From Candidatus Bathyarchaeota archaeon (GTDB taxonomy: Archaea; Thermoproteota; Bathyarchaeia; Bathyarchaeales; Bathycorpusculaceae): a stretch of DNA of 64,000 nucleotides. The stretch lies in the NCBI GenBank assembly GCA_026014745.1, contig JAOZHS010000003.1, positions 352,137-416,136 of the forward strand. Direction: 5' to 3'. The notes below the pieces were generated by a model that worked only from the letters and a program-made list of their open reading frames with translations, was not told where the DNA came from and did not search any database. Shown in pieces: positions 1 to 64,000 of this stretch. Each line of letters starts with the position of its first letter. Within the stretch, counting starts at the first letter, position 1. The position numbers and the translations under genes are program-made.

Positions 1-20
1 ATAGCTTTTTGAGACGTGAT

Positions 21-260
21 ATGATGAGAGTCGGCGTATGCGGAATAGCATGTGAAAAATGCCCCAAAATGCAAACCAAAAGCTGCCCCAACGGAGAAAC
101 AGGCTGCGTAGCCCGCCCCAACAAGTTCTGCGCCATCTGCAACTGCGCCAACCAAAAAGGCGTCAAACTCTGCTTCGAATGCAGCGAGTTCCCCTGCGAA
201 ACCACCAAACAGGGCCCTATAAGCTACGGTTACTGCCAGTACCTTGCAGGCAAAGCCTAA
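21..260 (+). CDS. DUF3795 cysteine-rich small protein
   Basis: This is a small cysteine-rich protein of about 78 residues that resembles the DUF3795 family, probably a metal- or zinc-binding protein of unknown role. It opens with the CGIACEKCP motif typical of the family, followed by further Cys pairs (CAICNC, CFECSEFPC) and a closing YGYCQYLAG segment. At least twelve cysteines lie within 80 residues, and there is no signal peptide or membrane segment. The in-frame TTG at 9 is less likely than the tandem ATGs at 21 and 24, since family members begin just before the VGVCG segment. It ends 47 nt before the ABC transporter ATPase and may be read with it. The function is not known. Confidence 0.75.
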   Translation: MMRVGVCGIACEKCPKMQTKSCPNGETGCVARPNKFCAICNCANQKGVKLCFECSEFPCETTKQGPISYGYCQYLAGKA

Positions 261-307
261 CTGCATAACGGTTAAGTTAGGCTATTCAAATCTAGGTTTG
301 AGAAGTT

Positions 308-1234
308 ATGGGTAGCCGAGAAGTACTCATCAAAGCGCATGATTTAACCAAAAAATTCGACTCCTTCACAGCCGTTGACCACATAGATTTTGAGGTCTAC
401 AAAGGCGAATGCGTAGGCTTTCTGGGACCCAACGGCGCAGGCAAAACCACCACTGTGCGTATGATGTATTGTTTTCTAAAACCCACCGGCGGCGAACTCA
501 CTGTCGCAGGTTTAAGCGTACGCACTCAAGCCCGAGAAATCAAAAGCTTAGTCGGCGTTGCACCCCAAGAAGACAACCTCGACCCCGACTTCACAGTGCT
601 TAAAAACCTCACAGTCTACGCCCGCTACTTTGACATCCCCAAAGAAGAAGCTCAAAGACGTGCCGAGAAGCAGCTCAAATTCTTCCAACTCGAAGAAAAA
701 AAAGACACACCCATACTCGCGTTATCCACGGGGATGAAGCGACGCCTCATATTTGCCCGCGCCCTCATAAACCAACCCCAAATACTCCTACTTGACGAAC
801 CCACCACAGGGCTCGACCCGCAGGCGCGGCATCTGGTCTGGGATGAAGTGCGGCACCTAAAAAAACAGCAAGTCACCATCATCCTAACCACCCACTACAT
901 GGATGAAGCCCAAATCCTCTGCGACCGCATCCTCATCGTGGACCACGGCAAAATCATCGAAGAAGGCACCCCAACCGAGCTCATCAAGAAGCATGTGGGC
1001 GCAGAAGTGCTCGAAGTCGACTACACCCCGCAGCTTGAAGTAACCCTAAAAGAAGCCTTCCCCACCGCACGCATCGAACGCCTCGGCGACCGCATGCAAA
1101 TCTTCACCGACCAACCACACGGCATGTTTGAAAACTTCCTACAGCAGCATAAACTGCAAAACGTGTCAATACGAAACGCCAACATAGAAGACGTTTTTCT
1201 AAAACTCACCGGCAGGGGGCTACGAGAAGAATGA
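308..1234 (+). CDS. ABC transporter ATP-binding protein, DrrA/NatA type
   Basis: This is the cytoplasmic ATPase of a two-gene ABC-2 exporter. The nucleotide-binding domain has Walker A GPNGAGKTT at residues 40-48, an LSTGM signature near 138-142, Walker B LLLDEP near 159-164 and the switch His in LTTHYMDEA. The signature is STGMKRR rather than LSGGQ, as is common in DrrA-like exporters. The last 90 residues form the usual DrrA C-terminal region. The stop codon overlaps the start of the permease by 4 nt, so the two are translationally coupled. The substrate (lipid, drug or sodium) cannot be told from sequence. The length of 308 residues fits the family. Confidence 0.9.
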   Translation: MGSREVLIKAHDLTKKFDSFTAVDHIDFEVYKGECVGFLGPNGAGKTTTVRMMYCFLKPTGGELTVAGLSVRTQAREIKSLVGVAPQEDNLDPDFTVLKNLTVYARYFDIPKEEAQRRAEKQLKFFQLEEKKDTPILALSTGMKRRLIFARALINQPQILLLDEPTTGLDPQARHLVWDEVRHLKKQQVTIILTTHYMDEAQILCDRILIVDHGKIIEEGTPTELIKKHVGAEVLEVDYTPQLEVTLKEAFPTARIERLGDRMQIFTDQPHGMFENFLQQHKLQNVSIRNANIEDVFLKLTGRGLREE

Positions 1235-2082
1235 CCACGCCGCACCTGCGCAAATCCAGTGTCCCCTTCACCATGCCTCGCCTCAGCTACCGCGTCTGGA
1301 AGGTTTGGCGACGCAACCTCGACGTATTCTTAAAAACCATAACCGTCAACTTTCTCCCCTCACTGCTTGAGCCCATCTTGTATTTGGTGGCGTTCGGGTT
1401 TGGCTTGGGCGGCTTCATCCCCAACATTAACGGCGTTCCCTACATCAACTTCATCGCGCCCGCCTTAGTCGCTATAGCCATCATGAATGGTAGCTTCTTT
1501 GAATGCACCTACGCCTCGTTTGTACGCATGTACTTCCAAAAAACGTTTGACGCCATAGTCGCCACCCCCGTAAGCGTAGAAGAAGTAGTTGCAGGCGAGC
1601 TACTCTGGGGTGCCACACGCTCCACCATAAACGGTACGCTGGTTTTAATCGTCATCGCCGCCGCAAGCCTCTTCACCCCCATCCCACTCATCTCAACGCC
1701 ACTGGTATTTTTGGTGCCCGTCATAGCGTTTTTCGGCGGATTGCTGTTTAGCGCGATTGCCATGTGCTTCACCGCAGCCGCACCCAACATCGACTTCTTC
1801 AACTATTCATCATTTCTGTTTGTGATGCCGATGTTTTTCCTATGCGGCACCTTTTTCCCCTTAACCTCGCTGCCTCAAGCGGTGCAGGTGCTGGCGCTTT
1901 GGGTTTTGCCGCTAACACAGTTGGTTAACGTTACAAGAATCGCTGTTGTGGGGGCTGTGGAACCGATTTTGGGGCTCAGCACCTCGGTTATTGTGGCATT
2001 TAGCGTGGTGTGGTTGGCAGTGGTGACGATTCTGTTCTTTATCTTATCGATTAACCTCATGAAGCGCCGCTTAACTGCTTAG
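1231..2082 (+). CDS. ABC-2 type exporter permease (DrrB-like)
   Basis: This is the membrane subunit partnering the preceding ATPase. About six hydrophobic segments are visible, and the family-typical stretch around residues 190-215 (PMFFLCGTFFPLTSLP) places it with ABC-2/DrrB/NodJ permeases. The ATG overlaps the ATPase stop by 4 nt (ATGA-type junction). The N-terminus starts with a short cytosolic arm (MTTPHLRKS) before the first membrane helix. The 3' end overlaps the convergent DNA glycosylase gene by 4 nt. The exported substrate is unknown. The ATPase plus permease pair suggests a complete heteromeric exporter without a dedicated regulator here, unlike the PadR-linked pair near 15-17 kb. 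Confidence 0.88.
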   Translation: MTTPHLRKSSVPFTMPRLSYRVWKVWRRNLDVFLKTITVNFLPSLLEPILYLVAFGFGLGGFIPNINGVPYINFIAPALVAIAIMNGSFFECTYASFVRMYFQKTFDAIVATPVSVEEVVAGELLWGATRSTINGTLVLIVIAAASLFTPIPLISTPLVFLVPVIAFFGGLLFSAIAMCFTAAAPNIDFFNYSSFLFVMPMFFLCGTFFPLTSLPQAVQVLALWVLPLTQLVNVTRIAVVGAVEPILGLSTSVIVAFSVVWLAVVTILFFILSINLMKRRLTA

Positions 2083-3002
2083 ACGCGGATTTGGTGGACT
2101 TCGGCGAGTATGAGATAAAAAGCCGCCAGCCCCTTCCAAGTGCCCCATGCCTGCGCTGCTGCTCGGGCTTCATCGGCTTTGATGGGTTTGCCTTCGCAGC
2201 AATATGTTGAGATGACACGTCGGAGCCCAAAGTCATCAGCGGGCAGCACATCCCAGCGTTGCATCCCCCGCAGGAGGGTTAGTTCGGCGGTCCAGACTCC
2301 GATGCCTTTGAGCGCGTCAAGTTTGGTTATGATTTGGTCAGCGTCAGGCTGGGTTTTCATGGCTTCAAGGTCCAGTTGCCCAGCGGTGATGAGTTGGGCG
2401 GCGTTTTGGATGTATTCGGCTTTGCGTTGGCTTAACCCTACGCTTCGGATGTCGCTTATGTCTGCGGCTGCGATCGCATGCGCTGTGGGGAAGGCGTAGT
2501 GTGTTGTGCCGTCGAGGGTGAGGGGGGCTCCGAATTTGGTGGCGAGGCGTTCCTCGATGGTTCGGGCGACTTTTATGGAGATTTGCTGCTCCACAATCGC
2601 ATCGAGTAGCGATTCAAATGCGGTGGGGGTGGTGGGGAATTTGAAGCCTCGAAGCTTATGGGTGATGTGACGCATGACGGCGTCGCCTTGTGACTCAGCA
2701 TAGAAGTTGTTGAGGGGGAAGTTTAGGTTGAAGATGTAGGTTAGGATATCTTGGGCGCCTTGTTTAATCTGCGGCTTCAGGGGCGAAGCTGCTCTTAGAG
2801 TAACCATCAACTCTGGCTGCTCTAGCTTGGCGTTGGAGGTTACCTGCATCAAAACCAAGCTGCCCTCAACATCAATTACCTGCTGGAAAATGCCCCCTCG
2901 AAAACCCCGCACAGACATGTCGCCTGCGGAGAAAATCTCAGCAGACAACTCCAAACTAAACGGCGCTGTCGGTTGAAGGGTTATGGTTTTCGTGTAAGCC
3001 AA
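2079..3002 (-). CDS. DNA-3-methyladenine glycosylase II-like (HhH-GPD, AlkA family)
   Basis: This is a predicted base-excision repair glycosylase removing alkylated or oxidised bases. The N-terminal 100 residues resemble the AlkA/OGG N-terminal beta domain. The C-terminal HhH-GPD domain contains the hairpin LKGIGVWTAELTLLRG near residues 220-236, followed by the catalytic aspartate in LPADDFGLRR. It lacks the C-terminal Cys cluster of EndoIII, so it is monofunctional AlkA-like rather than Nth-like. It is 307 residues, the usual length. It faces UMP kinase divergently and overlaps the exporter permease tail to tail by 4 nt. An OGG-like specificity cannot be excluded. Confidence 0.85.
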   Translation of the reverse strand: MAYTKTITLQPTAPFSLELSAEIFSAGDMSVRGFRGGIFQQVIDVEGSLVLMQVTSNAKLEQPELMVTLRAASPLKPQIKQGAQDILTYIFNLNFPLNNFYAESQGDAVMRHITHKLRGFKFPTTPTAFESLLDAIVEQQISIKVARTIEERLATKFGAPLTLDGTTHYAFPTAHAIAAADISDIRSVGLSQRKAEYIQNAAQLITAGQLDLEAMKTQPDADQIITKLDALKGIGVWTAELTLLRGMQRWDVLPADDFGLRRVISTYCCEGKPIKADEARAAAQAWGTWKGLAAFYLILAEVHQIRV

Positions 3003-3096
3003 TCAAACACACCCCAAGTTTGCCTTCTACTGAGCGGTTGCAATATTAAAGATTTTTAACTCTAAACCGCATTGCTAACCCAATTAGGTGACTCTA

Positions 3097-3771
3097 ATGC
3101 GTATCGTTGTGCGAATAGGCGGCTCTGTCGTCGCAAACCCCATAAACCCCGAACTCCTCAGCAAATACGCCGACGTCATAAAAACCATCAAGCAGCAAGG
3201 ACATGAGGTGGCGGTGGTGGTTGGCGGCGGCGCCTTAGCCCGAGAATTCATCGGCATCGCCCGCAGCATGAACCTCGACATGAACGCGCAAGACGAAATC
3301 GCCATATCCTGTTCACGCCTTTTCGCGCAGCTTTTCTTAAAAAAACTCGGCGACATCGCGTGTAGCAAAGTCGCGGTCTCGTTGGATGAAGCCGCTGCTG
3401 GTTTTGACGAGGACAAAGTGGTTGTTATGGGCGGGCTTAGGCCTGGCATCACCACAGATACGGTTGCGACGTTGGTTTGCGAACGCGTCAACGCCGACCT
3501 GCTCCTAAAGGGCACTGACCAAAAAGGCGTCTACAACAAGGACCCCCGCAAATACCCCGACGCCGTAAAACTTGACCACCTCACCTTCGACGAACTCGCC
3601 AGCGTGTTTGAGCAAAACGAGCACAAAGCGGGCATCCATCAAATCATTGACCCTGAAGCCGTCAAGGTGCTACGACGCAACCAGGTCAAGACGGTTGTGG
3701 TCAGCGGGTTTGAACCGGAGAATTTGTTGGCTGCGGTACGCGGCGAAAATGTGGGCACAGTCATAAGCTAA
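3097..3771 (+). CDS. pyrH: UMP kinase, archaeal type
   Basis: Uridylate kinase phosphorylates UMP to UDP in the cytoplasm (amino-acid kinase fold). The protein opens with RIVVRIGGSVV, has a glycine loop VVVGGGALARE near residues 45-55, and the LLKGTDQKGVYNKDPRKYPDA nucleotide/UMP binding segment of archaeal PyrH. It is about 224 residues, matching archaeal enzymes. A GTG at 3088 is in frame, but the ATG at 3097 fits the conserved MRI start and has GGTG upstream. The 3' flank to 3953 is a short intergenic stretch. It is divergent from the glycosylase gene, with about 90 nt of promoter DNA between them. Confidence 0.92.
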   Translation: MRIVVRIGGSVVANPINPELLSKYADVIKTIKQQGHEVAVVVGGGALAREFIGIARSMNLDMNAQDEIAISCSRLFAQLFLKKLGDIACSKVAVSLDEAAAGFDEDKVVVMGGLRPGITTDTVATLVCERVNADLLLKGTDQKGVYNKDPRKYPDAVKLDHLTFDELASVFEQNEHKAGIHQIIDPEAVKVLRRNQVKTVVVSGFEPENLLAAVRGENVGTVIS

Positions 3772-3953
3772 CCCTTTAGTGTTCCAGCTTTGCGGTGACC
3801 TATTAGAAGAGGCACCTACCCCTCCCTTAGTTAAAGTACAAATAAAAAGCTGGAAAGGCAACCTCACGATTTTATTGTGAATGATATATCAACACAGAAA
3901 ATTTTTATACACAATTAAAATAATAGCAGTATTAGTATTGGAGGAATACATTT

Positions 3954-4787
3954 TTGGAAAGTATATTATACCCTGATTACACAAACGAGTTAAAAAACGT
4001 AAAAAAACGGATAATCATTGAAGAAGAGAAAACTGAAGAAACGGACGAATACAAAGAACTCCTCGGCATCGCGGACGCATTCACAAAGGCCGACAAAAAA
4101 ACGCTAAGCCCTTTCGCAGCCTATGATATAAATTTAAACATAAAAACGCTCGGCCAAACAGCCATCATAAAACAGCCCGAAAAGACAGGAGACGTGGAAC
4201 CATTTGTTAGAAAAGCGGAAGAGGCAGTTGCTAAAGCATCAGAAGTAGCGAATTTTGAGCAAGCTAACTCGGAAATATTTAGCTATTATGGTTGGATGTC
4301 TGATCTCAAAATCGCCTCTCAAACAATGGTTGACATTGCCAATGAATTGAACACTAACCTTAAGGGACCTGAACAGTCTAAGTCAATTGTAGATATCATA
4401 GGGCAACCTTTCGAGGACCTCAAAAAGCGTCTCGAAAAAGTGATATCTGACACAGGAAAATTCTTCAGTGAAGCTGGGAAAAAATTTAAAGAAAAATTGT
4501 CCGACGCCGGCGAGTGGCTAAAGAAAAATGTGGTTTCAAAATTTATTGAAGCCTTCAAATGGCTATCCGAAGCATTTGATGCCTTCCGACTAAAGCTCTT
4601 TGAAAGCATGTTTGATTTCGTTAGAAAAGTCATAAACTTGGCCGCGGAGAAAGACTGGAAAATTCAAAGCATAACCGTTGGAATGCCTGAAATTGGCTTT
4701 GATTCAACCGAGATAAATTCGGTGAAGATACCGATACCGAGCATAAAAGAACCGCCCGTGACATTCCAGTTCAAACCTAAAGAATAA
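3954..4787 (+). CDS. unknown protein with amphipathic helical repeats
   Basis: I do not recognise this 277-residue protein. It has no signal peptide or clear membrane span. The middle (about residues 145-225) is a run of Lys/Glu/Phe-rich amphipathic helices with roughly 11-residue periodicity (KKRLEKVISDTGKFF, KKFKEKLSDAGEWLKK, EAFKWLSEAFDAFRLK), reminiscent of apolipoprotein-like or LEA-like membrane-surface helices. The C-terminal 55 residues are beta-rich with conserved-looking Pro (IPIPSIKEPPVTFQF). The start is a TTG, supported by GGAGG at about 3941-3945, nine nt upstream. It stands alone, followed by a double hairpin. A lipid-surface or stress-protective role is only a guess. Confidence 0.7.
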   Translation: MESILYPDYTNELKNVKKRIIIEEEKTEETDEYKELLGIADAFTKADKKTLSPFAAYDINLNIKTLGQTAIIKQPEKTGDVEPFVRKAEEAVAKASEVANFEQANSEIFSYYGWMSDLKIASQTMVDIANELNTNLKGPEQSKSIVDIIGQPFEDLKKRLEKVISDTGKFFSEAGKKFKEKLSDAGEWLKKNVVSKFIEAFKWLSEAFDAFRLKLFESMFDFVRKVINLAAEKDWKIQSITVGMPEIGFDSTEINSVKIPIPSIKEPPVTFQFKPKE

Positions 4788-4812
4788 GCAACCCAAAAAA
4801 GGCACACACAGA

Positions 4813-4876
4813 GTCTCTACAAAAATAGAGACGCAGGCAGGACAAAAAGAGTCGAGGTCTTTCGTAGACCTCTTTT
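4813..4876. terminator. double hairpin between convergent genes
   Basis: Two perfect 7-bp stems lie between convergent genes. The first is GTCTCTA (4813-4819) with TAGAGAC (4826-4832). The second is GAGGTCT (4854-4860) with AGACCTC (4866-4872), followed by TTTT. The symmetry suggests a bidirectional terminator for the 277-residue protein gene and for the secreted protein gene on the other strand. Confidence 0.6.
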
Positions 4877-4920
4877 CTTAGACTTTAGTGTAACGTTCGC
4901 GTTGCTGAGTTGCTTTTTAT

Positions 4921-6084
4921 CTAACGGTTCAACCTTGGTTTCTTTATTATAATGAAAGCAGCGAAACAGGCGATTAAGGCTAGGAGTGCGCCATAGGCGT
5001 ATTCGGGTAACACAAAGATGCCTGCGGTTACTTCAACTTGGTTGTTTAGCAAAGTATCGATTCCGCTGTCATATAGTCCATTGGCGTTTACGTCGATGAT
5101 TATGTCGTATTTTCCAGGTGCAGGATTAGAATAGATTACTGGTGTGCCAAGGGTGCCGTCGCTTTGCGTTGTTATTGTGTTTGTTGTAGAAGTGACTCTG
5201 CTTGGAATAGACATGCCTTCAGTCCACTCAGTGTCGTCAACCAAGTAGACGTTGTATGTTTTTAGCGGGTCGTATCCGGTTCCTTTTACTGCAACGGGCT
5301 CTCCGAGGTTGAAGGTGTCCTTTAAGTTGCCGAATTGATCACAGCTCTGGATGGTTGGGAGCATGAAGTTTGTTCCTGAAATGGCGTAGAAGTCGTCGAA
5401 GGCTACTTGGAAGTTTTTGCCGCTAAATGTCTGCCGAGCGCCCCAGAACATAAACTGGGCATACAGATCGTCTGTGCCTTGGTTTGACTGGCCGATGTAT
5501 GTCCAATCATGTGATGCGTCCTTGAAATATGCTGAAGTGATTCCGCCATCTCGGATAACACGTAATAGACCTGATGTTTCCGTGCTGGTTGGTCGTGGCG
5601 ATACGTTTGTAAAGCTGCCGTATGCGTCTACAAAGAAGGTTTGTCCGCCCTCTGATTGATGCGTATTCCATAACCAGTGGGTTCCATCGGATGCTACGTG
5701 TCCAAGACCTACACGTTGCACGGTTGAACCGCCCCAGTTGATGAGTTCATATTTTATTTGGAGCAAAAAGTTGCCCTGCAGGGTATCTTCAGAAGCTTTG
5801 AGTTTTAGCCAAAAGCCCCAAGCTGGATCTTGAGTAACAGTGGAGTCAGTTACTGTAACTATTAGGCGGTGATTTACTGTATCAACGTGGACATCGCCTA
5901 TGGTGTTTCCGTTGGCGTCAAGGTCGCCTAAAATCCAGCGGTCTTGCCAGCCGTCTGATGTTGCGTCGTTAAAGCCATCATAATACAGGCCTGTTGCGGC
6001 ACTTACCTGTGTAACTGATGCAAAACCTGAAGTTAAGAAGATTATTAGCAAAGTTGATAGAACAAATTTTTTTATTTTATCCAT
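4921..6084 (-). CDS. secreted single-pass surface protein
   Basis: This 387-residue protein has an N-terminal signal (KKFVLSTLLIIFLTSGFASV) and a C-terminal anchor (PEYAYGALLALIACFAAFIII) followed by KKPRLNR, so it is exposed outside and anchored at the C-terminus. The ectodomain begins with a Trp- and Asp-rich beta region (DGFNDATSDGWQDRWILGDLDANG), like concanavalin/LamG-type jelly rolls. It ends in an Ig-like domain around residues 245-350. The PEYAYG segment before the last helix resembles a C-terminal sorting motif of the PEF/PGF-CTERM kind but is not an exact match. The start is supported by AGGAGA just upstream. The ligand is unknown. Confidence 0.75.
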   Translation of the reverse strand: MDKIKKFVLSTLLIIFLTSGFASVTQVSAATGLYYDGFNDATSDGWQDRWILGDLDANGNTIGDVHVDTVNHRLIVTVTDSTVTQDPAWGFWLKLKASEDTLQGNFLLQIKYELINWGGSTVQRVGLGHVASDGTHWLWNTHQSEGGQTFFVDAYGSFTNVSPRPTSTETSGLLRVIRDGGITSAYFKDASHDWTYIGQSNQGTDDLYAQFMFWGARQTFSGKNFQVAFDDFYAISGTNFMLPTIQSCDQFGNLKDTFNLGEPVAVKGTGYDPLKTYNVYLVDDTEWTEGMSIPSRVTSTTNTITTQSDGTLGTPVIYSNPAPGKYDIIIDVNANGLYDSGIDTLLNNQVEVTAGIFVLPEYAYGALLALIACFAAFIIIKKPRLNR

Positions 6085-6276
6085 ACCTTCTCCTCATTAT
6101 TGTGCACCTCATCATTAACTATTTTAAACAATATGAAAAAAACAAACCGTTTTTCTATATAGGCACCATTTCCCCACAGAGGGAAGAGGATTGTTAAGAA
6201 AAGTTTCTCGACTAAGCAGCAAACCCGCGAATACTGTTTGGCTAAACATAGCCCTCTGCGCAAAGCTTTCCAAGGG

Positions 6277-6293
6277 GCTTAAAATTTTTAAGC
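6277..6293. promoter_or_regulatory. palindromic TATA-like element
   Basis: GCTTAAAATTTTTAAGC is a perfect palindrome with 8-nt arms and a one-base centre. It is centred about 40 nt upstream of the ATG at 6324. The core reads as an archaeal TATA box on both strands, so it could drive the ECF-like gene nearly leaderless and, in the other direction, the secreted protein gene. Confidence 0.5.
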
Positions 6294-6323
6294 TGCCGAG
6301 CCGTTGCTTACCTACGAGTCAGC

Positions 6324-6902
6324 ATGCTAGACCTCATAGCCATGTGGAGTAAACCCAAAATGGTCGCCTTCACCGCACTAACGGCACTTTTGTATTTTGG
6401 GTTGATTTATCCGTTTCAGCAGTTCACGTTTTTCCAAGGCAACGCCGACTACCTCCGCGTAGGCATGTGCATCCCGCTTGCCTTCTCGTTTCTGTTTGGC
6501 CCCGCCGCCGCATGGGGAACCGCAATCGGCAACATAATCTACGACGCCTCAACCGCCAGCCTCGGCCCCATAAGCATCTTCGGTTTCGTCGGCAACTTCC
6601 TCATCGCTTATTTACCCTACACCATCTGGAACAAACTCGCCACCCAAAAACCAGACCTCAGAAGCATCAAAAAAGTCGGGTTATTTGCAGGTTTAGCACT
6701 TCTGGGCTGTTTAATCTGCGGAGTACTCATAGCCGCGGGGTTGGAGTGGATGAATATGGCGCCGTTTCTGCCTACAGCGTGGGTGATTGCGTTTACTGAT
6801 GCGTTATGGGCGATTGCGTTGGGCAGCGTCATCTTAGCCGCAACGTACAACTCGGTTAGCAAACGTGGGCTCCTCTACAAAGACATACTTACTGCTGAGT
6901 AA
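6324..6902 (+). CDS. ECF-type S component-like membrane protein (QueT-like)
   Basis: This 192-residue integral membrane protein has five or six hydrophobic segments. The stretch LAFSFLFGPAAAWGTAIGNIIYD and the FGFVGNFLIAYLPY segment resemble substrate-binding S components of energy-coupling factor transporters, in particular the QueT family (queuosine precursor uptake). No ATPase or T component lies next to it, so it would have to share a housekeeping ECF module, if it is an S component at all. The start is the ATG at 6324, close behind the palindromic TATA element. The family call is moderate and the substrate is inference only. Confidence 0.5.
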   Translation: MLDLIAMWSKPKMVAFTALTALLYFGLIYPFQQFTFFQGNADYLRVGMCIPLAFSFLFGPAAAWGTAIGNIIYDASTASLGPISIFGFVGNFLIAYLPYTIWNKLATQKPDLRSIKKVGLFAGLALLGCLICGVLIAAGLEWMNMAPFLPTAWVIAFTDALWAIALGSVILAATYNSVSKRGLLYKDILTAE

Positions 6903-6946
6903 CGCGAGAAAAAATTGTGGAAGAAGGATTAATGATGCCGTAAGGG

Positions 6947-7387
6947 TCACATTGTTCCGCTTACGACAGCCATCTTGGGCATAAGCACCTTATCGATGGC
7001 GTGGCAGACGCCGTTGTCTACGACTAAGTCGGGTGTGATGATGTTGGCTCCGTTGACTTTGATGTTGCGGTGCAGATGCCACTTTTTCGCGTCAATACGC
7101 AACTCTCCGCCTGAAACCGCCTGCAGATATTCATGCTGTGCCAAATCCGCCGCCATCATTTTGCCTTCCACCACGTGGAATGTGAGGACTTCTTTGAGTT
7201 TCTCTTTGTTCTTAAGCAACGCGTCGAGGTCGGCTTTGGGGACCTTTGCAAATGCCTCATCAGTGGGTGCAAAAACCGTGAATGGCCCGGGGCTTTTGAG
7301 GGTTTCAACGAGCCCCGCCGCTTTGACTGCTTCTACAAGGGTGTTAAATACGCCTAATGATACTGCTGAGTCTACAATATCTGGCAA
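6947..7387 (-). CDS. fasciclin (FAS1) domain protein
   Basis: This is a single FAS1 domain protein of about 146 residues. The family hallmarks are present: FNTLVEAVKAAGLVETL, the H1 motif GPFTVFAPTDEAFAKVP, the YH-like segment EVLTFHVVEGK, and the H2 region ITPDLVVDNGVCHAIDKVLMP. No signal peptide or anchor is present with the start chosen here, so it may be cytoplasmic or loosely associated. I chose the TTG at 7387 because GGAGGTG lies five nt upstream. Starting further up would put this ribosome site inside the gene. FAS1 proteins usually mediate adhesion. The role in this organism is unknown. Confidence 0.85.
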   Translation of the reverse strand: MPDIVDSAVSLGVFNTLVEAVKAAGLVETLKSPGPFTVFAPTDEAFAKVPKADLDALLKNKEKLKEVLTFHVVEGKMMAADLAQHEYLQAVSGGELRIDAKKWHLHRNIKVNGANIITPDLVVDNGVCHAIDKVLMPKMAVVSGTM

Positions 7388-7475
7388 AACTTCACCTCCA
7401 CAAGATTGATACAGAAACCGCATCAACATAATGCAACGTATGTTCTATAAACGTTGTTTTTTCTCAAACACGCTG

Positions 7476-7775
7476 TTATTCGGGGCACTCGATGATTTCA
7501 GGGTTCTCGCTTAAATCACGTAGCGTCCGCGCAATGGTTATGACATCACCTACTGCGGAAACCAGCGAAACGGGCATGCACACTATGGAGCTTCGAAAAC
7601 GCTTCTTGAACCCCAACATCTCTGAGGCGGGAGCGGAAAGCTTCACCTGCAAATAGGTAAGCTGCCAAGTGTTGGTGTTAACGTGGGTGCCTTTGACTTC
7701 TCCCAAGATTACTCCGCCAGTCGTTATGATGTTTTTTCCTATTAGCTTAGAAGTATCTACCACAAAATTCACCAT
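7476..7775 (-). CDS. PRC-barrel domain protein
   Basis: This 99-residue protein has a PRC-barrel-like fold. It opens with SKLIGKNIITTGGVILGEVKGTHVNTNTWQLTYL, the pattern of archaeal PRC-barrel proteins, followed by a basic beta strand (LGFKKRFRSSIVCMPV) and a closing acidic tail with NPEIIECPE. Archaeal PRC-barrel proteins are cytoplasmic and have been linked to cell division (CdpB family) and RNA metabolism. The single-domain form here does not decide between them. It is transcribed in the same direction as the upstream fasciclin gene but separated by about 90 nt, so an operon is uncertain. Confidence 0.75.
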   Translation of the reverse strand: MVNFVVDTSKLIGKNIITTGGVILGEVKGTHVNTNTWQLTYLQVKLSAPASEMLGFKKRFRSSIVCMPVSLVSAVGDVITIARTLRDLSENPEIIECPE

Positions 7776-7911
7776 GAAAAAGCGGGGGGCTTTGGGTATT
7801 TATCGTTATGGTGGTGTCATCGGTGAACCACAAACAACGCGGCAAACTAAGGCAGTGTAAACGGGGTAACCCTGATGAGGGGCGCCCATCTTAAAACTTG
7901 ACAGCATCGCT

Positions 7912-9837
7912 CTAGTTGTGTTTGGGTGGCGTTGAGGGTTCTTTTTGTTTTGTGGACCAAATAATCAGCGCCAGAAAACCGACCAAGGCAGCGACGATTG
8001 CCGCTAACAGATAGGGCATGTATATAGAGGAATCATTTGTGGAACCGCTATCTTGGGACTGGACAATTTTTACTTGGTGTGTACTATGTTGGTAGGTGAA
8101 GGTTATGAACCACCAGTCATCGTTTGAAGTTATTGAGTAGTTGTAGGGGTTTCCGTCAAGGTAGATTTTGATGTTTTCACCGTTAGGCATCAAGCTTTTG
8201 CTTATTGTTGCGTTGATATACCCCGTTGTTCCCGATGTTCCGTTAACGGTAAAGCTGATCTCGGGGGTTGTTGCATTAAAGGAGAGCGCTGAGATGGTGC
8301 TGTTGGATTCGATTAAGAATTTGTTATCGGTTGGGCTGGGGCTCGGCGTGGGCGTTGGCGAATATGGATTGTTGAAGGATGCATTAATGGTATGGTTGGC
8401 GGCGATGTTGTCAAACGTAAATGTGAAGGGCTCGTCAGAGTGGTATGCTATGGATAGTTTTCGCAATACTGCGGGGTATTCGTGGATATCGCATGTTGTA
8501 CCCACCACGAAGGTTTTACCCTCAGGAGTTGTTTCTTCCATCCATTGAGTGGCCTGCGAGTAATGCACGGTGAGACCCTTTTGTTTGTAGATGATTGTTC
8601 CATTCAAATCCATTACTGCAAGGTATCCCTCAGCATCATTGGCTGTTGTACTTTCAAAAAGTATGTAGTTGCTGTTACCGTCAAAGGTTGAAGCCCAAGA
8701 TAATTCACTATTGGGATGCGATTGATAACCTTGGAAGTTATTTGCGGAGGCAACTGAAGATATTACGTTGAAGGTGGAGCCATCGGTGGAGTAGTAAATG
8801 CTCCAGGTCCCGTTGCTAAATGGGGCAACCAAGAGCAGTATGTTGTCATCTGCCCATACTTTCGGATAGATTCCATCTGATCCGGGCACCGTGGGATCTA
8901 TGTTGGATAGGATAGGGTCAGGTGATGCCCATGCGTTACTGGCAAGATCATACTTGTATGCGCACCAACTAAAGGTGCTAGCGGTATCGCCAAACTGCGC
9001 ATTTGCTGTTTGCGTGTATATGGAGCCCTTGAAGTATGTTATTGATGTGTCTAAGAATTCATTTTGAAGATAACGTGTTTGAGAAGCGGGTAGACTAACG
9101 TATTCCCAAGAGTTGGAATCAAATAAATTGTCTTTAGTTGTTTTTGCAAATCCGTGAAAATCGGTATCCGCAATGTGAATAATCAAATCAGTACTTGAGG
9201 GGTTCAAAACATCGGTAATGAAACGAAGACTCGCAACGGTTTCCCAAATCCAACTGTTTGAGGTCATATTGTAGAGTGCAATAAAGCTCTCATCAGTAGG
9301 TTGATTGCCACAGAAAACCATGCAGTTTGGGAACAGGGAAGATTCTGTTACGTTTTTGCTTAGCGTTGGGATATAGATGAAATCGACGGCAAGTGGTGAG
9401 ACTGCGATTTGAGTGGTTGGCATCCAGTTTGAGTCTGCCGCATATATCGTTACAGGGGTGTGAATCCAAGTATTTACTAAAAGGTATCTTTGGCCGTTGA
9501 CAATGAAAAGTTCAATATTTTTGTTGATGTTATTGTTGATGTAGCTTTGGTTAAAGCTAAACTGGGTTGCAGGAAAAGGTTTGCCGCCATCGATACTTAT
9601 CTCATTTATACTGTTGCCCGCCGAAGGCGTTATTGTGAAAGAAGCATCCGACAAATAAGGGTAAGAAGAAGTCCCAGAAGGCGAAATAGAACCACCCTCA
9701 CCAGCCGATGCCGTAACATAATATGGCCCTAACGCGTCTTCTAAACCTGAGGAGTTAACGGGGGAGAAAAATACACATGTACAAAGCAGTGTGATGATTA
9801 AGGCAGTATTAACTGCAAAATGCATAATTTTTTTCAT
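7912..9837 (-). CDS. secreted surface protein, paralogue 2 of a tandem pair
   Basis: This is a secreted protein of about 641 residues. It carries a signal sequence, a divergent InlB-like beta repeat just after it (GEGGSISPSGTSS with PYLSDASFTITPSAGNSI), a long beta-rich central region resembling a propeller, a PTPTPSPSP linker, a small Ig-like domain and a C-terminal helix (MPYLLAAIVAALVGFLALIIW) with a basic tail. It is strongly similar along its whole length to the gene upstream. I chose the ATG at 9837 because GGAG sits nine nt upstream, the same spacing as in its paralogue. The start lies 2 nt after the neighbour's stop, so they form an operon. The ligand is unknown. Confidence 0.75.
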   Translation of the reverse strand: MKKIMHFAVNTALIITLLCTCVFFSPVNSSGLEDALGPYYVTASAGEGGSISPSGTSSYPYLSDASFTITPSAGNSINEISIDGGKPFPATQFSFNQSYINNNINKNIELFIVNGQRYLLVNTWIHTPVTIYAADSNWMPTTQIAVSPLAVDFIYIPTLSKNVTESSLFPNCMVFCGNQPTDESFIALYNMTSNSWIWETVASLRFITDVLNPSSTDLIIHIADTDFHGFAKTTKDNLFDSNSWEYVSLPASQTRYLQNEFLDTSITYFKGSIYTQTANAQFGDTASTFSWCAYKYDLASNAWASPDPILSNIDPTVPGSDGIYPKVWADDNILLLVAPFSNGTWSIYYSTDGSTFNVISSVASANNFQGYQSHPNSELSWASTFDGNSNYILFESTTANDAEGYLAVMDLNGTIIYKQKGLTVHYSQATQWMEETTPEGKTFVVGTTCDIHEYPAVLRKLSIAYHSDEPFTFTFDNIAANHTINASFNNPYSPTPTPSPSPTDNKFLIESNSTISALSFNATTPEISFTVNGTSGTTGYINATISKSLMPNGENIKIYLDGNPYNYSITSNDDWWFITFTYQHSTHQVKIVQSQDSGSTNDSSIYMPYLLAAIVAALVGFLALIIWSTKQKEPSTPPKHN

Positions 9838-9839
9838 GT

Positions 9840-11804
9840 TCATAATCTCCAAATCATGCGTTCTTTGTGCTCAAAAAACCTCGCGGTATACTTCGGCGTT
9901 GGGGACGCTTTTGGTTTTGTTGACCAAATAATTAACCCAAGAAAACCAAGTAAGGCTATGATGATTGCAGCTAACACGTAAGGAAGATATGCAGAGAAAT
10001 CTGTAGCTGATCCACTATTTTGCGTCTGGAAAATCTTCACTTGATGTGTGCTATGCTGGTACGTGAAAATTATGATCCAATAGTCATCGTTTGAATCTAG
10101 TGAACAATTGCATGGGTTTCCGTCAACGTTGATTTTGATGTTCTCTCCATTAGACATAAAGGTCTTACTAATTGTTGCCTTAACATAGCCCGTTGTGCCT
10201 GATGTTCCGTTAACTGTAAAGCTGATTTCTGGAGTAGTTGCGTTAAATGACAACGCGGATATTGTGCTGTTTGATTCAATCAAGAATTGGTTTCCAGTTG
10301 GACTAGGTGTAGGCGTCGGGGTTGTTGGAGTGTTAAAGGTTGCGTTTATGGTGTGGTTGGCGGCGATGTTGTCAAACGTGAACGTGAAGGGCTGTTTAGA
10401 CGCGTACTCTATTGTCAGTTTCCGTATGACCGCGGGGAATTGGCTGACAGCGCAGGATGAACCCATCATGAATGCTTTGCCCTCGGGAGTTGTTTCTTCT
10501 AACCATTGGGCTGATTGCGTGAAATGAGCTGTAAATCCTGTTTGTTTGTAGATGATTGTTCCGTTCAAATCAAGTATTGCTATGTAGCCTTTGTTGTCGT
10601 GGTCGGTTTGGGTTTCAAAAAGTATGTAATCGCCGTTGTCGTCAAAGGTTGAAGCCGCAGCGCATTCAGCGTCAGGGTCGTTTGAGTAACCGTTAAAGTT
10701 GTTCACTGATGCGACTGATGATATTGTTTTAAAGGTTGAACCATCCGTGGAGTAGAAAATGCTCCATGTGCCATTGCTAAAGGGGGCGACCAAAAACAGT
10801 GTTTTTTCATCAGCCATAGCCATACCATACAGGCTATCAGCCAAGGGGATGGTGTTATCAATGTTGTATAGAATAGGGTCAGGTGAGACCCATGAGCTAC
10901 AGGCAAGATTGTACTTGTAGACGCACCAGCTAAAACTGTTATTGCCGTTAAGATAGTGCGCGTTAATATCAAGTGTAAATAGGTAACCCTTGAAGCAAAT
11001 AATTCGAGTATCTATGTGGTCATTGTGCAGATAACATCTTTCTGATTCGGGTAGACGAACGAGCTCCCACGATTGAGAATTAAACAAATTCTCCGTGGTT
11101 GTTTTTACAAATCCATGATCCACATCTGCAATTTCAAGAATTAAATCGTTGCCTGAAGGGTTAAAAATATTCACAACATAAAAAATGCTTAGACTTCTTT
11201 CCACGGTCCAACTGTTTGAGGTAAGGTTATAGAGTGCAACAAAGCCTGCGCCCTCTTCTTTGCCTCTACCGTCATTTCCGATGGTGATAATGCAGTTGGG
11301 GAACAGCGATGAAGCATTTACGGTTTGACTTAACGTTGGGACATAAAAATCGCCTACTGCAATCGGAGAACTCGAAATTTTTGCTGTAGGTACCCAGTTT
11401 GAATCCGCTTCATATATGTCAATAGCGGTGTAGATCCAAAGATTCTCTAAAATGTATCTTTGACCGTTAACAGTTACAAGTTGAATATTTTTACTGTTAC
11501 TACTGAGGGGTCTTTCATAGCTGCTAAAGTGAGTTGCAGGGAAGGGTTTGCCACCATCTATGCTTATTTCGTTTATGCTGTTTCCCTCGGAGGGTGTGAT
11601 TTTGACTAAAGCGTCAGACAGGTAGGGGTAGGGACTGGTTCCCGAAGGCATAATAGAGCCGCCCTCGGAAGCTGATGCCGTAACATAGCACAATCTCGAC
11701 GTTTCTTCTGAACCAGAGGATTTCACCGTGGAGACAAGTACAAACGAACAAAACAACGTGATAATCAAGGCAGCATTAATAGCAAAACGCATAAACTTTC
11801 TCAT
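9840..11804 (-). CDS. secreted surface protein, paralogue 1 of a tandem pair
   Basis: This 654-residue protein is the first gene of the pair and has the same architecture: signal sequence, SEGGSIMPSGTSPYPYLSDA repeat, beta-rich central domain with YFSTDGSTFKTISS-like blades, a PTTPTPTPSPTG linker, an Ig-like domain and a C-terminal anchor (YLPYVLAAIIIALLGFLGLIIW). Unlike its partner it has about 14 extra residues after the anchor (RFFEHKERMIWRL). These are read from the duplicated upstream region of the next gene, so they probably arose with the duplication. GGAG nine nt before the ATG at 11804 sets the start. TATA-like DNA lies near 11910-11935. Confidence 0.75.
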   Translation of the reverse strand: MRKFMRFAINAALIITLFCSFVLVSTVKSSGSEETSRLCYVTASASEGGSIMPSGTSPYPYLSDALVKITPSEGNSINEISIDGGKPFPATHFSSYERPLSSNSKNIQLVTVNGQRYILENLWIYTAIDIYEADSNWVPTAKISSSPIAVGDFYVPTLSQTVNASSLFPNCIITIGNDGRGKEEGAGFVALYNLTSNSWTVERSLSIFYVVNIFNPSGNDLILEIADVDHGFVKTTTENLFNSQSWELVRLPESERCYLHNDHIDTRIICFKGYLFTLDINAHYLNGNNSFSWCVYKYNLACSSWVSPDPILYNIDNTIPLADSLYGMAMADEKTLFLVAPFSNGTWSIFYSTDGSTFKTISSVASVNNFNGYSNDPDAECAAASTFDDNGDYILFETQTDHDNKGYIAILDLNGTIIYKQTGFTAHFTQSAQWLEETTPEGKAFMMGSSCAVSQFPAVIRKLTIEYASKQPFTFTFDNIAANHTINATFNTPTTPTPTPSPTGNQFLIESNSTISALSFNATTPEISFTVNGTSGTTGYVKATISKTFMSNGENIKINVDGNPCNCSLDSNDDYWIIIFTYQHSTHQVKIFQTQNSGSATDFSAYLPYVLAAIIIALLGFLGLIIWSTKPKASPTPKYTARFFEHKERMIWRL

Positions 11805-12043
11805 CTTTGAAAACTCCAAATCATGCGCCCGCACGCGCTTAAGGTCGGGTCCACTCTCAAGTTAGCCTTTTGTAACCGCACAACTTATCACTTCTGCAGG
11901 CAACTATCAATTTAAAAATAAGGTATTCTTAAATTTTTTAGTCAATAAAGTTTGACCAAACCGCAGAAAGCCTTAGTAAAGATTTCTTGACTAAAAAAAC
12001 ATGCGTTTGTTCTACTTCTAAACGCGACTACTCTGCAGTGGTT

Positions 12044-12490
12044 TTAGGGGTAGGAGTCAGCTTGGGATAGTTTTCCTCGGTTTTGTTGGAAGAAGTGCCG
12101 AAACGACGCCGTTAACACGTAACTTTCCACTTCATCAAAGGGCACCCAGCGGAGTTCATCTGCGTCGCTTGCCGCGCCTATCTCGCCGCCTCGAACCTGC
12201 ACAAGATAATCGGCGATAATGTAGTGGTACTTGATTTTGCCCTGCTCATCAAGATCTACAGTGTCCACCACATCGACAAGTTTGGGGCTGTCTACGGTTA
12301 GGAGGGTTTCTTCTTTGGCTTCTCGAATAACAGTGTCCTCTAAGTGTTCGCCGAGCTCGACAATGCCGCCGGGGACACTCCATTTGCCTTTGCCAGGTTC
12401 GTTGCCGCGTTTGATGAGCACGATTTTGCCGCCGTGCACTACGACTATGCCGACGCCGACAACGGGTTGGTCAGGGTACAATCGCTTCAT
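12044..12490 (-). CDS. NUDIX hydrolase
   Basis: This 148-residue NUDIX hydrolase cleaves nucleoside diphosphates linked to another moiety. The Nudix box runs GIVELGEHLEDTVIREAKEE at about residues 42-61, with the metal-binding REAKEE intact. The glycine that normally follows (EExG) is Leu here (EETLL). The first strand VVGVGIVVVHGGKIVLIKRG is typical of ADP-ribose pyrophosphatase or MutT-like members. It is a single gene with about 80 nt to the MacB-type permease upstream in the same direction. The substrate is undetermined. ADP-ribose or a damaged nucleotide is possible. Confidence 0.88.
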   Translation of the reverse strand: MKRLYPDQPVVGVGIVVVHGGKIVLIKRGNEPGKGKWSVPGGIVELGEHLEDTVIREAKEETLLTVDSPKLVDVVDTVDLDEQGKIKYHYIIADYLVQVRGGEIGAASDADELRWVPFDEVESYVLTASFRHFFQQNRGKLSQADSYP

Positions 12491-12571
12491 CCAAGAAACC
12501 TCACGTACGCTATGGCGGCGGCTACTTAAAGATATACAGGTTGAAAAAATGAAAAATAAAAAGAGGGGCGT

Positions 12572-13870
12572 TTACTCGTAGCGTAGAGCGTCTACGGGTT
12601 TGAGTTTTGAGGCGCGCCACGCGGGGTACAACGCAAAGATGACGCTGACGCCGATGCCGAATGCTAAGGCTCCAAGGAGTACCTCGGGTGTCAAGATGGG
12701 GACTATGCTAAATGCTCCGCCGCCGCCCATGATACCTGAACCTAAGACTTGGGCGGTGCCGACGGCTAAACCCCAGCCTAAGACGATGCCGATTATTGCG
12801 CCCATCAAACCGATGATGATGGATTCACCAAGGAAGATGGTTAGCACGGTGCGGCTTTTCATGCCTAACGCTTTGAGGATGCCTATTTCTCTGGTGCGCT
12901 CGATGAGGGAGACTATCATTATGTTCATGATGCCTATGCCTGCGACGAGTAGTGAGATGGCTGCGATGCCGCCTAGGAATAACTGGATGGTGCTAAAGAC
13001 GGTTGTGAGCAGGCTCAGCACTGCGGTTGAGGATATGACGGAGACTTGGTTACCGAAGTAGTCGTTTATGTCTTTGGTGACGTTGGTTATGGTTGCGTTG
13101 TCGCTGTTGGCGAGTTTGACCAGTATCATGTCGCATTCGTCGCTTCCAAAGAAGCCTTCAGCTTGCTGCACCGGGATGTAGACGCCTGTGTCGGATGGTC
13201 CGCCGATGCCGAAGCCGCCGATTTTTTGGAGTACGCCTGCAACGTCTGCTGTGTAGGTTTCGTTGACTGGGGGCAGGGTAGTTGCGTTTGTCCAGGTGAT
13301 GTTGATGTGGTCGCCGACGTGGAAGAATTGGGTGCCGTTTTGGCTGGGGTCATTCACACGTGTGCCAACCACTGCAGTTAGGTTTGAGGGGTTTTGGGGT
13401 ATGGTTCCGTCTGCTGCTATGAAGGTGGTGCTGTAGAGTTCCTCATAGGTTGAGTAATCGACGCCGTAGACGGTGACGCTGCGGTTGAGGTTGTCTGTTT
13501 CTATGAATCCGCCGCGCGTTATCACTGCAACTGAGGATACAATGTCAGGCGACAACGCGTTTATCTGGTCGGTATAGTTAACGTGAAGGGCGAAACCTGA
13601 ATTATCGGTGCTTCCGCCGCCAAAAGCCGAGCCAGCCCCAGAGTTTCCTGCGCCAAAACCGCCGCTTGAACCCGGCGTAATAATGAGCGTATCAGCAGAT
13701 AGACCCTGATTGAGCTGGTTAGTGATAGTAGCCTGCAAACCCTGCGTTATAGAAAGCAAAGCCACAATCGCGGCGATGCCAATTATGACGCCCAACGTGG
13801 TAAGCGCGGCGCGGAGTTTACGAAGGCGAATTGCGCTAAAGGAGTAACCGAAAATATCAAACGTCTTCAT
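12572..13870 (-). CDS. MacB/FtsX-type ABC transporter permease
   Basis: This 432-residue permease belongs to the MacB/LolC group. It has an N-terminal membrane helix (RAALTTLGVIIGIAAIVALLS), a large extracytoplasmic MacB-PCD-like domain (residues about 45-290), and three C-terminal helices in the FtsX domain with SLIERTREIGILKALGMKSRTV. The ectodomain contains a Gly/Ser-rich insert near residues 67-92 (GFGAGNSGAGSAFGGGSTDN). These transporters act mechanically on lipoproteins, peptides or surface proteins rather than by substrate flux. The ATPase gene overlaps by 4 nt upstream. A second, separate MacB-type set at 39-42 kb carries a similar Gly-rich insert. Confidence 0.88.
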   Translation of the reverse strand: MKTFDIFGYSFSAIRLRKLRAALTTLGVIIGIAAIVALLSITQGLQATITNQLNQGLSADTLIITPGSSGGFGAGNSGAGSAFGGGSTDNSGFALHVNYTDQINALSPDIVSSVAVITRGGFIETDNLNRSVTVYGVDYSTYEELYSTTFIAADGTIPQNPSNLTAVVGTRVNDPSQNGTQFFHVGDHINITWTNATTLPPVNETYTADVAGVLQKIGGFGIGGPSDTGVYIPVQQAEGFFGSDECDMILVKLANSDNATITNVTKDINDYFGNQVSVISSTAVLSLLTTVFSTIQLFLGGIAAISLLVAGIGIMNIMIVSLIERTREIGILKALGMKSRTVLTIFLGESIIIGLMGAIIGIVLGWGLAVGTAQVLGSGIMGGGGAFSIVPILTPEVLLGALAFGIGVSVIFALYPAWRASKLKPVDALRYE

Positions 13871-14568
13871 TTCTTGTTCACCATATCCGATGTTATTGAC
13901 CCATCAAACACTTGCACGGTGCGTCGGGCTTCCCGCGCCAATTTATCGTCGTGGGTAACCATTATGATGGATACGTTTTGTTCAGTGTTGAGTTTCTTGA
14001 TTAGAGCAATAACTTCGCTTGCGGTTTTTGAATCCACGTTGCCTGTGGGTTCATCAAGCAGAAGGAATTTGGGGTTATTTGCAAGAGCACGCGCGATGGC
14101 GACACGTTGCTGTTGGCCTCCGCTGAGTTCGGCGGGTTTGTGGTTAATGCGGTCTTTTAGCCCGACTTTTTCAAGGAGTTCGATGGCGTGTTGTCTTCGC
14201 TGGCTTTTGGATTTGCTGGCTATGGACATAGCTAATTCGACGTTGTCACGTGCAGTTAATCGGGGAATCAAGTTGAAGAATTGAAAGACGAAACCGATTC
14301 GTAAACGGATCTCGGCGAGTTGGTTATCGTTGAGTTTACCGATGTCCACGCCGTCGATAAGCAGATTGCCTCCAGTTGGTTTGTCAAGGGCACCAATGAG
14401 GTTGAGCAGAGTGGATTTGCCGCTGCCTGAAGGACCAAGAATGGAAACGAAGTCGCCGGTTTCCACTCGGAGGTTCACGCCGCGGAGGGCTTCCACAGGG
14501 ATCTTGCCCAGCATGTAAGTTTTTTTAACGTTGATTGCTTCAACGACAGGAACCGAGTTTGATGACAT
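13867..14568 (-). CDS. ABC transporter ATP-binding protein, LolD/MacB type
   Basis: This 233-residue ATPase partners the MacB-type permease. It has Walker A GPSGSGKST near residues 43-51, the signature LSGGQQQR, Walker B LLLDEPTGNVDS and the His switch MVTHDDKLA. The D-loop reads GNVDSKT, typical of the LolD/MacB group. The first residues show the family motif YMLGKIPVEALRGVNL. A TATA-like TTTATTTAAAGG segment lies about 40 nt upstream, and the two-gene operon ends after the permease. The protein is cytoplasmic. Confidence 0.9.
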   Translation of the reverse strand: MSSNSVPVVEAINVKKTYMLGKIPVEALRGVNLRVETGDFVSILGPSGSGKSTLLNLIGALDKPTGGNLLIDGVDIGKLNDNQLAEIRLRIGFVFQFFNLIPRLTARDNVELAMSIASKSKSQRRQHAIELLEKVGLKDRINHKPAELSGGQQQRVAIARALANNPKFLLLDEPTGNVDSKTASEVIALIKKLNTEQNVSIIMVTHDDKLAREARRTVQVFDGSITSDMVNKK

Positions 14569-14659
14569 TTTCTATCCTTCCATCAGTCTTGATAAAGGGC
14601 TTTATTTAAAGGCTAGTTAACTCTCAAAAAAATAAAGAAGGAAAGGGAAGTGGTTTCCC

Positions 14660-15502
14660 TTACTTGTTTAGGTACCTCCATGACAGCACGACGCAGATGG
14701 CTGTGACGACGATGGCGAAGACGCCGACGAATGCGAAGTCAAGGGCTAAGCCTGTGTATCCGTCGCTAAATATCATGAGGCGACGAATCGCGTCGATGGT
14801 GTAGCTGATGGGGTTTACGCTTGCGACGGATTGGAGCCACTCGGGCATTTTGTCGATGGGGAAGTAGGCGCTGCTTGCAAACATCAACGGTAGCGTGATG
14901 AGTTGGAAGATGGCTTGAGGCATCTCCATTCGTGTAGCTCGCAGAGTTAAGGCAGTGAATAGCGATGAGAGCCCGACGCTTATGAGGAACACTATTGCGA
15001 ACACACCCAGAATGCTGAATGCACTGAAGTTGGTTCCTAACTGGAGCCCCAGTACGTAGGCAATGACGGTTACGATTGCTGCTTGGAACATGGCGCGGAT
15101 GCTGGCTGAGAACACCTTAGAGAGGATTATCGTAGACCTTGCCACGGGGGTGCTCAGAACCTTGTTCATGAAGCCTAAGCGTTTATCCCAAACCACCGAC
15201 ATACCCGTAAACGCCGTCGTAAAGACCACCGTGAACGCAACCATACTCATAGCCATAAAGCTGAAGTAATCGGTTGTGCCAAACGTCGCCATCATTATGG
15301 CTTGCTGGTTCACGCCGGGGATGCCGCTGGGAATCATGGCGCTTAAGTTCATGGCTTTACCCAGTAGGGCTAACCACAGAATCGGCTGAATAATACCCAT
15401 GATGAATACGAAAGGCTGCTGATACCACTTCTTGAGCTCACGATTAGTCAGTGCCCAAAGACCATGCAGTTTGCTTTTGTTGACTTGTTCTTCTTGGGTC
15501 AT
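14660..15502 (-). CDS. ABC-2 type exporter permease (DrrB-like)
   Basis: This is a 280-residue membrane subunit of a daunorubicin-resistance-type exporter. It has about six hydrophobic segments. The ABC-2 signature FQLITLPLMFASSAYFPIDKMPEWLQ lies near residues 205-230, followed by NPISYTIDAIRRL, the standard DrrB C-terminal motif. It is the last gene of the padR-drrA-drrB operon and overlaps the ATPase by 4 nt. The substrate is unknown, but control by PadR suggests that a lipophilic or phenolic compound induces export. Confidence 0.9.
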   Translation of the reverse strand: MTQEEQVNKSKLHGLWALTNRELKKWYQQPFVFIMGIIQPILWLALLGKAMNLSAMIPSGIPGVNQQAIMMATFGTTDYFSFMAMSMVAFTVVFTTAFTGMSVVWDKRLGFMNKVLSTPVARSTIILSKVFSASIRAMFQAAIVTVIAYVLGLQLGTNFSAFSILGVFAIVFLISVGLSSLFTALTLRATRMEMPQAIFQLITLPLMFASSAYFPIDKMPEWLQSVASVNPISYTIDAIRRLMIFSDGYTGLALDFAFVGVFAIVVTAICVVLSWRYLNK

Positions 15503-16506
15503 GCATGAGCCCTCCGCATAGTCATCCGCTGCGCCATAACACCTTCACGCGATTCTTCAGCGTCACGCATCGATTTGCCTGTGTACATCATGTAGACTTC
15601 GTTTAGGGTGGGTTTTGTGAGGGAGAGTTTGGTAACTACGTGACCTGCTTTTCGTATGGCTTCGATTATTAGGGGCGCAGTTAATTCGCCGTTGGATGAT
15701 TTGATGGTGTAGCCGCCGTTTTCGCGTTTGACTTCTTTGACGTGTTCGACTTTGCTGATTAACTCGGTTATGTCTTCGTCTTTTTGGATGCTTAGCGTGA
15801 TGATGTCGCCGCCGAGGCTGTCTTTGAGTTCTGACGGCGAGCCGATGACGACGATTTTTCCGTGGTCAATGATTGCGATGCGGTCACATAAGGCGTCGGC
15901 TTCTTCAAGGTAGTGGGTGGTTAGGAACAGGGTCATGCCGAATTCTTTTTTGAGCATCTTCACATAATTCCACGTCGCCGCACGAGTCTGCACATCTAAG
16001 CCTAGGGTGGGTTCGTCGAGGAAGAGCACTTTGGGTCGATTAATCAAGCCGCAGGCGAGTTCGAGTCTTCTGCGCATGCCGCCCGAGTAGGTTTGCACTC
16101 GTTTGTCTTTAAACGCGGTTAATTCGACGAGTTCAAGGAGTTCAGTGGCGCGTCGCTTGGAGACTTGTCGGGGGATACCGTAGAGGTCAGCGCAGAGCAG
16201 AATGTTTTCGTAGCCAGTGAGGTCTTCGTCAGCGGTGTATTCTTGAGGGACTACGCCTATGGCTGCGCGGACATCCATGCTTTGTTTAGCTATGTCACCG
16301 CCCAATATGGTGGCTTTGCCTTCGGTGGGGCGAATGACGGTGATGAGCATTTTGATGGTGGTGGTTTTGCCTGCGCCGTTGGGTCCAAGGAACCCGAAGA
16401 TTTCGCCTTTCTTAACGCTAAAATCAACGTGGTCAACGGCTTTTAGGGTATTGTTGTAGACTTTGGTGAGTCCCTCAACTTTTATGACGTCTTCTGTTTG
16501 GCTCAC
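15499..16506 (-). CDS. ABC exporter ATPase (DrrA-like)
   Basis: This 335-residue ATPase has Walker A GPNGAGKTT near residues 41-49, the signature YSGGMRRRLE, Walker B VLFLDEPTLGLD and the switch LTTHYLEEAD. The C-terminal 110 residues form the usual DrrA regulatory domain, ending in LNEVYMMYTGKSMRDAEESREG, the DrrA tail that follows the permease-coupling region. It overlaps both neighbours by 4 nt (PadR upstream, permease downstream), so all three proteins are made together. The protein is cytoplasmic and peripheral to the membrane. Confidence 0.92.
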   Translation of the reverse strand: MSQTEDVIKVEGLTKVYNNTLKAVDHVDFSVKKGEIFGFLGPNGAGKTTTIKMLITVIRPTEGKATILGGDIAKQSMDVRAAIGVVPQEYTADEDLTGYENILLCADLYGIPRQVSKRRATELLELVELTAFKDKRVQTYSGGMRRRLELACGLINRPKVLFLDEPTLGLDVQTRAATWNYVKMLKKEFGMTLFLTTHYLEEADALCDRIAIIDHGKIVVIGSPSELKDSLGGDIITLSIQKDEDITELISKVEHVKEVKRENGGYTIKSSNGELTAPLIIEAIRKAGHVVTKLSLTKPTLNEVYMMYTGKSMRDAEESREGVMAQRMTMRRAHA

Positions 16507-17105
16507 GGGGATTCGCCTTTGAGGTGTTTGTTCATTTCTTCGAGTTTGGCGGAGGCTTCGTCGAGGACTTTTAGGGCTTCGTCAAGGGTTTTTTCGCTGT
16601 AGTTTTCTCTTAGAGTTTTGCCGATTGCCATCGAGGCAACCATTAGGCGTTTTAGGGAGGTGCGGATTTGGCAGGTTTTTTCTTCGGGGACTTCGTGGCA
16701 GAAGTGGTCAAAGAAGGGGCTGCCCATGAATCCTGCGTCTGCGGTGAATTTTTCGCGGATTTTGGTTTGTTCTTCGAGGAGTTCTTTGCCGCTTTGGGTG
16801 AGTTGGTAGCGTTTGAGTCCGTTTTCGGGGGGGAGTTCTTGGATGTATTGGTTGTCTTGTAGCCAGGCGAGGAGGGGGTAGATGGAGCCTGGGCTGGGTT
16901 TCCAGTGTCCTCCGGTTTGTTTTTGGAGTTGGTCCATGAGTTCGCTGCCTGACATGGGTTTGTCGTTTAGGGCTGAGAGTACGTGGTAGCGTAGGAAGCC
17001 CTTGGGGACCATGGCGTTGTGGCGGAGCCAGTTGCGTCGGTGGAACATCATGTGGCGTTCTTGGCGCATGGCGTCGCGGAATTGGTTTCTTTCTTCTTTA
17101 TCCAT
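16503..17105 (-). CDS. PadR family transcriptional repressor
   Basis: This is a regulator of about 200 residues. A PadR winged helix occupies residues 30-120 (FLRYHVLSALNDKPMSGSELMDQL, GSIYPLLAWLQDNQYI, YQLTQSGKELLEEQ), followed by a C-terminal alpha-helical dimerisation arm ending in a coiled coil (LDEALKVLDEASAKLEEMNKHL). It is the first gene of the exporter operon and overlaps the ATPase by 4 nt. The GTG at 17114 is in frame, but the ATG at 17105 is preferred. No Shine-Dalgarno site is visible, which fits a short leader downstream of the TATA box. It probably represses its own promoter through the 12-bp repeats directly upstream. Confidence 0.9.
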   Translation of the reverse strand: MDKEERNQFRDAMRQERHMMFHRRNWLRHNAMVPKGFLRYHVLSALNDKPMSGSELMDQLQKQTGGHWKPSPGSIYPLLAWLQDNQYIQELPPENGLKRYQLTQSGKELLEEQTKIREKFTADAGFMGSPFFDHFCHEVPEEKTCQIRTSLKRLMVASMAIGKTLRENYSEKTLDEALKVLDEASAKLEEMNKHLKGESP

Positions 17106-17117
17106 GTGTATCACTTT

Positions 17118-17160
17118 TGATATCGTTATTGATATCGCATGTGATATCGATGGTGATATT
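17118..17160 (-). promoter_or_regulatory. four 12-bp tandem repeats in the padR-drrAB promoter
   Basis: TGATATC occurs at 17118-17124, 17130-17136 and 17142-17148, with TGATATT at 17154-17160, exactly 12 bp apart. The outermost copy runs into an archaeal TATA box (CTTAAATAT on the minus strand, 17156-17165). The array therefore fills the DNA from TATA box to start codon of padR, where a bound repressor would block transcription. A match to a described PadR operator was not made. Confidence 0.7.
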
Positions 17161-17296
17161 TAAGCTTAGCCCAAAACTCAAACAAAAAAACCAAAACCGC
17201 CCCGCCACCAAACACACAATACATAAACAATCAAAACAACCCGCATGCAATAATTTATTAGACAAACAAGTATAGCCTAAGAACAGAGGAAAACTC

Positions 17297-18520
17297 ATGC
17301 CAGGCTCCTATTCACGACTCTTAGGCGTCGTCGGAAAACCCAACACCGGCAAATCCACCTTCTTTAGCGCCGCCACCCTAGCCGCGGCAGAAATCGCCAA
17401 CTACCCCTTCACCACCATAAAACCCAACCGTGGCGTCGGCTACGTCCGCAGCCCCTGCGTACACGTCGACTTCAAAGTGCAAGACAACCCCAAAAACAGC
17501 CTATGCCTCGACGGCGCCCGCCTCCTCCCCATCGAACTCATCGACATCGCAGGCATCGTCCCCGGCGCATGGGAAGGACGCGGCTTGGGCAACCAGTTCC
17601 TTGACGAAATCCGCCGCGCCGACGCACTCATCCACATCGTGGACGCTTCAGGCGGCACGGATTGTGAGGGCAAAAGCTGCAAACTAGGCGAGCATGATCC
17701 CGTCGAAGACGTGCAGTTCCTTGAAAAAGAAATCACCATGTGGATGGTCACCATCCTCAAAAAAGATTGGCCCCGCATCTCCCGCACCGCGGAACAGGAC
17801 AAGAAGGGCATCGCCCATCACCTCGAAGACCGCCTAAACGGGCTAAGCATCAAAAAAACCTGCGTCAACGACGCTGTGCGCAAGGCTGGGTTGAGTATTG
17901 ATAAGCCCGCGACGTGGACGGATGAGGACTTTTATCGGTTTGTGGACCAGTTGCGCCGCATTTCTAAACCGCTTCTGATTGTGGCTAACAAGATTGATTT
18001 GCCCACCTCGGCGGCTAATGTGGAACGCCTCAAACAGCTCGGCCACATCGTCATACCCGCATCCGCCGAAGCCGAACTCGCATTGCGACGTGCTGCAGAG
18101 AAGGGCTTAATTGATTATAAGCCCGGCGATGGCGACTTCAAAATAACCCACCCCGAAAAGCTGTCTGCGGGGCAAATCAAGGGTCTCGAGCAAATCAAAG
18201 AGAAAATCCTCAAAGTCAACGGCTCCACAGGCGTCCAAGACGCTCTAAACACCGCCTACTATAAGCTGCTTGATATGATAGCCGTCTACCCCGTAGAAGA
18301 CATCGAACACCTCTCCGACCACAACGGGCGCGTCCTACCCGACGCTTACTTGGTCCCCAACGGCACCACAGCCCACCAATTCGCCTACATCATCCACACC
18401 GAACTAGGCGACAACTTCCTCTACGCCATAAACGCCAAAGACAAACGCCGAATCGGCGAAGACACCATCCTAAAAAACCGAGACGTCATCAGCATCGTCA
18501 GCACACAAAAAAGAACATAA
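17297..18520 (+). CDS. ychF: YchF/OLA1-like GTPase with TGS domain
   Basis: This 407-residue OBG-family P-loop NTPase associates with ribosomes in other organisms. It has the G1 motif GKPNTGKST at residues 12-20, a switch I threonine in PFTTIKPN, DIAG (G3), NKIDLP (G4) and a C-terminal TGS domain (YLVPNGTTAHQFAYIIHTELG). The archaeal form has a helical insert between G3 and G4, present here (residues 115-215), and a nucleotide base motif compatible with ATP as well as GTP. AGAGGA six nt before the ATG and TAATTTATTA at 17251-17260 support the start and promoter. It is a housekeeping gene, divergent from padR. Confidence 0.9.
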   Translation: MPGSYSRLLGVVGKPNTGKSTFFSAATLAAAEIANYPFTTIKPNRGVGYVRSPCVHVDFKVQDNPKNSLCLDGARLLPIELIDIAGIVPGAWEGRGLGNQFLDEIRRADALIHIVDASGGTDCEGKSCKLGEHDPVEDVQFLEKEITMWMVTILKKDWPRISRTAEQDKKGIAHHLEDRLNGLSIKKTCVNDAVRKAGLSIDKPATWTDEDFYRFVDQLRRISKPLLIVANKIDLPTSAANVERLKQLGHIVIPASAEAELALRRAAEKGLIDYKPGDGDFKITHPEKLSAGQIKGLEQIKEKILKVNGSTGVQDALNTAYYKLLDMIAVYPVEDIEHLSDHNGRVLPDAYLVPNGTTAHQFAYIIHTELGDNFLYAINAKDKRRIGEDTILKNRDVISIVSTQKRT

Positions 18521-18748
18521 AAACCCCATCTCTCGTAAGAAGCTCAGCCTCATAGTCACCTACAAGGAACCTTAAAAAAACAATTAAAGCAAAGAGGTAG
18601 TAATAGCTTGAATTCACAAAGACCCTTAAGGATACCTAACTATTTCTCCACAGTTTTTCGACTGCCAAAATAGCGCCGAATAGTATGACCGTTTTTTGAT
18701 ATTATGCGTGTTTAGGCGACCAAGAAATTCAGGCTCTGCCAAAATAGT

Positions 18749-20329
18749 CTATTTTTCGCTAGGTGAAATCGGTATGTAGGTGTTCGGTTCCTCTTTGTGC
18801 CATTTAAAATGCGGCGGTCTTAGTTTTGTGAGTTCCTCGGCGGCTTCAGGTAACCTGATTACGCCATCTTCGATTAACTGCAGATATTGGTTAAAATAAA
18901 GTCCATATCCGGGGTCTTGCTCCATTCGTGCAGCGGCTTTTAGCCCACAAATTACAGCGTTTTTTTCTAATGTTGGTTTTTCCATTCTTGCGAAGCAGTC
19001 TGAGAGGAACTCGTATGCTTGCACTTTCTGATAGTCATCAAGTTGCGGTTGAGCCATTAATAATTGTGCTTTCTCTATTGCTTCACTCGATTTGGTTTGG
19101 TTATTGAGTAACTGGTATGCTTCACCGATAAATGCCCAAGTTATTGCTATGTCAAATGCACTCTTCATTCCCTCAAATGTAGCCAGTGCTGTTTGAAGAT
19201 TACTAAGGAATTTCCGAGGTATCTTCATCAAGCGATAAACCCAAGCGATATTATGGTAACAAAGGCCTCTGTCATAAGGCAACAATGGAAGTTTTAGGCA
19301 CGCCTCAAACAAGTAGAGTTGAGCTTTGTATTCGCCCATCTTCTCCAGTGACTCCGATGCTCTAAAAACATAGTCAGCAATAGTTATGGGGTCACTTATC
19401 CACTTGAAATTCTCTTTGACGGCAACCTCCGCGTCTTGTCTTGTAAATTTTAAAGGATGCTTCTCTTTGAGCAACCGTTTCTTTTTATCTTCTGACTTAA
19501 TGGTTCGATACCAGCGTAAGGCGACTGCACATTCAACTAATTGGAAAATCCCTTCAACGACTCTAGTGCGTTGTTTTATGTTATCAACCAGCCACTCGTT
19601 TCGCGTCGGAAGACCAAACTTTTTTACAATAATATCTTCAAAGACTTTCAGGTACTCAGAGAACCTTTGAACCGCCAATATGTCATCGGGGTCAATGAGT
19701 CTAAGCGGAGCATTGAACTGTTGGATTTCTCTTACCATTGGCGCATAAGGTAGCTTAATAGCAATGATAGGTTCCAAGAACTCCCATGCAATTCTACGAT
19801 CCGCCTCCGTTATTTCTGTCATATCACTAAAAGTTGTGGAATATCGTCTTTCTCGTCTGTTGTTTCGCTTGCCCCTTCCTTTCACAATAACCCTTTGAGG
19901 GGTGAAAAAGATTTCAGGATAATTGGCTCTAATTCGCTCAAGCTGGCGGTCATCGAGCCATTTTTCCGTAAAAGCTATTGGCGAAGCGTTTTTGAGCTTC
20001 TTGTTTGCAGAATTGGTTGGAGTAGCTTTTTCTGGATGTAAAAGGTCAAGCAAAACCAAGTAGCCTATTTCTCTTATCTGATTGTTAAACCAGTCTTTTC
20101 GTAACATCATCCTTTTCTTGACATATCGGTAGAATCCAAAGTCAAGCTCTCTTTTTTGAAGGAATTCGCTCTCAAGAACGTAGTTTTTTATGATCTTGAA
20201 GGTTTGATTTTTTTCAGTTTCTGGCAGTTCTTTAATTTTCTGAACTGTATAGATGACTTGGCGATACTGAATTCTATAGCCAGGTAGTTTAAGGAAGTCC
20301 GATATTTTAGAAGCGTTACTTGATTCCAT
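18749..20329 (-). CDS. unknown protein with C-terminal TPR-like solenoid
   Basis: I do not recognise this 526-residue protein. There is no signal peptide or membrane helix. The N-terminal half is basic and helical, with an Arg-rich patch near residues 150-165 (KGRGKRNNRRERR). The second half (about residues 310-500) is an alpha solenoid with TPR-like helix pairs (GLCYHNIAWVYRLMK, ITWAFIGEAYQLLNN, VQAYEFLSDCFARM). GAGG nine nt before the ATG and TTTAAATAC near 20361 upstream support the start. A 42-residue acidic microprotein gene is directly upstream in the same direction. A protein- or nucleic-acid-binding scaffold is a guess. Confidence 0.7.
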   Translation of the reverse strand: MESSNASKISDFLKLPGYRIQYRQVIYTVQKIKELPETEKNQTFKIIKNYVLESEFLQKRELDFGFYRYVKKRMMLRKDWFNNQIREIGYLVLLDLLHPEKATPTNSANKKLKNASPIAFTEKWLDDRQLERIRANYPEIFFTPQRVIVKGRGKRNNRRERRYSTTFSDMTEITEADRRIAWEFLEPIIAIKLPYAPMVREIQQFNAPLRLIDPDDILAVQRFSEYLKVFEDIIVKKFGLPTRNEWLVDNIKQRTRVVEGIFQLVECAVALRWYRTIKSEDKKKRLLKEKHPLKFTRQDAEVAVKENFKWISDPITIADYVFRASESLEKMGEYKAQLYLFEACLKLPLLPYDRGLCYHNIAWVYRLMKIPRKFLSNLQTALATFEGMKSAFDIAITWAFIGEAYQLLNNQTKSSEAIEKAQLLMAQPQLDDYQKVQAYEFLSDCFARMEKPTLEKNAVICGLKAAARMEQDPGYGLYFNQYLQLIEDGVIRLPEAAEELTKLRPPHFKWHKEEPNTYIPISPSEK

Positions 20330-20398
20330 TTATTTCATCCTCTTATCCGCGTTATAAGTATTTAAAAAAGGGGGAAAGGAGGGAAGCTGCCCATGCTT

Positions 20399-20527
20399 TT
20401 ACTCATCTTCTGAGCGTTCTTCCCAGTCATCAGGTCTTTCGTCATATCCGCGACTTTCCCAATAGGCGTCGTTATTGGGGTTGCATTGGTCTGAGTGATT
20501 GTCGCGGTCGTCTTTGTCATCAGTCAA
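20399..20527 (-). CDS. 42-residue very acidic microprotein
   Basis: This short gene starts at a TTG with GAGGTGAG five nt upstream, a near-perfect ribosome site, and a TATA-like TAATAATTTATTC further up. The protein is Asp/Glu-rich (TDDKDDRDNHSDQ at the start, ERPDDWEERSEDE at the end) with one Cys and two Trp. It has no membrane segment and is probably disordered. It precedes the 526-residue TPR-like gene by about 70 nt, with a second TATA box between them. Function unknown. It could be a DNA-mimic-like or partner protein, but nothing in the sequence proves that. Confidence 0.5.
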   Translation of the reverse strand: MTDDKDDRDNHSDQCNPNNDAYWESRGYDERPDDWEERSEDE

Positions 20528-20711
20528 GTTAGCTCACCTCAAAAGACCGATTGGTTGAATAAATTATTAGGAATCTCCGACATGATTCACATATTTGCAC
20601 TAATTTCAGAAATTATGTAAAGCAATCACGAAAGAGGCAAGTGGTTAAATTAGTAAAAGGTCGGCAGGTAGATAAGCAAGTTTAGGCGAAATAATACAAG
20701 GGAAAATTCCT

Positions 20712-21095
20712 TTGAAGGAAACATTGGCACAAAAATGCAATCGGCTAGCCAAAAAAATCCCGAAAAGTCCAGTGCAAGAACTTTCAATTTATGAAAAATC
20801 AAAAGCGCATTGGTCTAACGCTTGTAGAGCAGACTTGATAAACCAATACCAAAAACTTAAACCACTTCTTGATAAGAAAAGAGGGTCCCTCAAAACTACT
20901 AACAATTTCTTTTTATATGTCATAAGAAATAGCGGAATCGAATCTCTTTCTGATAACCAGCTAAGAGAGCTAATCACCAACCTAGAAAGCGACCTTTCTA
21001 TCAATACAAACAGGGAATGGCAAAAACTGGTTAATCAAGAAAAAACCAAGTATGTAGGCAGGCAAAAAGGCAGAGTTCATAGAATTTATCATTAA
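20712..21095 (+). CDS. small basic hypothetical protein
   Basis: This open frame of 127 codons encodes a Lys-rich, helical, soluble protein with no recognised domain (IYEKSKAHWSNACRADLINQYQKL and a basic C-terminus GRQKGRVHRIYH). The basic charge and small size would suit nucleic-acid binding. The start is uncertain. The TTG at 20712 has no ribosome site, though a GAAATAATAC TATA-like element about 25 nt upstream would give a leaderless message. Codon use is more AT-rich than in the neighbouring housekeeping genes, which hints at an accessory origin. Confidence 0.5.
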   Translation: MKETLAQKCNRLAKKIPKSPVQELSIYEKSKAHWSNACRADLINQYQKLKPLLDKKRGSLKTTNNFFLYVIRNSGIESLSDNQLRELITNLESDLSINTNREWQKLVNQEKTKYVGRQKGRVHRIYH

Positions 21096-21249
21096 TTTCT
21101 TAATACAACTGGGGATTTACCCTATCCTGTTATCCCATTTAGGCTCTCAAATCATTAGTCTGAAGTGACGGCTTATTTTTACGAGTTAATTATGTCTCTG
21201 TAGTGCATTAGCTGTAAAGTAGGAGGGGTCAGCCCTTTAGGAGGATTAT

Positions 21250-21360
21250 ATGAGTAGCGAGACTTTAACTGGTTGTTTAGGTTGTTTTTTATTCTGTTTT
21301 TTGTTTGGTGAAATTGCTTATAGGGTTGGTTGGGGCGTGGTTTTTGTGACGGGCGATTAA
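21250..21360 (+). CDS. 36-residue putative membrane peptide
   Basis: ATG at 21250 is preceded by AGGAGG (21239-21244) at a spacing of five, one of the best ribosome sites in the window. The 36-codon frame encodes MSSETLTGCLGCFLFCFLF, then GEIAYRVGWGVVFVTGD. It is a single hydrophobic helix rich in Cys and Phe followed by a short polar tail. No homologue is recognised, and codon evidence is too short to be decisive. A conserved noncoding segment starts about 40 nt downstream. Confidence 0.4.
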   Translation: MSSETLTGCLGCFLFCFLFGEIAYRVGWGVVFVTGD

Positions 21361-21402
21361 CTTGTTTGGGCCATGCTAGTGCCCGCTTGCATTTTGCTGT
21401 TC

Positions 21403-21516
21403 ATTGCTTTCTTTTGCTTTCATTGAAAACGCAACTGTCACAGCGGAAATATAGCTCTTGGTTGCGTTTTTCACCAACCTATTAGGCTCCTAATAGTTGA
21501 TGTATGCAGAAACCTA
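21403..21516. repeat. recurring noncoding element, copy A
   Basis: The 480-nt gap 21096-21577 holds, apart from the 36-codon ORF, a set of blocks that recur in the same order at 29261-29334. These are ATTGCTTTCTTTTGCTTTCA (21403-21422, 19/20 identical), AACCTATT (21476-21483), TCCTAATAG, and TATGCAGAAACCTA (21503-21516, identical) followed by a G run. The spacers differ. It may be an RNA element or the remnant of a small mobile repeat. Its strand is not known. Confidence 0.45.
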
Positions 21517-21577
21517 TAGGGGGAGGAGAGGCGGCGTGGGGTGCTTGCGTTTTGCGTATCACGCCTAACCGCCTGTT

Positions 21578-22372
21578 TTAGGCGCCGAAGCGGCGTTTTC
21601 GATGCTGGAAAGTTCGAAGCGCACGAAGCAAATCGATAAAGCGAAAATCAGGCCAGTATACATCCAAAAACAGCAACTCACTATAAGCCGCCTGCCAAAG
21701 CAGAAAGCCGCTTAGGCGTTCTTCGCCGCTGGTGCGGATTATCATGTCGGGGTCTTGTTTGGTCATGTGTGCGGTGTAGAGGTATTTTTCTACGGTGGCT
21801 TCGGTGATGTCGTCGATTTTTAGTTTGCCGTCTTGGACTTGATGCGCGATTTTTTTGGTCGCATCCACGATTTCTGCGCGTCCGCCGTAGGCAAAGGCGA
21901 AGTTCCAGAAGTACCCGTCATAGTTTTCTGTTGCTTTCTCGAGTTCGCCAATGATTTGTTGGAGGCTCTCGGGCAACATGTTAACTCTGCCGATAACTTT
22001 TACGTGAATTTTATCCCGATGCAACCGCTCATCTTTAATGAGCTTTTTGAACCGCTCCTCCGCCAAAGCCATAATCTGAGTAACCTCATCACTTTTCCGC
22101 GAAAAATTCTCCGTAGAAAACGTATAGAGCGTCACACATTTTACGCCCAACATATGCGTCCAATCCAGAAGCAACTCAACGGTGTCGGCGCCTTCCCCGT
22201 GACCCCACTTGTCTTTAAGCATAGGTTGAGTTTCTTGCTCATGCGCCCACCGCCTGTTCCCATCTAAAATGATGGCGATGTGTTCGGGTTTGACTCCATT
22301 TTTAACCTGATGCCACAACCAGTTTTCGTACAACCTGTACGCGCCGATGGCAGAAAGCATTCGTTCAAGCAC
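21578..22372 (-). CDS. uppS: cis-prenyltransferase (polyprenyl diphosphate synthase)
   Basis: This enzyme condenses isopentenyl diphosphate onto an allylic primer in cis to make the polyprenyl carrier used in archaeal N-glycosylation. The catalytic motif HIAIILDGNRRWAHE lies at residues 33-47. Further family motifs are TLYTFSTENFSRK, FAFAYGGRAEI and the C-terminal DPDMIIRTSGEERLSGFLLWQ with ELLFLDVYWPDF. At 264 residues it matches archaeal enzymes (tritrans,polycis type). The start at the ATG near 22372 is followed by the usual helical N-terminus. It is the last gene of a same-strand run with the DUF373 and COG1340 genes. Confidence 0.92.
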   Translation of the reverse strand: MLERMLSAIGAYRLYENWLWHQVKNGVKPEHIAIILDGNRRWAHEQETQPMLKDKWGHGEGADTVELLLDWTHMLGVKCVTLYTFSTENFSRKSDEVTQIMALAEERFKKLIKDERLHRDKIHVKVIGRVNMLPESLQQIIGELEKATENYDGYFWNFAFAYGGRAEIVDATKKIAHQVQDGKLKIDDITEATVEKYLYTAHMTKQDPDMIIRTSGEERLSGFLLWQAAYSELLFLDVYWPDFRFIDLLRALRTFQHRKRRFGA

Positions 22373-22451
22373 TAAATGATCCTCGCATGTTAACAGGACT
22401 CAATTGCATATCTACAGGTAAAGTCGCGTTGGGTTTCAATTAAAGATTGCC

Positions 22452-23738
22452 CTACCCGCCACCAGAAGAAGCCAAGATATTTGGAGGAGAAGTGGGCTCC
22501 TCAGGCTTCTTAGCCCCCAGATCGGCATTATCCGTTTTTCTAAAGAAATCCTTCGCAGAACGGTTGATGATGTAAATCAACAGCACCGACGCAACGCCGA
22601 TGAGTATGCCCACGATTATAGTGAATAGGAAACTCGAGAAGAAAGTATCACTTAACCCAACCACAGCACCAGAATCCTGGTAGTAATGGATGATTAGACT
22701 TGCGGTTGCATCAAGAATAAACCAAGACCACGCAACCATAACAATTAATGCAACGTTACGCAGAACCCGTGAGTCACGTTCAATGTATAACCGAATACTT
22801 CTACCCAAAAGAACAATACAAATACCGACCACTAAGTAGAGTTCGATACCTTTAATGAAGAAAGTCGCAATACGAGGCGTAATACTTAGCCATCCACTCG
22901 CATCCACGGGGAAGGGCGCAACGTTCCCGCTTACACTCGCAATACCCAAATAGACACTAACAGCAATACAGAGAATGCCCGCTATGACAGTGTAATTGGA
23001 AATTTGGATAGGCAACGCCGGCGGGTCATAATCTCTAGCCCAATGATAAAAGTTCCGAGTTGCACGGTCAACACCAAAGCCTTTGAGCAACAGAAAACCA
23101 CCCACCACAATAACGATGGCAATGCCATACCAGTAAATGGCTCCTTGAATGAAATAGTTAATCGCCCAAAGAACCCCAAATATCAAAACCAAAAGACCCG
23201 GCAACCCCAACGCAATACGGGAATATTTGGGATTATCAACAAGCAGCTTAACGTATTTAGTGAAAACCGCTGCAGTTTCCTCAATAGATTCACTATGCTT
23301 TATGACAATACGGCGAACTGAAGAAACAGGCACACGCGATTGCACCAACGGCAAAACAGCTTCATCCGAGTAACCGTCAGAGACCAAGATGACTTCGTTA
23401 GCGTTGAAGGCTTCCTGCAAATAGTTAAGTTCCGCTACAAGTTTGCGGTCAGCGCTCACATCGCCAAGCTCAGTGCCAGAAATGGTGGCAACTTCAAAAA
23501 CTTCTTGAGGTTGCTTCTCGTCGCGGAGGCGATCATAGAGGCGGACGGCTTCGAACATGGCGTTGGCGTCGGGTTCCTCGGGGTCTTTGAGTGCGAGGGC
23601 CACGGCGCCGTCGAGGTTGGCTGTGCGGCCTAGAAGAGGCGTTTTTATGGCTGCCTTAACTTCTAGATCGCCATCTCTATCGACACATAAAATGAGGATA
23701 CGCTTTTGCGTTTGCTCGTGCGTTTCCTTATTAGCCAT
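22452..23738 (-). CDS. DUF373 family membrane protein
   Basis: This 428-residue archaeal protein has an N-terminal soluble domain (about residues 1-165). It begins KRILILCVDRDGDLEVKA and contains the conserved GRTANLDGAVALALKDPEEPDANAM segment of DUF373. About seven to nine membrane helices follow, ending in a short charged C-terminal tail. It is an uncharacterised family found across archaea. The soluble part looks like a nucleotide-binding Rossmann-type fold (VSDGYSDEAVLPLVQSRVPVSSVRRIVIKHSE). It lies between the COG1340 coiled-coil gene and uppS, all on the same strand. The function is unknown. Confidence 0.85.
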   Translation of the reverse strand: MANKETHEQTQKRILILCVDRDGDLEVKAAIKTPLLGRTANLDGAVALALKDPEEPDANAMFEAVRLYDRLRDEKQPQEVFEVATISGTELGDVSADRKLVAELNYLQEAFNANEVILVSDGYSDEAVLPLVQSRVPVSSVRRIVIKHSESIEETAAVFTKYVKLLVDNPKYSRIALGLPGLLVLIFGVLWAINYFIQGAIYWYGIAIVIVVGGFLLLKGFGVDRATRNFYHWARDYDPPALPIQISNYTVIAGILCIAVSVYLGIASVSGNVAPFPVDASGWLSITPRIATFFIKGIELYLVVGICIVLLGRSIRLYIERDSRVLRNVALIVMVAWSWFILDATASLIIHYYQDSGAVVGLSDTFFSSFLFTIIVGILIGVASVLLIYIINRSAKDFFRKTDNADLGAKKPEEPTSPPNILASSGGG

Positions 23739-23773
23739 CCATATCTCATAATCCTTTATACTACCACTTAACT

Positions 23774-24700
23774 TTAAGCTTGCGTTTCCCCATCAGCCTC
23801 TGATTCGTCGCCTAACATTAATTGGTATTCGTCCCAACTGACTTCTTCGCCACGTTGCAGTTTTTCTCTAGCTTGAGTACCAATTTTTTCTTTGAGTTCT
23901 TTTTCTTTGACGGCTTTCTTTTCTTGTTCTTCTTTGCGTTTAGCTTGTTCTTCTTTCCATTTTGCGTCGGCTTCTTTACGGCGAATTTGGCTTTGTTCAC
24001 GGAAGCTAGCGCGCATGCCTGTGGATTGGGCTATTAGCAGTTTCATTTGGGCGTATAGAAGATTGTTTTGTTCCTTATTTTTAATGAAGGCTTGATGGAG
24101 CAAGTCGGCTTCGGCTTTGTCACGTTTCATGGCGTTTACTTTCTCAAGCATTGCAGCATGTAGGTCTTGGCTTTTCTTTGCTAGCTCAGTTAATTCTTTG
24201 TGGTAGGCGTCTGCTTGGACATCAAAATTCTTACGGTGATCCATTAACTCTTTGAGCTTCTTGTATTGAACGTCAATTTTCTTAAAACCGCTCAATTGAA
24301 TTTCAAGGGCTTTGACCTGTTCAATGTGTTCTTTCTCTTCTCGCACATCCATGGAGGTTGTGGAGATTTTCCATTCGACAGCATCAAGTTGTTTTTGGAG
24401 TTCACGGTGGCTAACACGGGGCGGAATCTTCTTCTTGAGTTCCTCAATCTTGTCTTTGATGGTTTTCATTTCATCGTTGATGGGTGTCATGTTAGCGCGG
24501 ACGGCATCCCGTTGAGACTTAAGTAGTTTCACCCTCTCGTTTAGGTTATCACGCTCAACTTTAATCTGGTTGATTTCGTCGCGGGTTTTCCGCACTTTTT
24601 CATGCAGGTTATCTCTTTTCTCAATATCCTTTTTTATCTGTGCGTTGCCGTCGCTGATTTGCTGTTTAATCTTGTCAACCTGCTGGTTTATGTTGCTCAT
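23774..24700 (-). CDS. archaeal coiled-coil protein (COG1340-like)
   Basis: This 308-residue protein is almost wholly alpha-helical coiled coil. Long heptad stretches (residues 1-90, 95-215, 225-275) alternate Lys/Glu/Gln with Leu/Ile, broken by a Pro-Pro turn (KKKIPPRVSHRELQKQLDAVEWK) and a Gly-containing turn near residue 137. This layout matches the archaeal COG1340 family of unknown function. It has no signal or membrane segment. The last 30 residues are acidic. It is divergent from the aIF2-beta gene, with both promoters in the 185-nt gap. Conservation next to translation genes hints at a ribosome-related role, but this is inference. Confidence 0.8.
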   Translation of the reverse strand: MSNINQQVDKIKQQISDGNAQIKKDIEKRDNLHEKVRKTRDEINQIKVERDNLNERVKLLKSQRDAVRANMTPINDEMKTIKDKIEELKKKIPPRVSHRELQKQLDAVEWKISTTSMDVREEKEHIEQVKALEIQLSGFKKIDVQYKKLKELMDHRKNFDVQADAYHKELTELAKKSQDLHAAMLEKVNAMKRDKAEADLLHQAFIKNKEQNNLLYAQMKLLIAQSTGMRASFREQSQIRRKEADAKWKEEQAKRKEEQEKKAVKEKELKEKIGTQAREKLQRGEEVSWDEYQLMLGDESEADGETQA

Positions 24701-24842
24701 CGTTTTTTGGTTTTCTGTCAGAGTAGCTACGCTCCCCCGAGTTAAGAGTATGAATTAGTGTACGATGTTGCTCTCGAATTTATATTAATTGCTTATGGTC
24801 CCCTCAGTTTGCACGTTTCAACATTGGTTTCTGCGTTATAAT

Positions 24843-24876
24843 CTTAAATATATGCGGACACCATCATCTGGTGAGC
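24843..24876 (+). promoter_or_regulatory. TATA box and ribosome site of the aIF2-beta gene
   Basis: CTTAAATA at 24843-24850 is a standard archaeal TATA box. Transcription is expected to begin near 24870-24875, just at GGTGAG (24871-24876), which lies eight nt before the ATG at 24885. This excludes the upstream in-frame ATG at 24852. Confidence 0.65.
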
Positions 24877-24884
24877 TTGAAAAC

Positions 24885-25295
24885 ATGTCATTTAACTATG
24901 ATGATCTGCTAAAACGCGCGTGCGCGCAGATGCCTGAAGTTTCAGCTAAACAGGAACGTTTAGAACTCCCCCGCATAATGACCCAAACAGTCGGCATGCG
25001 CACCATAATCAACAACTTCAAAGACATCGCTGACGCCCTAGACCGCGACCCCCAGCACATCCTCAAATTCCTCACCCGCGAAATGGCCACCGCCGCAACC
25101 TTCCACGACAATCGAGCCATTTTCCAAGGCAAATTCCAACGTGACAGTTTTGAACGTCTACTTCAGCGTTATCTTGAAGGATACGTTACCTGCCCCGTTT
25201 GTAAACGCCCCGACACCCGAATTGTCAAAGAAAAACGCCTCTCCTTCTTGGTATGTAACGCTTGTGGAGCAAAATCATCCATCAAACAGTTATGA
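24885..25295 (+). CDS. translation initiation factor 2 subunit beta
   Basis: aIF2-beta is part of the heterotrimer that delivers initiator tRNA to the ribosome. The protein of 136 residues has the short N-terminal helix (YDDLLKRACAQMPE), the central alpha-beta domain (VGMRTIINNFKDIADALDRDPQHILKFL, family motif) and the C-terminal zinc ribbon with CPVC and CNAC pairs (TCPVCKRPDTRI, FLVCNACGAKSSI). It matches the family's length when started at 24885, where GGTGAG is eight nt upstream. The DUF424 gene follows after 10 nt, the common archaeal arrangement. Confidence 0.95.
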   Translation: MSFNYDDLLKRACAQMPEVSAKQERLELPRIMTQTVGMRTIINNFKDIADALDRDPQHILKFLTREMATAATFHDNRAIFQGKFQRDSFERLLQRYLEGYVTCPVCKRPDTRIVKEKRLSFLVCNACGAKSSIKQL

Positions 25296-25305
25296 GCGAC
25301 CTGAC

Positions 25306-25602
25306 ATGGACGTTTACCTAAACATAAAAAAAGTTGGGGAAAACGTGCTGTTGGCAGTATGCGACTGCGACTTGTTAGGTAAAACCCTGCGTGAAGGTAA
25401 GATTGTCTTTCGTGTAAAAGATGAATTCTACATGGGACGAAAAACCACCGTTGACGAGGCGGTGGGGTTGATTGGGAACTCGACGATTGTGAATTTAGTG
25501 GGTAAACACTGCGTCGAAAAAGCCATAGCCAAAGGCTACGTGCATCCCGAAGCGGTGCTAAAAATCGAAGGCGTCCCTCACGCTCAAATTGTGAAACTCT
25601 AA
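25306..25602 (+). CDS. DUF424 family protein
   Basis: This 98-residue archaeal protein of the DUF424 family is regularly found beside aIF2-beta. It opens with MDVYLNIKKVGENVLLAVCDCDLLG, has the FRVKDEFYMGRKTTVDEAVGLIGNSTIVNLVG core and ends with EAVLKIEGVPHAQIVKL. The frame is open further upstream inside aIF2-beta, but the ATG at 25306, 10 nt after the aIF2-beta stop, gives the standard family N-terminus. The function is unknown. Co-transcription with aIF2-beta points to translation or RNA metabolism. The gene ends at a T-rich stretch near 25603-25611. Confidence 0.88.
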   Translation: MDVYLNIKKVGENVLLAVCDCDLLGKTLREGKIVFRVKDEFYMGRKTTVDEAVGLIGNSTIVNLVGKHCVEKAIAKGYVHPEAVLKIEGVPHAQIVKL

Positions 25603-25611
25603 TTTTTTTTC

Positions 25612-26352
25612 CTATTCCGCAATCAGAGGTTTAGGCAGGGGCAACACTTCGGGGGAGCTGCTAGTGGTTAATTCGCCGCCTTGAAGCACGGTTTCTTTGG
25701 CTTCTGCGCCCATATTGAAGAGCAAGTCTAAAATGGACATATTAGGTTGGAAGCCTTCGAAGCTTTGCTTGTATGTAGGATGATTGTAGCTATGCCACTG
25801 GACAGTGATTTTGGCTTCCCGAAACAGTTCCTCGTTGACGTAGTTTCTACCGCCTGAACCAGACAGGTAAACGTCTGCGCCCATATGCTTGCAGATAGAA
25901 ACTAGCTTCTCATTCTTTTCGCGTCCCAAATAGGGAAACTCAGAGGAGCGCACCATGTTTACTTTGATGTTTAAGGCTTCAGCGACTGCTTTTATGAGGT
26001 GCAGGTTTAATCCGATTAAAAGTTCATGATCCGAGTTTATGGCGTCCCTAACAAGGGGGTAATATTCTTTGTAAAAGGGGGCGCGCTGATAATTTTGGGC
26101 TATTAGGCTGAGTTGCTTGTTTTTCCATTCCGTTCCGGCAATTTTTACGTCTTTGATGGTTTGAGGGTGTCCATGAGTAATTGGTACAGTTAACCATCGC
26201 CAGCCAGTGCGGGTTCGAATTTTGTTACGGTTATGGAAGCCGCCATGTTGGTACTGTGCGTCATCGTAAATAACAAATGTGTCACAACGAGCCAGCTTAT
26301 CAAAGAAGCCCAGCCAAGGAATATATTCCGGTTGATGGACAAAAACAATCAT
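25612..26352 (-). CDS. WbqC-like family protein
   Basis: This 246-residue member of the WbqC-like family is often found in glycan or O-antigen biosynthesis loci and is of uncertain chemistry. The family signature is clear at the N-terminus: VFVHQPEYIPWLGFFDKLA, then VIYDDAQYQHGGFHNRNKI and WRWLTVPITHG. The C-terminus holds YLSGSGGRNYVNEELF and WHSYNHPTYKQ. The start is the ATG at 26352, with AAGGG seven nt upstream. An in-frame TTG at 26367 is part of that site. No other glycan genes surround it here. The preceding gap 26368-26558 shows nothing further. Confidence 0.88.
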   Translation of the reverse strand: MIVFVHQPEYIPWLGFFDKLARCDTFVIYDDAQYQHGGFHNRNKIRTRTGWRWLTVPITHGHPQTIKDVKIAGTEWKNKQLSLIAQNYQRAPFYKEYYPLVRDAINSDHELLIGLNLHLIKAVAEALNIKVNMVRSSEFPYLGREKNEKLVSICKHMGADVYLSGSGGRNYVNEELFREAKITVQWHSYNHPTYKQSFEGFQPNMSILDLLFNMGAEAKETVLQGGELTTSSSPEVLPLPKPLIAE

Positions 26353-26558
26353 TTTATTACCCTTCAAAAAACCAAAAAACCATTTGACAGGTCTACTTTA
26401 GGCTGCCTATCCGCGCTTTTTAGTCCTCCAGCTTTTATAGACTGACTCAAAACAGTGCAGGTGCTCGTCTGATTTCAAAACGCAGCTCTCATAATATGGG
26501 TAAGTTAATCAGCATATAAGAACTAGTTGCTTCCAGCTGTAACTACAAAACCCCAAAG

Positions 26559-27704
26559 TCATTGCAGACTCACAGTTGCCTCCCCTAGAAGCCTACGAAT
26601 AGGCAGATGTTGAGGACAAATCGCTTCACACTGCCCACAGCGAAGGCACATATTAGCCCTATGCTCCACTGGTATGGTCTGGGCGTAGCGTCGTTTTATT
26701 TCCTCTTGTTCTTGGGGGCTGCGGCGTTTGGTGGCGGATTCGTTTAGAAACGCCAAGATTTGGGGTATGTCGATTTCTTGGGGGCAGTGATTACAATAGT
26801 GACATTTGGTGCAGCCGATGTAGCCGCAGTTCAAAAAAAGCTTGGACACTCGCTGCAGCATGTCGAGGTCTTGTTGGCTTAAACTGTTAGGATGGGACTG
26901 GTCGGCGCTTTGCAGATTATTCTCCACCTGTTGGAGGCTGTTCATGCCGCTTAGCGCCAATGTTACCTCTGGCTGATTCCACACCCACTGTAGCCCCCAA
27001 TCAGATGGGGACCGCTGTGTTTTGGCTGTTTGCAGCTCTTTTTGGATTTCTTCAGGTGGGTTAACTGCTAATAATCCGCCGGCTAGCGGCTCCATAATAA
27101 CTACCGCTAATCCCTTATCTGAGGCGTACCGCAGCCCCTCTTTGCCCGCCTGATAATGCTCATCGAGGTAGTTGTACTGTATTTGACAAAACGTCCAATC
27201 ATACGCATCTACGATTTTTTTGAAAACATCTAATTCATCATGGAAGCTAAAACCCAAATAGCCTAATCTGCCCCGTTCAACCTGCCGCTGAGCCCATTCA
27301 ATCATGTTGAGGTCTTGGACTTTTTGCCATAATTCACGCGTTAAAGAGTGGAATAGGTAGAAGTCGATGAAGTCTGTGTTTAACCGCCTAAGTTGGGTTT
27401 GTAGGATAACGTCGAGGTCACTTTTGGTTTCCACGGAGAAGACTGGCATTTTTGTGGCTATGCGTGCTTTTCTGCGGTAGCGGCCTTGGAGGGCTTTGCC
27501 GACGACTTTTTCGCTGTTGCCGTCATGGTAAGTGTAGGCTGAGTCTATGTAATTTACGCCGTGGTCAACTGCGTAGCGTATGAGTTGGATGGCTTCGGCC
27601 TCGTTTATTGCTGATTGGTTGTCTCCGAGGATGGGTAAACGCATGGTTCCAAACCCCAAGGCGGAGGCTTGCCAGTCAAGTCTGCCAAAACATCGATACT
27701 GCAC
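26559..27704 (-). CDS. aldo/keto reductase with 4Fe-4S domain
   Basis: This protein of about 381 residues combines an aldo/keto reductase TIM barrel (residues 1-280) with a C-terminal ferredoxin-like region. The N-terminus reads QYRCFGRLDWQASALGFGTMRLP. The catalytic Asp/Tyr appear in NYIDSAYTYHDGNSE, and the Lys and His appear in ARIATKMP and FYLFHSL. The C-terminal part has a C-rich block (CGYIGCTKCHYCNHCP) and MCLRCGQCEAICP, which bind iron-sulfur clusters. The start is the GTG at 27704, giving the classical family N-terminus, with GGTG six nt upstream. An in-frame start at 27737 would add eleven unlikely residues. The substrate is unknown. Confidence 0.88.
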   Translation of the reverse strand: MQYRCFGRLDWQASALGFGTMRLPILGDNQSAINEAEAIQLIRYAVDHGVNYIDSAYTYHDGNSEKVVGKALQGRYRRKARIATKMPVFSVETKSDLDVILQTQLRRLNTDFIDFYLFHSLTRELWQKVQDLNMIEWAQRQVERGRLGYLGFSFHDELDVFKKIVDAYDWTFCQIQYNYLDEHYQAGKEGLRYASDKGLAVVIMEPLAGGLLAVNPPEEIQKELQTAKTQRSPSDWGLQWVWNQPEVTLALSGMNSLQQVENNLQSADQSHPNSLSQQDLDMLQRVSKLFLNCGYIGCTKCHYCNHCPQEIDIPQILAFLNESATKRRSPQEQEEIKRRYAQTIPVEHRANMCLRCGQCEAICPQHLPIRRLLGEATVSLQ

Positions 27705-27860
27705 AAAAACACCAACAGTAACGAGCCAAACATGCAATTAATAGGTTTAGTGTAGTCAAGTGGCAACAAACTTCTTCGCCCAAATTGCGGGTCAGCTTAT
27801 GGGTTTATCAATAAATTTAATATCCCATCCGTCCCACATGTACCCAACCGTTGTGCCCCA

Positions 27861-29216
27861 ATGAAAGAAACCCTCAAAAAGTTCCTAAGCAAACGCGCCA
27901 TCGTCATCGTCTTGGTAGCTGTGTTGGCGCTATCTGTCTTAAACACGTACATGATTTTTGAGGGCACCCGCTCATCATTATCAACATCAACGGTCAACTA
28001 CGATTATGTACTCAGCCAAGACGGAGACAACTACAAACTCAAAAACATGCTAACAGGCTTTGTCACCAACGAAGGCCAAAGCGCCTCCAACGCCCTCAAC
28101 AACGCCCTATCAGGAGGAAAATCAATTTACATCAACGGCGGAACCTACACTCTAACGGGTAACGTGGATGTTTCTAACAAGTTAAACCCCAAAATCATAA
28201 GCGACGGCGCAGTCATCGTCGGCAACGGCTACAAAATCATCATCCGCGGCGACGACTACACCACCTCAAAATACGCCACAATCTCGGGCTTAACCCTCAT
28301 TAACGCCACCATCCGCGTGGAAAACTCGTTTGGCGTCACCATCGAAAACACCCTTTTCCAAAACACCACCACAGGCATAGAATTCGCCAACACCAACACC
28401 TGGACCGAATACACCAAAATCGAAAACTGCCAATTCATAAACGCATCCGAAGGCATCGCTTTTCGGAGCCCCGCAGAAAACGGCACAGGCTCCTACTCCA
28501 GCTCACAGATTGACCGCTGCTCCTTTAATGTCCGTGACAACTCCGTGGGCATCAACATTGAGCCTCTCGCTGAATTCTCTGATTGCCAACTCCAAGACGT
28601 CCGATTCTGGCTAGGCGAAGATGGAGCATCACACAACCAAACCGCCCTACTAAACAATGGCGCAATGTCTCAAACCTTGCTCTTTGGTGTCGTGTTTGAA
28701 TCCTTCACAGAAACACCAAACGATGTTTTTGGCATTGACCTCGGCGAAACCTGCGACTCCGCGCCCATCCTTGACGGCGGCGTAAGCTTTCTAGGCAACT
28801 GGACCGCCAAAATCCACAACCCCTACGGAATATGGCTCTCAAGCATCGACTGCGCCTTTGACCGCGAACAAGAACCCGTCCCTGTCGGCGTCAACAACCA
28901 ATACGGCGCCAACACCACCATAGAGGTTCATCCCCTCAAAATCTCCTCGTTTAAACCCCGCATCGAAGTCGGCGGCAACTTCAAAGAAGGCGAACTAGTA
29001 ACAGTTCGGGTCCGAGTCGAATACATCGACAACTCTATTTCAACCTCAGTTGCTCGCACCTTCAACAGTACAGGCTCCGCGTGGCTAAGCGATGATGAGA
29101 TTCTCGCATTGTTCCCCTCGCAGAACATCATCTGGGATATACTTGTCGACGCAAAATCCTCCATGAGTTCAACGGGGGTTTGGGTAAAAATCAGCGGATA
29201 CGGCAACGCAGGCTGA
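27861..29216 (+). CDS. membrane-anchored right-handed beta-helix surface protein
   Basis: This 451-residue protein has an uncleaved N-terminal membrane anchor (AIVIVLVAVLALSVLNTYMIF) and an extracytoplasmic domain built like pectate-lyase/SGNH-type beta helices. The coils are seen as SKYATISGLTLINATIRVEN, FGVTIENTLFQNTTTGIEF, YTKIENCQFINASEGIAF and SSSQIDRCSFNVRDNSVGI at about 22-24-residue spacing. The PbH1-like repeats suggest polysaccharide binding or cleavage, but no catalytic triad is recognised. The last 100 residues form a beta sandwich. It stands alone, divergent from the aldo/keto reductase. The start is the ATG at 27861. Confidence 0.75.
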   Translation: MKETLKKFLSKRAIVIVLVAVLALSVLNTYMIFEGTRSSLSTSTVNYDYVLSQDGDNYKLKNMLTGFVTNEGQSASNALNNALSGGKSIYINGGTYTLTGNVDVSNKLNPKIISDGAVIVGNGYKIIIRGDDYTTSKYATISGLTLINATIRVENSFGVTIENTLFQNTTTGIEFANTNTWTEYTKIENCQFINASEGIAFRSPAENGTGSYSSSQIDRCSFNVRDNSVGINIEPLAEFSDCQLQDVRFWLGEDGASHNQTALLNNGAMSQTLLFGVVFESFTETPNDVFGIDLGETCDSAPILDGGVSFLGNWTAKIHNPYGIWLSSIDCAFDREQEPVPVGVNNQYGANTTIEVHPLKISSFKPRIEVGGNFKEGELVTVRVRVEYIDNSISTSVARTFNSTGSAWLSDDEILALFPSQNIIWDILVDAKSSMSSTGVWVKISGYGNAG

Positions 29217-29260
29217 GCACACCAGACTTTTTGCCTCTATCTGAGGTCATTGCGCCTTTG

Positions 29261-29334
29261 ATTGCTTTCATTTGCTTTCACGAACCTATTTGGCGTCTAT
29301 TTGGATCCTATTAGTGGTTCTATGCAGAAACCTA
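29261..29334. repeat. recurring noncoding element, copy B
   Basis: ATTGCTTTCATTTGCTTTCA (29261-29280), AACCTATT (29283-29290), TCCTATTAG (29306-29314) and TATGCAGAAACCTA (29321-29334) followed by a G-rich run repeat the order seen at 21403-21516. The total length is shorter by about 40 nt. It lies between the beta-helix gene and mobB. No ORF explains it. Confidence 0.45.
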
Positions 29335-29483
29335 AGAGGGGTAGGTCACTATTGGTACAGAAACAGCTCAAAAGTATGTTGGAAACCAGTAGAAATCCCC
29401 TGCCTGTTCATAATTAGAAAGAGCGGGAGAGGTAGTTGTTAAGGCATATATGAAGGGTCAACCCTGTTAAGAAAGGTGAGCGT

Positions 29484-29999
29484 TTGGTAAAAGTTGTAGC
29501 TGTAGTCGGCGGCAAACACTCAGGCAAAACAACAGTAATCGAGCATTTAATTGCTGAGTTGAAGCGTCGGGGCTTTAGTGTGGGAGCGGTTAAGGAGATG
29601 GTGCGGATTCCAACGTTGGATACACCTGCAACAGAAACAGACCGATACGCTCAAGCGGGAGCAGAAATCATCGTGGCGGTTCCCCGCGTCGAAACCGTAG
29701 TTTTCATCAAAAAACGCCTCACCTTAGCTGAAGTTGTGCCCTACCTTCAAGGGCTCGACTATGCCGTCTTAGAAGGCTTTGAATCGGAACAGGGCGTGCC
29801 AAAGATTGTTGCCGCTAAAACCGTAGAAGAAGCCCGAGCCTATCAAGATGGCTCTACCATCGCCATATCAGGCATAATTACGGATTCGCCTGACCAGATA
29901 ACTAAAGCTTCAGAGTTAAGCGTTATTTTGTTAAACAGCATTCGGCAAACTGCGATGTTAGCAGACGTGGTGGAACAAAAAGCCGCTGCCTACACTTAA
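29484..29999 (+). CDS. mobB: molybdopterin-guanine dinucleotide biosynthesis protein MobB
   Basis: This 171-residue P-loop GTPase helps attach GMP to molybdopterin (or tungstopterin). It opens VKVVAVVGGKHSGKTTVIEHL with the Walker A loop at residues 9-16. It then shows GAVKEMVRIPTLDTPATETDRYAQAGAEIIVAV, the MobB substrate segment, and LDYAVLEGFESEQGVPKIV. The TTG start is preceded by AGGTGAG. It meets the modC-like ATPase tail to tail with a 4-nt overlap at 29996-29999, so the cofactor and transport functions are adjacent but on opposite strands. The length is normal for single-domain MobB. Confidence 0.92.
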   Translation: MVKVVAVVGGKHSGKTTVIEHLIAELKRRGFSVGAVKEMVRIPTLDTPATETDRYAQAGAEIIVAVPRVETVVFIKKRLTLAEVVPYLQGLDYAVLEGFESEQGVPKIVAAKTVEEARAYQDGSTIAISGIITDSPDQITKASELSVILLNSIRQTAMLADVVEQKAAAYT

Positions 30000-31093
30000 T
30001 CGGCGTCTTCGGTAAAAACATTTAACGAATCCGCATTAAAGCAGACGTAAACTTGGTCGCCGCTACTTAGCCCTAACCGTTTAATCTCGGAGAGGGGCAC
30101 TCGCGCTTTCAAGGTGAAACCTACATCAAGGGTAACTTGAGCATTTGAGCGCATCTGAACCATTTCTGTTATGGTGCCTTCGAGGGCGTTGTCAAATTCG
30201 GCTTTTGAGGGTGCTTTTTTGTGTAGATGAACATTTTCGGTTTTTAGGGTGCAAATTACGTCTTTACCGACAAGCTGGGGCGCAAGCGGAGCATAGAGAG
30301 TTTTGGCGCCAGATTGAATTTCAAGGAGTGCATCCGAGACTTTGGTGACGTGGGCGTTAAACGTGTTTATACCAAGAAACTTAGCAGTGTATGATGATTG
30401 GGGTTTGTCAAAGAGTTCAGGACCCGTCCCGATTTGCTGAATGCACCCGTTACCCATGACTGCTATGCGGTCAGACATAATGAAAGCTTCAGAGAGGTTA
30501 TGAGTGACATATACGGCGGTGACTTTTAGGGTCTGCAAATAATTCTTAAGTTCCAACCGAAAAGACTCCCGCAACTGAGGGTCAACTGCCGAGACAGGCT
30601 CATCTAGCAGCAGGACTTTGGGTTCCGTAGCAAGAGACCGCGCCAACGCCGCCCGCTGCCTCTGCCCCCCGCTAAGCTGATGAGGATAATATTTGGCATA
30701 TTCACTAAGACCCACAAACTCCATTAGCCTTTGGGTTCGGGTCTTTATTTCCTGAGCAGGTAACCGCATCGCCTTTAACCCGTAAGCGACGTTGTCTTGG
30801 ATGCGCATGTGAGGAAAAAGCGATATGGTTTGAAAAACGTAGCCGACTTTGCGTTCCGATGGTGTTAAGTAGATGGTTTTGTTGCCTTTTTTGCCGTTCA
30901 CTAACACGCCATCAATGCATATGCTGCCACAATCAGGCTTAGTTAAGCCGGACAAGATGTTGAGAAGCGTGGTTTTTCCGCTACCGTTGGGACCCAACAA
31001 GGTCAGGATTTCCTTGTCCTTAACTTCGAGATTGAGGTCTTGAAGCACCATTTTTGTGCCATACGATTTGGATAGACCTTCAACGGTTATCAT
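29996..31093 (-). CDS. molybdate/tungstate ABC transporter ATPase
   Basis: This 365-residue ATPase has Walker A GPNGSGKTT at about residues 34-42, the signature LSGGQRQR, Walker B LLLDEPVSAVDP and the His switch YVTHNLSEAF. The C-terminal 110 residues contain TOBE-like oxyanion-binding repeats (TLKTENVHLHKKAPSKAEFDN, AQVTLDVGFTLKARVPLSEIKRLGL), as in ModC/WtpC, which sense molybdate or tungstate and inhibit transport. It is the last gene of the three-gene transporter operon and overlaps the permease by 4 nt. Archaeal relatives are usually tungstate-preferring. The sequence alone does not separate the two metals. Confidence 0.9.
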   Translation of the reverse strand: MITVEGLSKSYGTKMVLQDLNLEVKDKEILTLLGPNGSGKTTLLNILSGLTKPDCGSICIDGVLVNGKKGNKTIYLTPSERKVGYVFQTISLFPHMRIQDNVAYGLKAMRLPAQEIKTRTQRLMEFVGLSEYAKYYPHQLSGGQRQRAALARSLATEPKVLLLDEPVSAVDPQLRESFRLELKNYLQTLKVTAVYVTHNLSEAFIMSDRIAVMGNGCIQQIGTGPELFDKPQSSYTAKFLGINTFNAHVTKVSDALLEIQSGAKTLYAPLAPQLVGKDVICTLKTENVHLHKKAPSKAEFDNALEGTITEMVQMRSNAQVTLDVGFTLKARVPLSEIKRLGLSSGDQVYVCFNADSLNVFTEDAD

Positions 31094-31941
31094 TCTTTCT
31101 TTTTACCTCCTGACCTTTTTTGTTCAACATATTTGATGATTATTAGGATAGAGAAGGATATGACAATTAAGACCGTTGAGAGCATGACGCCGGCTAAGGG
31201 GGTAGAATTCATCAGAACATAAATCGATAGCGGCATAGTCTGAGTGACGCCGGGAACGTTGCCTGCAAACATGATGGTAGCGCCGAATTCACCTAGAGCA
31301 CGAGCCCACGTCATCATGACACCTGAAATAATCACACTTGTTGAAAGCGGCAACGTAACCGTTAAAAAGACTCTGAGTTTTGAGTCACTTAGAATTTTGG
31401 CGCTGTTTATGAGGTCTTGGCTGACGTTTTCAAAGCCAGTTTTGGCTGAACGCAAAATAAAAGGTGAAGCCACAAATATCTGCGCCAAAATCACGGCTAT
31501 GGTGCTGCCGGGTATAGTTAGGTTTAGACTATTAAGAATGGGACCCAAGAGCCCTTTGGGCGCAAACGCCAAAAGCAACGCGACGCCCGCTACTGCGGGG
31601 GGCAAAACGATGGGCAAATCGATAAGGGTGTCAAGTATGGATTTGCCGGGGAATTTTCGGGTCACCATAAAGTAGGCGGTGGGCACCGTCAACACAATAG
31701 ACACGCCCGTCGCTATGGCAGATGTGAAGAGACTAAGTTGGATGGCTTCTATGATTTGACCGTTTTGAAGCTGCGCGCTGACTTGACTGGGGTCTATGCG
31801 CAGAAAAACCGCAATTATGGGTAGCGCTATGAACACAAGGTAAGTTACAAAGATTAGAATCAGAAGTGCGACGATTATTTTGTTTGAAAGCTTGGCTAAC
31901 CGATTAGAAGCTTGCGTGGATCCTAAACTTTTTTGGTTCAA
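31090..31941 (-). CDS. molybdate/tungstate ABC transporter permease
   Basis: This 283-residue permease has about six hydrophobic segments. The binding-protein-dependent transport signature LRVFLTVTLPLSTSVIISGVMMTWARALGEFGATIMF lies at about residues 185-220, with the EAA loop GEFGA that couples to the ATPase. It is a ModB/WtpB-type permease. It sits between the ATPase (4-nt overlap) and the substrate-binding protein gene (65 nt). The N-terminus is long and hydrophilic (MNQKSLGSTQASNRLAKLSNK), so an internal start is possible. The transporter imports oxyanion for molybdopterin enzymes. Confidence 0.9.
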   Translation of the reverse strand: MNQKSLGSTQASNRLAKLSNKIIVALLILIFVTYLVFIALPIIAVFLRIDPSQVSAQLQNGQIIEAIQLSLFTSAIATGVSIVLTVPTAYFMVTRKFPGKSILDTLIDLPIVLPPAVAGVALLLAFAPKGLLGPILNSLNLTIPGSTIAVILAQIFVASPFILRSAKTGFENVSQDLINSAKILSDSKLRVFLTVTLPLSTSVIISGVMMTWARALGEFGATIMFAGNVPGVTQTMPLSIYVLMNSTPLAGVMLSTVLIVISFSILIIIKYVEQKRSGGKKKE

Positions 31942-32006
31942 TACGCGTTATACACCATAATGTTTGCTTTCAAAAAAAGATAAAAGAAGTATATAATATG
32001 CGCCGT

Positions 32007-32855
32007 CTAAGTGCCAAATCCGTAGTCGGCGAGTAAGCTTTGTCCTTGGCTGGAAGTCCAGAAGTCAACGTATTTCTGCGTTAAGTCCACGTTGCTCGCG
32101 CCACTAACCACTCCAATGCCATAAGTGCCCTTTGTGTTGATTTCTGCGGGAACCTCAATGAAGCTCAGTTCAGCACCAGACATGGCACCGTAGGTTGCAT
32201 CTGAAACGAATGCCACACCTGCATCAACTGTGCCAAGACCTAGAGAAACTTTGCCGACGACGTCTTCAACGCTGACTTCATAGGAGACCACGTTATCGAG
32301 GAATCTGCTACGGTAGTTAACCCACTCTGAACCGAGATAGAGGGGGCTGCTTGCGTTTCCCCAAGTGGCGTCAATTTTGTTGAGGGTTTTATTGGTGTAG
32401 GAGCCAACGGGAACGGCGAAGTCTGCGATGACGATTTTCACGCCAGGTTTGACGAGGTCAAGGAGGCTTTCGATGTGTTGAGAGTTGTCTTTGGGTATTA
32501 GGATTTCAAGTTTGTTAGTGGTGAAGTTTTGGTAGCCGTTTACGAGGAGGCTTGCGTCGTTTAGTTGTTTGGTCCATTTTTGGTCGGCTGCCATAAACAC
32601 GTCGCAGGGGGAGCCAGAGGTGATTTGTTGGTAGAGGGTGTTGGAGCCTGCGCTGTTGAGGGTTATGTTGCAGTGGTTTTGGGTGTTGAATTCGTTGGTC
32701 ATGTTGTTTACGACGTTGATGAGGCTGGAGGCCATAAACACGCGTAGCGTTTCTGGTTGGGTGTTGCTGGCGTTTCCGCTGTAGAGGTAGTAGCCTACGG
32801 CTGAAGCGCATAATATTATTATGACTAATCCGATGGCGAGGTATTTGGTGTTCAT
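32007..32855 (-). CDS. molybdate/tungstate substrate-binding protein
   Basis: This 282-residue periplasmic-type binding protein is anchored by an N-terminal helix (LAIGLVIIILCASAVGYYLY). The mature part is ModA/WtpA-like: VFMASSLINVVNNMTNEF, NSAGSNTLYQQITSGSPCDVFMAADQKW and VSYEVSVEDVVGKVSLGLGTVDAGVAF. The serine clusters bind the oxyanion. It is the first gene of the transporter operon. Upstream on the minus strand a TTTAATTAC TATA-like element lies in the 130-nt gap to the ModE-like regulator, so the operon and the regulator can be expressed separately. Confidence 0.9.
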   Translation of the reverse strand: MNTKYLAIGLVIIILCASAVGYYLYSGNASNTQPETLRVFMASSLINVVNNMTNEFNTQNHCNITLNSAGSNTLYQQITSGSPCDVFMAADQKWTKQLNDASLLVNGYQNFTTNKLEILIPKDNSQHIESLLDLVKPGVKIVIADFAVPVGSYTNKTLNKIDATWGNASSPLYLGSEWVNYRSRFLDNVVSYEVSVEDVVGKVSLGLGTVDAGVAFVSDATYGAMSGAELSFIEVPAEINTKGTYGIGVVSGASNVDLTQKYVDFWTSSQGQSLLADYGFGT

Positions 32856-32986
32856 ATAATCAACCCGATGTTATCTTTCAGTCAGTTCAGGTTGTAATTA
32901 AACTTTTCCCACCCAAACACAAACACCCAACCACCCAAAAACAAAAAACAACTCGCCACAACAACCTACAAAAAACAAAAAAACGC

Positions 32987-33316
32987 CTAAGCCACACTTT
33001 TTAAGGCAACATCAAGCTCAGCCTGCGCGTTTCGATACCTCTTCACCAAGCTTTTGCCATACTCCGTTACTTCTGAGGAACCGCCACCTTTTGCGCCGCC
33101 ACGAACCCGCTTTACCAAAGATTCGCCTAAGCGTTCTTCGGCGAGCGTTATGCGGTGGAGCGCGTAACGATAAGACATGTTGAGGTGTTGGGCGGCTTCG
33201 AGGATGGAGTGGTAGCGTTCGATTTCTTCGAGGAGTTCGGCTAGGCCGTTTCCGAATACGGCTTCTCCTTTTTGGTTGACCATCCAGATTTTGGTTTCGT
33301 AACGCAGGGCGCTCAT
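32987..33316 (-). CDS. ModE-like winged-helix regulator
   Basis: This DNA-binding protein of about 109 residues consists of only the N-terminal helix-turn-helix domain of ModE. The match is seen in KIWMVNQKGEAVFGNGLAELLEEIERYHSILEAAQHLNMSYRYA and the VRGGAKGGGSSEVTEYG segment. The C-terminal molybdate-binding TOBE domain of bacterial ModE is missing, so metal sensing would need another input. I chose the ATG at 33316. Longer in-frame starts extend to 33394 but overlap TATA-like DNA. It is upstream of the transporter operon and divergent from the NfnAB genes, whose promoter contains a palindrome it might bind. Confidence 0.8.
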   Translation of the reverse strand: MSALRYETKIWMVNQKGEAVFGNGLAELLEEIERYHSILEAAQHLNMSYRYALHRITLAEERLGESLVKRVRGGAKGGGSSEVTEYGKSLVKRYRNAQAELDVALKSVA

Positions 33317-33417
33317 GGTTATCAGCATATATTTATGGGGTATAGGAATTAAGCTTAGTGCTTTGGTGCATGGGTTTGTTGTCTGGTTGCTCATCGGTGC
33401 ATAAATCGCAAGCTTAA

Positions 33418-33432
33418 TATATACTGTATATA
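33418..33432 (+). promoter_or_regulatory. perfect palindrome on the nfnA promoter
   Basis: TATATAC-T-GTATATA is a perfect inverted repeat of 7 bp with a one-base centre. It overlaps the TATA-like TTAATATATA (33414-33423), about 36-50 nt upstream of the predicted nfnA start, between the divergent modE-like and nfnA genes. ModE is a plausible but untested binder. Confidence 0.5.
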
Positions 33433-33467
33433 CCTCCTATGTCGGTAAAATTGCATTTTAGGTGAAC

Positions 33468-34364
33468 ATGAGGGAACCCAGAAAAGTGCCAAACAACAGT
33501 GAAAAAATCCAAACTCAAGGAACCTTAGTAGACAAGCAACAACTAAACCCCGTCACTAAGAAAATTACGATATACGCTCCCGCTATAGCGACTAAAGCTA
33601 AAGCAGGTCAATTCGTCATATTCAAAGTCCACGAAGACAGCGAACGCATTCCTCTGACGCTTTCCTCATGGGACAAACAAAAAGGCACCATCACCCACAT
33701 ATTCCAAGAAGTCGGCTTCTCAACCCTCGAGCTGGGCGCACTAAACATCGGCGACAAAATCCTAAACGTCGCAGGCCCCTTAGGCAACCCCAGCGAAATA
33801 GAAAACTTTGGCACTGCCACCGTCATATGCGGAGGCTTAGGCACCGCTGTGGCATACCCAGTGGCTAAAGCCCTCAAAGAAGCAGGAAACAAAGTCATCT
33901 CAATCATAGGCGCACGCAGCAAAGACCTCTTCATCTTAGAGGACGAAATGCGCGCGGTCTCGGATGAAATATACTTCTCCTCAGACGACGGCACCAAAGG
34001 ACAGAAAGGCTTTGTCAGTGACATCCTAAAATCCCTCATAGCCCAAAAATACACGATAAACATCGTTTTTGCCATTGGACCCCCGATAATGATGAGTGTC
34101 ATCGCAGACATCACCCGTCCGTATGGCATTAAAACCATCGCCAGCCTCAACCCCATCATGGTTGACGGCATGGGCATGTGTGGCGCTTGCCGCGTAACTA
34201 TAGGCGACCAAACAAAATTCGCCTGCGTAGACGGCCCCGAATTTGACGCACACCAAGTCAACTTTAAAGAACTAATTCAGCGCCTCAAAAGTTACTGCAC
34301 TGAAGAAAAGCACATCCTAACCGTTGAGAAACCTGGAGGAACATGTCAATGTCACGGCCACTAA
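33468..34364 (+). CDS. NfnA/SudB-type FAD/NAD-binding oxidoreductase subunit
   Basis: This is the small subunit of an NADH-dependent ferredoxin:NADP oxidoreductase (NfnA) or sulfide dehydrogenase beta type. It has an FAD-binding barrel with IPLTLSSWD, an NAD-binding half with VICGGLGTAVAYPVAKAL near residues 120-137, and a C-terminal 2Fe-2S site in DGMGMCGACRVTIGDQTKFACVDGP. It is about 298 residues, normal for the family. The ATG at 33468 and a GTG two codons earlier are both possible, since AGGTGA is close to both. It overlaps the large subunit gene by a few codons, so the two are translated together. Confidence 0.88.
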   Translation: MREPRKVPNNSEKIQTQGTLVDKQQLNPVTKKITIYAPAIATKAKAGQFVIFKVHEDSERIPLTLSSWDKQKGTITHIFQEVGFSTLELGALNIGDKILNVAGPLGNPSEIENFGTATVICGGLGTAVAYPVAKALKEAGNKVISIIGARSKDLFILEDEMRAVSDEIYFSSDDGTKGQKGFVSDILKSLIAQKYTINIVFAIGPPIMMSVIADITRPYGIKTIASLNPIMVDGMGMCGACRVTIGDQTKFACVDGPEFDAHQVNFKELIQRLKSYCTEEKHILTVEKPGGTCQCHGH

Positions 34365-35803
34365 ACAACAAACCCCAAAACCGCTTCAAAGCTGTTGAAG
34401 TCCCCAAACAAGACCCTGATGCGCGTATCAAGAACTTCAAAGAAGTCGTCTTAGGCTACACTGAAGAGCAAGCCCAAGCTGAAGCTTCTCGATGCCTCAA
34501 CTGCCCCAACCCCCAATGCGTCAGCGGTTGCCCCGTAGGCGTAGACATCCCGGGCTTCATCGGACTAATTAAGCAGAAAAAATATCAAGAATCCATCGAA
34601 AAAATCAAAGAGAAAAACAGCCTTCCCGCCATCTGCGGACGTGTCTGCCCACAAGAAGAGCAATGCCAGAAAAAATGTGTCCTTGGCAGAAAAGGCGAAT
34701 CCGTCTCAATCGGGCGCCTAGAACGTTATGTAGCAGATGTTGAACGCGAAAAAGGCGTAACAGCCCACCCAGCCAAAGAATGGAACGGCAGAAAAGTTGC
34801 TGTAGTCGGCGCAGGCCCCGCGGGCTTAACCGTAGCAGCAGACTTAGCAAAAATAGGCTATCACGTCGTAATTTTTGAGGCACTCCACACAGCGGGCGGT
34901 GTCTTGGTTTATGGTATCCCCGAATTCCGACTCCCGAAAGCGATTGTGCAAGCTGAAGTTGAATACATCCAAAAACTCGGCGCAGAACTCCAAACCGACG
35001 CATTAATCGGCAGACTCTACACTATCCCTGAATTGCTCGCAGACGGCTACGACGCCATATTCATCGGAACTGGCGCGGGCTTACCTAAATTTATGGGCGT
35101 ACCCGGCGAAAACCTCTGCGGCATATACAGTGCAAACGAATTTCTCATCCGCGTCAACCTCATGAAATCCTATGATTTCCCCAAACGCCGAACACCAATT
35201 CATATAGGCAAAAAAGTCGTCGTCATCGGCGGCGGCAACGTAGCCTTGGACTCAGCACGGTGTGCACAACGGTTAGGCGCAGAAAACGTAACCATAATGT
35301 ACCGCCGTTCCAGAGATGAAATGCCCGCTCGCCACGAAGAAATCAGCAATGCCGAAGAAGAAGGCATCCACTTCAAATTCCTCGCAAACCCCACCCGCTT
35401 CATATCGGATGACAAAGGCACAGTTAAAGCCATGGAATACATCGATATGCGGCTCTCAGCCCCTGACGCATCAGGTCGAAGCAAACCCGTACCCGTTCAA
35501 GGCTCTGAAACCGTCATAGACGTTGACACAGTGATTCTTGCTATCGGACGCACCCCTAACCCCATTATCCAAAGCACCACTAAAGGACTAAAAACTCTCG
35601 TTGGCGGCATCATAGCAGTCGATAAAGATACAGGCTTAACCAGTTTAGAGGCAGTTTATGCAGGCGGCGACATAGCCACAGGCGAATCCACCGTGATTAG
35701 CGCAATGGGTTCAGGTAAAACTGCAGCTAAAAGCATCGATAAATACCTCAACGAGAAAGCCCAAAAAGCTAAAGCCTCCGCAGATAAAACTGCGGCACCT
35801 TAA
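34349..35803 (+). CDS. NfnB/GltD-type NADPH-dependent oxidoreductase subunit
   Basis: This 484-residue partner of NfnA is of the glutamate synthase small-subunit family. The N-terminus has two Cys motifs for 4Fe-4S clusters (CLNCPNPQCVSGCPVGV and CGRVCPQEEQCQKKCVLG). FAD binding is at VVGAGPAGLTVAADLAKIGY and NADP binding at VVIGGGNVALDSARCAQRLG. It transfers electrons between ferredoxin and NAD(P)H, possibly by bifurcation. GGAGG lies eight nt before the ATG at 34349, better than the ATG at 34343. There is no large glutamate synthase gene nearby, which supports NfnB over GltD. It overlaps the PhoU-type gene tail to tail. Confidence 0.88.
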   Translation: MSRPLNNKPQNRFKAVEVPKQDPDARIKNFKEVVLGYTEEQAQAEASRCLNCPNPQCVSGCPVGVDIPGFIGLIKQKKYQESIEKIKEKNSLPAICGRVCPQEEQCQKKCVLGRKGESVSIGRLERYVADVEREKGVTAHPAKEWNGRKVAVVGAGPAGLTVAADLAKIGYHVVIFEALHTAGGVLVYGIPEFRLPKAIVQAEVEYIQKLGAELQTDALIGRLYTIPELLADGYDAIFIGTGAGLPKFMGVPGENLCGIYSANEFLIRVNLMKSYDFPKRRTPIHIGKKVVVIGGGNVALDSARCAQRLGAENVTIMYRRSRDEMPARHEEISNAEEEGIHFKFLANPTRFISDDKGTVKAMEYIDMRLSAPDASGRSKPVPVQGSETVIDVDTVILAIGRTPNPIIQSTTKGLKTLVGGIIAVDKDTGLTSLEAVYAGGDIATGESTVISAMGSGKTAAKSIDKYLNEKAQKAKASADKTAAP

Positions 35804-36873
35804 CTTTTCTTTTCTTCTTCAGAAACAATAGCTATTTCATCAGTTATTTGTTCGGGGTTAGGCGCTTTAAACGCGCGGTTAACCGTCATTTCTGCCATAC
35901 TAAAAGCGCAGTGACAAATTCTTTTTATGTCGTCACGTATTGAGCAGATGCCGCAGACTAAATCGGCGCTTTTGGGACCGCCCGTGAAGGATTTAGTGGC
36001 AATGTCCATTTCAGCCTTATCCATACGCTGACGATACCGTAAAATCTCAACCGCTTCAGCCACGTTTTTGGAGAAAAACGCAGTGATGCCTCGAACATAG
36101 AGACCCAACACTTCACGCGCCGTGTCAACCATCAAGGAGAGGACATCAAGAGGGATTTTTTGTTTTACTCCGTTGAGCATGATGATGTGGCGTGCGATGT
36201 CAGCGGCGTAGTCGCCTGCATATTCCATTCGGTAAACTAGGATTTGGTGGTCCATACAGTCGAGGGGGTCTACGTGGAGTTCGTTAGCTAAGATTGGGTC
36301 TTGGGCAGCGTTGCGCAAGATACGCAGAATAAAGAAGCCGAAGTGGTCTACGTCATCGTCAAGGGTCATGACGGATTTGGCAAGGTCGGCATCATCATTT
36401 TTTAAGGCGTTTATTGCGCCTTCAACCATGGAGTAAGACATTAGGTGCATGCGTTGGATTGCTTGTTCAATCGAGGCGTTGGATTCGTCGGTGAGGCTTT
36501 GGATGTAGACGCATTTGGCGTCGGCTTCCATGACTCGCAGATAGAGACGCCCTGCCATGCGGCGGATGACTTTGGTTTGGGCGACGGTGAAGATTTTATC
36601 CGAGGTTAAGATTATGCCGGAGTAGCCGTTTAGGAAGGCGCCCAAGATTTTTTGGGTTATGAAGAGGTCATCTTCGTATTGTCCGATGCTGAGGGTGATT
36701 TCTTTAGGTTCAGATTTGTTGACCGCACTGGGGTAGATGACAAGCGATCGGTCGCGTTGAATGTTGAGGGATACGGCGTCGCCTTTTTTGAGGTCGTTTA
36801 GTTGCATCCACTCTTTGGGTAGGGATACGACTAGGGAGGATTTTCCCAGCGACATGATTTTTCGTTGTTCCAT
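35800..36873 (-). CDS. AbrB-PhoU phosphate-type regulator
   Basis: This 357-residue protein has an N-terminal SpoVT-AbrB DNA-binding domain (GKSSLVVSLPKEWMQLNDLKKGDAVSLNIQRD, residues about 8-45) and a C-terminal pair of PhoU-like helical bundles (residues about 110-345, with SMVEGAINALKNDDADLAKSVMTLDDDVD). This is the archaeal PhoU-type layout, combining repressor and metal/phosphate-responsive domains in one protein. No pst phosphate transporter is in the window. Upstream, a GTATT/AATAC inverted repeat (36890-36906) sits next to a TATA-like TATATTTATTG, where the protein may act on its own promoter. Confidence 0.85.
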   Translation of the reverse strand: MEQRKIMSLGKSSLVVSLPKEWMQLNDLKKGDAVSLNIQRDRSLVIYPSAVNKSEPKEITLSIGQYEDDLFITQKILGAFLNGYSGIILTSDKIFTVAQTKVIRRMAGRLYLRVMEADAKCVYIQSLTDESNASIEQAIQRMHLMSYSMVEGAINALKNDDADLAKSVMTLDDDVDHFGFFILRILRNAAQDPILANELHVDPLDCMDHQILVYRMEYAGDYAADIARHIIMLNGVKQKIPLDVLSLMVDTAREVLGLYVRGITAFFSKNVAEAVEILRYRQRMDKAEMDIATKSFTGGPKSADLVCGICSIRDDIKRICHCAFSMAEMTVNRAFKAPNPEQITDEIAIVSEEEKKS

Positions 36874-37467
36874 ATATAATCGCCTGCGTGTATTAATTGT
36901 AAATACGACTAGTCAATAAATATATACTCTACTGAAAAAACATGCATTTTTATCCAGTTAACCCCCAAAAAAAGCCAAAACAGCCCCTGCACCTTAAGAA
37001 AACACACGTCCCAGCAATGACCTGTTAGGAGACTTAACTCCCTTCCCTGAGATAACAGTAGATCAAAAATATTTTTTTTCGTGTTGTGTTGTTGGCCTTG
37101 TGGAGAAATAATCAGTTTATACATGCCGCCACACGCACATGTCGGCGGTTTCAACATACATCCATGTTGAGCGTGTAGCGGAGTTCTGTTATGCCACACC
37201 CCAACAGACCCCAAAACACAATGCAAACCCAAAAAGCAACCCCCACCTACGGTTGTCTTGTGGCAGCCCTTAAACCGCCAAACCCACACAAAAAGGCAAA
37301 ACAAAAAATTTTGAGCTACTAATATTTTAAACAATAAAGAGACAAAAAATTCTGGTAAAAGTCTACTACGGGATTCTGCTTTGGCACAAATGAGTGTTAT
37401 CAGCGGCTAACCCTCTTGGAAAAACATATAACACAAATTGCCCAAACAAAGAAAAGCTGTTAAAACC
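36874..37467. other. AT-rich intergenic region with a structured segment
   Basis: No convincing gene lies in these roughly 590 nt. A nested inverted repeat occupies 37126-37181: CCGCCACACGC (37126-37136) pairs with GCGTGTAGCGG (37171-37181) with one mismatch, and encloses CAACAT/ATGTTG (37152-37157/37164-37169). A second possible pairing, GCCGCC (37125-37130) with GGCGG (37144-37148), competes with the outer stem. This looks like a folded RNA. AACATATAAC near 37423-37432 is a TATA-like element for the downstream secreted protein gene. Confidence 0.45.
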
Positions 37468-38154
37468 TTGAAAAAATCAATACCGCTATGCGCCATGTTG
37501 CTTACTGTTTTAGTTAGTCTCCCATTATGTGTTTTAGCGAATCCTTCAACTGTCGACCCTGACATACCGCAAACTCCAAACAAAACCTCACCCACAATCA
37601 CCCTTGACGCACCAATTAACAATCAATCCTTCGACGTAGGCACAGAAATTCCCTATGTTCTGACAATAACGGTTCCACCCGATTGGTTTGTTAATCAACA
37701 AGGAAAGTGCTATAATTCAATTTTGGGCATCGGTTACGTTCTTTCATATAATCAATGCATAAGCCTTGCGGGAGAGCGCATAGACCAACCTGACCAATAC
37801 GTATGGAAGGATGACAAATTTGTTGATGTTCCAAGTTTTTCAATACAAAACCCTAACATAACACTCTCGGGTAAACTGCCCGAATTACCCGTGGGTCACC
37901 AAGCTATAATAGCCGCGGTAAGCTGGAGCAGCGACTATCATATTCCCAAAGAAAACTTCCAAGGCTCCCCCATAATACGTGAATACCGAAATGTCACCTA
38001 CTCAAATGTCATTAACTTTAATGTCAACAACCAATCAGCACAAAACGGAAACCCAGCATTTCCTACATCCTTGCTATTAGGAACATTTGTTGGTTTTACC
38101 GCTTTAGGTGCAGCTTTAATAGTTTTTTGGAGAAAGCACAAAGGAAAAAAGTAA
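37468..38154 (+). CDS. secreted protein with C-terminal anchor
   Basis: This protein of about 228 residues has a signal sequence (PLCAMLLTVLVSLPLCVLANP) and a C-terminal helix (LLLGTFVGFTALGAALIVFW) with a basic tail. The ectodomain is beta-rich, starts with SPTITLDAPINNQSFDVGTEIPYVLTITVPPDWF and includes two Cys, suggesting an Ig-like fold. The start is uncertain. The TTG at 37468 follows a TATA-like element at the right distance for a short leader, while an in-frame TTG at 37438 would add a hydrophilic extension. It converges on the HtrA-type protease gene. Function unknown. Confidence 0.65.
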   Translation: MKKSIPLCAMLLTVLVSLPLCVLANPSTVDPDIPQTPNKTSPTITLDAPINNQSFDVGTEIPYVLTITVPPDWFVNQQGKCYNSILGIGYVLSYNQCISLAGERIDQPDQYVWKDDKFVDVPSFSIQNPNITLSGKLPELPVGHQAIIAAVSWSSDYHIPKENFQGSPIIREYRNVTYSNVINFNVNNQSAQNGNPAFPTSLLLGTFVGFTALGAALIVFWRKHKGKK

Positions 38155-38177
38155 CAAAAATAAAATGAAAAAAAGTT

Positions 38178-39398
38178 TTAGTTGGCGGTTCCGATGCCGA
38201 CGGATATCGTTTGGGTTTGTCCGTCTCTTACCACGGTGAAGTTTACGGTTTGTCCAGGCAGGGTGTGTTGTTCGAGGTATGCGAGGAGGTCGTCGGTGTT
38301 AGTGATGCGTTGGTTGTTGATGGCTATGATTATGTCTCCGCCGATGGTTATTTGTGAACCCAAAATTGTTGCACGGGTGTCGCCGCCTATTAGCCCATTT
38401 TGCCCTGAAGCGCTCTCCACCAGCCAACCGTAGGTGACGCTTACGCCCATCGCTTGCGCAATCTGGTAATTCATATCGGTGCCTTCAGCGTTTATTGAGG
38501 GATGCTGGTCATAGGAGCCAGTGGATACAAGCGTGGGTAACTCGCGGATGATGGTTTCGGAGGGTATGGCAAAGCCTAAGCCCTCGGAGTCGCTGATGCC
38601 TGCGGTCGTTATGCCTACGACTTCGCCGTTGTAGGTGATAAGGGGTCCTCCAGAGTTGCCTGCGTTAATGGGTGTGGATGTCTGGATGGTGTTGGGGATT
38701 TGGGTGTTGCCTCTGCCTGAATCTGAGGATTCAACGATTGTTCTGCCTAAAGCGCTAACGATACCAGAGGTTAAAGTGCCCGATAGTCCGTAGGGGGAGC
38801 CGACTGCGACGACTGGGTCGCCAACTTGCAGCGCCGCGGAGTTGCCAAGCGTAAGCGGGGTCAAACCCGTTGGCATGGGGTTCATGATTAAAACTGCAAG
38901 GTCAGCTTTGGGGTCTGAGCCCAGAACTGTTGCAGGGTAGGTGTCGCCGTTTGCCAGCGTGACGGTCTGGTTAATCGAGCCAGAGACCACGTGATTGTTG
39001 GTGACGACGACAATTTGATTATTGACTTTGGTGATAAAGCCGGAGCCCTGCTGCATTGAATATACCGTTCCACCAAAGAACGTCCGCGCTGGAACTAGGT
39101 CTTGGATGATAACCACAGAGGATTTGACTTGCTGATATAGCGCGGAAAGTGAAACGTTGTCGTTAAAGGTGAAGGTTGGGCTTGAGCTGTTGCTGGCACT
39201 TTGTACCAACCCCAGTTGCCCCTGCAACTCCGTTAGTTTATTGTTAAAATCGGTGTATGTAACGCCGTAGCCGATGAAGCAGCCAGCAAAGAGCGCCACT
39301 ACTATTACGCTTATGAGTACTGTTGCTGAGTATTTTCGGCGTGTTTTTTGTGGGGGCGGGGGTGGAAGAGAAGGGAAAGAGGGGGGTGGGGACTCCAT
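38178..39398 (-). CDS. HtrA/DegP-like membrane-anchored serine protease
   Basis: This protein of about 406 residues starts with a Pro-rich cytosolic stretch (PSFPSLPPPPPQ) and one membrane helix (VLISVIVVALFAGCFIGYG). A trypsin-like domain follows with the catalytic triad His (VVVTNNHVVS), Asp (DPKADLAVLI) and Ser (INAGNSGGPLI), and a C-terminal PDZ domain begins YGWLVESASGQNGLIGGD. It would degrade or refold surface proteins. AGGA eight nt before the ATG at 39398 supports the start. A frame extending to 39608 lies inside the ATPase gene. Only 10 nt separate it from the ATPase stop, so it belongs to the MacB-type operon. Confidence 0.9.
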   Translation of the reverse strand: MESPPPSFPSLPPPPPQKTRRKYSATVLISVIVVALFAGCFIGYGVTYTDFNNKLTELQGQLGLVQSASNSSSPTFTFNDNVSLSALYQQVKSSVVIIQDLVPARTFFGGTVYSMQQGSGFITKVNNQIVVVTNNHVVSGSINQTVTLANGDTYPATVLGSDPKADLAVLIMNPMPTGLTPLTLGNSAALQVGDPVVAVGSPYGLSGTLTSGIVSALGRTIVESSDSGRGNTQIPNTIQTSTPINAGNSGGPLITYNGEVVGITTAGISDSEGLGFAIPSETIIRELPTLVSTGSYDQHPSINAEGTDMNYQIAQAMGVSVTYGWLVESASGQNGLIGGDTRATILGSQITIGGDIIIAINNQRITNTDDLLAYLEQHTLPGQTVNFTVVRDGQTQTISVGIGTAN

Positions 39399-39408
39399 AT
39401 GGCGGTTC

Positions 39409-40227
39409 CTAACTTGAATAGAAGTCATCTGCTGCATATAGAGCCTTCTTGCAGGAAGGACATACTTCATCGGAGATTTGAATTGCTGCGCCACAGTTGG
39501 GGCATTTATTGTTCTTCTTTGCCAGATGGGTGCCTTGTTTTTCTTTGAGGATTTTGCCGTCTTTGAGCAGCAGCATGCGTTCAGTGTGTCGGGCAGCGTC
39601 AGTATCATGTGAGACCATTATGATTGTGGTTCCCTGTGTGATGTTTAGGTTAGCCAGCAGCTTCATGATTTCCTGCTTATTCTTTGAATCCAAGTTGCCT
39701 GTAGGTTCATCTGCTAGAATGATTGCGGGATTGTTGGATAGGGCACGGGCGATTGCGACTCGTTGCTGTTCACCTGCACTAAGACGTTGCGGGCGATGGT
39801 TTTCTCTTCCAGCAAGCCCAACTAACGCCAGAAGCTCGCTTGCACGTTTTTTGCGTTCTTCGCGAGATTTCGTTTTACCTTCCATGGGCAACTCTACGTT
39901 TTCTCGAGCGTTTAGATAGGGCAAGAGATTAAACGTTTGGAATATGAAACCCATCTTGTCACGCCTAACCTTGTAGAGTTTGTTTTCTGGTGTGTTTGCG
40001 ACTTCGACGCCATCTAGGAGAATTTTTCCGCTGGTAGGCTTATCGATGCATCCGATGATGTTGAGCAGAGTCGTTTTGCCTGAGCCTGAGGGACCCATGA
40101 TAGCTATGAATTCGCCTTTGTTGACTGTTAGGGTTAGGTCGGTTAGGGCATTGACTGGGCGTTTGCCCAGCATGTAGGTTTTGTTTAGTTTTTCGATTTG
40201 TAGTACAGGTTGGTTTTGATTACTCAT
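39409..40227 (-). CDS. MacB-type ABC ATPase with C-terminal zinc ribbon
   Basis: This 272-residue ATPase has Walker A GPSGSGKTT near residues 45-53, a modified signature LSAGEQQR (A for the first G, E for the second G position), Walker B IILADEPTGNLDS and the switch MVSHDTDAA. Unlike its relatives it ends in a zinc-ribbon-like tail: CPNCGAAIQISDEVCPSCKKALYAADDFYSS. The extra metal-binding tail is unusual for a LolD-type ATPase and may recruit a partner. It overlaps the permease gene by 8 nt and precedes the protease gene by 10 nt. Confidence 0.88.
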   Translation of the reverse strand: MSNQNQPVLQIEKLNKTYMLGKRPVNALTDLTLTVNKGEFIAIMGPSGSGKTTLLNIIGCIDKPTSGKILLDGVEVANTPENKLYKVRRDKMGFIFQTFNLLPYLNARENVELPMEGKTKSREERKKRASELLALVGLAGRENHRPQRLSAGEQQRVAIARALSNNPAIILADEPTGNLDSKNKQEIMKLLANLNITQGTTIIMVSHDTDAARHTERMLLLKDGKILKEKQGTHLAKKNNKCPNCGAAIQISDEVCPSCKKALYAADDFYSS

Positions 40228-41683
40228 ATCTCATTGCCTCCGCGGGTCGTATTTTTGCTGCTCTCCAAGCCGGATACAGGCTACCAAAGACGCCCAACGC
40301 CACAGCGCATCCAAGAGCCTCCAACATAAGAGTAGGGGTTATGGTTACGACGGTGGCTGCCGCTCTTGCGGCTCCTCCAAATCCCATAGTGCTGCTTACG
40401 CTTGGGAGTAACAGAGAAGAAAGCATTGGCGCCGCAAACGTGGCAATTACGATGCCCACTATACCGGCAATTACGGATAGCACCAGTCCTTCCACGAGGA
40501 ATTGACCCATGACGACTCCGTTGCTAAATCCGATTGCCTTTAAGGTGCCAATCTCTTTTGTCCGCTCCCTCACCGTGTATAACATCACAAAGAGCACAAT
40601 CATGCTTGACGCCGCAACGACCACAATGATTTCTTGAGTGGCAGTTGCCTGCGTGGATGCGAGGGACTCTTCAGCGCTGTCTAAGGCGGTCTGGTACATT
40701 TCTTGCTGTCTTTGAAGCTGGTCTAAAGTGTCCTGCTGAGTGGTAACAGTTAGTTCAGAGTGTAAACTTTGGATGTCGTCCGCAACAGTGCTTACGATGT
40801 CGCTGTTTGTTGTGAACACTTTGAGGCTGGTTATGTAGCCAGTGTTGTTGGTTATGCGTTGGGTATCAGCAAGATTCATGTAGAGCACCAGTTGGTCGGT
40901 TACTGAGGTAGGTTCATAGATGCCTACAACCGTGAAAGTCTCGTTTAGGATTGTTATGTCGTCGCCTACGACTGCATCAAAGAAAGCTGAATTGTTTTGA
41001 GATAACAGCACAACTTGACTATCGCCCGCCACCAGATTTCTCCCAGACGTAACATCCACGGGTAACACTGAGTAGTTGGCTATGAGGTCGGAAGTCAGCG
41101 AGATCCCCTTAATGGTGTAATCGGTTATTTGAGTAGTGAAGGTTCTGCCCATAAAAGTGGTTGTTTCATTCTGGCTACCTTCAGAAGCTTGAAGAATCTC
41201 TTCCACAGCGGCAACACCAGAAACCTCGGCTATATCGGTGTAGAGGCTTGCATTCATGGGTGTAGCGGAGCCTTGGGGTCCACCGAATTGACCGCCAGTC
41301 ATGCCGCCGCCGAAACCGCCAAAATTATCAGGTATCCCCGGATTATCGGTAGAGCCTGATGAACTGGAACTACCGCCACTAGGAAACTGTCCCCCGCCAG
41401 AAGAACTACCCGAAGGGGTGGCTTCTGGTCGGAAACCGAAGCCAGCGAAATTCCCTGACATCGACACATCTATTTGACTTAGCGTCGAATTGATTGATTC
41501 ACTTGTTTGAGTGATTGTGTTTCCTAGGTTAGCCGCCATTGCGGAAGTTGATTCCTGATTAGCCAAAAGACCTGCTGGAATCGAAACCATGATAGATAAG
41601 GTAATGCTTAACGCAACGATGACCAGAATAGATCTTGCTTTTCGTCTTGAAAGGTTCCTTAATGCTCTGCTGAATATTCCCAA
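40220..41683 (-). CDS. MacB/FtsX-type ABC permease with Gly-rich ectodomain
   Basis: This 487-residue permease has an N-terminal helix (SILVIVALSITLSIMVSIPAG), a large extracytoplasmic domain (residues about 35-350) and three C-terminal helices with RERTKEIGTLKAIGFSNGVVMG, the FtsX motif. The ectodomain carries a Gly/Ser/Phe-rich insert near residues 80-145 (GSSSGGGQFPSGGSSSSSG and GGFGGGMTGGQFGGPQGS) that looks disordered. A coiled region (LDQLQRQQEMYQTALDSAEESL) follows. The TTG start has AGGTG eight nt upstream. A long inverted repeat lies 33-103 nt upstream. It is the first gene of a permease-ATPase-protease operon. Confidence 0.85.
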   Translation of the reverse strand: MGIFSRALRNLSRRKARSILVIVALSITLSIMVSIPAGLLANQESTSAMAANLGNTITQTSESINSTLSQIDVSMSGNFAGFGFRPEATPSGSSSGGGQFPSGGSSSSSGSTDNPGIPDNFGGFGGGMTGGQFGGPQGSATPMNASLYTDIAEVSGVAAVEEILQASEGSQNETTTFMGRTFTTQITDYTIKGISLTSDLIANYSVLPVDVTSGRNLVAGDSQVVLLSQNNSAFFDAVVGDDITILNETFTVVGIYEPTSVTDQLVLYMNLADTQRITNNTGYITSLKVFTTNSDIVSTVADDIQSLHSELTVTTQQDTLDQLQRQQEMYQTALDSAEESLASTQATATQEIIVVVAASSMIVLFVMLYTVRERTKEIGTLKAIGFSNGVVMGQFLVEGLVLSVIAGIVGIVIATFAAPMLSSLLLPSVSSTMGFGGAARAAATVVTITPTLMLEALGCAVALGVFGSLYPAWRAAKIRPAEAMRYE

Positions 41684-41715
41684 GTATAATGCACCTTAAT
41701 TTTAGCTTAAGATAA

Positions 41716-41786
41716 CTGGAGGGGACTTGAAGGGGTTTACTGGGCAGTTATTGGGCTATGGCCTTACTTGTCCAAATCCCCTCCAG
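41716..41786. promoter_or_regulatory. long inverted repeat upstream of the MacB-type operon
   Basis: CTGGAGGGGA (41716-41725) and TCCCCTCCAG (41777-41786) are perfectly complementary 10-bp arms enclosing 51 nt. On the minus strand the stem would be in the 5' leader of the permease gene, whose start is 33 nt beyond. A leader hairpin for attenuation, or a terminator for some upstream transcript, is possible. The loop contains further short G- and C-runs. Confidence 0.5.
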
Positions 41787-42305
41787 CTACCTAGTCACGG
41801 TTAGCCCCGATGAGTTATTAAATAATTTTTCAAAATCTTACCCAAATCATACCCTAATTCGATATCCAAAGAAAAGCTAAAACGCAAACAAAAAATCCGA
41901 AAAGCTACCTGTTTCTAAAACAAAAAAAGGGGTGCCATCGGCACTAAAGAAAAACGGGCAAAGTTGTCAATTTTCGGTAAGTGTAAAGGTACTATTTTTG
42001 TTCTTAAGCCTCAGGGGTTACTGTGACACGTTTTCTGCTACAGATGCCAATTTGTGTTACCCCTATGATTGCTAAGCAAAACATACAGGCAACGTTTAAG
42101 CCTAAGCTGTGTATTATTTCGACATTTCACCGCCCGCTAAGAAGCCTGTGACCTTGAAAAATTATTATGGAATTTTTCAAGATTAGCCCTAAAAATGAGG
42201 CGTATTTCTGTCCTAAACTAAAACACCAGGAGCAGCAAGGCACACATTTATAACAACAGGCGGAAATAGTGTGACAACAGAATTTCACAATAGAGATGTG
42301 AAGGC
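41787..42305. other. intergenic region with possible broken micro-ORF
   Basis: These 519 nt carry TATA-like DNA (TATTAAATAATTTTTC near 41815, ATTTATAA near 42247) and a GTGCC-ATC-GGCAC hairpin. On the minus strand an ATG at 42125, shifted by one base in an AAA run, would read a 40-residue hydrophobic peptide ending at 42004. Nothing else is recognised. Confidence 0.3.
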
Positions 42306-42608
42306 ATGTCGGCAAACGCACGTTCACTAAAATACCTGTTAGGATGGCTGATTGCAGGTACACGTGGCGGACCGACACGAGCCAAAATCATTGAATCCCT
42401 CAAAGAGACCCCGCAAAACGCCAATCAACTCGCAACCACCTTAAAGATGGACTACAAAACCATGCGACACCATCTGGAGGTTTTGGAAAAAAACAAAATC
42501 ATCACCTCCATCGGAGACAGATATGGCGCAACGTATTTTCTTTCACAAACAATGGAAGACAACTACAACTTATTTGAGGAGATTATGATGAAAATCGGGA
42601 AAAAGTAA
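42306..42608 (+). CDS. ArsR-like winged-helix regulator
   Basis: This 100-residue helix-turn-helix protein is of the ArsR/MarR-like archaeal type. It has RAKIIESLKETPQNANQLATTLKMDYKTMRHHLEVLEKNKIITSIGD, a winged helix with the recognition helix KTMRHHLEVL, and a short C-terminal dimerisation helix. No Cys or His metal-site ligand pair is seen, so it may sense a protein or redox partner rather than a metal. It is followed after 29 nt by a four-helix membrane protein gene, probably in one operon. ATTTATAA lies about 50 nt upstream. Confidence 0.85.
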   Translation: MSANARSLKYLLGWLIAGTRGGPTRAKIIESLKETPQNANQLATTLKMDYKTMRHHLEVLEKNKIITSIGDRYGATYFLSQTMEDNYNLFEEIMMKIGKK

Positions 42609-42637
42609 AAAAGGAGCAAAGCAAGTTGGAGAAACAA

Positions 42638-43072
42638 ATGAGTAATCGAGTAAAATTTGGTTTAGTAATCACCGTTTTATTAGCAGTTGCTATCTTCGCA
42701 TCATTCTGGGTTACAGTTGTTCTCAATCAACCAACCTTTGAACAGAATCGCGCTTTGCCCCCAGGCGGGTCTGTACCCGGTGACTTCGAATACTTCTACA
42801 TAGCCTTCACAATCATATCTACCATAAACATAGCATTACTGCTAGTTCTAGTAATCAACTACGTAAACATCTACATCAAAACCCGTTCGCAATTCACGGT
42901 TGGCCTAATCATTTTTGCCAGCGCTTTCCTCATGAAAGATTTAGCATCCAGCCCCTTCATTTCAGGCTTGTTCAGTTTCCGCGCCTTTGGCTTAGGACCG
43001 TTCGTATTCTTGCCAGGGCTGTTTGAATGCGCTGCTTTACTGGTGCTATTGTATTTGAGCATACGATATTAG
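42638..43072 (+). CDS. four-helix membrane protein
   Basis: This membrane protein of about 144 residues has four hydrophobic segments: VITVLLAVAIFASFWVTVVL, IAFTIISTINIALLLVLVI, LIIFASAFLMKDLASS and FLPGLFECAALLVLLYLSI. The short loop after helix one contains PPGGSVPGDF. It has no recognised domain. The ATG at 42638 has GGAG six nt upstream. A TTG at 42626 is also possible. It follows the ArsR-like gene closely, a pair common in Bathyarchaeia-like genomes, so the regulator may sense the membrane through it. That link is inference. Confidence 0.7.
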   Translation: MSNRVKFGLVITVLLAVAIFASFWVTVVLNQPTFEQNRALPPGGSVPGDFEYFYIAFTIISTINIALLLVLVINYVNIYIKTRSQFTVGLIIFASAFLMKDLASSPFISGLFSFRAFGLGPFVFLPGLFECAALLVLLYLSIRY

Positions 43073-43166
43073 CCCAAAATTGCCTCTCACTTCTTTTTTT
43101 AGGGGGCAATTTGGAAATAGTTATTTATACAGAAAGCGCTAACACAGACGAAGCGGCCGATAAATA

Positions 43167-43808
43167 ATGATGCAAGACGTAAGCCCCCCAAAAAAGAAAA
43201 CAGACATCAAAGTAATAGCTTTAGCCATTATCTGTGTTATCTTGGCAGCAGGTTTAGTAGGGGTTATAGCAGTTTACCAGCCTACTGAACAAGCAAATAA
43301 AGATGCTCAAATCGCTGAGCTACAGGCTCAAGTCGCTAGCCTTACACAAAAACTTGCTACAGCATCTGATACCTCAGCATACACTACCCAAATTGCAAGT
43401 TTACGACAGCAAATCTCAGAGTTACAAAGTGACTTATCAAGCGCCAACAGTACCATAACCACTATGTACGCTGAACAAACAGAATATCAGCAGATCATTA
43501 ATTTACAGAAAACAAGTATCCTAAATGACGAATCATTAACTCAAAACGCCAACACTACAACCGAGTATTGGAGCGGGAACCTCCTCTATGCAGGTTACTT
43601 TACAGTAGAAATCGAATCTAACTCCACCACAACATTCGCACAAATCATCTACTCCTTCGGAGACATCGACTTTAACTATAACCAAACCATCGGCAAAAGC
43701 GGAACTGCACTCTTCGCCGTTTTGCCTACGGATACTCATCTAATAATTGGCAACCTTGAACAAACGAACGCAACTGCCATTAACGCTACAGCTACAATCC
43801 ATTACTAA
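43167..43808 (+). CDS. anchored coiled-coil surface protein
   Basis: This 213-residue protein has an N-terminal anchor helix (KVIALAIICVILAAGLVGVIAVY) after a short basic head, followed by a coiled coil (residues about 45-110, IAELQAQVASLTQKL and IASLRQQISELQSDLSSANSTI) and a beta-rich C-terminal domain with several N-glycosylation sequons (NTT, NST, NQT, NAT). It is probably exposed outside as a stalked domain. No family is recognised. TATA-like TTATTTATAC lies about 45 nt upstream. A T-rich terminator (CCTTTTCTTTTTTA) follows it. Confidence 0.65.
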   Translation: MMQDVSPPKKKTDIKVIALAIICVILAAGLVGVIAVYQPTEQANKDAQIAELQAQVASLTQKLATASDTSAYTTQIASLRQQISELQSDLSSANSTITTMYAEQTEYQQIINLQKTSILNDESLTQNANTTTEYWSGNLLYAGYFTVEIESNSTTTFAQIIYSFGDIDFNYNQTIGKSGTALFAVLPTDTHLIIGNLEQTNATAINATATIHY

Positions 43809-43870
43809 CTTACCTTTTCTTTTTTATACTAACATCTAATATAGAAGCACCCACAGAGTTATAGTGGAGA

Positions 43871-45964
43871 ATGCCTTCTTTTATGAACCCCATCTTGGAG
43901 AATAAACCCAACAGGTTAATCCATGAAAAAAGCCCGTACCTGCTTCAACACGCCTACAACCCAGTAGACTGGTACCCTTGGGGGCAAGAAGCATTTGAAA
44001 AAGCAAAAGCAGAAGATAAACCCGTTTTTGTCTCCATAGGCTACTCCGCCTGTCACTGGTGCCACGTGATGGAAAAAGAAAGCTTTGAGGACCAACAAGT
44101 CGCCAAAGCCATGAACCAAGCATTCGTCTGCATCAAAGTGGACAGAGAAGAACGCCCCGACCTCGACGCTGCATATATGGCGGTCTGCCAAGCTATGGGA
44201 CACAACTGCGGTTGGCCCCTAAACGTTATCTTGACGCCCGACAAGAACCCCTTCTTTGTAGCCAGCTACATTCCTAAAGACAACCGCTATGGTACCATGG
44301 GCATGCTGAGTCTTATCCCTCAAATAAGCGAAATTTGGAGAACACAAAAAGCTGAAATGGAAGGCGTCGGCAAAGAAGTGAACCGACAAATTACGCTGCA
44401 AGCTAAAGCGCCTTCTGAAAATCAACTTGACAAAAACGACTTAGACAACGCATATGAACAACTGTTTTTACGCTTCGACCCAGACAACGGCGGATTCGGA
44501 GGAGCCCCCAAATTTCCCACGCCACAAAACCTCCTGTTTCTGTTGAGGTATTGGCGGAGAACAGGAGAAAAAACCGCATGGAACATGGTAGAGAAGACGT
44601 TGCGGGCAATGCGACTAGGCGGCATTTTTGACCAAATCGGGTTAGGTTTCCACAGATACTCCACCGACGCGGCATGGTTGGTGCCACATTTTGAGAAGAT
44701 GCTCTATGACCAAGCCACCTTAACCTTAGCCTACTTAGAGGCCTATCAAGCGTCGAGAGCTCCCAAATTCAAAATCACCGCAATAGAAACCTTAGAGTAT
44801 GTTCTTAGAGCCCTAAAATCGCATGAAGGAGCCTTCTATGCAGCGGAAGATGCAGACAGTGAAGGCAAAGAAGGCAAATTCTACCTCTGGACCCTAAACG
44901 AAATCAAACAAGCCCTACCACCCCAAGACGCAGAATTAGCCATCAAACTATATGACGTCAGAGCAGAAGGCAACTTCTATGAACCACCAAACAGATTGAC
45001 AGGCAACAACATTCTACATCTCGCTGGACCAATTGAGGACTTAGCCGCCGAGTTTGAGTTAACGCCTGATGAGCTTATCATTAAGCTGGGCAGAGTCACA
45101 AACGAGTTGTTTGCTGTTAGAGAAAAACGGGTACATCCAGCCAAAGATGACAAGATACTGGTAGACTGGAACGGTTTAATGATTGCCGCCTTGGCGCGGG
45201 CAAACCAAGTACTTGGACAGCCACGTTACCTGCAAGCCGCCAGAGACGCCGCCGATTTTATACTCAAAGACATGCGAACGCACAAAGGACGCTTATATCA
45301 CAGATACGCGAAGGGTGAACGTGCAGTAGGCGGATTTTTGGATGATTATGCATGTTTAGTTTTTGGATTAATTGAGCTATACGAGGCTGGGTTTGAAATG
45401 AAATATTTGCAGGCAAGCGTTGAGTTAACACAGATCATGCTTGAGGAGTTCTGGGACCCAAGCGCAGGCGGCTTCTATTTAACAGACCGCAACGCCGAAG
45501 CTTCCGTACCGAGAATAAAACAAACCTACGACGGAGCCGCACCGTCAGGAAACGCCATAGCCTTAATGAATTTACTACGCTTATCCTCACTAACAGGGGA
45601 GGTTTCATTTCAGCAGTATGCAGATAAACTGTTTGGAGCCTTCTCTGAGGAAGTTAAGGGGCAACCCTTAGGTCACACGTTTCTGCTCGCGGGGCTGGAT
45701 TTTGTTATAGAGCCCGTTAATGTTGTTTTAGTCGGCGACGCCAAAGAAGACAGCACCGTTGCATTGCTGGAGGTTTTGAGGAAAAACTATCTGCCAAACC
45801 TCACCGTATCCTTACAGACACAAAAAGAAAAACCCGTGGGTCTGGGCTACGAAAGAATCGGGGACAAAACAACCGCCTACATCTGCCGAGGCCAAACCTG
45901 CATGCCACCAACCAATGATCCCCAAAAGATGAGGCAACAACTCGGCTTAACCGCACAGGTTTAA
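43871..45964 (+). CDS. DUF255 thioredoxin-fold / YyaL-like protein
   Basis: This 697-residue protein has an N-terminal thioredoxin-like DUF255 domain (residues about 1-180) with [16 protein letters not shown], where the CHWC motif takes the place of the thioredoxin CxxC. A glycosidase-like six-hairpin domain follows ([10 protein letters not shown] start; [16 protein letters not shown] and [10 protein letters not shown] typical of the family). It is full length for the YyaL/SPATA20 family. The biochemical role is not settled. Protein-disulfide or carbohydrate chemistry has been proposed. The ATG at 43871 and a second at 43883 are both possible. It is transcribed with the GNAT gene (31-nt gap). 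Confidence 0.9.
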
Positions 45965-45995
45965 GATTAAATAACTCTCTGCCACATTCAGGTTT

Positions 45996-46856
45996 ATGAA
46001 ACCCAGCAAAAGCGCCAGTTCAGTCACCATTGAACATATGACAGCCAAAGAAGTCGAAGTGGCAATAGAATGGGCTGCAAAGGAAGGCTGGAACCCTGGC
46101 ATCCACGACGCTGAATGTTTCTATGCAGCAGACCCAGACGGCTTCTATATAGCCAAACTCAACCACGAAATTGCAGGAACCATGTCTGTGGTTAAGTATT
46201 CTGGAGATTTTGCTTTTGGAGGGCTCTACATCGTTAAACCAGAGTACAGAGGATATGGCATTGGATTACTGCTGCAAAAGTTCCTCTCTGAAAAGTACCG
46301 AGACGTTAACGTGGGCATCGACGGCGTGGTGGGTATGCAATCAAAGTATGAACAAGACGGTTTCCGCTTCGCACATAACAACGCAAGGTATGCTGGGAAA
46401 GGAAAAGGCGAACACTCCAAACGGTGCTTGTCAATAGAGAAAAAAGATTTCACAGAAGTCGCTGCCTATGACACCTTCTGTTTTTCAACTCCGAGACAGC
46501 GTTTTTTGGAGAAATGGCTATTCCAAGAAGACGCAAACAGTCTGCTGGTTAGAGATGACAAAACAGATAGAATCTGCGGTTACGGGGTCATTCGTAAGTG
46601 TTGGGTGGGCTACAAGGTGGGTCCCCTCTTCGCCGATAACTCAACAGTTGCAGAGTTGCTCTTTGACAGCCTATCCTCAACGGCACCCAACGAAGTAGTG
46701 TTTTTAGACGTGCCCCAACCCAACACGGCGGCAACCCAGCTTGCCCAAAAAAGACAAATGCAACAGGTCTTCAGCACTGTACGAATGTATTCAAAAGAGG
46801 CTCCTAACTTGCCACTTTCAAAAATCTATGGCATAACAAGCTTCGAACTCGGGTAA
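45996..46856 (+). CDS. two-domain GNAT acetyltransferase
   Basis: This 286-residue protein has an N-terminal GNAT domain (residues about 5-145) with the acetyl-CoA motif FGGLYIVKPEYRGYGIGLLLQKFL, and a C-terminal second GNAT-like half (residues about 160-285) with CGYGVIRKCWVGYKVGPLFADNSTVAELL. This layout matches bacterial YitI/DUF1248-like acetyltransferases. Acceptor amines may be small molecules or protein N-termini. It follows the DUF255 gene in the same direction. The ATG at 45996 has no strong ribosome site. Confidence 0.85.
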   Translation: MKPSKSASSVTIEHMTAKEVEVAIEWAAKEGWNPGIHDAECFYAADPDGFYIAKLNHEIAGTMSVVKYSGDFAFGGLYIVKPEYRGYGIGLLLQKFLSEKYRDVNVGIDGVVGMQSKYEQDGFRFAHNNARYAGKGKGEHSKRCLSIEKKDFTEVAAYDTFCFSTPRQRFLEKWLFQEDANSLLVRDDKTDRICGYGVIRKCWVGYKVGPLFADNSTVAELLFDSLSSTAPNEVVFLDVPQPNTAATQLAQKRQMQQVFSTVRMYSKEAPNLPLSKIYGITSFELG

Positions 46857-46870
46857 TTAAAAGGTTGAAG

Positions 46871-46955
46871 CGCCGAGGATGGGATTCGAACCCATGCGGA
46901 CCAGGAGATCCACGGGCTCTCAAGGCCCGCGCGTTAACCACTCTGCCACCTCGGC
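46871..46955 (-). tRNA. tRNA-Ser(UGA)
   Basis: Read on the minus strand the sequence folds into a complete class II tRNA. It has a 7-bp acceptor (GCCGAGG with CCTCGGC), a D arm with GGTTAA, anticodon stem GGGC/GCCC around the loop CTTGAGA (anticodon TGA, 46920-46922), a long variable arm (GGATCTCCTGGTCC region) and the T arm with GGTTCGAATCC. The discriminator is G and the CCA end is not encoded. Intron-free. Confidence 0.95.
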
Positions 46956-47072
46956 ACAGCAAATCAACACTTCTAATCCATTGCACCTTAAAATGTTATC
47001 GCAGCCAACCAACAATACCCAAACCTGCAGTAGGCAAAAGGTTCATAACCCCACACACCCAAAACTTGATAC

Positions 47073-47498
47073 ATGCCAAACTCCACGGTCGTCCAAATTC
47101 CAAGCAACATCCTTGACACAATCTATGCAGGCGCCAAAGAACTCTACCCCCGCGAAAGCTTCCTACTTCTCCGCGGCAAAAAACGCAAAGGCAACATAAT
47201 CGTCAATGACTTGCTTTTAGCGCCGTTTGCCATACACGGCGAAGGCGAAGTCCACTTCAACTCCTACATGTTCTCAGGCGACTTTTCCCTAGTCGGCACC
47301 GTTCACTCTCACCCCTCAGGCAACATTACGCCCAGCCACGTAGACATGAACTACTTCTTTGGACGAGTTCTCCTCATAGTAGGGCCTCCTTTCGAAGGCA
47401 AAAACTGCATTGCCGCTTACGACTCCAACGGCGACAATGTTCCAATCGAAATCACAGCCCCGATTGAATGCGATGACGAAGAGTTCTACGAGGAATAA
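47073..47498 (+). CDS. JAMM/MPN domain metalloprotease-like protein
   Basis: This 141-residue single-domain JAB/MPN protein is of the archaeal Mov34 type. The zinc site motif is complete: an upstream Glu (GEGEVHF region) and HSHPSGNITPSHVD at about residues 72-85, giving His-x-His and the downstream Asp. The residues next to it (HSHP[SG]) match RPN11/Csn5-type deubiquitinases and archaeal SAMP-desampylases. It converges on an HExxH protein gene with a 13-nt overlap. No ubiquitin-like gene is seen in the window. It may cleave a ubiquitin-like modifier or a peptide. Confidence 0.85.
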   Translation: MPNSTVVQIPSNILDTIYAGAKELYPRESFLLLRGKKRKGNIIVNDLLLAPFAIHGEGEVHFNSYMFSGDFSLVGTVHSHPSGNITPSHVDMNYFFGRVLLIVGPPFEGKNCIAAYDSNGDNVPIEITAPIECDDEEFYEE

Positions 47499-47854
47499 TC
47501 CTGCTTGCTTTTTAGGGCAGCCAACTGGTAAGCCGCCAAAAAATCGGCTGCAAAGCTATCAGCATTGCCCTCTGTGCCCCGATGCACTCTATCTACAGCT
47601 TTACTGCGCAGGTGATGATAGAATTCGTGGAGGATAACAAATGGGTTGATGACTATGTCGCTGTTTAAGACGTAGATGGTTTGGGTTTGAGCGATGTAGC
47701 AGCCGTACGCTGTAATTTTGTGTTTTTTTGGCAATCCCACTTTTAGTTTAGGAACCTTTACATCGTAATGCTTGGCTAATTCGTTGAGGGCATCTTCGGT
47801 TTTTCCACTCAAAATGAGCCAGACAATATAGGGTTTAAAATTATCTTGAGCCAT
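47486..47854 (-). CDS. small HExxH metallopeptidase-like protein
   Basis: This 122-residue protein resembles ImmA/IrrE-type or SprT-like zinc peptidases. The zinc motif HEFYHH lies near residue 76, followed downstream by EGNADSFAADFL, where Glu and Asp could supply further ligands. Before it comes a beta strand LNSDIVINPFVI. No signal is present. The ATG at 47854 begins MAQDNFKPYI, while the upstream TTG at 47857 is less likely. It overlaps the JAMM gene by 13 nt tail to tail and follows the FkbM methyltransferase gene. No helix-turn-helix domain is attached, so substrate recognition would need a partner. Confidence 0.75.
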   Translation of the reverse strand: MAQDNFKPYIVWLILSGKTEDALNELAKHYDVKVPKLKVGLPKKHKITAYGCYIAQTQTIYVLNSDIVINPFVILHEFYHHLRSKAVDRVHRGTEGNADSFAADFLAAYQLAALKSKQDYSS

Positions 47855-47872
47855 CAAACAACACGAAGTAAC

Positions 47873-48673
47873 CTATTTGGGTTCCGCAATAAGATGAGGT
47901 TGCAATTCACGTAGATTAATTGGGCGCCAATGGATAACCCAACTATACCCATATTCACGCAGAACTGCCTTCACACGCTCCAGTTCTTCAGGAAAAGTCT
48001 TGGCAGCTCTACCAGTGTCACGGTGAACCTCTACAATTAATCGGGGACGCTGCTTTTCAATGGTTTCTTTGGCGCCGCTTAGAATCGGGATTTCGTAGCC
48101 TTCAGTGTCGATTTTTAAAACGCCGATATTTGGGATAGCCAAACTGTCCAATGATCGGACGGGAATGTCGATAGTTCCGCCTTTATGTAAGCCTTTAAGT
48201 TCAACATCCATAGAGCCACTTAAAGATAAAGCAGCTACGCCCAAACGTCCAGTCGTATCTTTTTCGCCCAAAGCGTATTGATACACATGAAGATTTGGAT
48301 AACCTACGGAACGCCTTTTTAGGACCCCAAAAGCGAGGGGGCTTGGTTCAAAACCGTAAACTGTTCGACCCTGTTTAGCAGCCCACACACTCCATAAACC
48401 GACACTTGCCCCCACATCAACAAGGCAGCTACCTGCCTTAGGCAACATGTATTTAGATAGAAATTCTTCGTCGCCAAAATCTTCCGCAGCAAAATCGCGG
48501 GGTTCATCCTCGCATTTGATGAAGTAATTGTAGAGGGCAGTTGGCATTCGAACACCTCTTCGGTAGAACACGTTTAAGGCGATGGCGACCGTACTACGTA
48601 GACTCTTTTTCCAGATGATATCTTCCAGTTGGATTCGAAGCTTAGCAAAGAACCTTGATAAATGCAAGGACAT
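47873..48673 (-). CDS. FkbM family SAM-dependent methyltransferase
   Basis: This protein of about 266 residues has a class I methyltransferase core: motif I LVDVGASVGLWSVWAA near residues 100-115, FEPSPLAFGVLKR and VLKIDTEGYEIPIL, all FkbM features. FkbM enzymes methylate sugars or small molecules, and archaeal homologues are often found with glycosylation genes. I chose the ATG at 48673, because TTTATAAAC near 48698-48706 would start transcription close to it. The in-frame ATG at 48691 is inside the predicted promoter. The N-terminal 60 residues are variable. Confidence 0.85.
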   Translation of the reverse strand: MSLHLSRFFAKLRIQLEDIIWKKSLRSTVAIALNVFYRRGVRMPTALYNYFIKCEDEPRDFAAEDFGDEEFLSKYMLPKAGSCLVDVGASVGLWSVWAAKQGRTVYGFEPSPLAFGVLKRRSVGYPNLHVYQYALGEKDTTGRLGVAALSLSGSMDVELKGLHKGGTIDIPVRSLDSLAIPNIGVLKIDTEGYEIPILSGAKETIEKQRPRLIVEVHRDTGRAAKTFPEELERVKAVLREYGYSWVIHWRPINLRELQPHLIAEPK

Positions 48674-48741
48674 ATGCCTCTTCAATGGCATTCTTGTTTA
48701 TAAAAATCTTTTCAACACCTAAGCAGCCTATCAAAAACAGA

Positions 48742-49995
48742 TCAGGAGGTTCCGTAGGTGCCCCGACGAATCTTCTCCGCCAACAAATGAATAAACTCAA
48801 TCGGCCAAACGTCATCACAGACATCGTCAGTTAAAATTTTGCGTTGATGATACATTGGAATAAGGTCGTTTTTGAGAAGCAATATCAACAGGAACTTGTG
48901 ACCATAAGTGCGTTTAAAGAGGGCATATTTGCGGGCTTGTTTTTTGGTCATTTCAAAGTGCGGTTCAAGAATGATTTTCCGCCCCGCCACAGTTTTCTCC
49001 AAAATGAAGTCAGGAGTGTAAACCTCGTTAGGTAAGGGGAAACTGATGGTTTCGTACCCATAGGGTATGTGAAGGCGCAGAAGAGTCAGAGCGGTTTTCT
49101 TTTCCCAACCGCTTTTGTATCGACTCATTTTTTGGTAATAAGCTGTAGATTGTCCCGTGACTTTTTGCATTCGCTCCAAAAAATCTAACGCAGATTTGAG
49201 GGTGCGTATGTTGAGTGTTTTCTGTTTAAGCCAGCGTCCCAACAAGAAAAATGGGTAGTCAACTTTGGCGGGGTCTTGGGGAAAAAGGCTTTTCGCGTAA
49301 ACGGTGACTTTCTGGCGTGCCTCAGCCGCAGTTTGCTCGTTTCGCCAAAGTGAAGGTGACGCCGAAGGAATAACACCTAAAGCAGCGGCGACGTTGGCGT
49401 TTTCTTTTGTTAGGGGAACATAGAGGTCTTCGGGAAGAAGATGGTCATAGATTTGGAGGTCAGGACTGGAACGAACCATCCACCGCATATAGGTCCATGC
49501 TCGATCCATATGAGGACCACGCAATGAAGGAACATTTTTTGCAAGATCCTCCAAGAAGTCTTTGGGTTTACTGAATTTCTGTGCATACTTTAAGAGGTTA
49601 CGTTCTGCATTAAACTTAACAAACGTGTTTACCTGTGCAAGATTCTCGGAGGCTGCTTTTCTGTTGGGTCCCAAATCGTTGTAAAAATCGCATTTGACAA
49701 TTTCCTCTTCGAAGGTGTGAGCTTTTTTTATGTCAAATAAACCGTTCCCTAACGCAATATGCAGATAGGCAAGGAGCATTCGGGCGTTTTCGGGATACCC
49801 AACTATAGTGTCGTCAAGAATAGTTGCGGAGAGCAGAAAATAGTGGGCAGCAATCTTGCGTTCTTCATACTTTTCTGAGTAGGGATTAAAGAGAAGACGG
49901 GGGCTCATACGACGGTCCCATTGAACATCGGCGACGTTGGAGTTTTTGTTGATGAAATCAAATAGTGGCCCAGTTACTTCAGCGCTCGCCGCCAT
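48742..49995 (-). CDS. DUF2400-like helical domain fused to PD-(D/E)XK-like domain
   Basis: This 417-residue protein appears to combine two parts. Residues 30-215 resemble the DUF2400/HhH-glycosylase-like family (NPYSEKYEERKIAAHYFLLSATIL and YMRWMVRSSPDLQIYDHLLPEDLYVPL). However, the segment that holds the catalytic Asp in those proteins reads LTKENANVAA, so glycosylase activity is doubtful. Residues 295-370 have a nuclease-like pattern: E298 in WEKK, D329 in YTPDFIL and E344 in ILEPHF, where His replaces the usual Lys. This may be a DNA repair or restriction-type nuclease. Upstream is 337 nt without genes. Confidence 0.6.
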   Translation of the reverse strand: MAASAEVTGPLFDFINKNSNVADVQWDRRMSPRLLFNPYSEKYEERKIAAHYFLLSATILDDTIVGYPENARMLLAYLHIALGNGLFDIKKAHTFEEEIVKCDFYNDLGPNRKAASENLAQVNTFVKFNAERNLLKYAQKFSKPKDFLEDLAKNVPSLRGPHMDRAWTYMRWMVRSSPDLQIYDHLLPEDLYVPLTKENANVAAALGVIPSASPSLWRNEQTAAEARQKVTVYAKSLFPQDPAKVDYPFFLLGRWLKQKTLNIRTLKSALDFLERMQKVTGQSTAYYQKMSRYKSGWEKKTALTLLRLHIPYGYETISFPLPNEVYTPDFILEKTVAGRKIILEPHFEMTKKQARKYALFKRTYGHKFLLILLLKNDLIPMYHQRKILTDDVCDDVWPIEFIHLLAEKIRRGTYGTS

Positions 49996-50332
49996 GTCCG
50001 CTTACCCAAAATCGTACTATATGCACAAGATACTTAAAACATGCTATCATGTTTTTCCAGAAAGAACACCTAACACTCAAACAGCTTGTCAGCCTTGATT
50101 AGCGTTTTTACTTTTTTATCATCAAATGAAAACACAAGATCAGTGTGTGGAAAATTACAATTATTAAAGAGAAAATATTTGGTTTAACATTGTTTTTGCG
50201 TTAAAACTAGAAAAAGCATCTGGGCGATATTTGGGGTAGTTTTGGGTAATGTCTGGGTGAATTTTAATTAACGCACCGCTGGCAAGGGCTAATGGAGCGG
50301 TAAATACTGCTCTCAAAAAAGAAGGAAAAAAT
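49996..50332. other. intergenic region with regulatory repeats
   Basis: No gene is seen. TTTTAATTAA at 50261-50270 is a TATA box for the PQQ-propeller gene, preceded by four 11-bp repeats (see next entry). An ACCGCT/AGCGGT hairpin (50275-50280/50296-50301) lies after it. On the left, TTTTAAGTATC-type DNA near 50030 could serve the DUF2400-like gene. Confidence 0.5.
50221..50264 (+). promoter_or_regulatory. four 11-bp direct repeats upstream of a TATA box
   Basis: TGGG recurs at 50221, 50232, 50243 and 50254, exactly 11 bp apart, in TGGGCGATATT, TGGGGTAGTTT, TGGGTAATGTC and TGGGTGAATTT. The array ends at the TATA box (TTTTAATTAA, 50261-50270). It has the form of an activator-binding array, one site per helical turn. 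The regulator is unknown. Confidence 0.55.
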
Positions 50333-53080
50333 ATGAACAATATGAAAAACAAAAAAATGGCTTCCTTGATTGCAACCATCTTAATAGCGACAATAGCCCT
50401 TTCCTTTGCATATACACCAACAACTTCGGCAAGACTACGTGAATACGACAACATGGCATACGTTGCAGTTGCGCCAACCACAGTCGGCGTTGGCCAGACA
50501 GTATCTATCACCTTCTGGGCAGATAAACTGCCACCTACAGCTATCGGCGAATACGGCGACCGCTGGACCTTTGATGTCTACATCATTAAACCTGACGGAA
50601 CAAACGTAACCATTTCAGACATTGAATCTGACTCTGTCGGCGGAGCATACACAACATTCACACCCGACCAGACAGGAAACTACACCATTCAAGCCTATCT
50701 GCAAGAACATGTCATTGATGGCGGCGCAAGCAGAGGCGAATTATCGCCAGGAGGCGTCGGCTGGTGGCCATCCGGTTCAGTTGTTTCTGGGTGGGACCCA
50801 ATCGGTGTTGTCTTTAATGATGCCTATAGCGCAGCTATCACCTTAGAAGTTACAGACGAGCAAGTAGCAAACTACGAAGAAAACCCACTGCCAACCGATT
50901 ATTGGACACGCCCAGTATATGATACCAACAGAGGCTGGTCAACCGTTGTCATGGGACAATGGCTAGGCGCTAGCGAACTGGTACAGTACGGCAACAGCGG
51001 CAAATACAACCCCTACAGCACTGGACCCTCATCTGCACACATACTTTGGTCTTCACCATACAGCAGCGGCGGCATTGCAGGCGGTGTTTCAACTGTTAAC
51101 TCTTCAAGTTCTGACAACTCTTACTACAGCGGTCAATCATACGAAAACTACGGCGGGCCATCCATAGTGTTGAATGGTCGAGTCTATGTCGTCGACAATG
51201 TTAACCCACGGGAAGGCTTCTACTGCTATGACTTATACACAGGCGAAGTTCTCTACTATAGTAACAGTACAGGCTCAGTTTCAGGCGTTACCTCAGGCGG
51301 ATTTTACAGTACAGGCGGTATGTACAGCGGCCAAGTGTCCTTTGGACAAGTGCTAGTCTATGATTCGCCTAACCAACACGGCACTCTTAGCTACTATTGG
51401 GTCACAACCACTGATAGGTCTTACACATGGGATATGTACGATGACTATAGCGCTTCATACATTTGCAGCATAGCAAACACGACATGGTCCGTTACAACAC
51501 CGGATAGCAGAACCGTAACTCAAGGCGCAACAGGCACATCAGCAGTCGGAACCGACGGAAGCATACTAAGATACAACCTCGTCAACTTAGGCACAACAAC
51601 ATCGCCCAGTTGGTACCTACAGGTCTGGAACACTTCACAAGCCATCATGTACCCGCAATATCAACGTACAGCATCAACAGGCAGCAACGTCGAATGGATG
51701 TGGCGACCGGGATTAAACGCGACATACAATGGCAGAAACGGTTTCTCAGCAAATGTTAGCACCGCTATAACCCTACAAGGCAGCAGCTTAAGCATCCGTC
51801 AAGTCATACCCGATGAGCAAATGGTAGTAATCTATGCAGGCGCTAACAACGGGACCGTCTCAACTCCTGGCACAGTCTACTGCATCGACCTGTCACCCGG
51901 CAACGTAGGCGACATTCTATACAAATACAACTTCACAGCCCCCGCAAGCGTCGGCGACTCTTACGGTCAAAGTGAACAGTACAGCAACCACGACCCCGCA
52001 TTCAATGGCGTTAACATCCAAGAAGGCATCTTCTGGTACACAAACGCAATGACTCAAGAATACTACATCTACGACTTAGACGATGGTTCACTTTTATGGA
52101 CAGCCCCCGCAGCAGAACAATTCGCGTACTACGGCATGGGTACCGTTGTAGTCTATGATGGTCAATTCATTGACTGTGGCGGTTACTCAGGTGTTGTTCG
52201 CGCATTCAATGCCCAAAATGGTAACTTGCTATGGAACTGGACAGCGGAAAGCGTAGGCATCGGCGAAACATCATACCCCTTCACACCAACATACTTTGGC
52301 TGCCTCTCAGGCGACGGCTTACTATACCTCTATTCCAGCGAACACTCAGTCAACAACCCCATCCGACGCGACGCAAAACTCTGGTGCGTCAACGCATCAA
52401 GCGGCGACGAAGTATGGTCACTAACATGTTGGCCAAGCACCGCACCAATCCTTGCAGACGGAAGACTACTAGTACTCGACAGCCACGACAACGAAATCTA
52501 CTGCTACGGTAAAGGCGCAAGCGCCACCACACTCTCAACAATGAACACTGTACCCACCTTAGGCTCAAGCATCCAAATAACTGGCACAGTCACAGACGAC
52601 TCAGTATCCGGACGCATGGACACCAACGGCAACGTTGCAGTCGCATTGAAAGGTACTCCAGCAATCTCAGACGAGTCCATGGCAGCATGGATGGAATATC
52701 TCTACCGACAAGACGCACGACCCACAGACGCAACAGGCGTCGACGTGTATCTCTACGCGATTGACCCCAACGGAAACTACATTGACATCGGCACCACCAC
52801 AAGCGACAGCTATGGCAACTACGCAATCGCCTATCAACCTGAAGTTCCAGGCACCTACCAGATCATCGCAACCTTTGCAGGCACTAACTCATACTATAGC
52901 TCATCAGCATCCTCATACCTCACAGTAGGCTCAGAAGCATCAACCCCAACCCCCGCACCAACCTCAAACAGTGAAGCATCAATCGTCTCCGCAGTCATGA
53001 CCTACACCGCAGCAGCAGCAGTCGCCATAATCGTAGCAATCGCCATCGCAGTTGTCCTTATCCTAAACAAAAAACACTAA
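50333..53080 (+). CDS. large PQQ-propeller surface protein
   Basis: This 915-residue protein has a signal sequence (ASLIATILIATIALSFAY), an Ig-like domain (residues about 30-140), a PQQ/YVTN-type beta-propeller (about 215-740) with blades such as GGYSGVVRAFNAQNGNLLWNW and ASSGDEVWSLTCW, a second Ig-like domain, a TPTPAPTS linker and a C-terminal anchor (AVAIIVAIAIAVVLIL). Many Asn-glycosylation sequons are present. It is probably an abundant surface protein. GAAGGA six nt before the ATG at 50333 supports the start. The promoter has an 11-bp repeat array. The T-rich region after it is a terminator. The ligand is unknown. Confidence 0.8.
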   Translation: MNNMKNKKMASLIATILIATIALSFAYTPTTSARLREYDNMAYVAVAPTTVGVGQTVSITFWADKLPPTAIGEYGDRWTFDVYIIKPDGTNVTISDIESDSVGGAYTTFTPDQTGNYTIQAYLQEHVIDGGASRGELSPGGVGWWPSGSVVSGWDPIGVVFNDAYSAAITLEVTDEQVANYEENPLPTDYWTRPVYDTNRGWSTVVMGQWLGASELVQYGNSGKYNPYSTGPSSAHILWSSPYSSGGIAGGVSTVNSSSSDNSYYSGQSYENYGGPSIVLNGRVYVVDNVNPREGFYCYDLYTGEVLYYSNSTGSVSGVTSGGFYSTGGMYSGQVSFGQVLVYDSPNQHGTLSYYWVTTTDRSYTWDMYDDYSASYICSIANTTWSVTTPDSRTVTQGATGTSAVGTDGSILRYNLVNLGTTTSPSWYLQVWNTSQAIMYPQYQRTASTGSNVEWMWRPGLNATYNGRNGFSANVSTAITLQGSSLSIRQVIPDEQMVVIYAGANNGTVSTPGTVYCIDLSPGNVGDILYKYNFTAPASVGDSYGQSEQYSNHDPAFNGVNIQEGIFWYTNAMTQEYYIYDLDDGSLLWTAPAAEQFAYYGMGTVVVYDGQFIDCGGYSGVVRAFNAQNGNLLWNWTAESVGIGETSYPFTPTYFGCLSGDGLLYLYSSEHSVNNPIRRDAKLWCVNASSGDEVWSLTCWPSTAPILADGRLLVLDSHDNEIYCYGKGASATTLSTMNTVPTLGSSIQITGTVTDDSVSGRMDTNGNVAVALKGTPAISDESMAAWMEYLYRQDARPTDATGVDVYLYAIDPNGNYIDIGTTTSDSYGNYAIAYQPEVPGTYQIIATFAGTNSYYSSSASSYLTVGSEASTPTPAPTSNSEASIVSAVMTYTAAAAVAIIVAIAIAVVLILNKKH

Positions 53081-53090
53081 ACAGAACCAA

Positions 53091-53150
53091 AATTCTTCCC
53101 TTTTCTTTTTTTTAAAAAAAAAAATCTATCAAAAAAAGATGCTAATTAAG
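53091..53150. terminator. bidirectional poly-T/poly-A terminator
   Basis: TTCCCTTTTCTTTTTTTT on the plus strand and TTTTTTTTTTTT runs on the minus strand lie between two convergent genes. This is the archaeal oligo-T type of terminator and serves the PQQ gene and the gene at 53157. Confidence 0.6.
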
Positions 53151-53156
53151 TTAAGA

Positions 53157-54023
53157 CTACGTTTGTGCTGTCGGAAAAGGCGTTGGTGTAACCAAAGATT
53201 GTAACGCACGGTAATTTTGCGTATTTATCCCTGCAGCCAAAAATAGTTGAAAAATTTTTTGCATTTCATCATCACTTGGACCTGACCCAATTCCGCCTGT
53301 GGTGAGCCCAACATATCCATTACGAGTAGGGTTATCTGTTATCGTCCAAATCGCAAATTGTTTAACACGAAAAGTTGCGTCTTGGAATTCCCGCAGATTC
53401 AATAGTTTTAACAAATCAGCAGAAGTTGACTCGCCAATCGCAAATGCATTTTGAGAACTAGGAGTTTCTAAATTCATGCTTAAGCAAGCGACGGAAAGAG
53501 TCTTGTAAGAGTTCGCATTTGCATCCAAATAAATCGTTGTTGAGTACAATGAAACCATATTTTGTACACCTGACGATTGAGAAAGGAAGGTTGTACCCGG
53601 TTTTATTGTGATTTCTAATGCGTGGTCAGTGTTTGATTTTAGGTTGAGCTTGATCTGTTGGAGGTTCATGCCTTCTACTGTTGCTTGAACTATACCTTGG
53701 GTTATGGCTGTTTGCAGGTCAATACTTGTGGGAGTCGTAGTTGGGGTTGAAGTTATGGAGGGAGTAGGTGTCGGGGTGCTTTGTTGAGTTGGACTAGCTG
53801 AAGGAGTTACTGGTGGGGGCGTTAGTATTGGCTGTGAAGTGACGGGGGGTAACGAGTCCGAGGGGGTAGCAGAGGGAGGCGGCGAAGGGGAGGTTTCACC
53901 ATAAGTAATTGGTTTGTTATTGATAGCCACCAAGTAAATTGCGCTTCCGGCTACAATGCAGATGAATAATAAGATAACAAGGGATATGGCTATTGCCACC
54001 TTTTTTGTCGGATTAAATTGCAT
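53157..54023 (-). CDS. anchored surface protein with Pro/Ser/Thr linker
   Basis: This protein of about 288 residues has an N-terminal anchor (VAIAISLVILLFICIVAGSAIYL), a Pro/Ser/Thr-rich linker (residues about 45-100, PTPTPSITSTPTTTPTS and similar) and a soluble C-terminal domain (residues 105-285) with NLQQIKLNLKSNTDHALEITIKPGTTFLS. This segment resembles proteins binding at membrane surfaces, but no family is recognised. AGGTGG about ten nt before the ATG at 54023 fits. The promoter lies in the AT-rich gap to 54331. It converges on the PQQ gene. The function is unknown. Confidence 0.65.
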   Translation of the reverse strand: MQFNPTKKVAIAISLVILLFICIVAGSAIYLVAINNKPITYGETSPSPPPSATPSDSLPPVTSQPILTPPPVTPSASPTQQSTPTPTPSITSTPTTTPTSIDLQTAITQGIVQATVEGMNLQQIKLNLKSNTDHALEITIKPGTTFLSQSSGVQNMVSLYSTTIYLDANANSYKTLSVACLSMNLETPSSQNAFAIGESTSADLLKLLNLREFQDATFRVKQFAIWTITDNPTRNGYVGLTTGGIGSGPSDDEMQKIFQLFLAAGINTQNYRALQSLVTPTPFPTAQT

Positions 54024-54331
54024 AAAAATTGCCCACCTATCGATTTTACCGAAAAAATCCAAATAAATGAAATAAACTGCCAGCTAATATATGTTTAAAG
54101 AAAAAACGCCCACCATTTTTGTTGAAGCTTTTAAAAATCTAACGATGCTTTTATTGTTAGTTTCAGACATCTTTGAAAAAGTATTAAGCTAATCCAAATG
54201 GGCTTCGTGCAAGATGCTACAAATGTGAGGCGTAAGGTTTTTAGGAAGCGTAAGTATGCTAAAGGAAGCGCACATCTCAAAAAAGAAGCAGATATATAGG
54301 AAAACTGCATTGAGAAAGATGCAAAACGTGT

Positions 54332-54409
54332 GGGCCGGTCGTCTAGCCTGGTTAGGACATCTGCTTGACGTGCAGAAGGTCGCCGGTCCGAATCCGGTTC
54401 GGCCCACCA
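54332..54409 (+). tRNA. tRNA-Val(GAC), intact att site
   Basis: This is a complete tRNA with a 7-bp acceptor (GGGCCGG with TCGGCCC, one G-T pair), anticodon stem TCTGC/GCAGA, loop TTGACGT (anticodon GAC), T arm GGTCCGAATCC, discriminator A and an encoded CCA. A TATA box ATATATAG (54292-54299) lies about 35 nt upstream. Its 3' part from 54360 is repeated at 57040-57089, marking an integration site. Its encoded CCA, which tRNA-Ser lacks, may come from the element. Confidence 0.95.
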
Positions 54410-54527
54410 TTCTTCCCTTGATTATAGCATTCAATTGCAGAGTCGGGGCTTGTTTCCATGTCTTAGGTCCAAAATGATCCGATATGTTCGATAGGGCTTG
54501 TTCTCTGACTATGAAAGATTTAGGCAT
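54332..54527 (-). pseudogene. integrase N-terminal fragment (IntN)
   Basis: A minus-strand frame starts at ATG 54527 (MPKSFIVREQALSNISDHF), runs into the antisense of the tRNA as GRTGFGPATFCTSSR and thus carries the att site. In SSV-type integration the integrase gene is split this way: the N-terminal piece stays next to the intact tRNA and its frame matches the C-terminal piece at 57040-57089 (also GFGPATFCTSSR). Only the position and frame are seen. The residues are too few to prove an integrase alone. Confidence 0.5.
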
Positions 54528-54722
54528 CTATTCTGGGCGCTTTCGACTATAGTCTTGTCCAAACAGAGACGCATAGTTGTTTTAGTCTGTTGTAGTTGTT
54601 TCCACATGAAAACGCTATTCCAATCGAATTAGATTGTCTAATCTTTCTGTTTGTTCCATCTCTTTTTTCTCTCTATTGTTATCCTTAAGAACGGTTCAGG
54701 AAGAATAGCAGGTGATTCATCA

Positions 54723-54914
54723 GTGGATCAATACAAATTAGGGGATCAAGCCATAGCAATAAAGAAAACGAAAGCTGAAAATCCTGATTTGGATGAGGAT
54801 ACTTTAGGTAGGAAAGCTATTAGGAGATAAATTTGAGCAACATATACTGAAAACGCTTTTAAAAAGTACGAAGCTGAGACGATAAGGAGAGTCAGGGATA
54901 TGATAAAAGTGTAA
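54723..54914 (+). pseudogene. small basic protein gene with two in-frame stops
   Basis: A GTG at 54723 with AGGTGA seven nt upstream opens a frame encoding 35 residues (MDQYKLGDQAIAIKKTKAE onward), then TAA and, one codon later, TGA. The same frame then runs on for 26 codons (ATYTENAFKKYEAETIRRV onward) to a final TAA. A single helical, charged protein of about 63 residues interrupted by two stops is the simplest reading. It lies inside the element. The first 35 residues alone may also be expressed. Confidence 0.4.
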
Positions 54915-55087
54915 TTTAATCCCACTAGTCCTAACAGCTTTAAAATGTAAATCATTCGACTAAGAATTGAATAAGTTAGGTACGCACTAATTTAATATAC
55001 AACTTGTATATATAGCGAGTATTTGCCAAATAGGCACTCGTTTGCCTGCTAAATTAGTATTCCGAGTTTGAAAAGCGGCTGAGCAAA

Positions 55088-56569
55088 ATGACTAAATTGG
55101 AACTCCTGCTCGTAAATCCACCAAAATATAATGGTTTTTCAGTTACAAGGGAAGAACGCTGCGAAGAAGTCACCCGCTATTTGGTACTCATGCCTGCAAC
55201 TCTGCTACTTTTGGCTAGCGCATTGAGAAAGCAAGGCCACCATGTTGAGTTGGTTGATGCGAACGCATTCAATCTTGGAATAGAAGAGTTAACAAAAAAA
55301 TTTGATAACAAGAAATTCGACTGTGTTCTTTTTCCTTTTAATTCGTACGTAATATGGCAAGATATGAAGATCTGCGGCATCGCAAAGAAATCAAACCAAT
55401 CATGCAAGACAATCAGTTTCTCTTTTTACTCAAGAGTAATAGCAAAAGAATTACTCTCCAACTACGAAGAGTTGGACATACAAATAGTCGGTTCTCCTTT
55501 TTCAGTTGTGCCCAGATTAATCAAGTGCTTTGCTGACAATGATAACGTTGAAACCGTGCGGGGGATAGCCTATAGAAAAAATAACCACGAAATAGTAGTA
55601 AACAACACAATTAAAGAGAAAGCATTAGCCGATTTTCCGCTTCCAGCCTATGACTTGTTACCGTCTTTCAAGCCTTACTACATAATTGATCCCCATTTGA
55701 CTCCTGTTGCGTTAGTAATATCTGGGATAGGTTGCCCATTTTCCTGCAATTTTTGCAACTATGCTCAAACTGGATATGAAACTAGACCTATTTACAGTAT
55801 AATCGATGAACTTAGACTATTAAAGCGACTTGGAAACCTTAAGTACGTTTGGTTTTACGATGCATCTTTTACTGTCAATCGTAAAAGGGCTACCGCCATT
55901 TGTGAAGCAATCATAAAAGAAGGCTTGCATTTCAAATGGTTTTGTGATTCAAGGGTGGATTCAGTCGATCAAGAGTTGCTTACACTAATGAGGAAATCTG
56001 GTTGCATCGGTATTTCTTACGGAGTGGAATCTGGATGCCAAAGAATCCTTGACGCGATGGGAAAAGGTTGTACGATAGAGCAGGCTAGAAAAGCATTAAT
56101 CTGGACTCGCAAAGCAAGAATTATGGTTCAAATGAACATGATTATTGGTTATCCCGGAGAAAATGTCACATCACTTAACGAAAGCAAGGCCTTCATTAAA
56201 GAGATACTCCCCGAGAATTTACAAATCGCAACCCTTCAGGTTGTACCTGGAACGGCACTTTTCAGAGAGACAGCACTTAACCATGAAAAAGCCGAGAAGA
56301 ATGATTTGGCACCATGCTTTAAGTATCGAGAATCCAAGCAGCTAAATGATGAAATAACAAGGATGAAACGAATTCTTTTGTTCAATCCTAAATGGTGGCT
56401 GCTTTCCGCAAGATCCCTATCGTTGAATCCGGAGCTAGTTTTACCACTGCTTGGAACATATGCCAGGGGATTCAGTGAAAAGGCTTTTTCTTACTTTTAC
56501 CAATCATCTCTTGGAATGGCACTTGAACGCACACAATTTACACTCACGAGGGAAGAAGCCGTAGTTTAA
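55088..56569 (+). CDS. B12-binding domain radical SAM protein
   Basis: This is a 493-residue radical SAM enzyme with an N-terminal cobalamin-binding-like domain (residues 1-150, starting LLLVNPPKYNG) and the iron-sulfur motif C216-x3-C220-x2-C223 in GCPFSCNFC. The C-terminal third has the usual helical extension. The DxHxxG motif of strict B12-binding proteins is not seen, so cobalamin binding may be of the base-off, partly degenerate type. It is the only intact gene in the integrative element and is AT-rich compared with flanking genes. Relatives act in methylation of lipids or in tetrapyrrole and peptide chemistry. The substrate is unknown. Confidence 0.85.
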   Translation: MTKLELLLVNPPKYNGFSVTREERCEEVTRYLVLMPATLLLLASALRKQGHHVELVDANAFNLGIEELTKKFDNKKFDCVLFPFNSYVIWQDMKICGIAKKSNQSCKTISFSFYSRVIAKELLSNYEELDIQIVGSPFSVVPRLIKCFADNDNVETVRGIAYRKNNHEIVVNNTIKEKALADFPLPAYDLLPSFKPYYIIDPHLTPVALVISGIGCPFSCNFCNYAQTGYETRPIYSIIDELRLLKRLGNLKYVWFYDASFTVNRKRATAICEAIIKEGLHFKWFCDSRVDSVDQELLTLMRKSGCIGISYGVESGCQRILDAMGKGCTIEQARKALIWTRKARIMVQMNMIIGYPGENVTSLNESKAFIKEILPENLQIATLQVVPGTALFRETALNHEKAEKNDLAPCFKYRESKQLNDEITRMKRILLFNPKWWLLSARSLSLNPELVLPLLGTYARGFSEKAFSYFYQSSLGMALERTQFTLTREEAVV

Positions 56570-57089
56570 TATTCTAAAGTTATCTTTGTCATAAATTTCT
56601 TTCATTCTTTGAGGTGAGTAATCCAAGTAATGTTTCGCCAATATACTTCGGGGTATTCGTCCGCAAAGAGTATCAACGTAGCTATCGCTGACATCCTTTG
56701 AAACCATCTCACAACAGAATAAGTCCCTTAATCTCGAGGTGTGATAATTAATCCTGTCTTTGTTCTTGCCTATTTCCAAATATTGTGACTTTCCTTATTG
56801 ACATTGGAAATAGTTTTGGATTGTCATCTTTTCCCATTCTTCAAGTATTGCTTTGGAACTTGAGATGTTTCTTCATTGAAGAAACTGAGCCGAGCCTTTT
56901 TAGTCTCTCCTGAATGAGGCTTTGGCTCAATCATCTTTTTCTCAAAATCGATACATCTTCAATTGAAAAATTCAAGACATCCATTCGTATTATTCCCCGT
57001 TTTCTTGATTGGAATTCTTTTCAGAAATAAGCTCAACATTCTGCTTGACGTACAGAAGGTAGCTGGTCCGAATCCGGTTCGGTCCACCA
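56504..57089 (-). pseudogene. broken tyrosine recombinase, C-terminal fragment (IntC)
   Basis: The minus strand downstream of the att copy reads GFGPATFCTSSRMLSLFLKR, then a stop. The same frame goes on with PHSGETKKARLSFFNEE to another stop near 56827. After a shift it continues NYHTSRLRDLF, SYVDTLCGRIPRSILAKHY, DYSPQRMKEIYDK. The second part carries HTSR (H-x-x-R) and the nucleophile segment HYLDYSP of archaeal SSV-type integrases. The core-binding region with the first catalytic Arg is missing. The last codons overlap the end of the radical SAM gene. Confidence 0.7.
57040..57089 (+). repeat. tRNA-Val 3' fragment (second att site)
   Basis: Fifty nucleotides equal to 54360-54409 except for four positions (G to A, C to A, C to T, C to T). 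It spans the anticodon arm, variable region, T arm and CCA end, but the 5' half of a tRNA is absent. The C-to-T at the acceptor would pair poorly. It is the element's far boundary and not a functional tRNA. Confidence 0.85.
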
Positions 57090-57249
57090 CAAACAATTAT
57101 TCTCAGCATCTCTTGTTCAAACAAGCTAGTGACTGGAACCGCAGAGGTTTTTAACCTCACAAACGTGTCAATCATCATTTTGCTTCTCGAAAAATTTATT
57201 AACAATACTTCACGTGTTACTAAATTAAAAAATCGTAATACAAATTATC

Positions 57250-58359
57250 ATGGGACGTATGCAAATGGGAAAAAACAAAATCTTCGCCATTGTGGCAATA
57301 GCAATAGTCATAATCGCAGGCATAAGTGCAGTTTACCTCCTCACCTCAAACCAAGCAAACAATCAACCAACAGCAACAACTGTCACCGACGCACTCGGGA
57401 GAACAGTAACCATACCCCAACAGGTAGACTCCATCTACTGCATAGGCGCATGTTCCTTGCGGTTAGTGTCTTATTTTAACGCAGTTGACAAAGTACACGC
57501 AATCGAAACCGCCGGCACATTCAACACACTTGACGACCAAACATACTACCTCATCAACAAAGAAAAATTCTCAAACCTACCCCAAGTCGCAACCACCGCT
57601 GAAGCCATCCTAGACCTCAACCCCAGCCTCATAATCACATCCACCGCCGAAGACATCGCAACCGCAGACACTCTTCAAAGCCAAACCAACATCCCCGTCT
57701 ACGTCATCAACGCCAACGTCGAATTCGGACAAGCATATTATGACCAGATAACTTCTCTGGGTACTTTGTTGGGAGAGTCAACCAGAGCTGCACAACTCAA
57801 TGAGGGCGTCGCCAACATGATCAGCGAAATCACAGCTAAAGCAACTACTGCCAGCGTCGAGAAAGCCTATGCATGTGGCATGTTCTATTATGGCGGAGCG
57901 TCATTCCTCAAAGGCTCTGGCAACTATTTGCCCTTCGACTACTCGATGGTCACAAACGCGATTGAGCCTGCCGCTAATGGTCAACCTTACACCATCACGC
58001 TCGAAACCCTCATCGCAGCAAACCCAGACTACATATTTATAGACAGCATAGGACTAAACAGTTGCATCGACACAATCAACGGATACATTGACTCAAACAC
58101 AGGATTAGCCGATGTTGCTGCAATTAAAGACAACAACATCTATTCAACATTGGTCTACAAGTGCTACGGCACCAATTGGGATAACCAGCTAGTGAACGTT
58201 TACTACATTGCATCAATAATGAACGGAAACCTCTACTCTTGGAACTTCGAGAACAAAGCAAACGAAATCATACAGCTATTTTATCCAGGAACCACAATGA
58301 CCTACGCTCAAATCGCAGCAGCGCAGACAGGCAACGGATGCAGCAAAGTCACGCTGTAA
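57250..58359 (+). CDS. FecB/BtuF-type ABC substrate-binding protein
   Basis: This 369-residue protein is anchored by an N-terminal helix (IFAIVAIAIVIIAGISAVYLL). The mature part is of the periplasmic binding class for iron chelates, haem or cobalamin: VTDALGRTVTIPQQVDSIYCIG, IITSTAEDIATADTL, QSQTNIPVYVINANVEFGQ and the final IIQLFYP. No lipobox Cys is present. It is the first gene of a FecBCD-like set with permease and ATPase. A TATA-like AAATTAAAAAATC lies upstream. Poly-T DNA at 58373-58393 follows. The substrate (siderophore or corrinoid) cannot be fixed. Confidence 0.88.
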   Translation: MGRMQMGKNKIFAIVAIAIVIIAGISAVYLLTSNQANNQPTATTVTDALGRTVTIPQQVDSIYCIGACSLRLVSYFNAVDKVHAIETAGTFNTLDDQTYYLINKEKFSNLPQVATTAEAILDLNPSLIITSTAEDIATADTLQSQTNIPVYVINANVEFGQAYYDQITSLGTLLGESTRAAQLNEGVANMISEITAKATTASVEKAYACGMFYYGGASFLKGSGNYLPFDYSMVTNAIEPAANGQPYTITLETLIAANPDYIFIDSIGLNSCIDTINGYIDSNTGLADVAAIKDNNIYSTLVYKCYGTNWDNQLVNVYYIASIMNGNLYSWNFENKANEIIQLFYPGTTMTYAQIAAAQTGNGCSKVTL

Positions 58360-58372
58360 TCTGTTAATATAC

Positions 58373-58393
58373 CTTTTTTTACATTATTTTTTT
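58373..58393 (+). terminator. oligo-T terminator
   Basis: CCTTTTTTTACATTATTTTTTT follows the substrate-binding protein gene, with two T-runs of seven. It could end or reduce transcription before the permease genes. Confidence 0.5.
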
Positions 58394-58561
58394 CCAATGG
58401 ATGTGTAGTGGACGAGCAAAAAGCAAGTTAACCATCATCATGAGGGCGATAAGGAAGCATTTGACATTTATGAGGACAATGAAAAAGAAGGCAACCAAAT
58501 CTCAAAAACATACCAGGGATTTGTAAAACGCAAACGCCTTTTCCTCATAGTTGGACTGCTT

Positions 58562-59536
58562 GTGCTCGTCGTTTGTGTAATCGTAGCCGCTCAAAACGGA
58601 CCTATTAAAATCCCATTTCCAGACGTCATCAGATACATCTTCACCTTCGACACTTCCGGAATGGGCGGTACTGTCTGGAACATACGCATGGTCAGAATTG
58701 TCGGCGCTATAGCCGCAGGCGCAGGTTTAGCCGTTGCGGGGGTAGTGATGCAGTGTATTCTCCGCAACCCCCTTGCTTCACCCTTCACGTTAGGCATATC
58801 GAGCGCGGCTGCCTTCGGAGCCTCCTTCGCCATCATCTTCCTTGGCGCAGGCAGCAGCATGACCAACATAGTTTCCATCAATAACCCCTACGTGACCACC
58901 ATATGCGCATTTTTATTCTCGCTGATAGCAACCGGAGCCATACTGGCACTTACCAAACTTACACGAGTCAGCGCTGAGACGATGATACTGGCAGGTGTGG
59001 CTATCAGCGTCATGTTCTCTGCAGGGTTATCCTTCATGCAGTACATTGCTACTGACTCACAGTTGGGCAATATTGTATCGTGGACCTTCGGCGATTTAGG
59101 CAAAGCAACTTGGTCTTGGAACACCCTAATTCTTGTGGTCTTTATCCCAGTGGCTTTTTACTTCTTCTACAAGAGATGGGACTATAATGCCCTAGACGCA
59201 GGAGAAGACACAGCCAAAGGGTTAGGCGTCAATACAGAACGGGAAAGACTCATAGGCATGATTTTAACCGCCGTTCTTTCCGCAGTCATAGTTTCCTTCT
59301 TCGGCATCATTGCCTTCATTGGCCTTCTGGGTCCACACATCGCCCGGATGATTATAGGCAGCGACCACCGTTACCTGATTCCGCTCTCAATTATCCTTGG
59401 AGCCATCATCTTGCTCATAGCAGACGCAATTGGTCAAGTAATCCTCTACCCATCAGTTATACCAGTAGGCATCATCACCTCAATGCTTGGAGGACCCCTT
59501 TTCATATACCTGCTAATCAGGAGGTACAGGAAATGA
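58562..59536 (+). CDS. FecCD-family ABC permease (start upstream is frameshifted)
   Basis: This permease has about nine hydrophobic segments and the FecCD motifs IRMVRIVGAIAAGAGLAVAGVVMQ, LRNPLASPFTLGISSAAAFGA and GIIAFIGLLGPHIARM. The GTG at 58562 sits inside the first helix. The same frame extends upstream through IVGLL, KRKRLF and an acidic head. A GTG start at 58408 would match if an AAAAA run (58418-58422) had one A less. The true protein is therefore about 375 residues and the annotated 324 are incomplete at the N-terminus. It overlaps the ATPase gene by 4 nt. Confidence 0.8.
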   Translation: MLVVCVIVAAQNGPIKIPFPDVIRYIFTFDTSGMGGTVWNIRMVRIVGAIAAGAGLAVAGVVMQCILRNPLASPFTLGISSAAAFGASFAIIFLGAGSSMTNIVSINNPYVTTICAFLFSLIATGAILALTKLTRVSAETMILAGVAISVMFSAGLSFMQYIATDSQLGNIVSWTFGDLGKATWSWNTLILVVFIPVAFYFFYKRWDYNALDAGEDTAKGLGVNTERERLIGMILTAVLSAVIVSFFGIIAFIGLLGPHIARMIIGSDHRYLIPLSIILGAIILLIADAIGQVILYPSVIPVGIITSMLGGPLFIYLLIRRYRK

Positions 59537-60288
59537 TCTTCTTCGATGTGCAGGGCATCAATTTTGCTTATCGAAGCAGGCAAGTCCTAAACAACGTTTC
59601 ATTCACAGTAGAGAAAGACGACGTCGTCTCCATTTTAGGACCTAATGGTGTTGGAAAAACCACTTTGATTAAATGCATAAGCAAGGTGCTTACACCAAAC
59701 GCGGGCTCAGTGTCCATGGAAGGGTCAATCCTTCATGATATGAGCAAAAGAGACATCGCCAAGAACATAGGGTACGTAGCACAAAGAAGCGAGACATCCA
59801 AGACTACAGTGTTTGATTCTGTGCTGTTGGGTAGGAAACCTCACTTTGAATGGGACACCACTGAAAAAGACATTCGATTGGCAGGAAGAGTACTCCACCT
59901 ATTAGGTCTCGATGGACTGGCACTCAAATACGTCGATGAAATCAGCGGAGGAGAATACCAACTTGTGCAAATAGCACGAGTTTTAGTTCAACAACCAAAA
60001 GTAATCCTCCTCGATGAGCCCACAAGCAGCCTTGATTTAGCCAACCAACACATGATAATGCACCTAATCAGAAACATAACCAAGAAGAATCATATGGCAG
60101 CAATCATGGTTATTCACGACCTCAACTTAGCCATCCGCCACTCAGACAAGTTTATCCTAATGAAGAGCGGGATGGTTTACGCAGCGGGAGACCATGAAAT
60201 CATCACCCCCGAGAACATCAAAGAAGTATACAACATCGACGCATTCGTAGAGAGCGTACGCGGGATACCAGTGGTCATCCCAATATAA
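59533..60288 (+). CDS. FecE/BtuD-type ABC ATPase
   Basis: This 251-residue ATPase has Walker A GPNGVGKTT near residues 36-44, a signature of EISGGEYQL, Walker B VILLDEPTSSLD and the switch VIHDLNLAIRH. The signature differs from LSGGQ at the last position (E). The C-terminus ends in NIKEVYNIDAFVESVRGIPVVIP, typical of FecE. The ATG overlaps the permease stop by 4 nt. The methyltransferase gene follows after 15 nt. Confidence 0.9.
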   Translation: MIFFDVQGINFAYRSRQVLNNVSFTVEKDDVVSILGPNGVGKTTLIKCISKVLTPNAGSVSMEGSILHDMSKRDIAKNIGYVAQRSETSKTTVFDSVLLGRKPHFEWDTTEKDIRLAGRVLHLLGLDGLALKYVDEISGGEYQLVQIARVLVQQPKVILLDEPTSSLDLANQHMIMHLIRNITKKNHMAAIMVIHDLNLAIRHSDKFILMKSGMVYAAGDHEIITPENIKEVYNIDAFVESVRGIPVVIPI

Positions 60289-60303
60289 ACGGAGCTAAAA
60301 TAC

Positions 60304-60903
60304 ATGAATCCAAAACAAAGGGACTTCTTCAACGAAAAAGCAGGAATATGGGACAAGATTACCATTCACAACCTCGAAAAAGTCCAATACATCACAGATA
60401 AGCTGGAGATTCGCAGCAGTGACAGAATCTTGGACGTAGGCGCTGGAACAGGAATCATGATTCCTTTCTACGAAAAACAGCTGGGTGATGGAAGCGTGGT
60501 TGCGATGGATTATTCAGAGAAAATGATTGATATGGCCCGCTTGAAACATCCAGAGAATACTCACCCCAAGATTTCCTTCAGAGTTTCCGACGTTTATGAA
60601 CTTAAATACGATGCGGAATTTGATTTGGTTGTTTGTTATTCCTGTTTTCCCCATTTCGTTGACCAGCCCCTAGCCATCAAGATACTAACTAAAGCACTAA
60701 ATCAAGGCGGACGCTTGGCTGTGGCGCATTCTGATTCGGCAGACAAGATTAATGGTGTTCACATGAATGGGGGCGTGGCGGTCAAGAATGATTTCCTACC
60801 CAGCATGGAAGACCTCAAACAGATGATGAAAGATAGCGGCCTTACAGTCACTTTTGAAAGGAATGACGATAGCTACTTCATATGCATAGCTAAAAAGGCA
60901 TAG
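60304..60903 (+). CDS. class I SAM-dependent methyltransferase
   Basis: This 199-residue methyltransferase has motif I DVGAGTGIMIPFYEKQLGDGSVVAMDYS, motif II FDLVVCYSCFPHFVD and motif III RLAVAHSD. It resembles ubiE-type enzymes, but its acceptor is unknown. It follows the FecE gene by 15 nt, so transport and methylation are expressed together. A role in modifying the imported chelate (for example a corrinoid or porphyrin) is possible but is inference only. It ends 45 nt before the convergent NikR-like gene. Confidence 0.85.
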   Translation: MNPKQRDFFNEKAGIWDKITIHNLEKVQYITDKLEIRSSDRILDVGAGTGIMIPFYEKQLGDGSVVAMDYSEKMIDMARLKHPENTHPKISFRVSDVYELKYDAEFDLVVCYSCFPHFVDQPLAIKILTKALNQGGRLAVAHSDSADKINGVHMNGGVAVKNDFLPSMEDLKQMMKDSGLTVTFERNDDSYFICIAKKA

Positions 60904-60950
60904 TAAACGCAAATTAGACGCGAAGTTGAAATCTCCGCTCACGGCATTTT

Positions 60951-61346
60951 TCATCTTTGGTTGAGCACGGAGATTTTTATTTGGATTATTTCTTGATTTT
61001 CTCTTAGGCGGTCGACAAATTTTCTGATAAGGAGGGCTTGGCCTTTGAGGATTATGACTTCTAGGCAGAAGCCATGGTGGATGTGAGTGTGCATAAATGT
61101 TGAGACTAAGTCGCCGTAGACGTGTTGGGTTTCTATTAGGCGTCTGCGGTCGGCGTTTTCTTTGTAGATGAGGGTTATGGTTGCGATGGCTTCTCCGTCT
61201 AGGTCTTCGATTTGCAGGTCTTCGGTTAGGTATAGTCTTAGGGCTTGTCGGACTATTTCGGAGCGGCTTACGAAGCCTTTTTCTTTCATGTTTTGGTCAA
61301 TTTGTTTGATTAAGGGGTCTGGTAGGGATAAGCTGATTACTGTCAT
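60951..61346 (-). CDS. NikR-like metal-responsive repressor
   Basis: This 131-residue ribbon-helix-helix regulator has the ACT-like C-terminal domain of NikR. The N-terminus has ISLSLPDPLIKQIDQNMKEKGFVSRSEIVRQALRLYL (DNA-binding beta strand and helices). The metal site is preserved as His and Cys ligands in HTHIHHGFCLEVII, with ETQHVYGD upstream. Such proteins sense nickel (or cobalt) and repress uptake genes. It is divergent from the ZnuABC-type operon, and AT-rich inverted repeats cover both promoters, so it may regulate that operon and itself. Confidence 0.88.
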   Translation of the reverse strand: MTVISLSLPDPLIKQIDQNMKEKGFVSRSEIVRQALRLYLTEDLQIEDLDGEAIATITLIYKENADRRRLIETQHVYGDLVSTFMHTHIHHGFCLEVIILKGQALLIRKFVDRLRENQEIIQIKISVLNQR

Positions 61347-61377
61347 CTTGGTTCGTTATTAGAGTTCGCTGTTGATG

Positions 61378-61446
61378 TTAATAACTTTTATTAAACTTTA
61401 GCAGAAGCAGCGACGTCATTATTAATGTTTTAAAAAAGCTTAATAA
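61378..61446. promoter_or_regulatory. two inverted-repeat pairs between nikR-like and znuA-like genes
   Basis: TTAATAA (61378-61384) faces TTATTAA (61388-61394) across 3 bp, overlapping the TATA region of the nikR-like gene. TTATTAA (61419-61425) faces TTAATAA (61440-61446) across 14 bp and flanks a TTTTAAAAAAG TATA box for the znuA-like gene. Four equal half-sites on two promoters fit a single repressor. AT-rich DNA gives such repeats by chance more easily, so moderate weight. Confidence 0.5.
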
Positions 61447-61468
61447 TACCTTGAATGTAGCATCAACC

Positions 61469-62422
61469 ATGAATAATAAACAAAAAATCCTTCTCACAAC
61501 CATCATAATAGTTATCATAGCATCCATCAGTGTAATCTCGCTAACCACAAACAAACCCGCCTCAACCAAACTAAACGTGGTCACAACCTTCTACCCCCTA
61601 ACATACCTAACCGAGCAAATCGGAGGGGACCAAATCCAAGTAACCCAACTTGTCTCCGACAACACCGAAATCCACAGCTGGGAACCCTCCGCCTCACACA
61701 TCGTCGCCGCCCAAGACGCCGACATAATAATCTACAACGGCGCAGGCGCAGATCAATGGATGCAAGACGACATAATCCCTTCTCTATCAACTGCTAAAAA
61801 TCGAACCATCGTAGACACAACAAATGGTCTAACACTCATCGCGAACCAAGAACATGAGGAGGAAACAGGTGAAGAAGGTCATGCCCATGGCGCATATGAC
61901 CCCCACACGTGGATAAGCCCTTATATGGCTAAACAGCAAGCCCAGAACATCTACAACGCTCTAATCCAAGCAGACCCCCAACATGAAAGCTACTATACTC
62001 AAAGATGGAACAGCCTAGAAACACAACTCACCCAATTAGACAACGAATACACTCAATCCTTAGAAAACGCCGCCAAAGACACAATATTCGTATCCCATGA
62101 AGCCTTTGGTTACTTGGCAACTCGGTACGGTTTTGAGCAGCAAGGCGTAATTGGGTTATCAGCAGATGAGCAGCCAAGCGCAGCCACTATTGCTAACCTA
62201 GTCAAAGCCATGGAGGAGAAGCAAATCTATTCTGTTTATGTTGACCCAGTATATTCAAGAGAATACGCTCAAACCATACAAAGCGAAGTTCAAGCACAAA
62301 CAGGAAAACAAGTAACGATATTGGAACTGTATTTGATTTTGGGGCAGACCGACGGTATGGATCTCATGCAGCAGATGCAAGCCAACCTATCAGACCTAAA
62401 AAACGGGTTGGAGGCAACATAG
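61469..62422 (+). CDS. ZnuA-type metal-binding protein
   Basis: This protein of about 317 residues is of the zinc/manganese cluster A-I binding family. It has an N-terminal anchor (ILLTTIIIVIIASISVISL), then VVTTFYPLTYLTEQIGGDQIQVTQLV, the metal-ligand His in HSWEPSASHI, a His- and Glu-rich loop (EHEEETGEEGHAHGAYDPH) and DPVYSREYAQTIQSE near the end. The loop is typical of ZnuA and absent from manganese proteins. The ATG at 61469 is leaderless-like, with the TATA at 61427-61437. The other three starts in frame are in the promoter. Confidence 0.88.
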   Translation: MNNKQKILLTTIIIVIIASISVISLTTNKPASTKLNVVTTFYPLTYLTEQIGGDQIQVTQLVSDNTEIHSWEPSASHIVAAQDADIIIYNGAGADQWMQDDIIPSLSTAKNRTIVDTTNGLTLIANQEHEEETGEEGHAHGAYDPHTWISPYMAKQQAQNIYNALIQADPQHESYYTQRWNSLETQLTQLDNEYTQSLENAAKDTIFVSHEAFGYLATRYGFEQQGVIGLSADEQPSAATIANLVKAMEEKQIYSVYVDPVYSREYAQTIQSEVQAQTGKQVTILELYLILGQTDGMDLMQQMQANLSDLKNGLEAT

Positions 62423-62477
62423 AACTCGAACGCTAAGTAAATAAAGGTAAACCGCAAACGTGTAGAGAAGAAACTTC

Positions 62478-63263
62478 ATGCCTCAAACCACTCCCATTTT
62501 AGAAGTAAAAAATGTAGATATCTACCGTGGAAGCGAAAAAATAATCGATAAAGCCGACTTCGCCATAGACCGCGGTGACTACGTGGGGGTAGTGGGTCCT
62601 AACGGCGGCGGAAAAACCACCCTGTTAAGCGCAATCCTTAACTTTATCCCAATAACCAGCGGTGAGATACGCTTATTCGGCGAAGACATCAACAAATTTT
62701 GTGCGTGGGGCAAAGTCGCATACATTTCTCAGCAGGCAACCAGTTTTGAGGAGCAATTTCCTCTTACGGTTAGAGAACTTGTTTCTTTGGGCTGCATCAG
62801 GAGAGGCAACATTGGTCGTGGTCTTAAAGCGGAAGATTGGGCAGAGGTTGACCAAAGCATCGATTTCATGGGGTTATGCGATGTCGCGAACAAACGAATC
62901 GGGCAGCTTTCCGGGGGTCAAAAACAGCGGGTGTTTGTGGCAAAAGCCTTAGCCCGCAAACCCGAACTAATTTTTCTTGATGAACCCATCGTGGGTGTTG
63001 ATTCTACTGCACAAGAGAAATTCTACGAAAAACTCAGCGATTTAAACCTTGAACGACAGACAACCATATTGATTGTCACCCACGATTTAGCCTCCGTTTT
63101 CTGTCGCATGTCAAAGGTTTTATGCGTCAACAAACGGGTAGAAGTAGCCAAAATAACCGAAGAACTAGATACATCACAGCTGCTCAAAAGGGCATACGGG
63201 GAACATTTCCATTTCGTCTTCCATAGACACGAATGTAAGGGAGTTTTCAATCACGAGCCTTAA
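62478..63263 (+). CDS. ZnuC-type ABC ATPase
   Basis: This 261-residue ATPase has Walker A GPNGGGKTT near residues 39-47, a signature LSGGQKQR, Walker B LIFLDEPIVGVD and the switch IVTHDLASVF. The C-terminal tail is His- and Cys-containing (HFHFVFHRHECKGVFNHEP), probably a metal-binding tail as in other ZnuC proteins. It lies 55 nt after the binding protein gene. The permease gene starts inside its last codons. Confidence 0.9.
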   Translation: MPQTTPILEVKNVDIYRGSEKIIDKADFAIDRGDYVGVVGPNGGGKTTLLSAILNFIPITSGEIRLFGEDINKFCAWGKVAYISQQATSFEEQFPLTVRELVSLGCIRRGNIGRGLKAEDWAEVDQSIDFMGLCDVANKRIGQLSGGQKQRVFVAKALARKPELIFLDEPIVGVDSTAQEKFYEKLSDLNLERQTTILIVTHDLASVFCRMSKVLCVNKRVEVAKITEELDTSQLLKRAYGEHFHFVFHRHECKGVFNHEP

Positions 63264-64000
63264 CCTTTTTGATTTATTTGGTTACCAATTCTTCCAAAAT
63301 GCCCTCTTAGGCGGCACCATTGCAGCAGTAGCCTGCGGTTTAGTGGGGCTCTTCTTGGTACTAAAGAAGGAATCCATGGTAGGAGACGGAATATCGCACA
63401 CCGCATTTGGCGGCGTAGCCATAGGCTTACTATTCGGCATCAACCCCCTCTTCACAGCCCTAATCGTTTCAATATTGGCAGTTTTCGCAATCTCATACAT
63501 GAGGCAAAAAAAGATAGCTGCATCGGACTCCGCAATAGCAGTAATGCTTGCTTTAGGCTTCTCCACAGGTTTAATCGTGATTAGCATAGCAGGCGGCTTC
63601 AATGTTGAATTGTTTAGTTACTTGTTTGGCTCGATTTTGACGATTGACTGGACAGACTTAGTGCTGGTTTCCTCTTTAGGATTAGCTGTTGTGATATTCA
63701 TCAGTATTTTCCGCCGCGAACTCCTCTCTATGGTCTTTGATGAAGATGATTCAAGAATTATGGGCATACCGACAAGAAAACTGTCCTTAGTTTTTGATTT
63801 ATTGGTCGCAGTCACAATTGTGCTGTCAATCAAGGTTATTGGAACGATTCTTGTCGTGGCGCTTTTGGTGATTCCAGGGCTCTGCGCGCTGAGGCTAAAT
63901 TTCTCTTTTAAGAAAACATTGCTCGCTACTGTCGGGTTTAGTGTTCTAAGCACAATTTTAGGAATCATCCTCTCAGCAGTGTTCAACATAGTGACTGCGG
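63250..64000 (+). CDS. ZnuB-type ABC permease (partial, runs off the window)
   Basis: This frame of 250 codons is open to the window end. It encodes FQNALLGGTIAAVACGLVGLFLVLKKESMVGDGISHTAFGGVAIGL, the N-terminus of ZnuB/metal cluster permeases, followed by several helices (LDLLVAVTIVL region, then VIPGLCALRL). The 3' end is beyond 64000. No ATG, GTG or TTG lies at the family's normal start. Instead ATC at 63250 has AGGGAG six nt upstream and would give TSLNLFDLFGYQFFQ. It overlaps the ATPase end by 14 nt. Start confidence is low. Confidence 0.8.
   Translation, partial: MTSLNLFDLFGYQFFQNALLGGTIAAVACGLVGLFLVLKKESMVGDGISHTAFGGVAIGLLFGINPLFTALIVSILAVFAISYMRQKKIAASDSAIAVMLALGFSTGLIVISIAGGFNVELFSYLFGSILTIDWTDLVLVSSLGLAVVIFISIFRRELLSMVFDEDDSRIMGIPTRKLSLVFDLLVAVTIVLSIKVIGTILVVALLVIPGLCALRLNFSFKKTLLATVGFSVLSTILGIILSAVFNIVTA

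Follow-up and report, generated by a model that had tools for sequence, protein, structure and literature searches.

Why a block of 2.7 kb with a single intact gene should lie between a tRNA-Val gene and a partial copy of the same tRNA is the question raised by this locus of a Candidatus Bathyarchaeota archaeon, whose genome comprises 2.7 Mb in 3 contigs and of which one stretch of 64,000 nucleotides (the window) was analysed. The block is very probably a class I (SSV-type, suicidal) element that inserted at tRNA-Val, with an integrase that was split and then decayed and one radical SAM gene that has stayed intact. A sequence-only reading of the same DNA had proposed an element of this type, and most of what it saw in the letters has held, with the exceptions given below.

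The tRNA-Val(GAC) is called intact by ARAGORN, and its 3′ part aligns with the copy at 46 of 50 positions, leaving the four mismatches already counted; the similarity ends sharply on both sides. In a search across the whole genome the copy scores E 2.6e-14 and is therefore not a chance match. Class I insertions are recognised by a tRNA gene and a direct repeat of its 3′ part of about 40–50 bp, and here the repeat measures 50 nt. GC content is 0.35–0.42 within the block versus about 0.44–0.50 in the operon to its right, in agreement with the AT-rich character that had been ascribed to it. The ORF list gives one long intact gene in the interval 54410–57039.

Features of the tRNA-Val locus, in window coordinates
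Feature	Position	Strand	Basis
tRNA-Val(GAC), intact; 3′ part 54360–54409 is one att site (attL)	54332..54409	+	ARAGORN
int(N) remnant: decayed N part resembling CcdA/RHH (..TTMRLCLDKTIVESAQNRCLNLS*SENK..) and interrupted by stops; enters the att site as WWAEPDSDRRPSARQ	54410..54586	-	Six-frame comparison with G015 N part
Broken frame (SSVDQYKLGDQAIAIKK...MIKV), two stops	54714..54914	+	Translation
Intact radical SAM cargo gene, encoding 493 aa	55088..56569	+	Pfam PF04055, E 6.6e-18
Decayed int(C): att-proximal piece and two catalytic pieces in two frames, with stops	56564..57039	-	Pfam, profile, translations
att copy (attR): displaced tRNA-Val 3′ part, identical at 46/50	57040..57089	+	Alignment, genome-wide search
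First gene of conserved transporter operon, outside the element, marking the right flank	57250..58359	+	Orthologues in four genomes

Remnants of an integrase gene lie at both ends of the block. The frame with HTSRLRDLF and HYLDYSP, previously taken for broken recombinase sequence, belongs to int(C) and is the one (56504–56779, minus strand) that matches PF16795 (Archaeal phage integrase) at E 1.5e-4 and 22.2 bits, below the Pfam cut-off of 27. A profile of 302 positions (A1), built from ten full-length integrase relatives, is matched by two pieces of int(C) in two frames at E 1e-22 and 4e-16, piece 56731–56952 corresponding to profile positions 172–246 and piece 56567–56770 to positions 234–301. 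By similarity, then, the fragment is that of a tyrosine recombinase, as had been supposed; its nearest relative is G081:C42, with 75% identity. The first catalytic Arg has been lost, and the Lys, second Arg, His, and Tyr regions are still readable. On the minus strand, the stretch just past the att copy translates as NVELISEKNSNQENGE, which resembles, by eye, IELRSERNCNQEIG of the integrase at L152, and about 140 codons are deleted between NVELISEKNSNQENGE and profile position 172. The int(C) gene part is broken by this internal deletion, frameshifts, and stops; int(N) is broken by stops.

Beside the tRNA, the int(N) remnant is the top scorer of 3114 six-frame window segments compared with the N part of the integrase from G015, a sister genome of the same genus (score 48, runner-up 40), and it lies in the expected place. 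Its EWWAEPDSDRRPSARQA stretch is identical to the integrase of L151 at 16 of 17 residues (E 2.5e-6); a Pfam search with the N-part remnant returned no match. In class I insertions, int(N) adjoins the tRNA and int(C) the copy, and remnants of both stand here in those places and on the expected strands. The split-integrase polarity claimed earlier is thus upheld, and the integrase of G015 is split likewise.

The claim had been drawn from frames on both inner sides that translate as GFGPATFCTSSR through the att site. That translation is indeed present on both sides, because the antisense strand of any copy of the tRNA-Val 3′ end reads GFGPATFCTSSR, but it is not the integrase frame, which reads WWAEPDSDRRPSARQ. 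A joined frame running from ATG 54527 through GFGPATFCTSSR was rejected, as it overlaps the antisense of the tRNA, matches nothing in Pfam, and is unused by intact relatives; the 54527 ORF is a by-product of the tRNA antisense. Among the relatives, L145 and L151 have an int gene that is not interrupted and that contains the tRNA-like att, in L151 in the same frame as in the window; the N part of the L151 integrase shows a single frameshift, and this integrase scores 41.0 bits against PF16795, above the cut-off. A CcdA/ribbon-helix-helix-like N part (..LDKELVEKSKELGFNLSKTFENHLK..) recurs as int(N) in L153, L179, L211, L218, L245, L145, and L151.

Class I integrases carry attP inside their own gene, which is cut upon insertion (PMC8371274). 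An element with such an integrase would have entered the 3′ half of tRNA-Val(GAC) by site-specific recombination, its incoming attP restoring the tRNA and the displaced host 3′ end staying behind as the att copy. As the integrase gene contains attP, the same event would have cut that gene into a CcdA-like int(N) beside the tRNA and a catalytic int(C) beside the copy. The element would thereby have become unable to excise itself; both integrase pieces have decayed, and the radical SAM gene survives intact. It is presumably immobile today, except perhaps via a related integrase acting in trans—cases of which are cited in the same review (PMC8371274)—and such excision may be inefficient, given the four mismatches between the att copies.

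In its tRNA 3′ end as attB, 40–50 bp repeat, restored tRNA, attP inside int, and int(N)/int(C) split, the element resembles the SSV1/SSV2 proviruses and the XQ elements of Sulfolobales (class I, reviewed in PMC8371274). Unlike these, it has no virion genes and one radical SAM cargo gene, and its integrase is more degraded and belongs to a family that has a CcdA-like N part and occurs in Bathyarchaeia as well as other archaea. Fusellovirus genes (VP1/VP3 and others) are absent from the block, of which the radical SAM gene is the sole intact one. The integrated plasmids pTN3 and pT26-2 (TKV elements, Thermococcales) share with it a suicidal integrase, of a family (PF16795) that the window fragment matches below cut-off, and a tRNA target; however, they carry plasmid genes, whereas the window element has no recognisable replication gene. 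The kind of element (SSV) is already known, and what the locus adds is the presence of suicidal-integrase elements at tRNA-Val in Bathyarchaeia.

The same chromosomal site is occupied in G015. There, tRNA-Val (C1:918195–918297) is followed by a 27-kb element, an att copy (C1:891083–891135), and, directly beyond the copy, the same transporter operon as in the window, so that the right boundary is fixed in two species; orthologues of the first operon gene in G045, G015, G016, and G021 share 71%–79% identity with it. An open, intact int(C) reads inward from the G015 att copy, and a CcdA-like int(N) reads into tRNA-Val, 27 kb away. Joined, the two score 23.2 bits against PF07362 (CcdA) and 39.9 bits against PF16795, both over the cut-off. 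The G015 island and the window element thus have genus, site, polarity, and a split integrase in common. The island differs in its 27 kb, its defence-type genes, and an integrase of another subfamily, and its contig is without a radical SAM relative among the matches listed. Since the two integrases are only distantly related (E 2.4e-6), the insertions were probably independent and not one element at two stages. A single insertion ancestral to both was considered and is not supported, the integrases being distant and the C-to-T common to the att copies too little to go on. A single chromosomal site hosts cargo of unrelated kinds: one species has a radical SAM enzyme there, another a 27-kb defence island. 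PADLOC matches within the island (G015:C1:891083–918297; L097, L111, L103) are NucC-like, Zac, PDC-S11, PDC-S28, and DinG-type helicases.

The comparison of related genomes that had been proposed, with an empty tRNA-Val site in mind, brought this occupied copy to light, but no strict empty site (tRNA-Val and then directly the operon) in the genomes compared. In both G045 and G016, tRNA-Val and the shared downstream flank are present, but other genes separate them and the att copy is absent. In G045 (C21, about 376000–380600; L187) genes that read, as named from sequence, as riboflavin/F420 type fill the interval between tRNA-Val and the operon.

The cargo gene had been described as the only intact gene inside, which the ORF list and the PF04055 match bear out, and as a B12-binding radical SAM gene, of which the radical SAM part is borne out and the B12-binding part is a sub-threshold match. 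Of the traits of cobalamin-dependent (class B) radical SAM enzymes, its product carries the CxxxCxxC motif as GCPFSCNFC, and for the B12-binding domain PF02310 it scores 17.5 bits against a cut-off of 32.1. The nearest NCBIfam models are PhpK, BchE, and HpnJ, all far below cut-off, and the nearest PDB structure is AprD4 (6fd2, E 2.4e-23). Searches with peptide patterns found no close relatives in viral contigs or in the contigs of GTDB species. Across 257 genomes of the class (self-match E 1e-65) and 398 of the phylum (E 1e-70), the sole other match, at 39%, is in G010, within a run of genes read from sequence as glycosyltransferase-like, deacetylase-like, and epimerase-like. Full-length elements with the same gene, for which a search had been suggested, were found neither in the species and viral contigs nor in the class and phylum samples, the one relative sitting in this glycan cluster. 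The enzyme may modify a surface sugar (glycan) or lipid.

It had further been claimed that the element was reduced to one cargo gene. Such a reduction from something larger is unproven, since siblings of the same integrase family span 1.6–3.9 kb: att-bounded elements of the family measure about 1.6 kb (L206), 2.2 (L245), 3.3 (L179), and 3.9 (L211), with larger ones of 5.2 kb (L232), 5.4 (L153), and 6.9 (L218), in a sample biased to short elements because the loci had flanks of about 7 kb. Most of them have the N part beside the far repeat. A length of 2.7 kb is not unusual for this integrase family and may be near the native size. The element may well have been small from the outset, in a family whose members are often tiny (an integrase and one or a few cargo genes, with no replication or virion genes), in which case integrase function would have been lost and little length. 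L211, at 3.9 kb, has both integrase halves open; however, the integrases of L206, L245, and L179 are broken too, the 7-kb search flank favours small elements, and G015 carries 27 kb. That last figure, demonstrating that 27 kb can occupy this tRNA-Val site, is consistent with another origin that can be held only tentatively, namely that the block is what is left of a virus or plasmid that was once larger, down to one cargo gene. The internally deleted integrase and the broken frame at 54714–54914 (no Pfam match at E 5) point the same way, but no viral or replication remnant is recognisable inside the block, and small siblings exist. With att-flanked elements of 1.6–4 kb present in this integrase family, it becomes testable whether such tiny elements carry genes natively or are residues of something larger.

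A different origin for the cargo is suggested by its convergent orientation to the integrase gene, whose 3′ end its stop codon touches or overlaps. The integrase 3′ end would then be a recombination site at which the radical SAM gene docked as a cassette. Elsewhere, in many archaea, detached tails recur: 46 integrase-tail-only fragments (about 115 bp, the last ~40 codons) lack the gene body, lie at loci that have between one and four each, and start at profile positions 243–271 of 302 (mode 264). At two pairs of sister loci (L164/L166, G159:C41 and G037:C4; L160/L163, G081:C51 and G079:C21), orthology of 92.7% and 98.3% ends at the tail 5′ edge; the tails are about 78%–80% alike, and beyond them the DNA is different or less similar. 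L206 and L245, from two Hadesarchaea genomes, have an integrase module alike to the last tail codon, after which the cargo differs. Against docking, the window int(C) exceeds a tail in length and falls outside the tail set, the boundaries do not coincide to the base, neither a circle nor an excision was seen, and the tail is among the best-conserved parts of the integrase and is for that reason easier to detect. The general proposal—that the last ~40 codons, which include the catalytic tyrosine, also serve as a recombination site, that gene-sized units beginning with an integrase 3′ end are exchanged next to it, and that integron-like arrays, with or without integrase, exist in many archaea, the radical SAM gene being one docked cassette—is an unlikely one, and docking as the account of this locus is no likelier. 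A tRNA pseudogene that adjoins unrelated decayed DNA by chance has next to no standing: several partial tRNA copies do exist in Bathyarchaeia genomes, but here recombinase pieces lie at both ends on the correct strands and the same site is occupied in G015.

Class I insertion thus remains the preferred account of the window, and the detached tails are of interest in their own right. They are found at L142 (G081:C32, 2480–6860), L144, L145, L146, L147, L148, L160, L162–L175, L206, L245, L236, L265, L270, and other loci, between unrelated genes and sometimes several in a row; G081:C32 has four tails after one full integrase. Integrons, defined by an IntI-type integrase with attI and attC sites, were a point of comparison for the tail arrays only, and the integrases at these arrays match PF00589/PF16795. 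A whole-profile search of 163 genomes gave, by hand count, about 28 tails versus about 5 short fragments of other gene parts, the tail being the more easily detected. Slow decay of the tails is disfavoured because 22 of 25 are stop-free and 60%–71% of differences fall at third codon positions (pairs of at least 70% identity). The sequence GCGCGCGCA was rejected as a precise junction motif of tail units, as it occurs elsewhere near the same genes too, and a TATA-like enrichment 10–40 bp ahead of the tails, with 17 sites spread over three 10-bp bins, is weak and is not claimed. Tandem tails are present in Hadesarchaea at L206 (4331–4729), L245 (7686–8075), L236 (317–697), and L270 (7007–7375), the last a tail pair without an integrase body; the second tail follows a spacer of ~153–168 bp with coding capacity for a short peptide rich in lysine.
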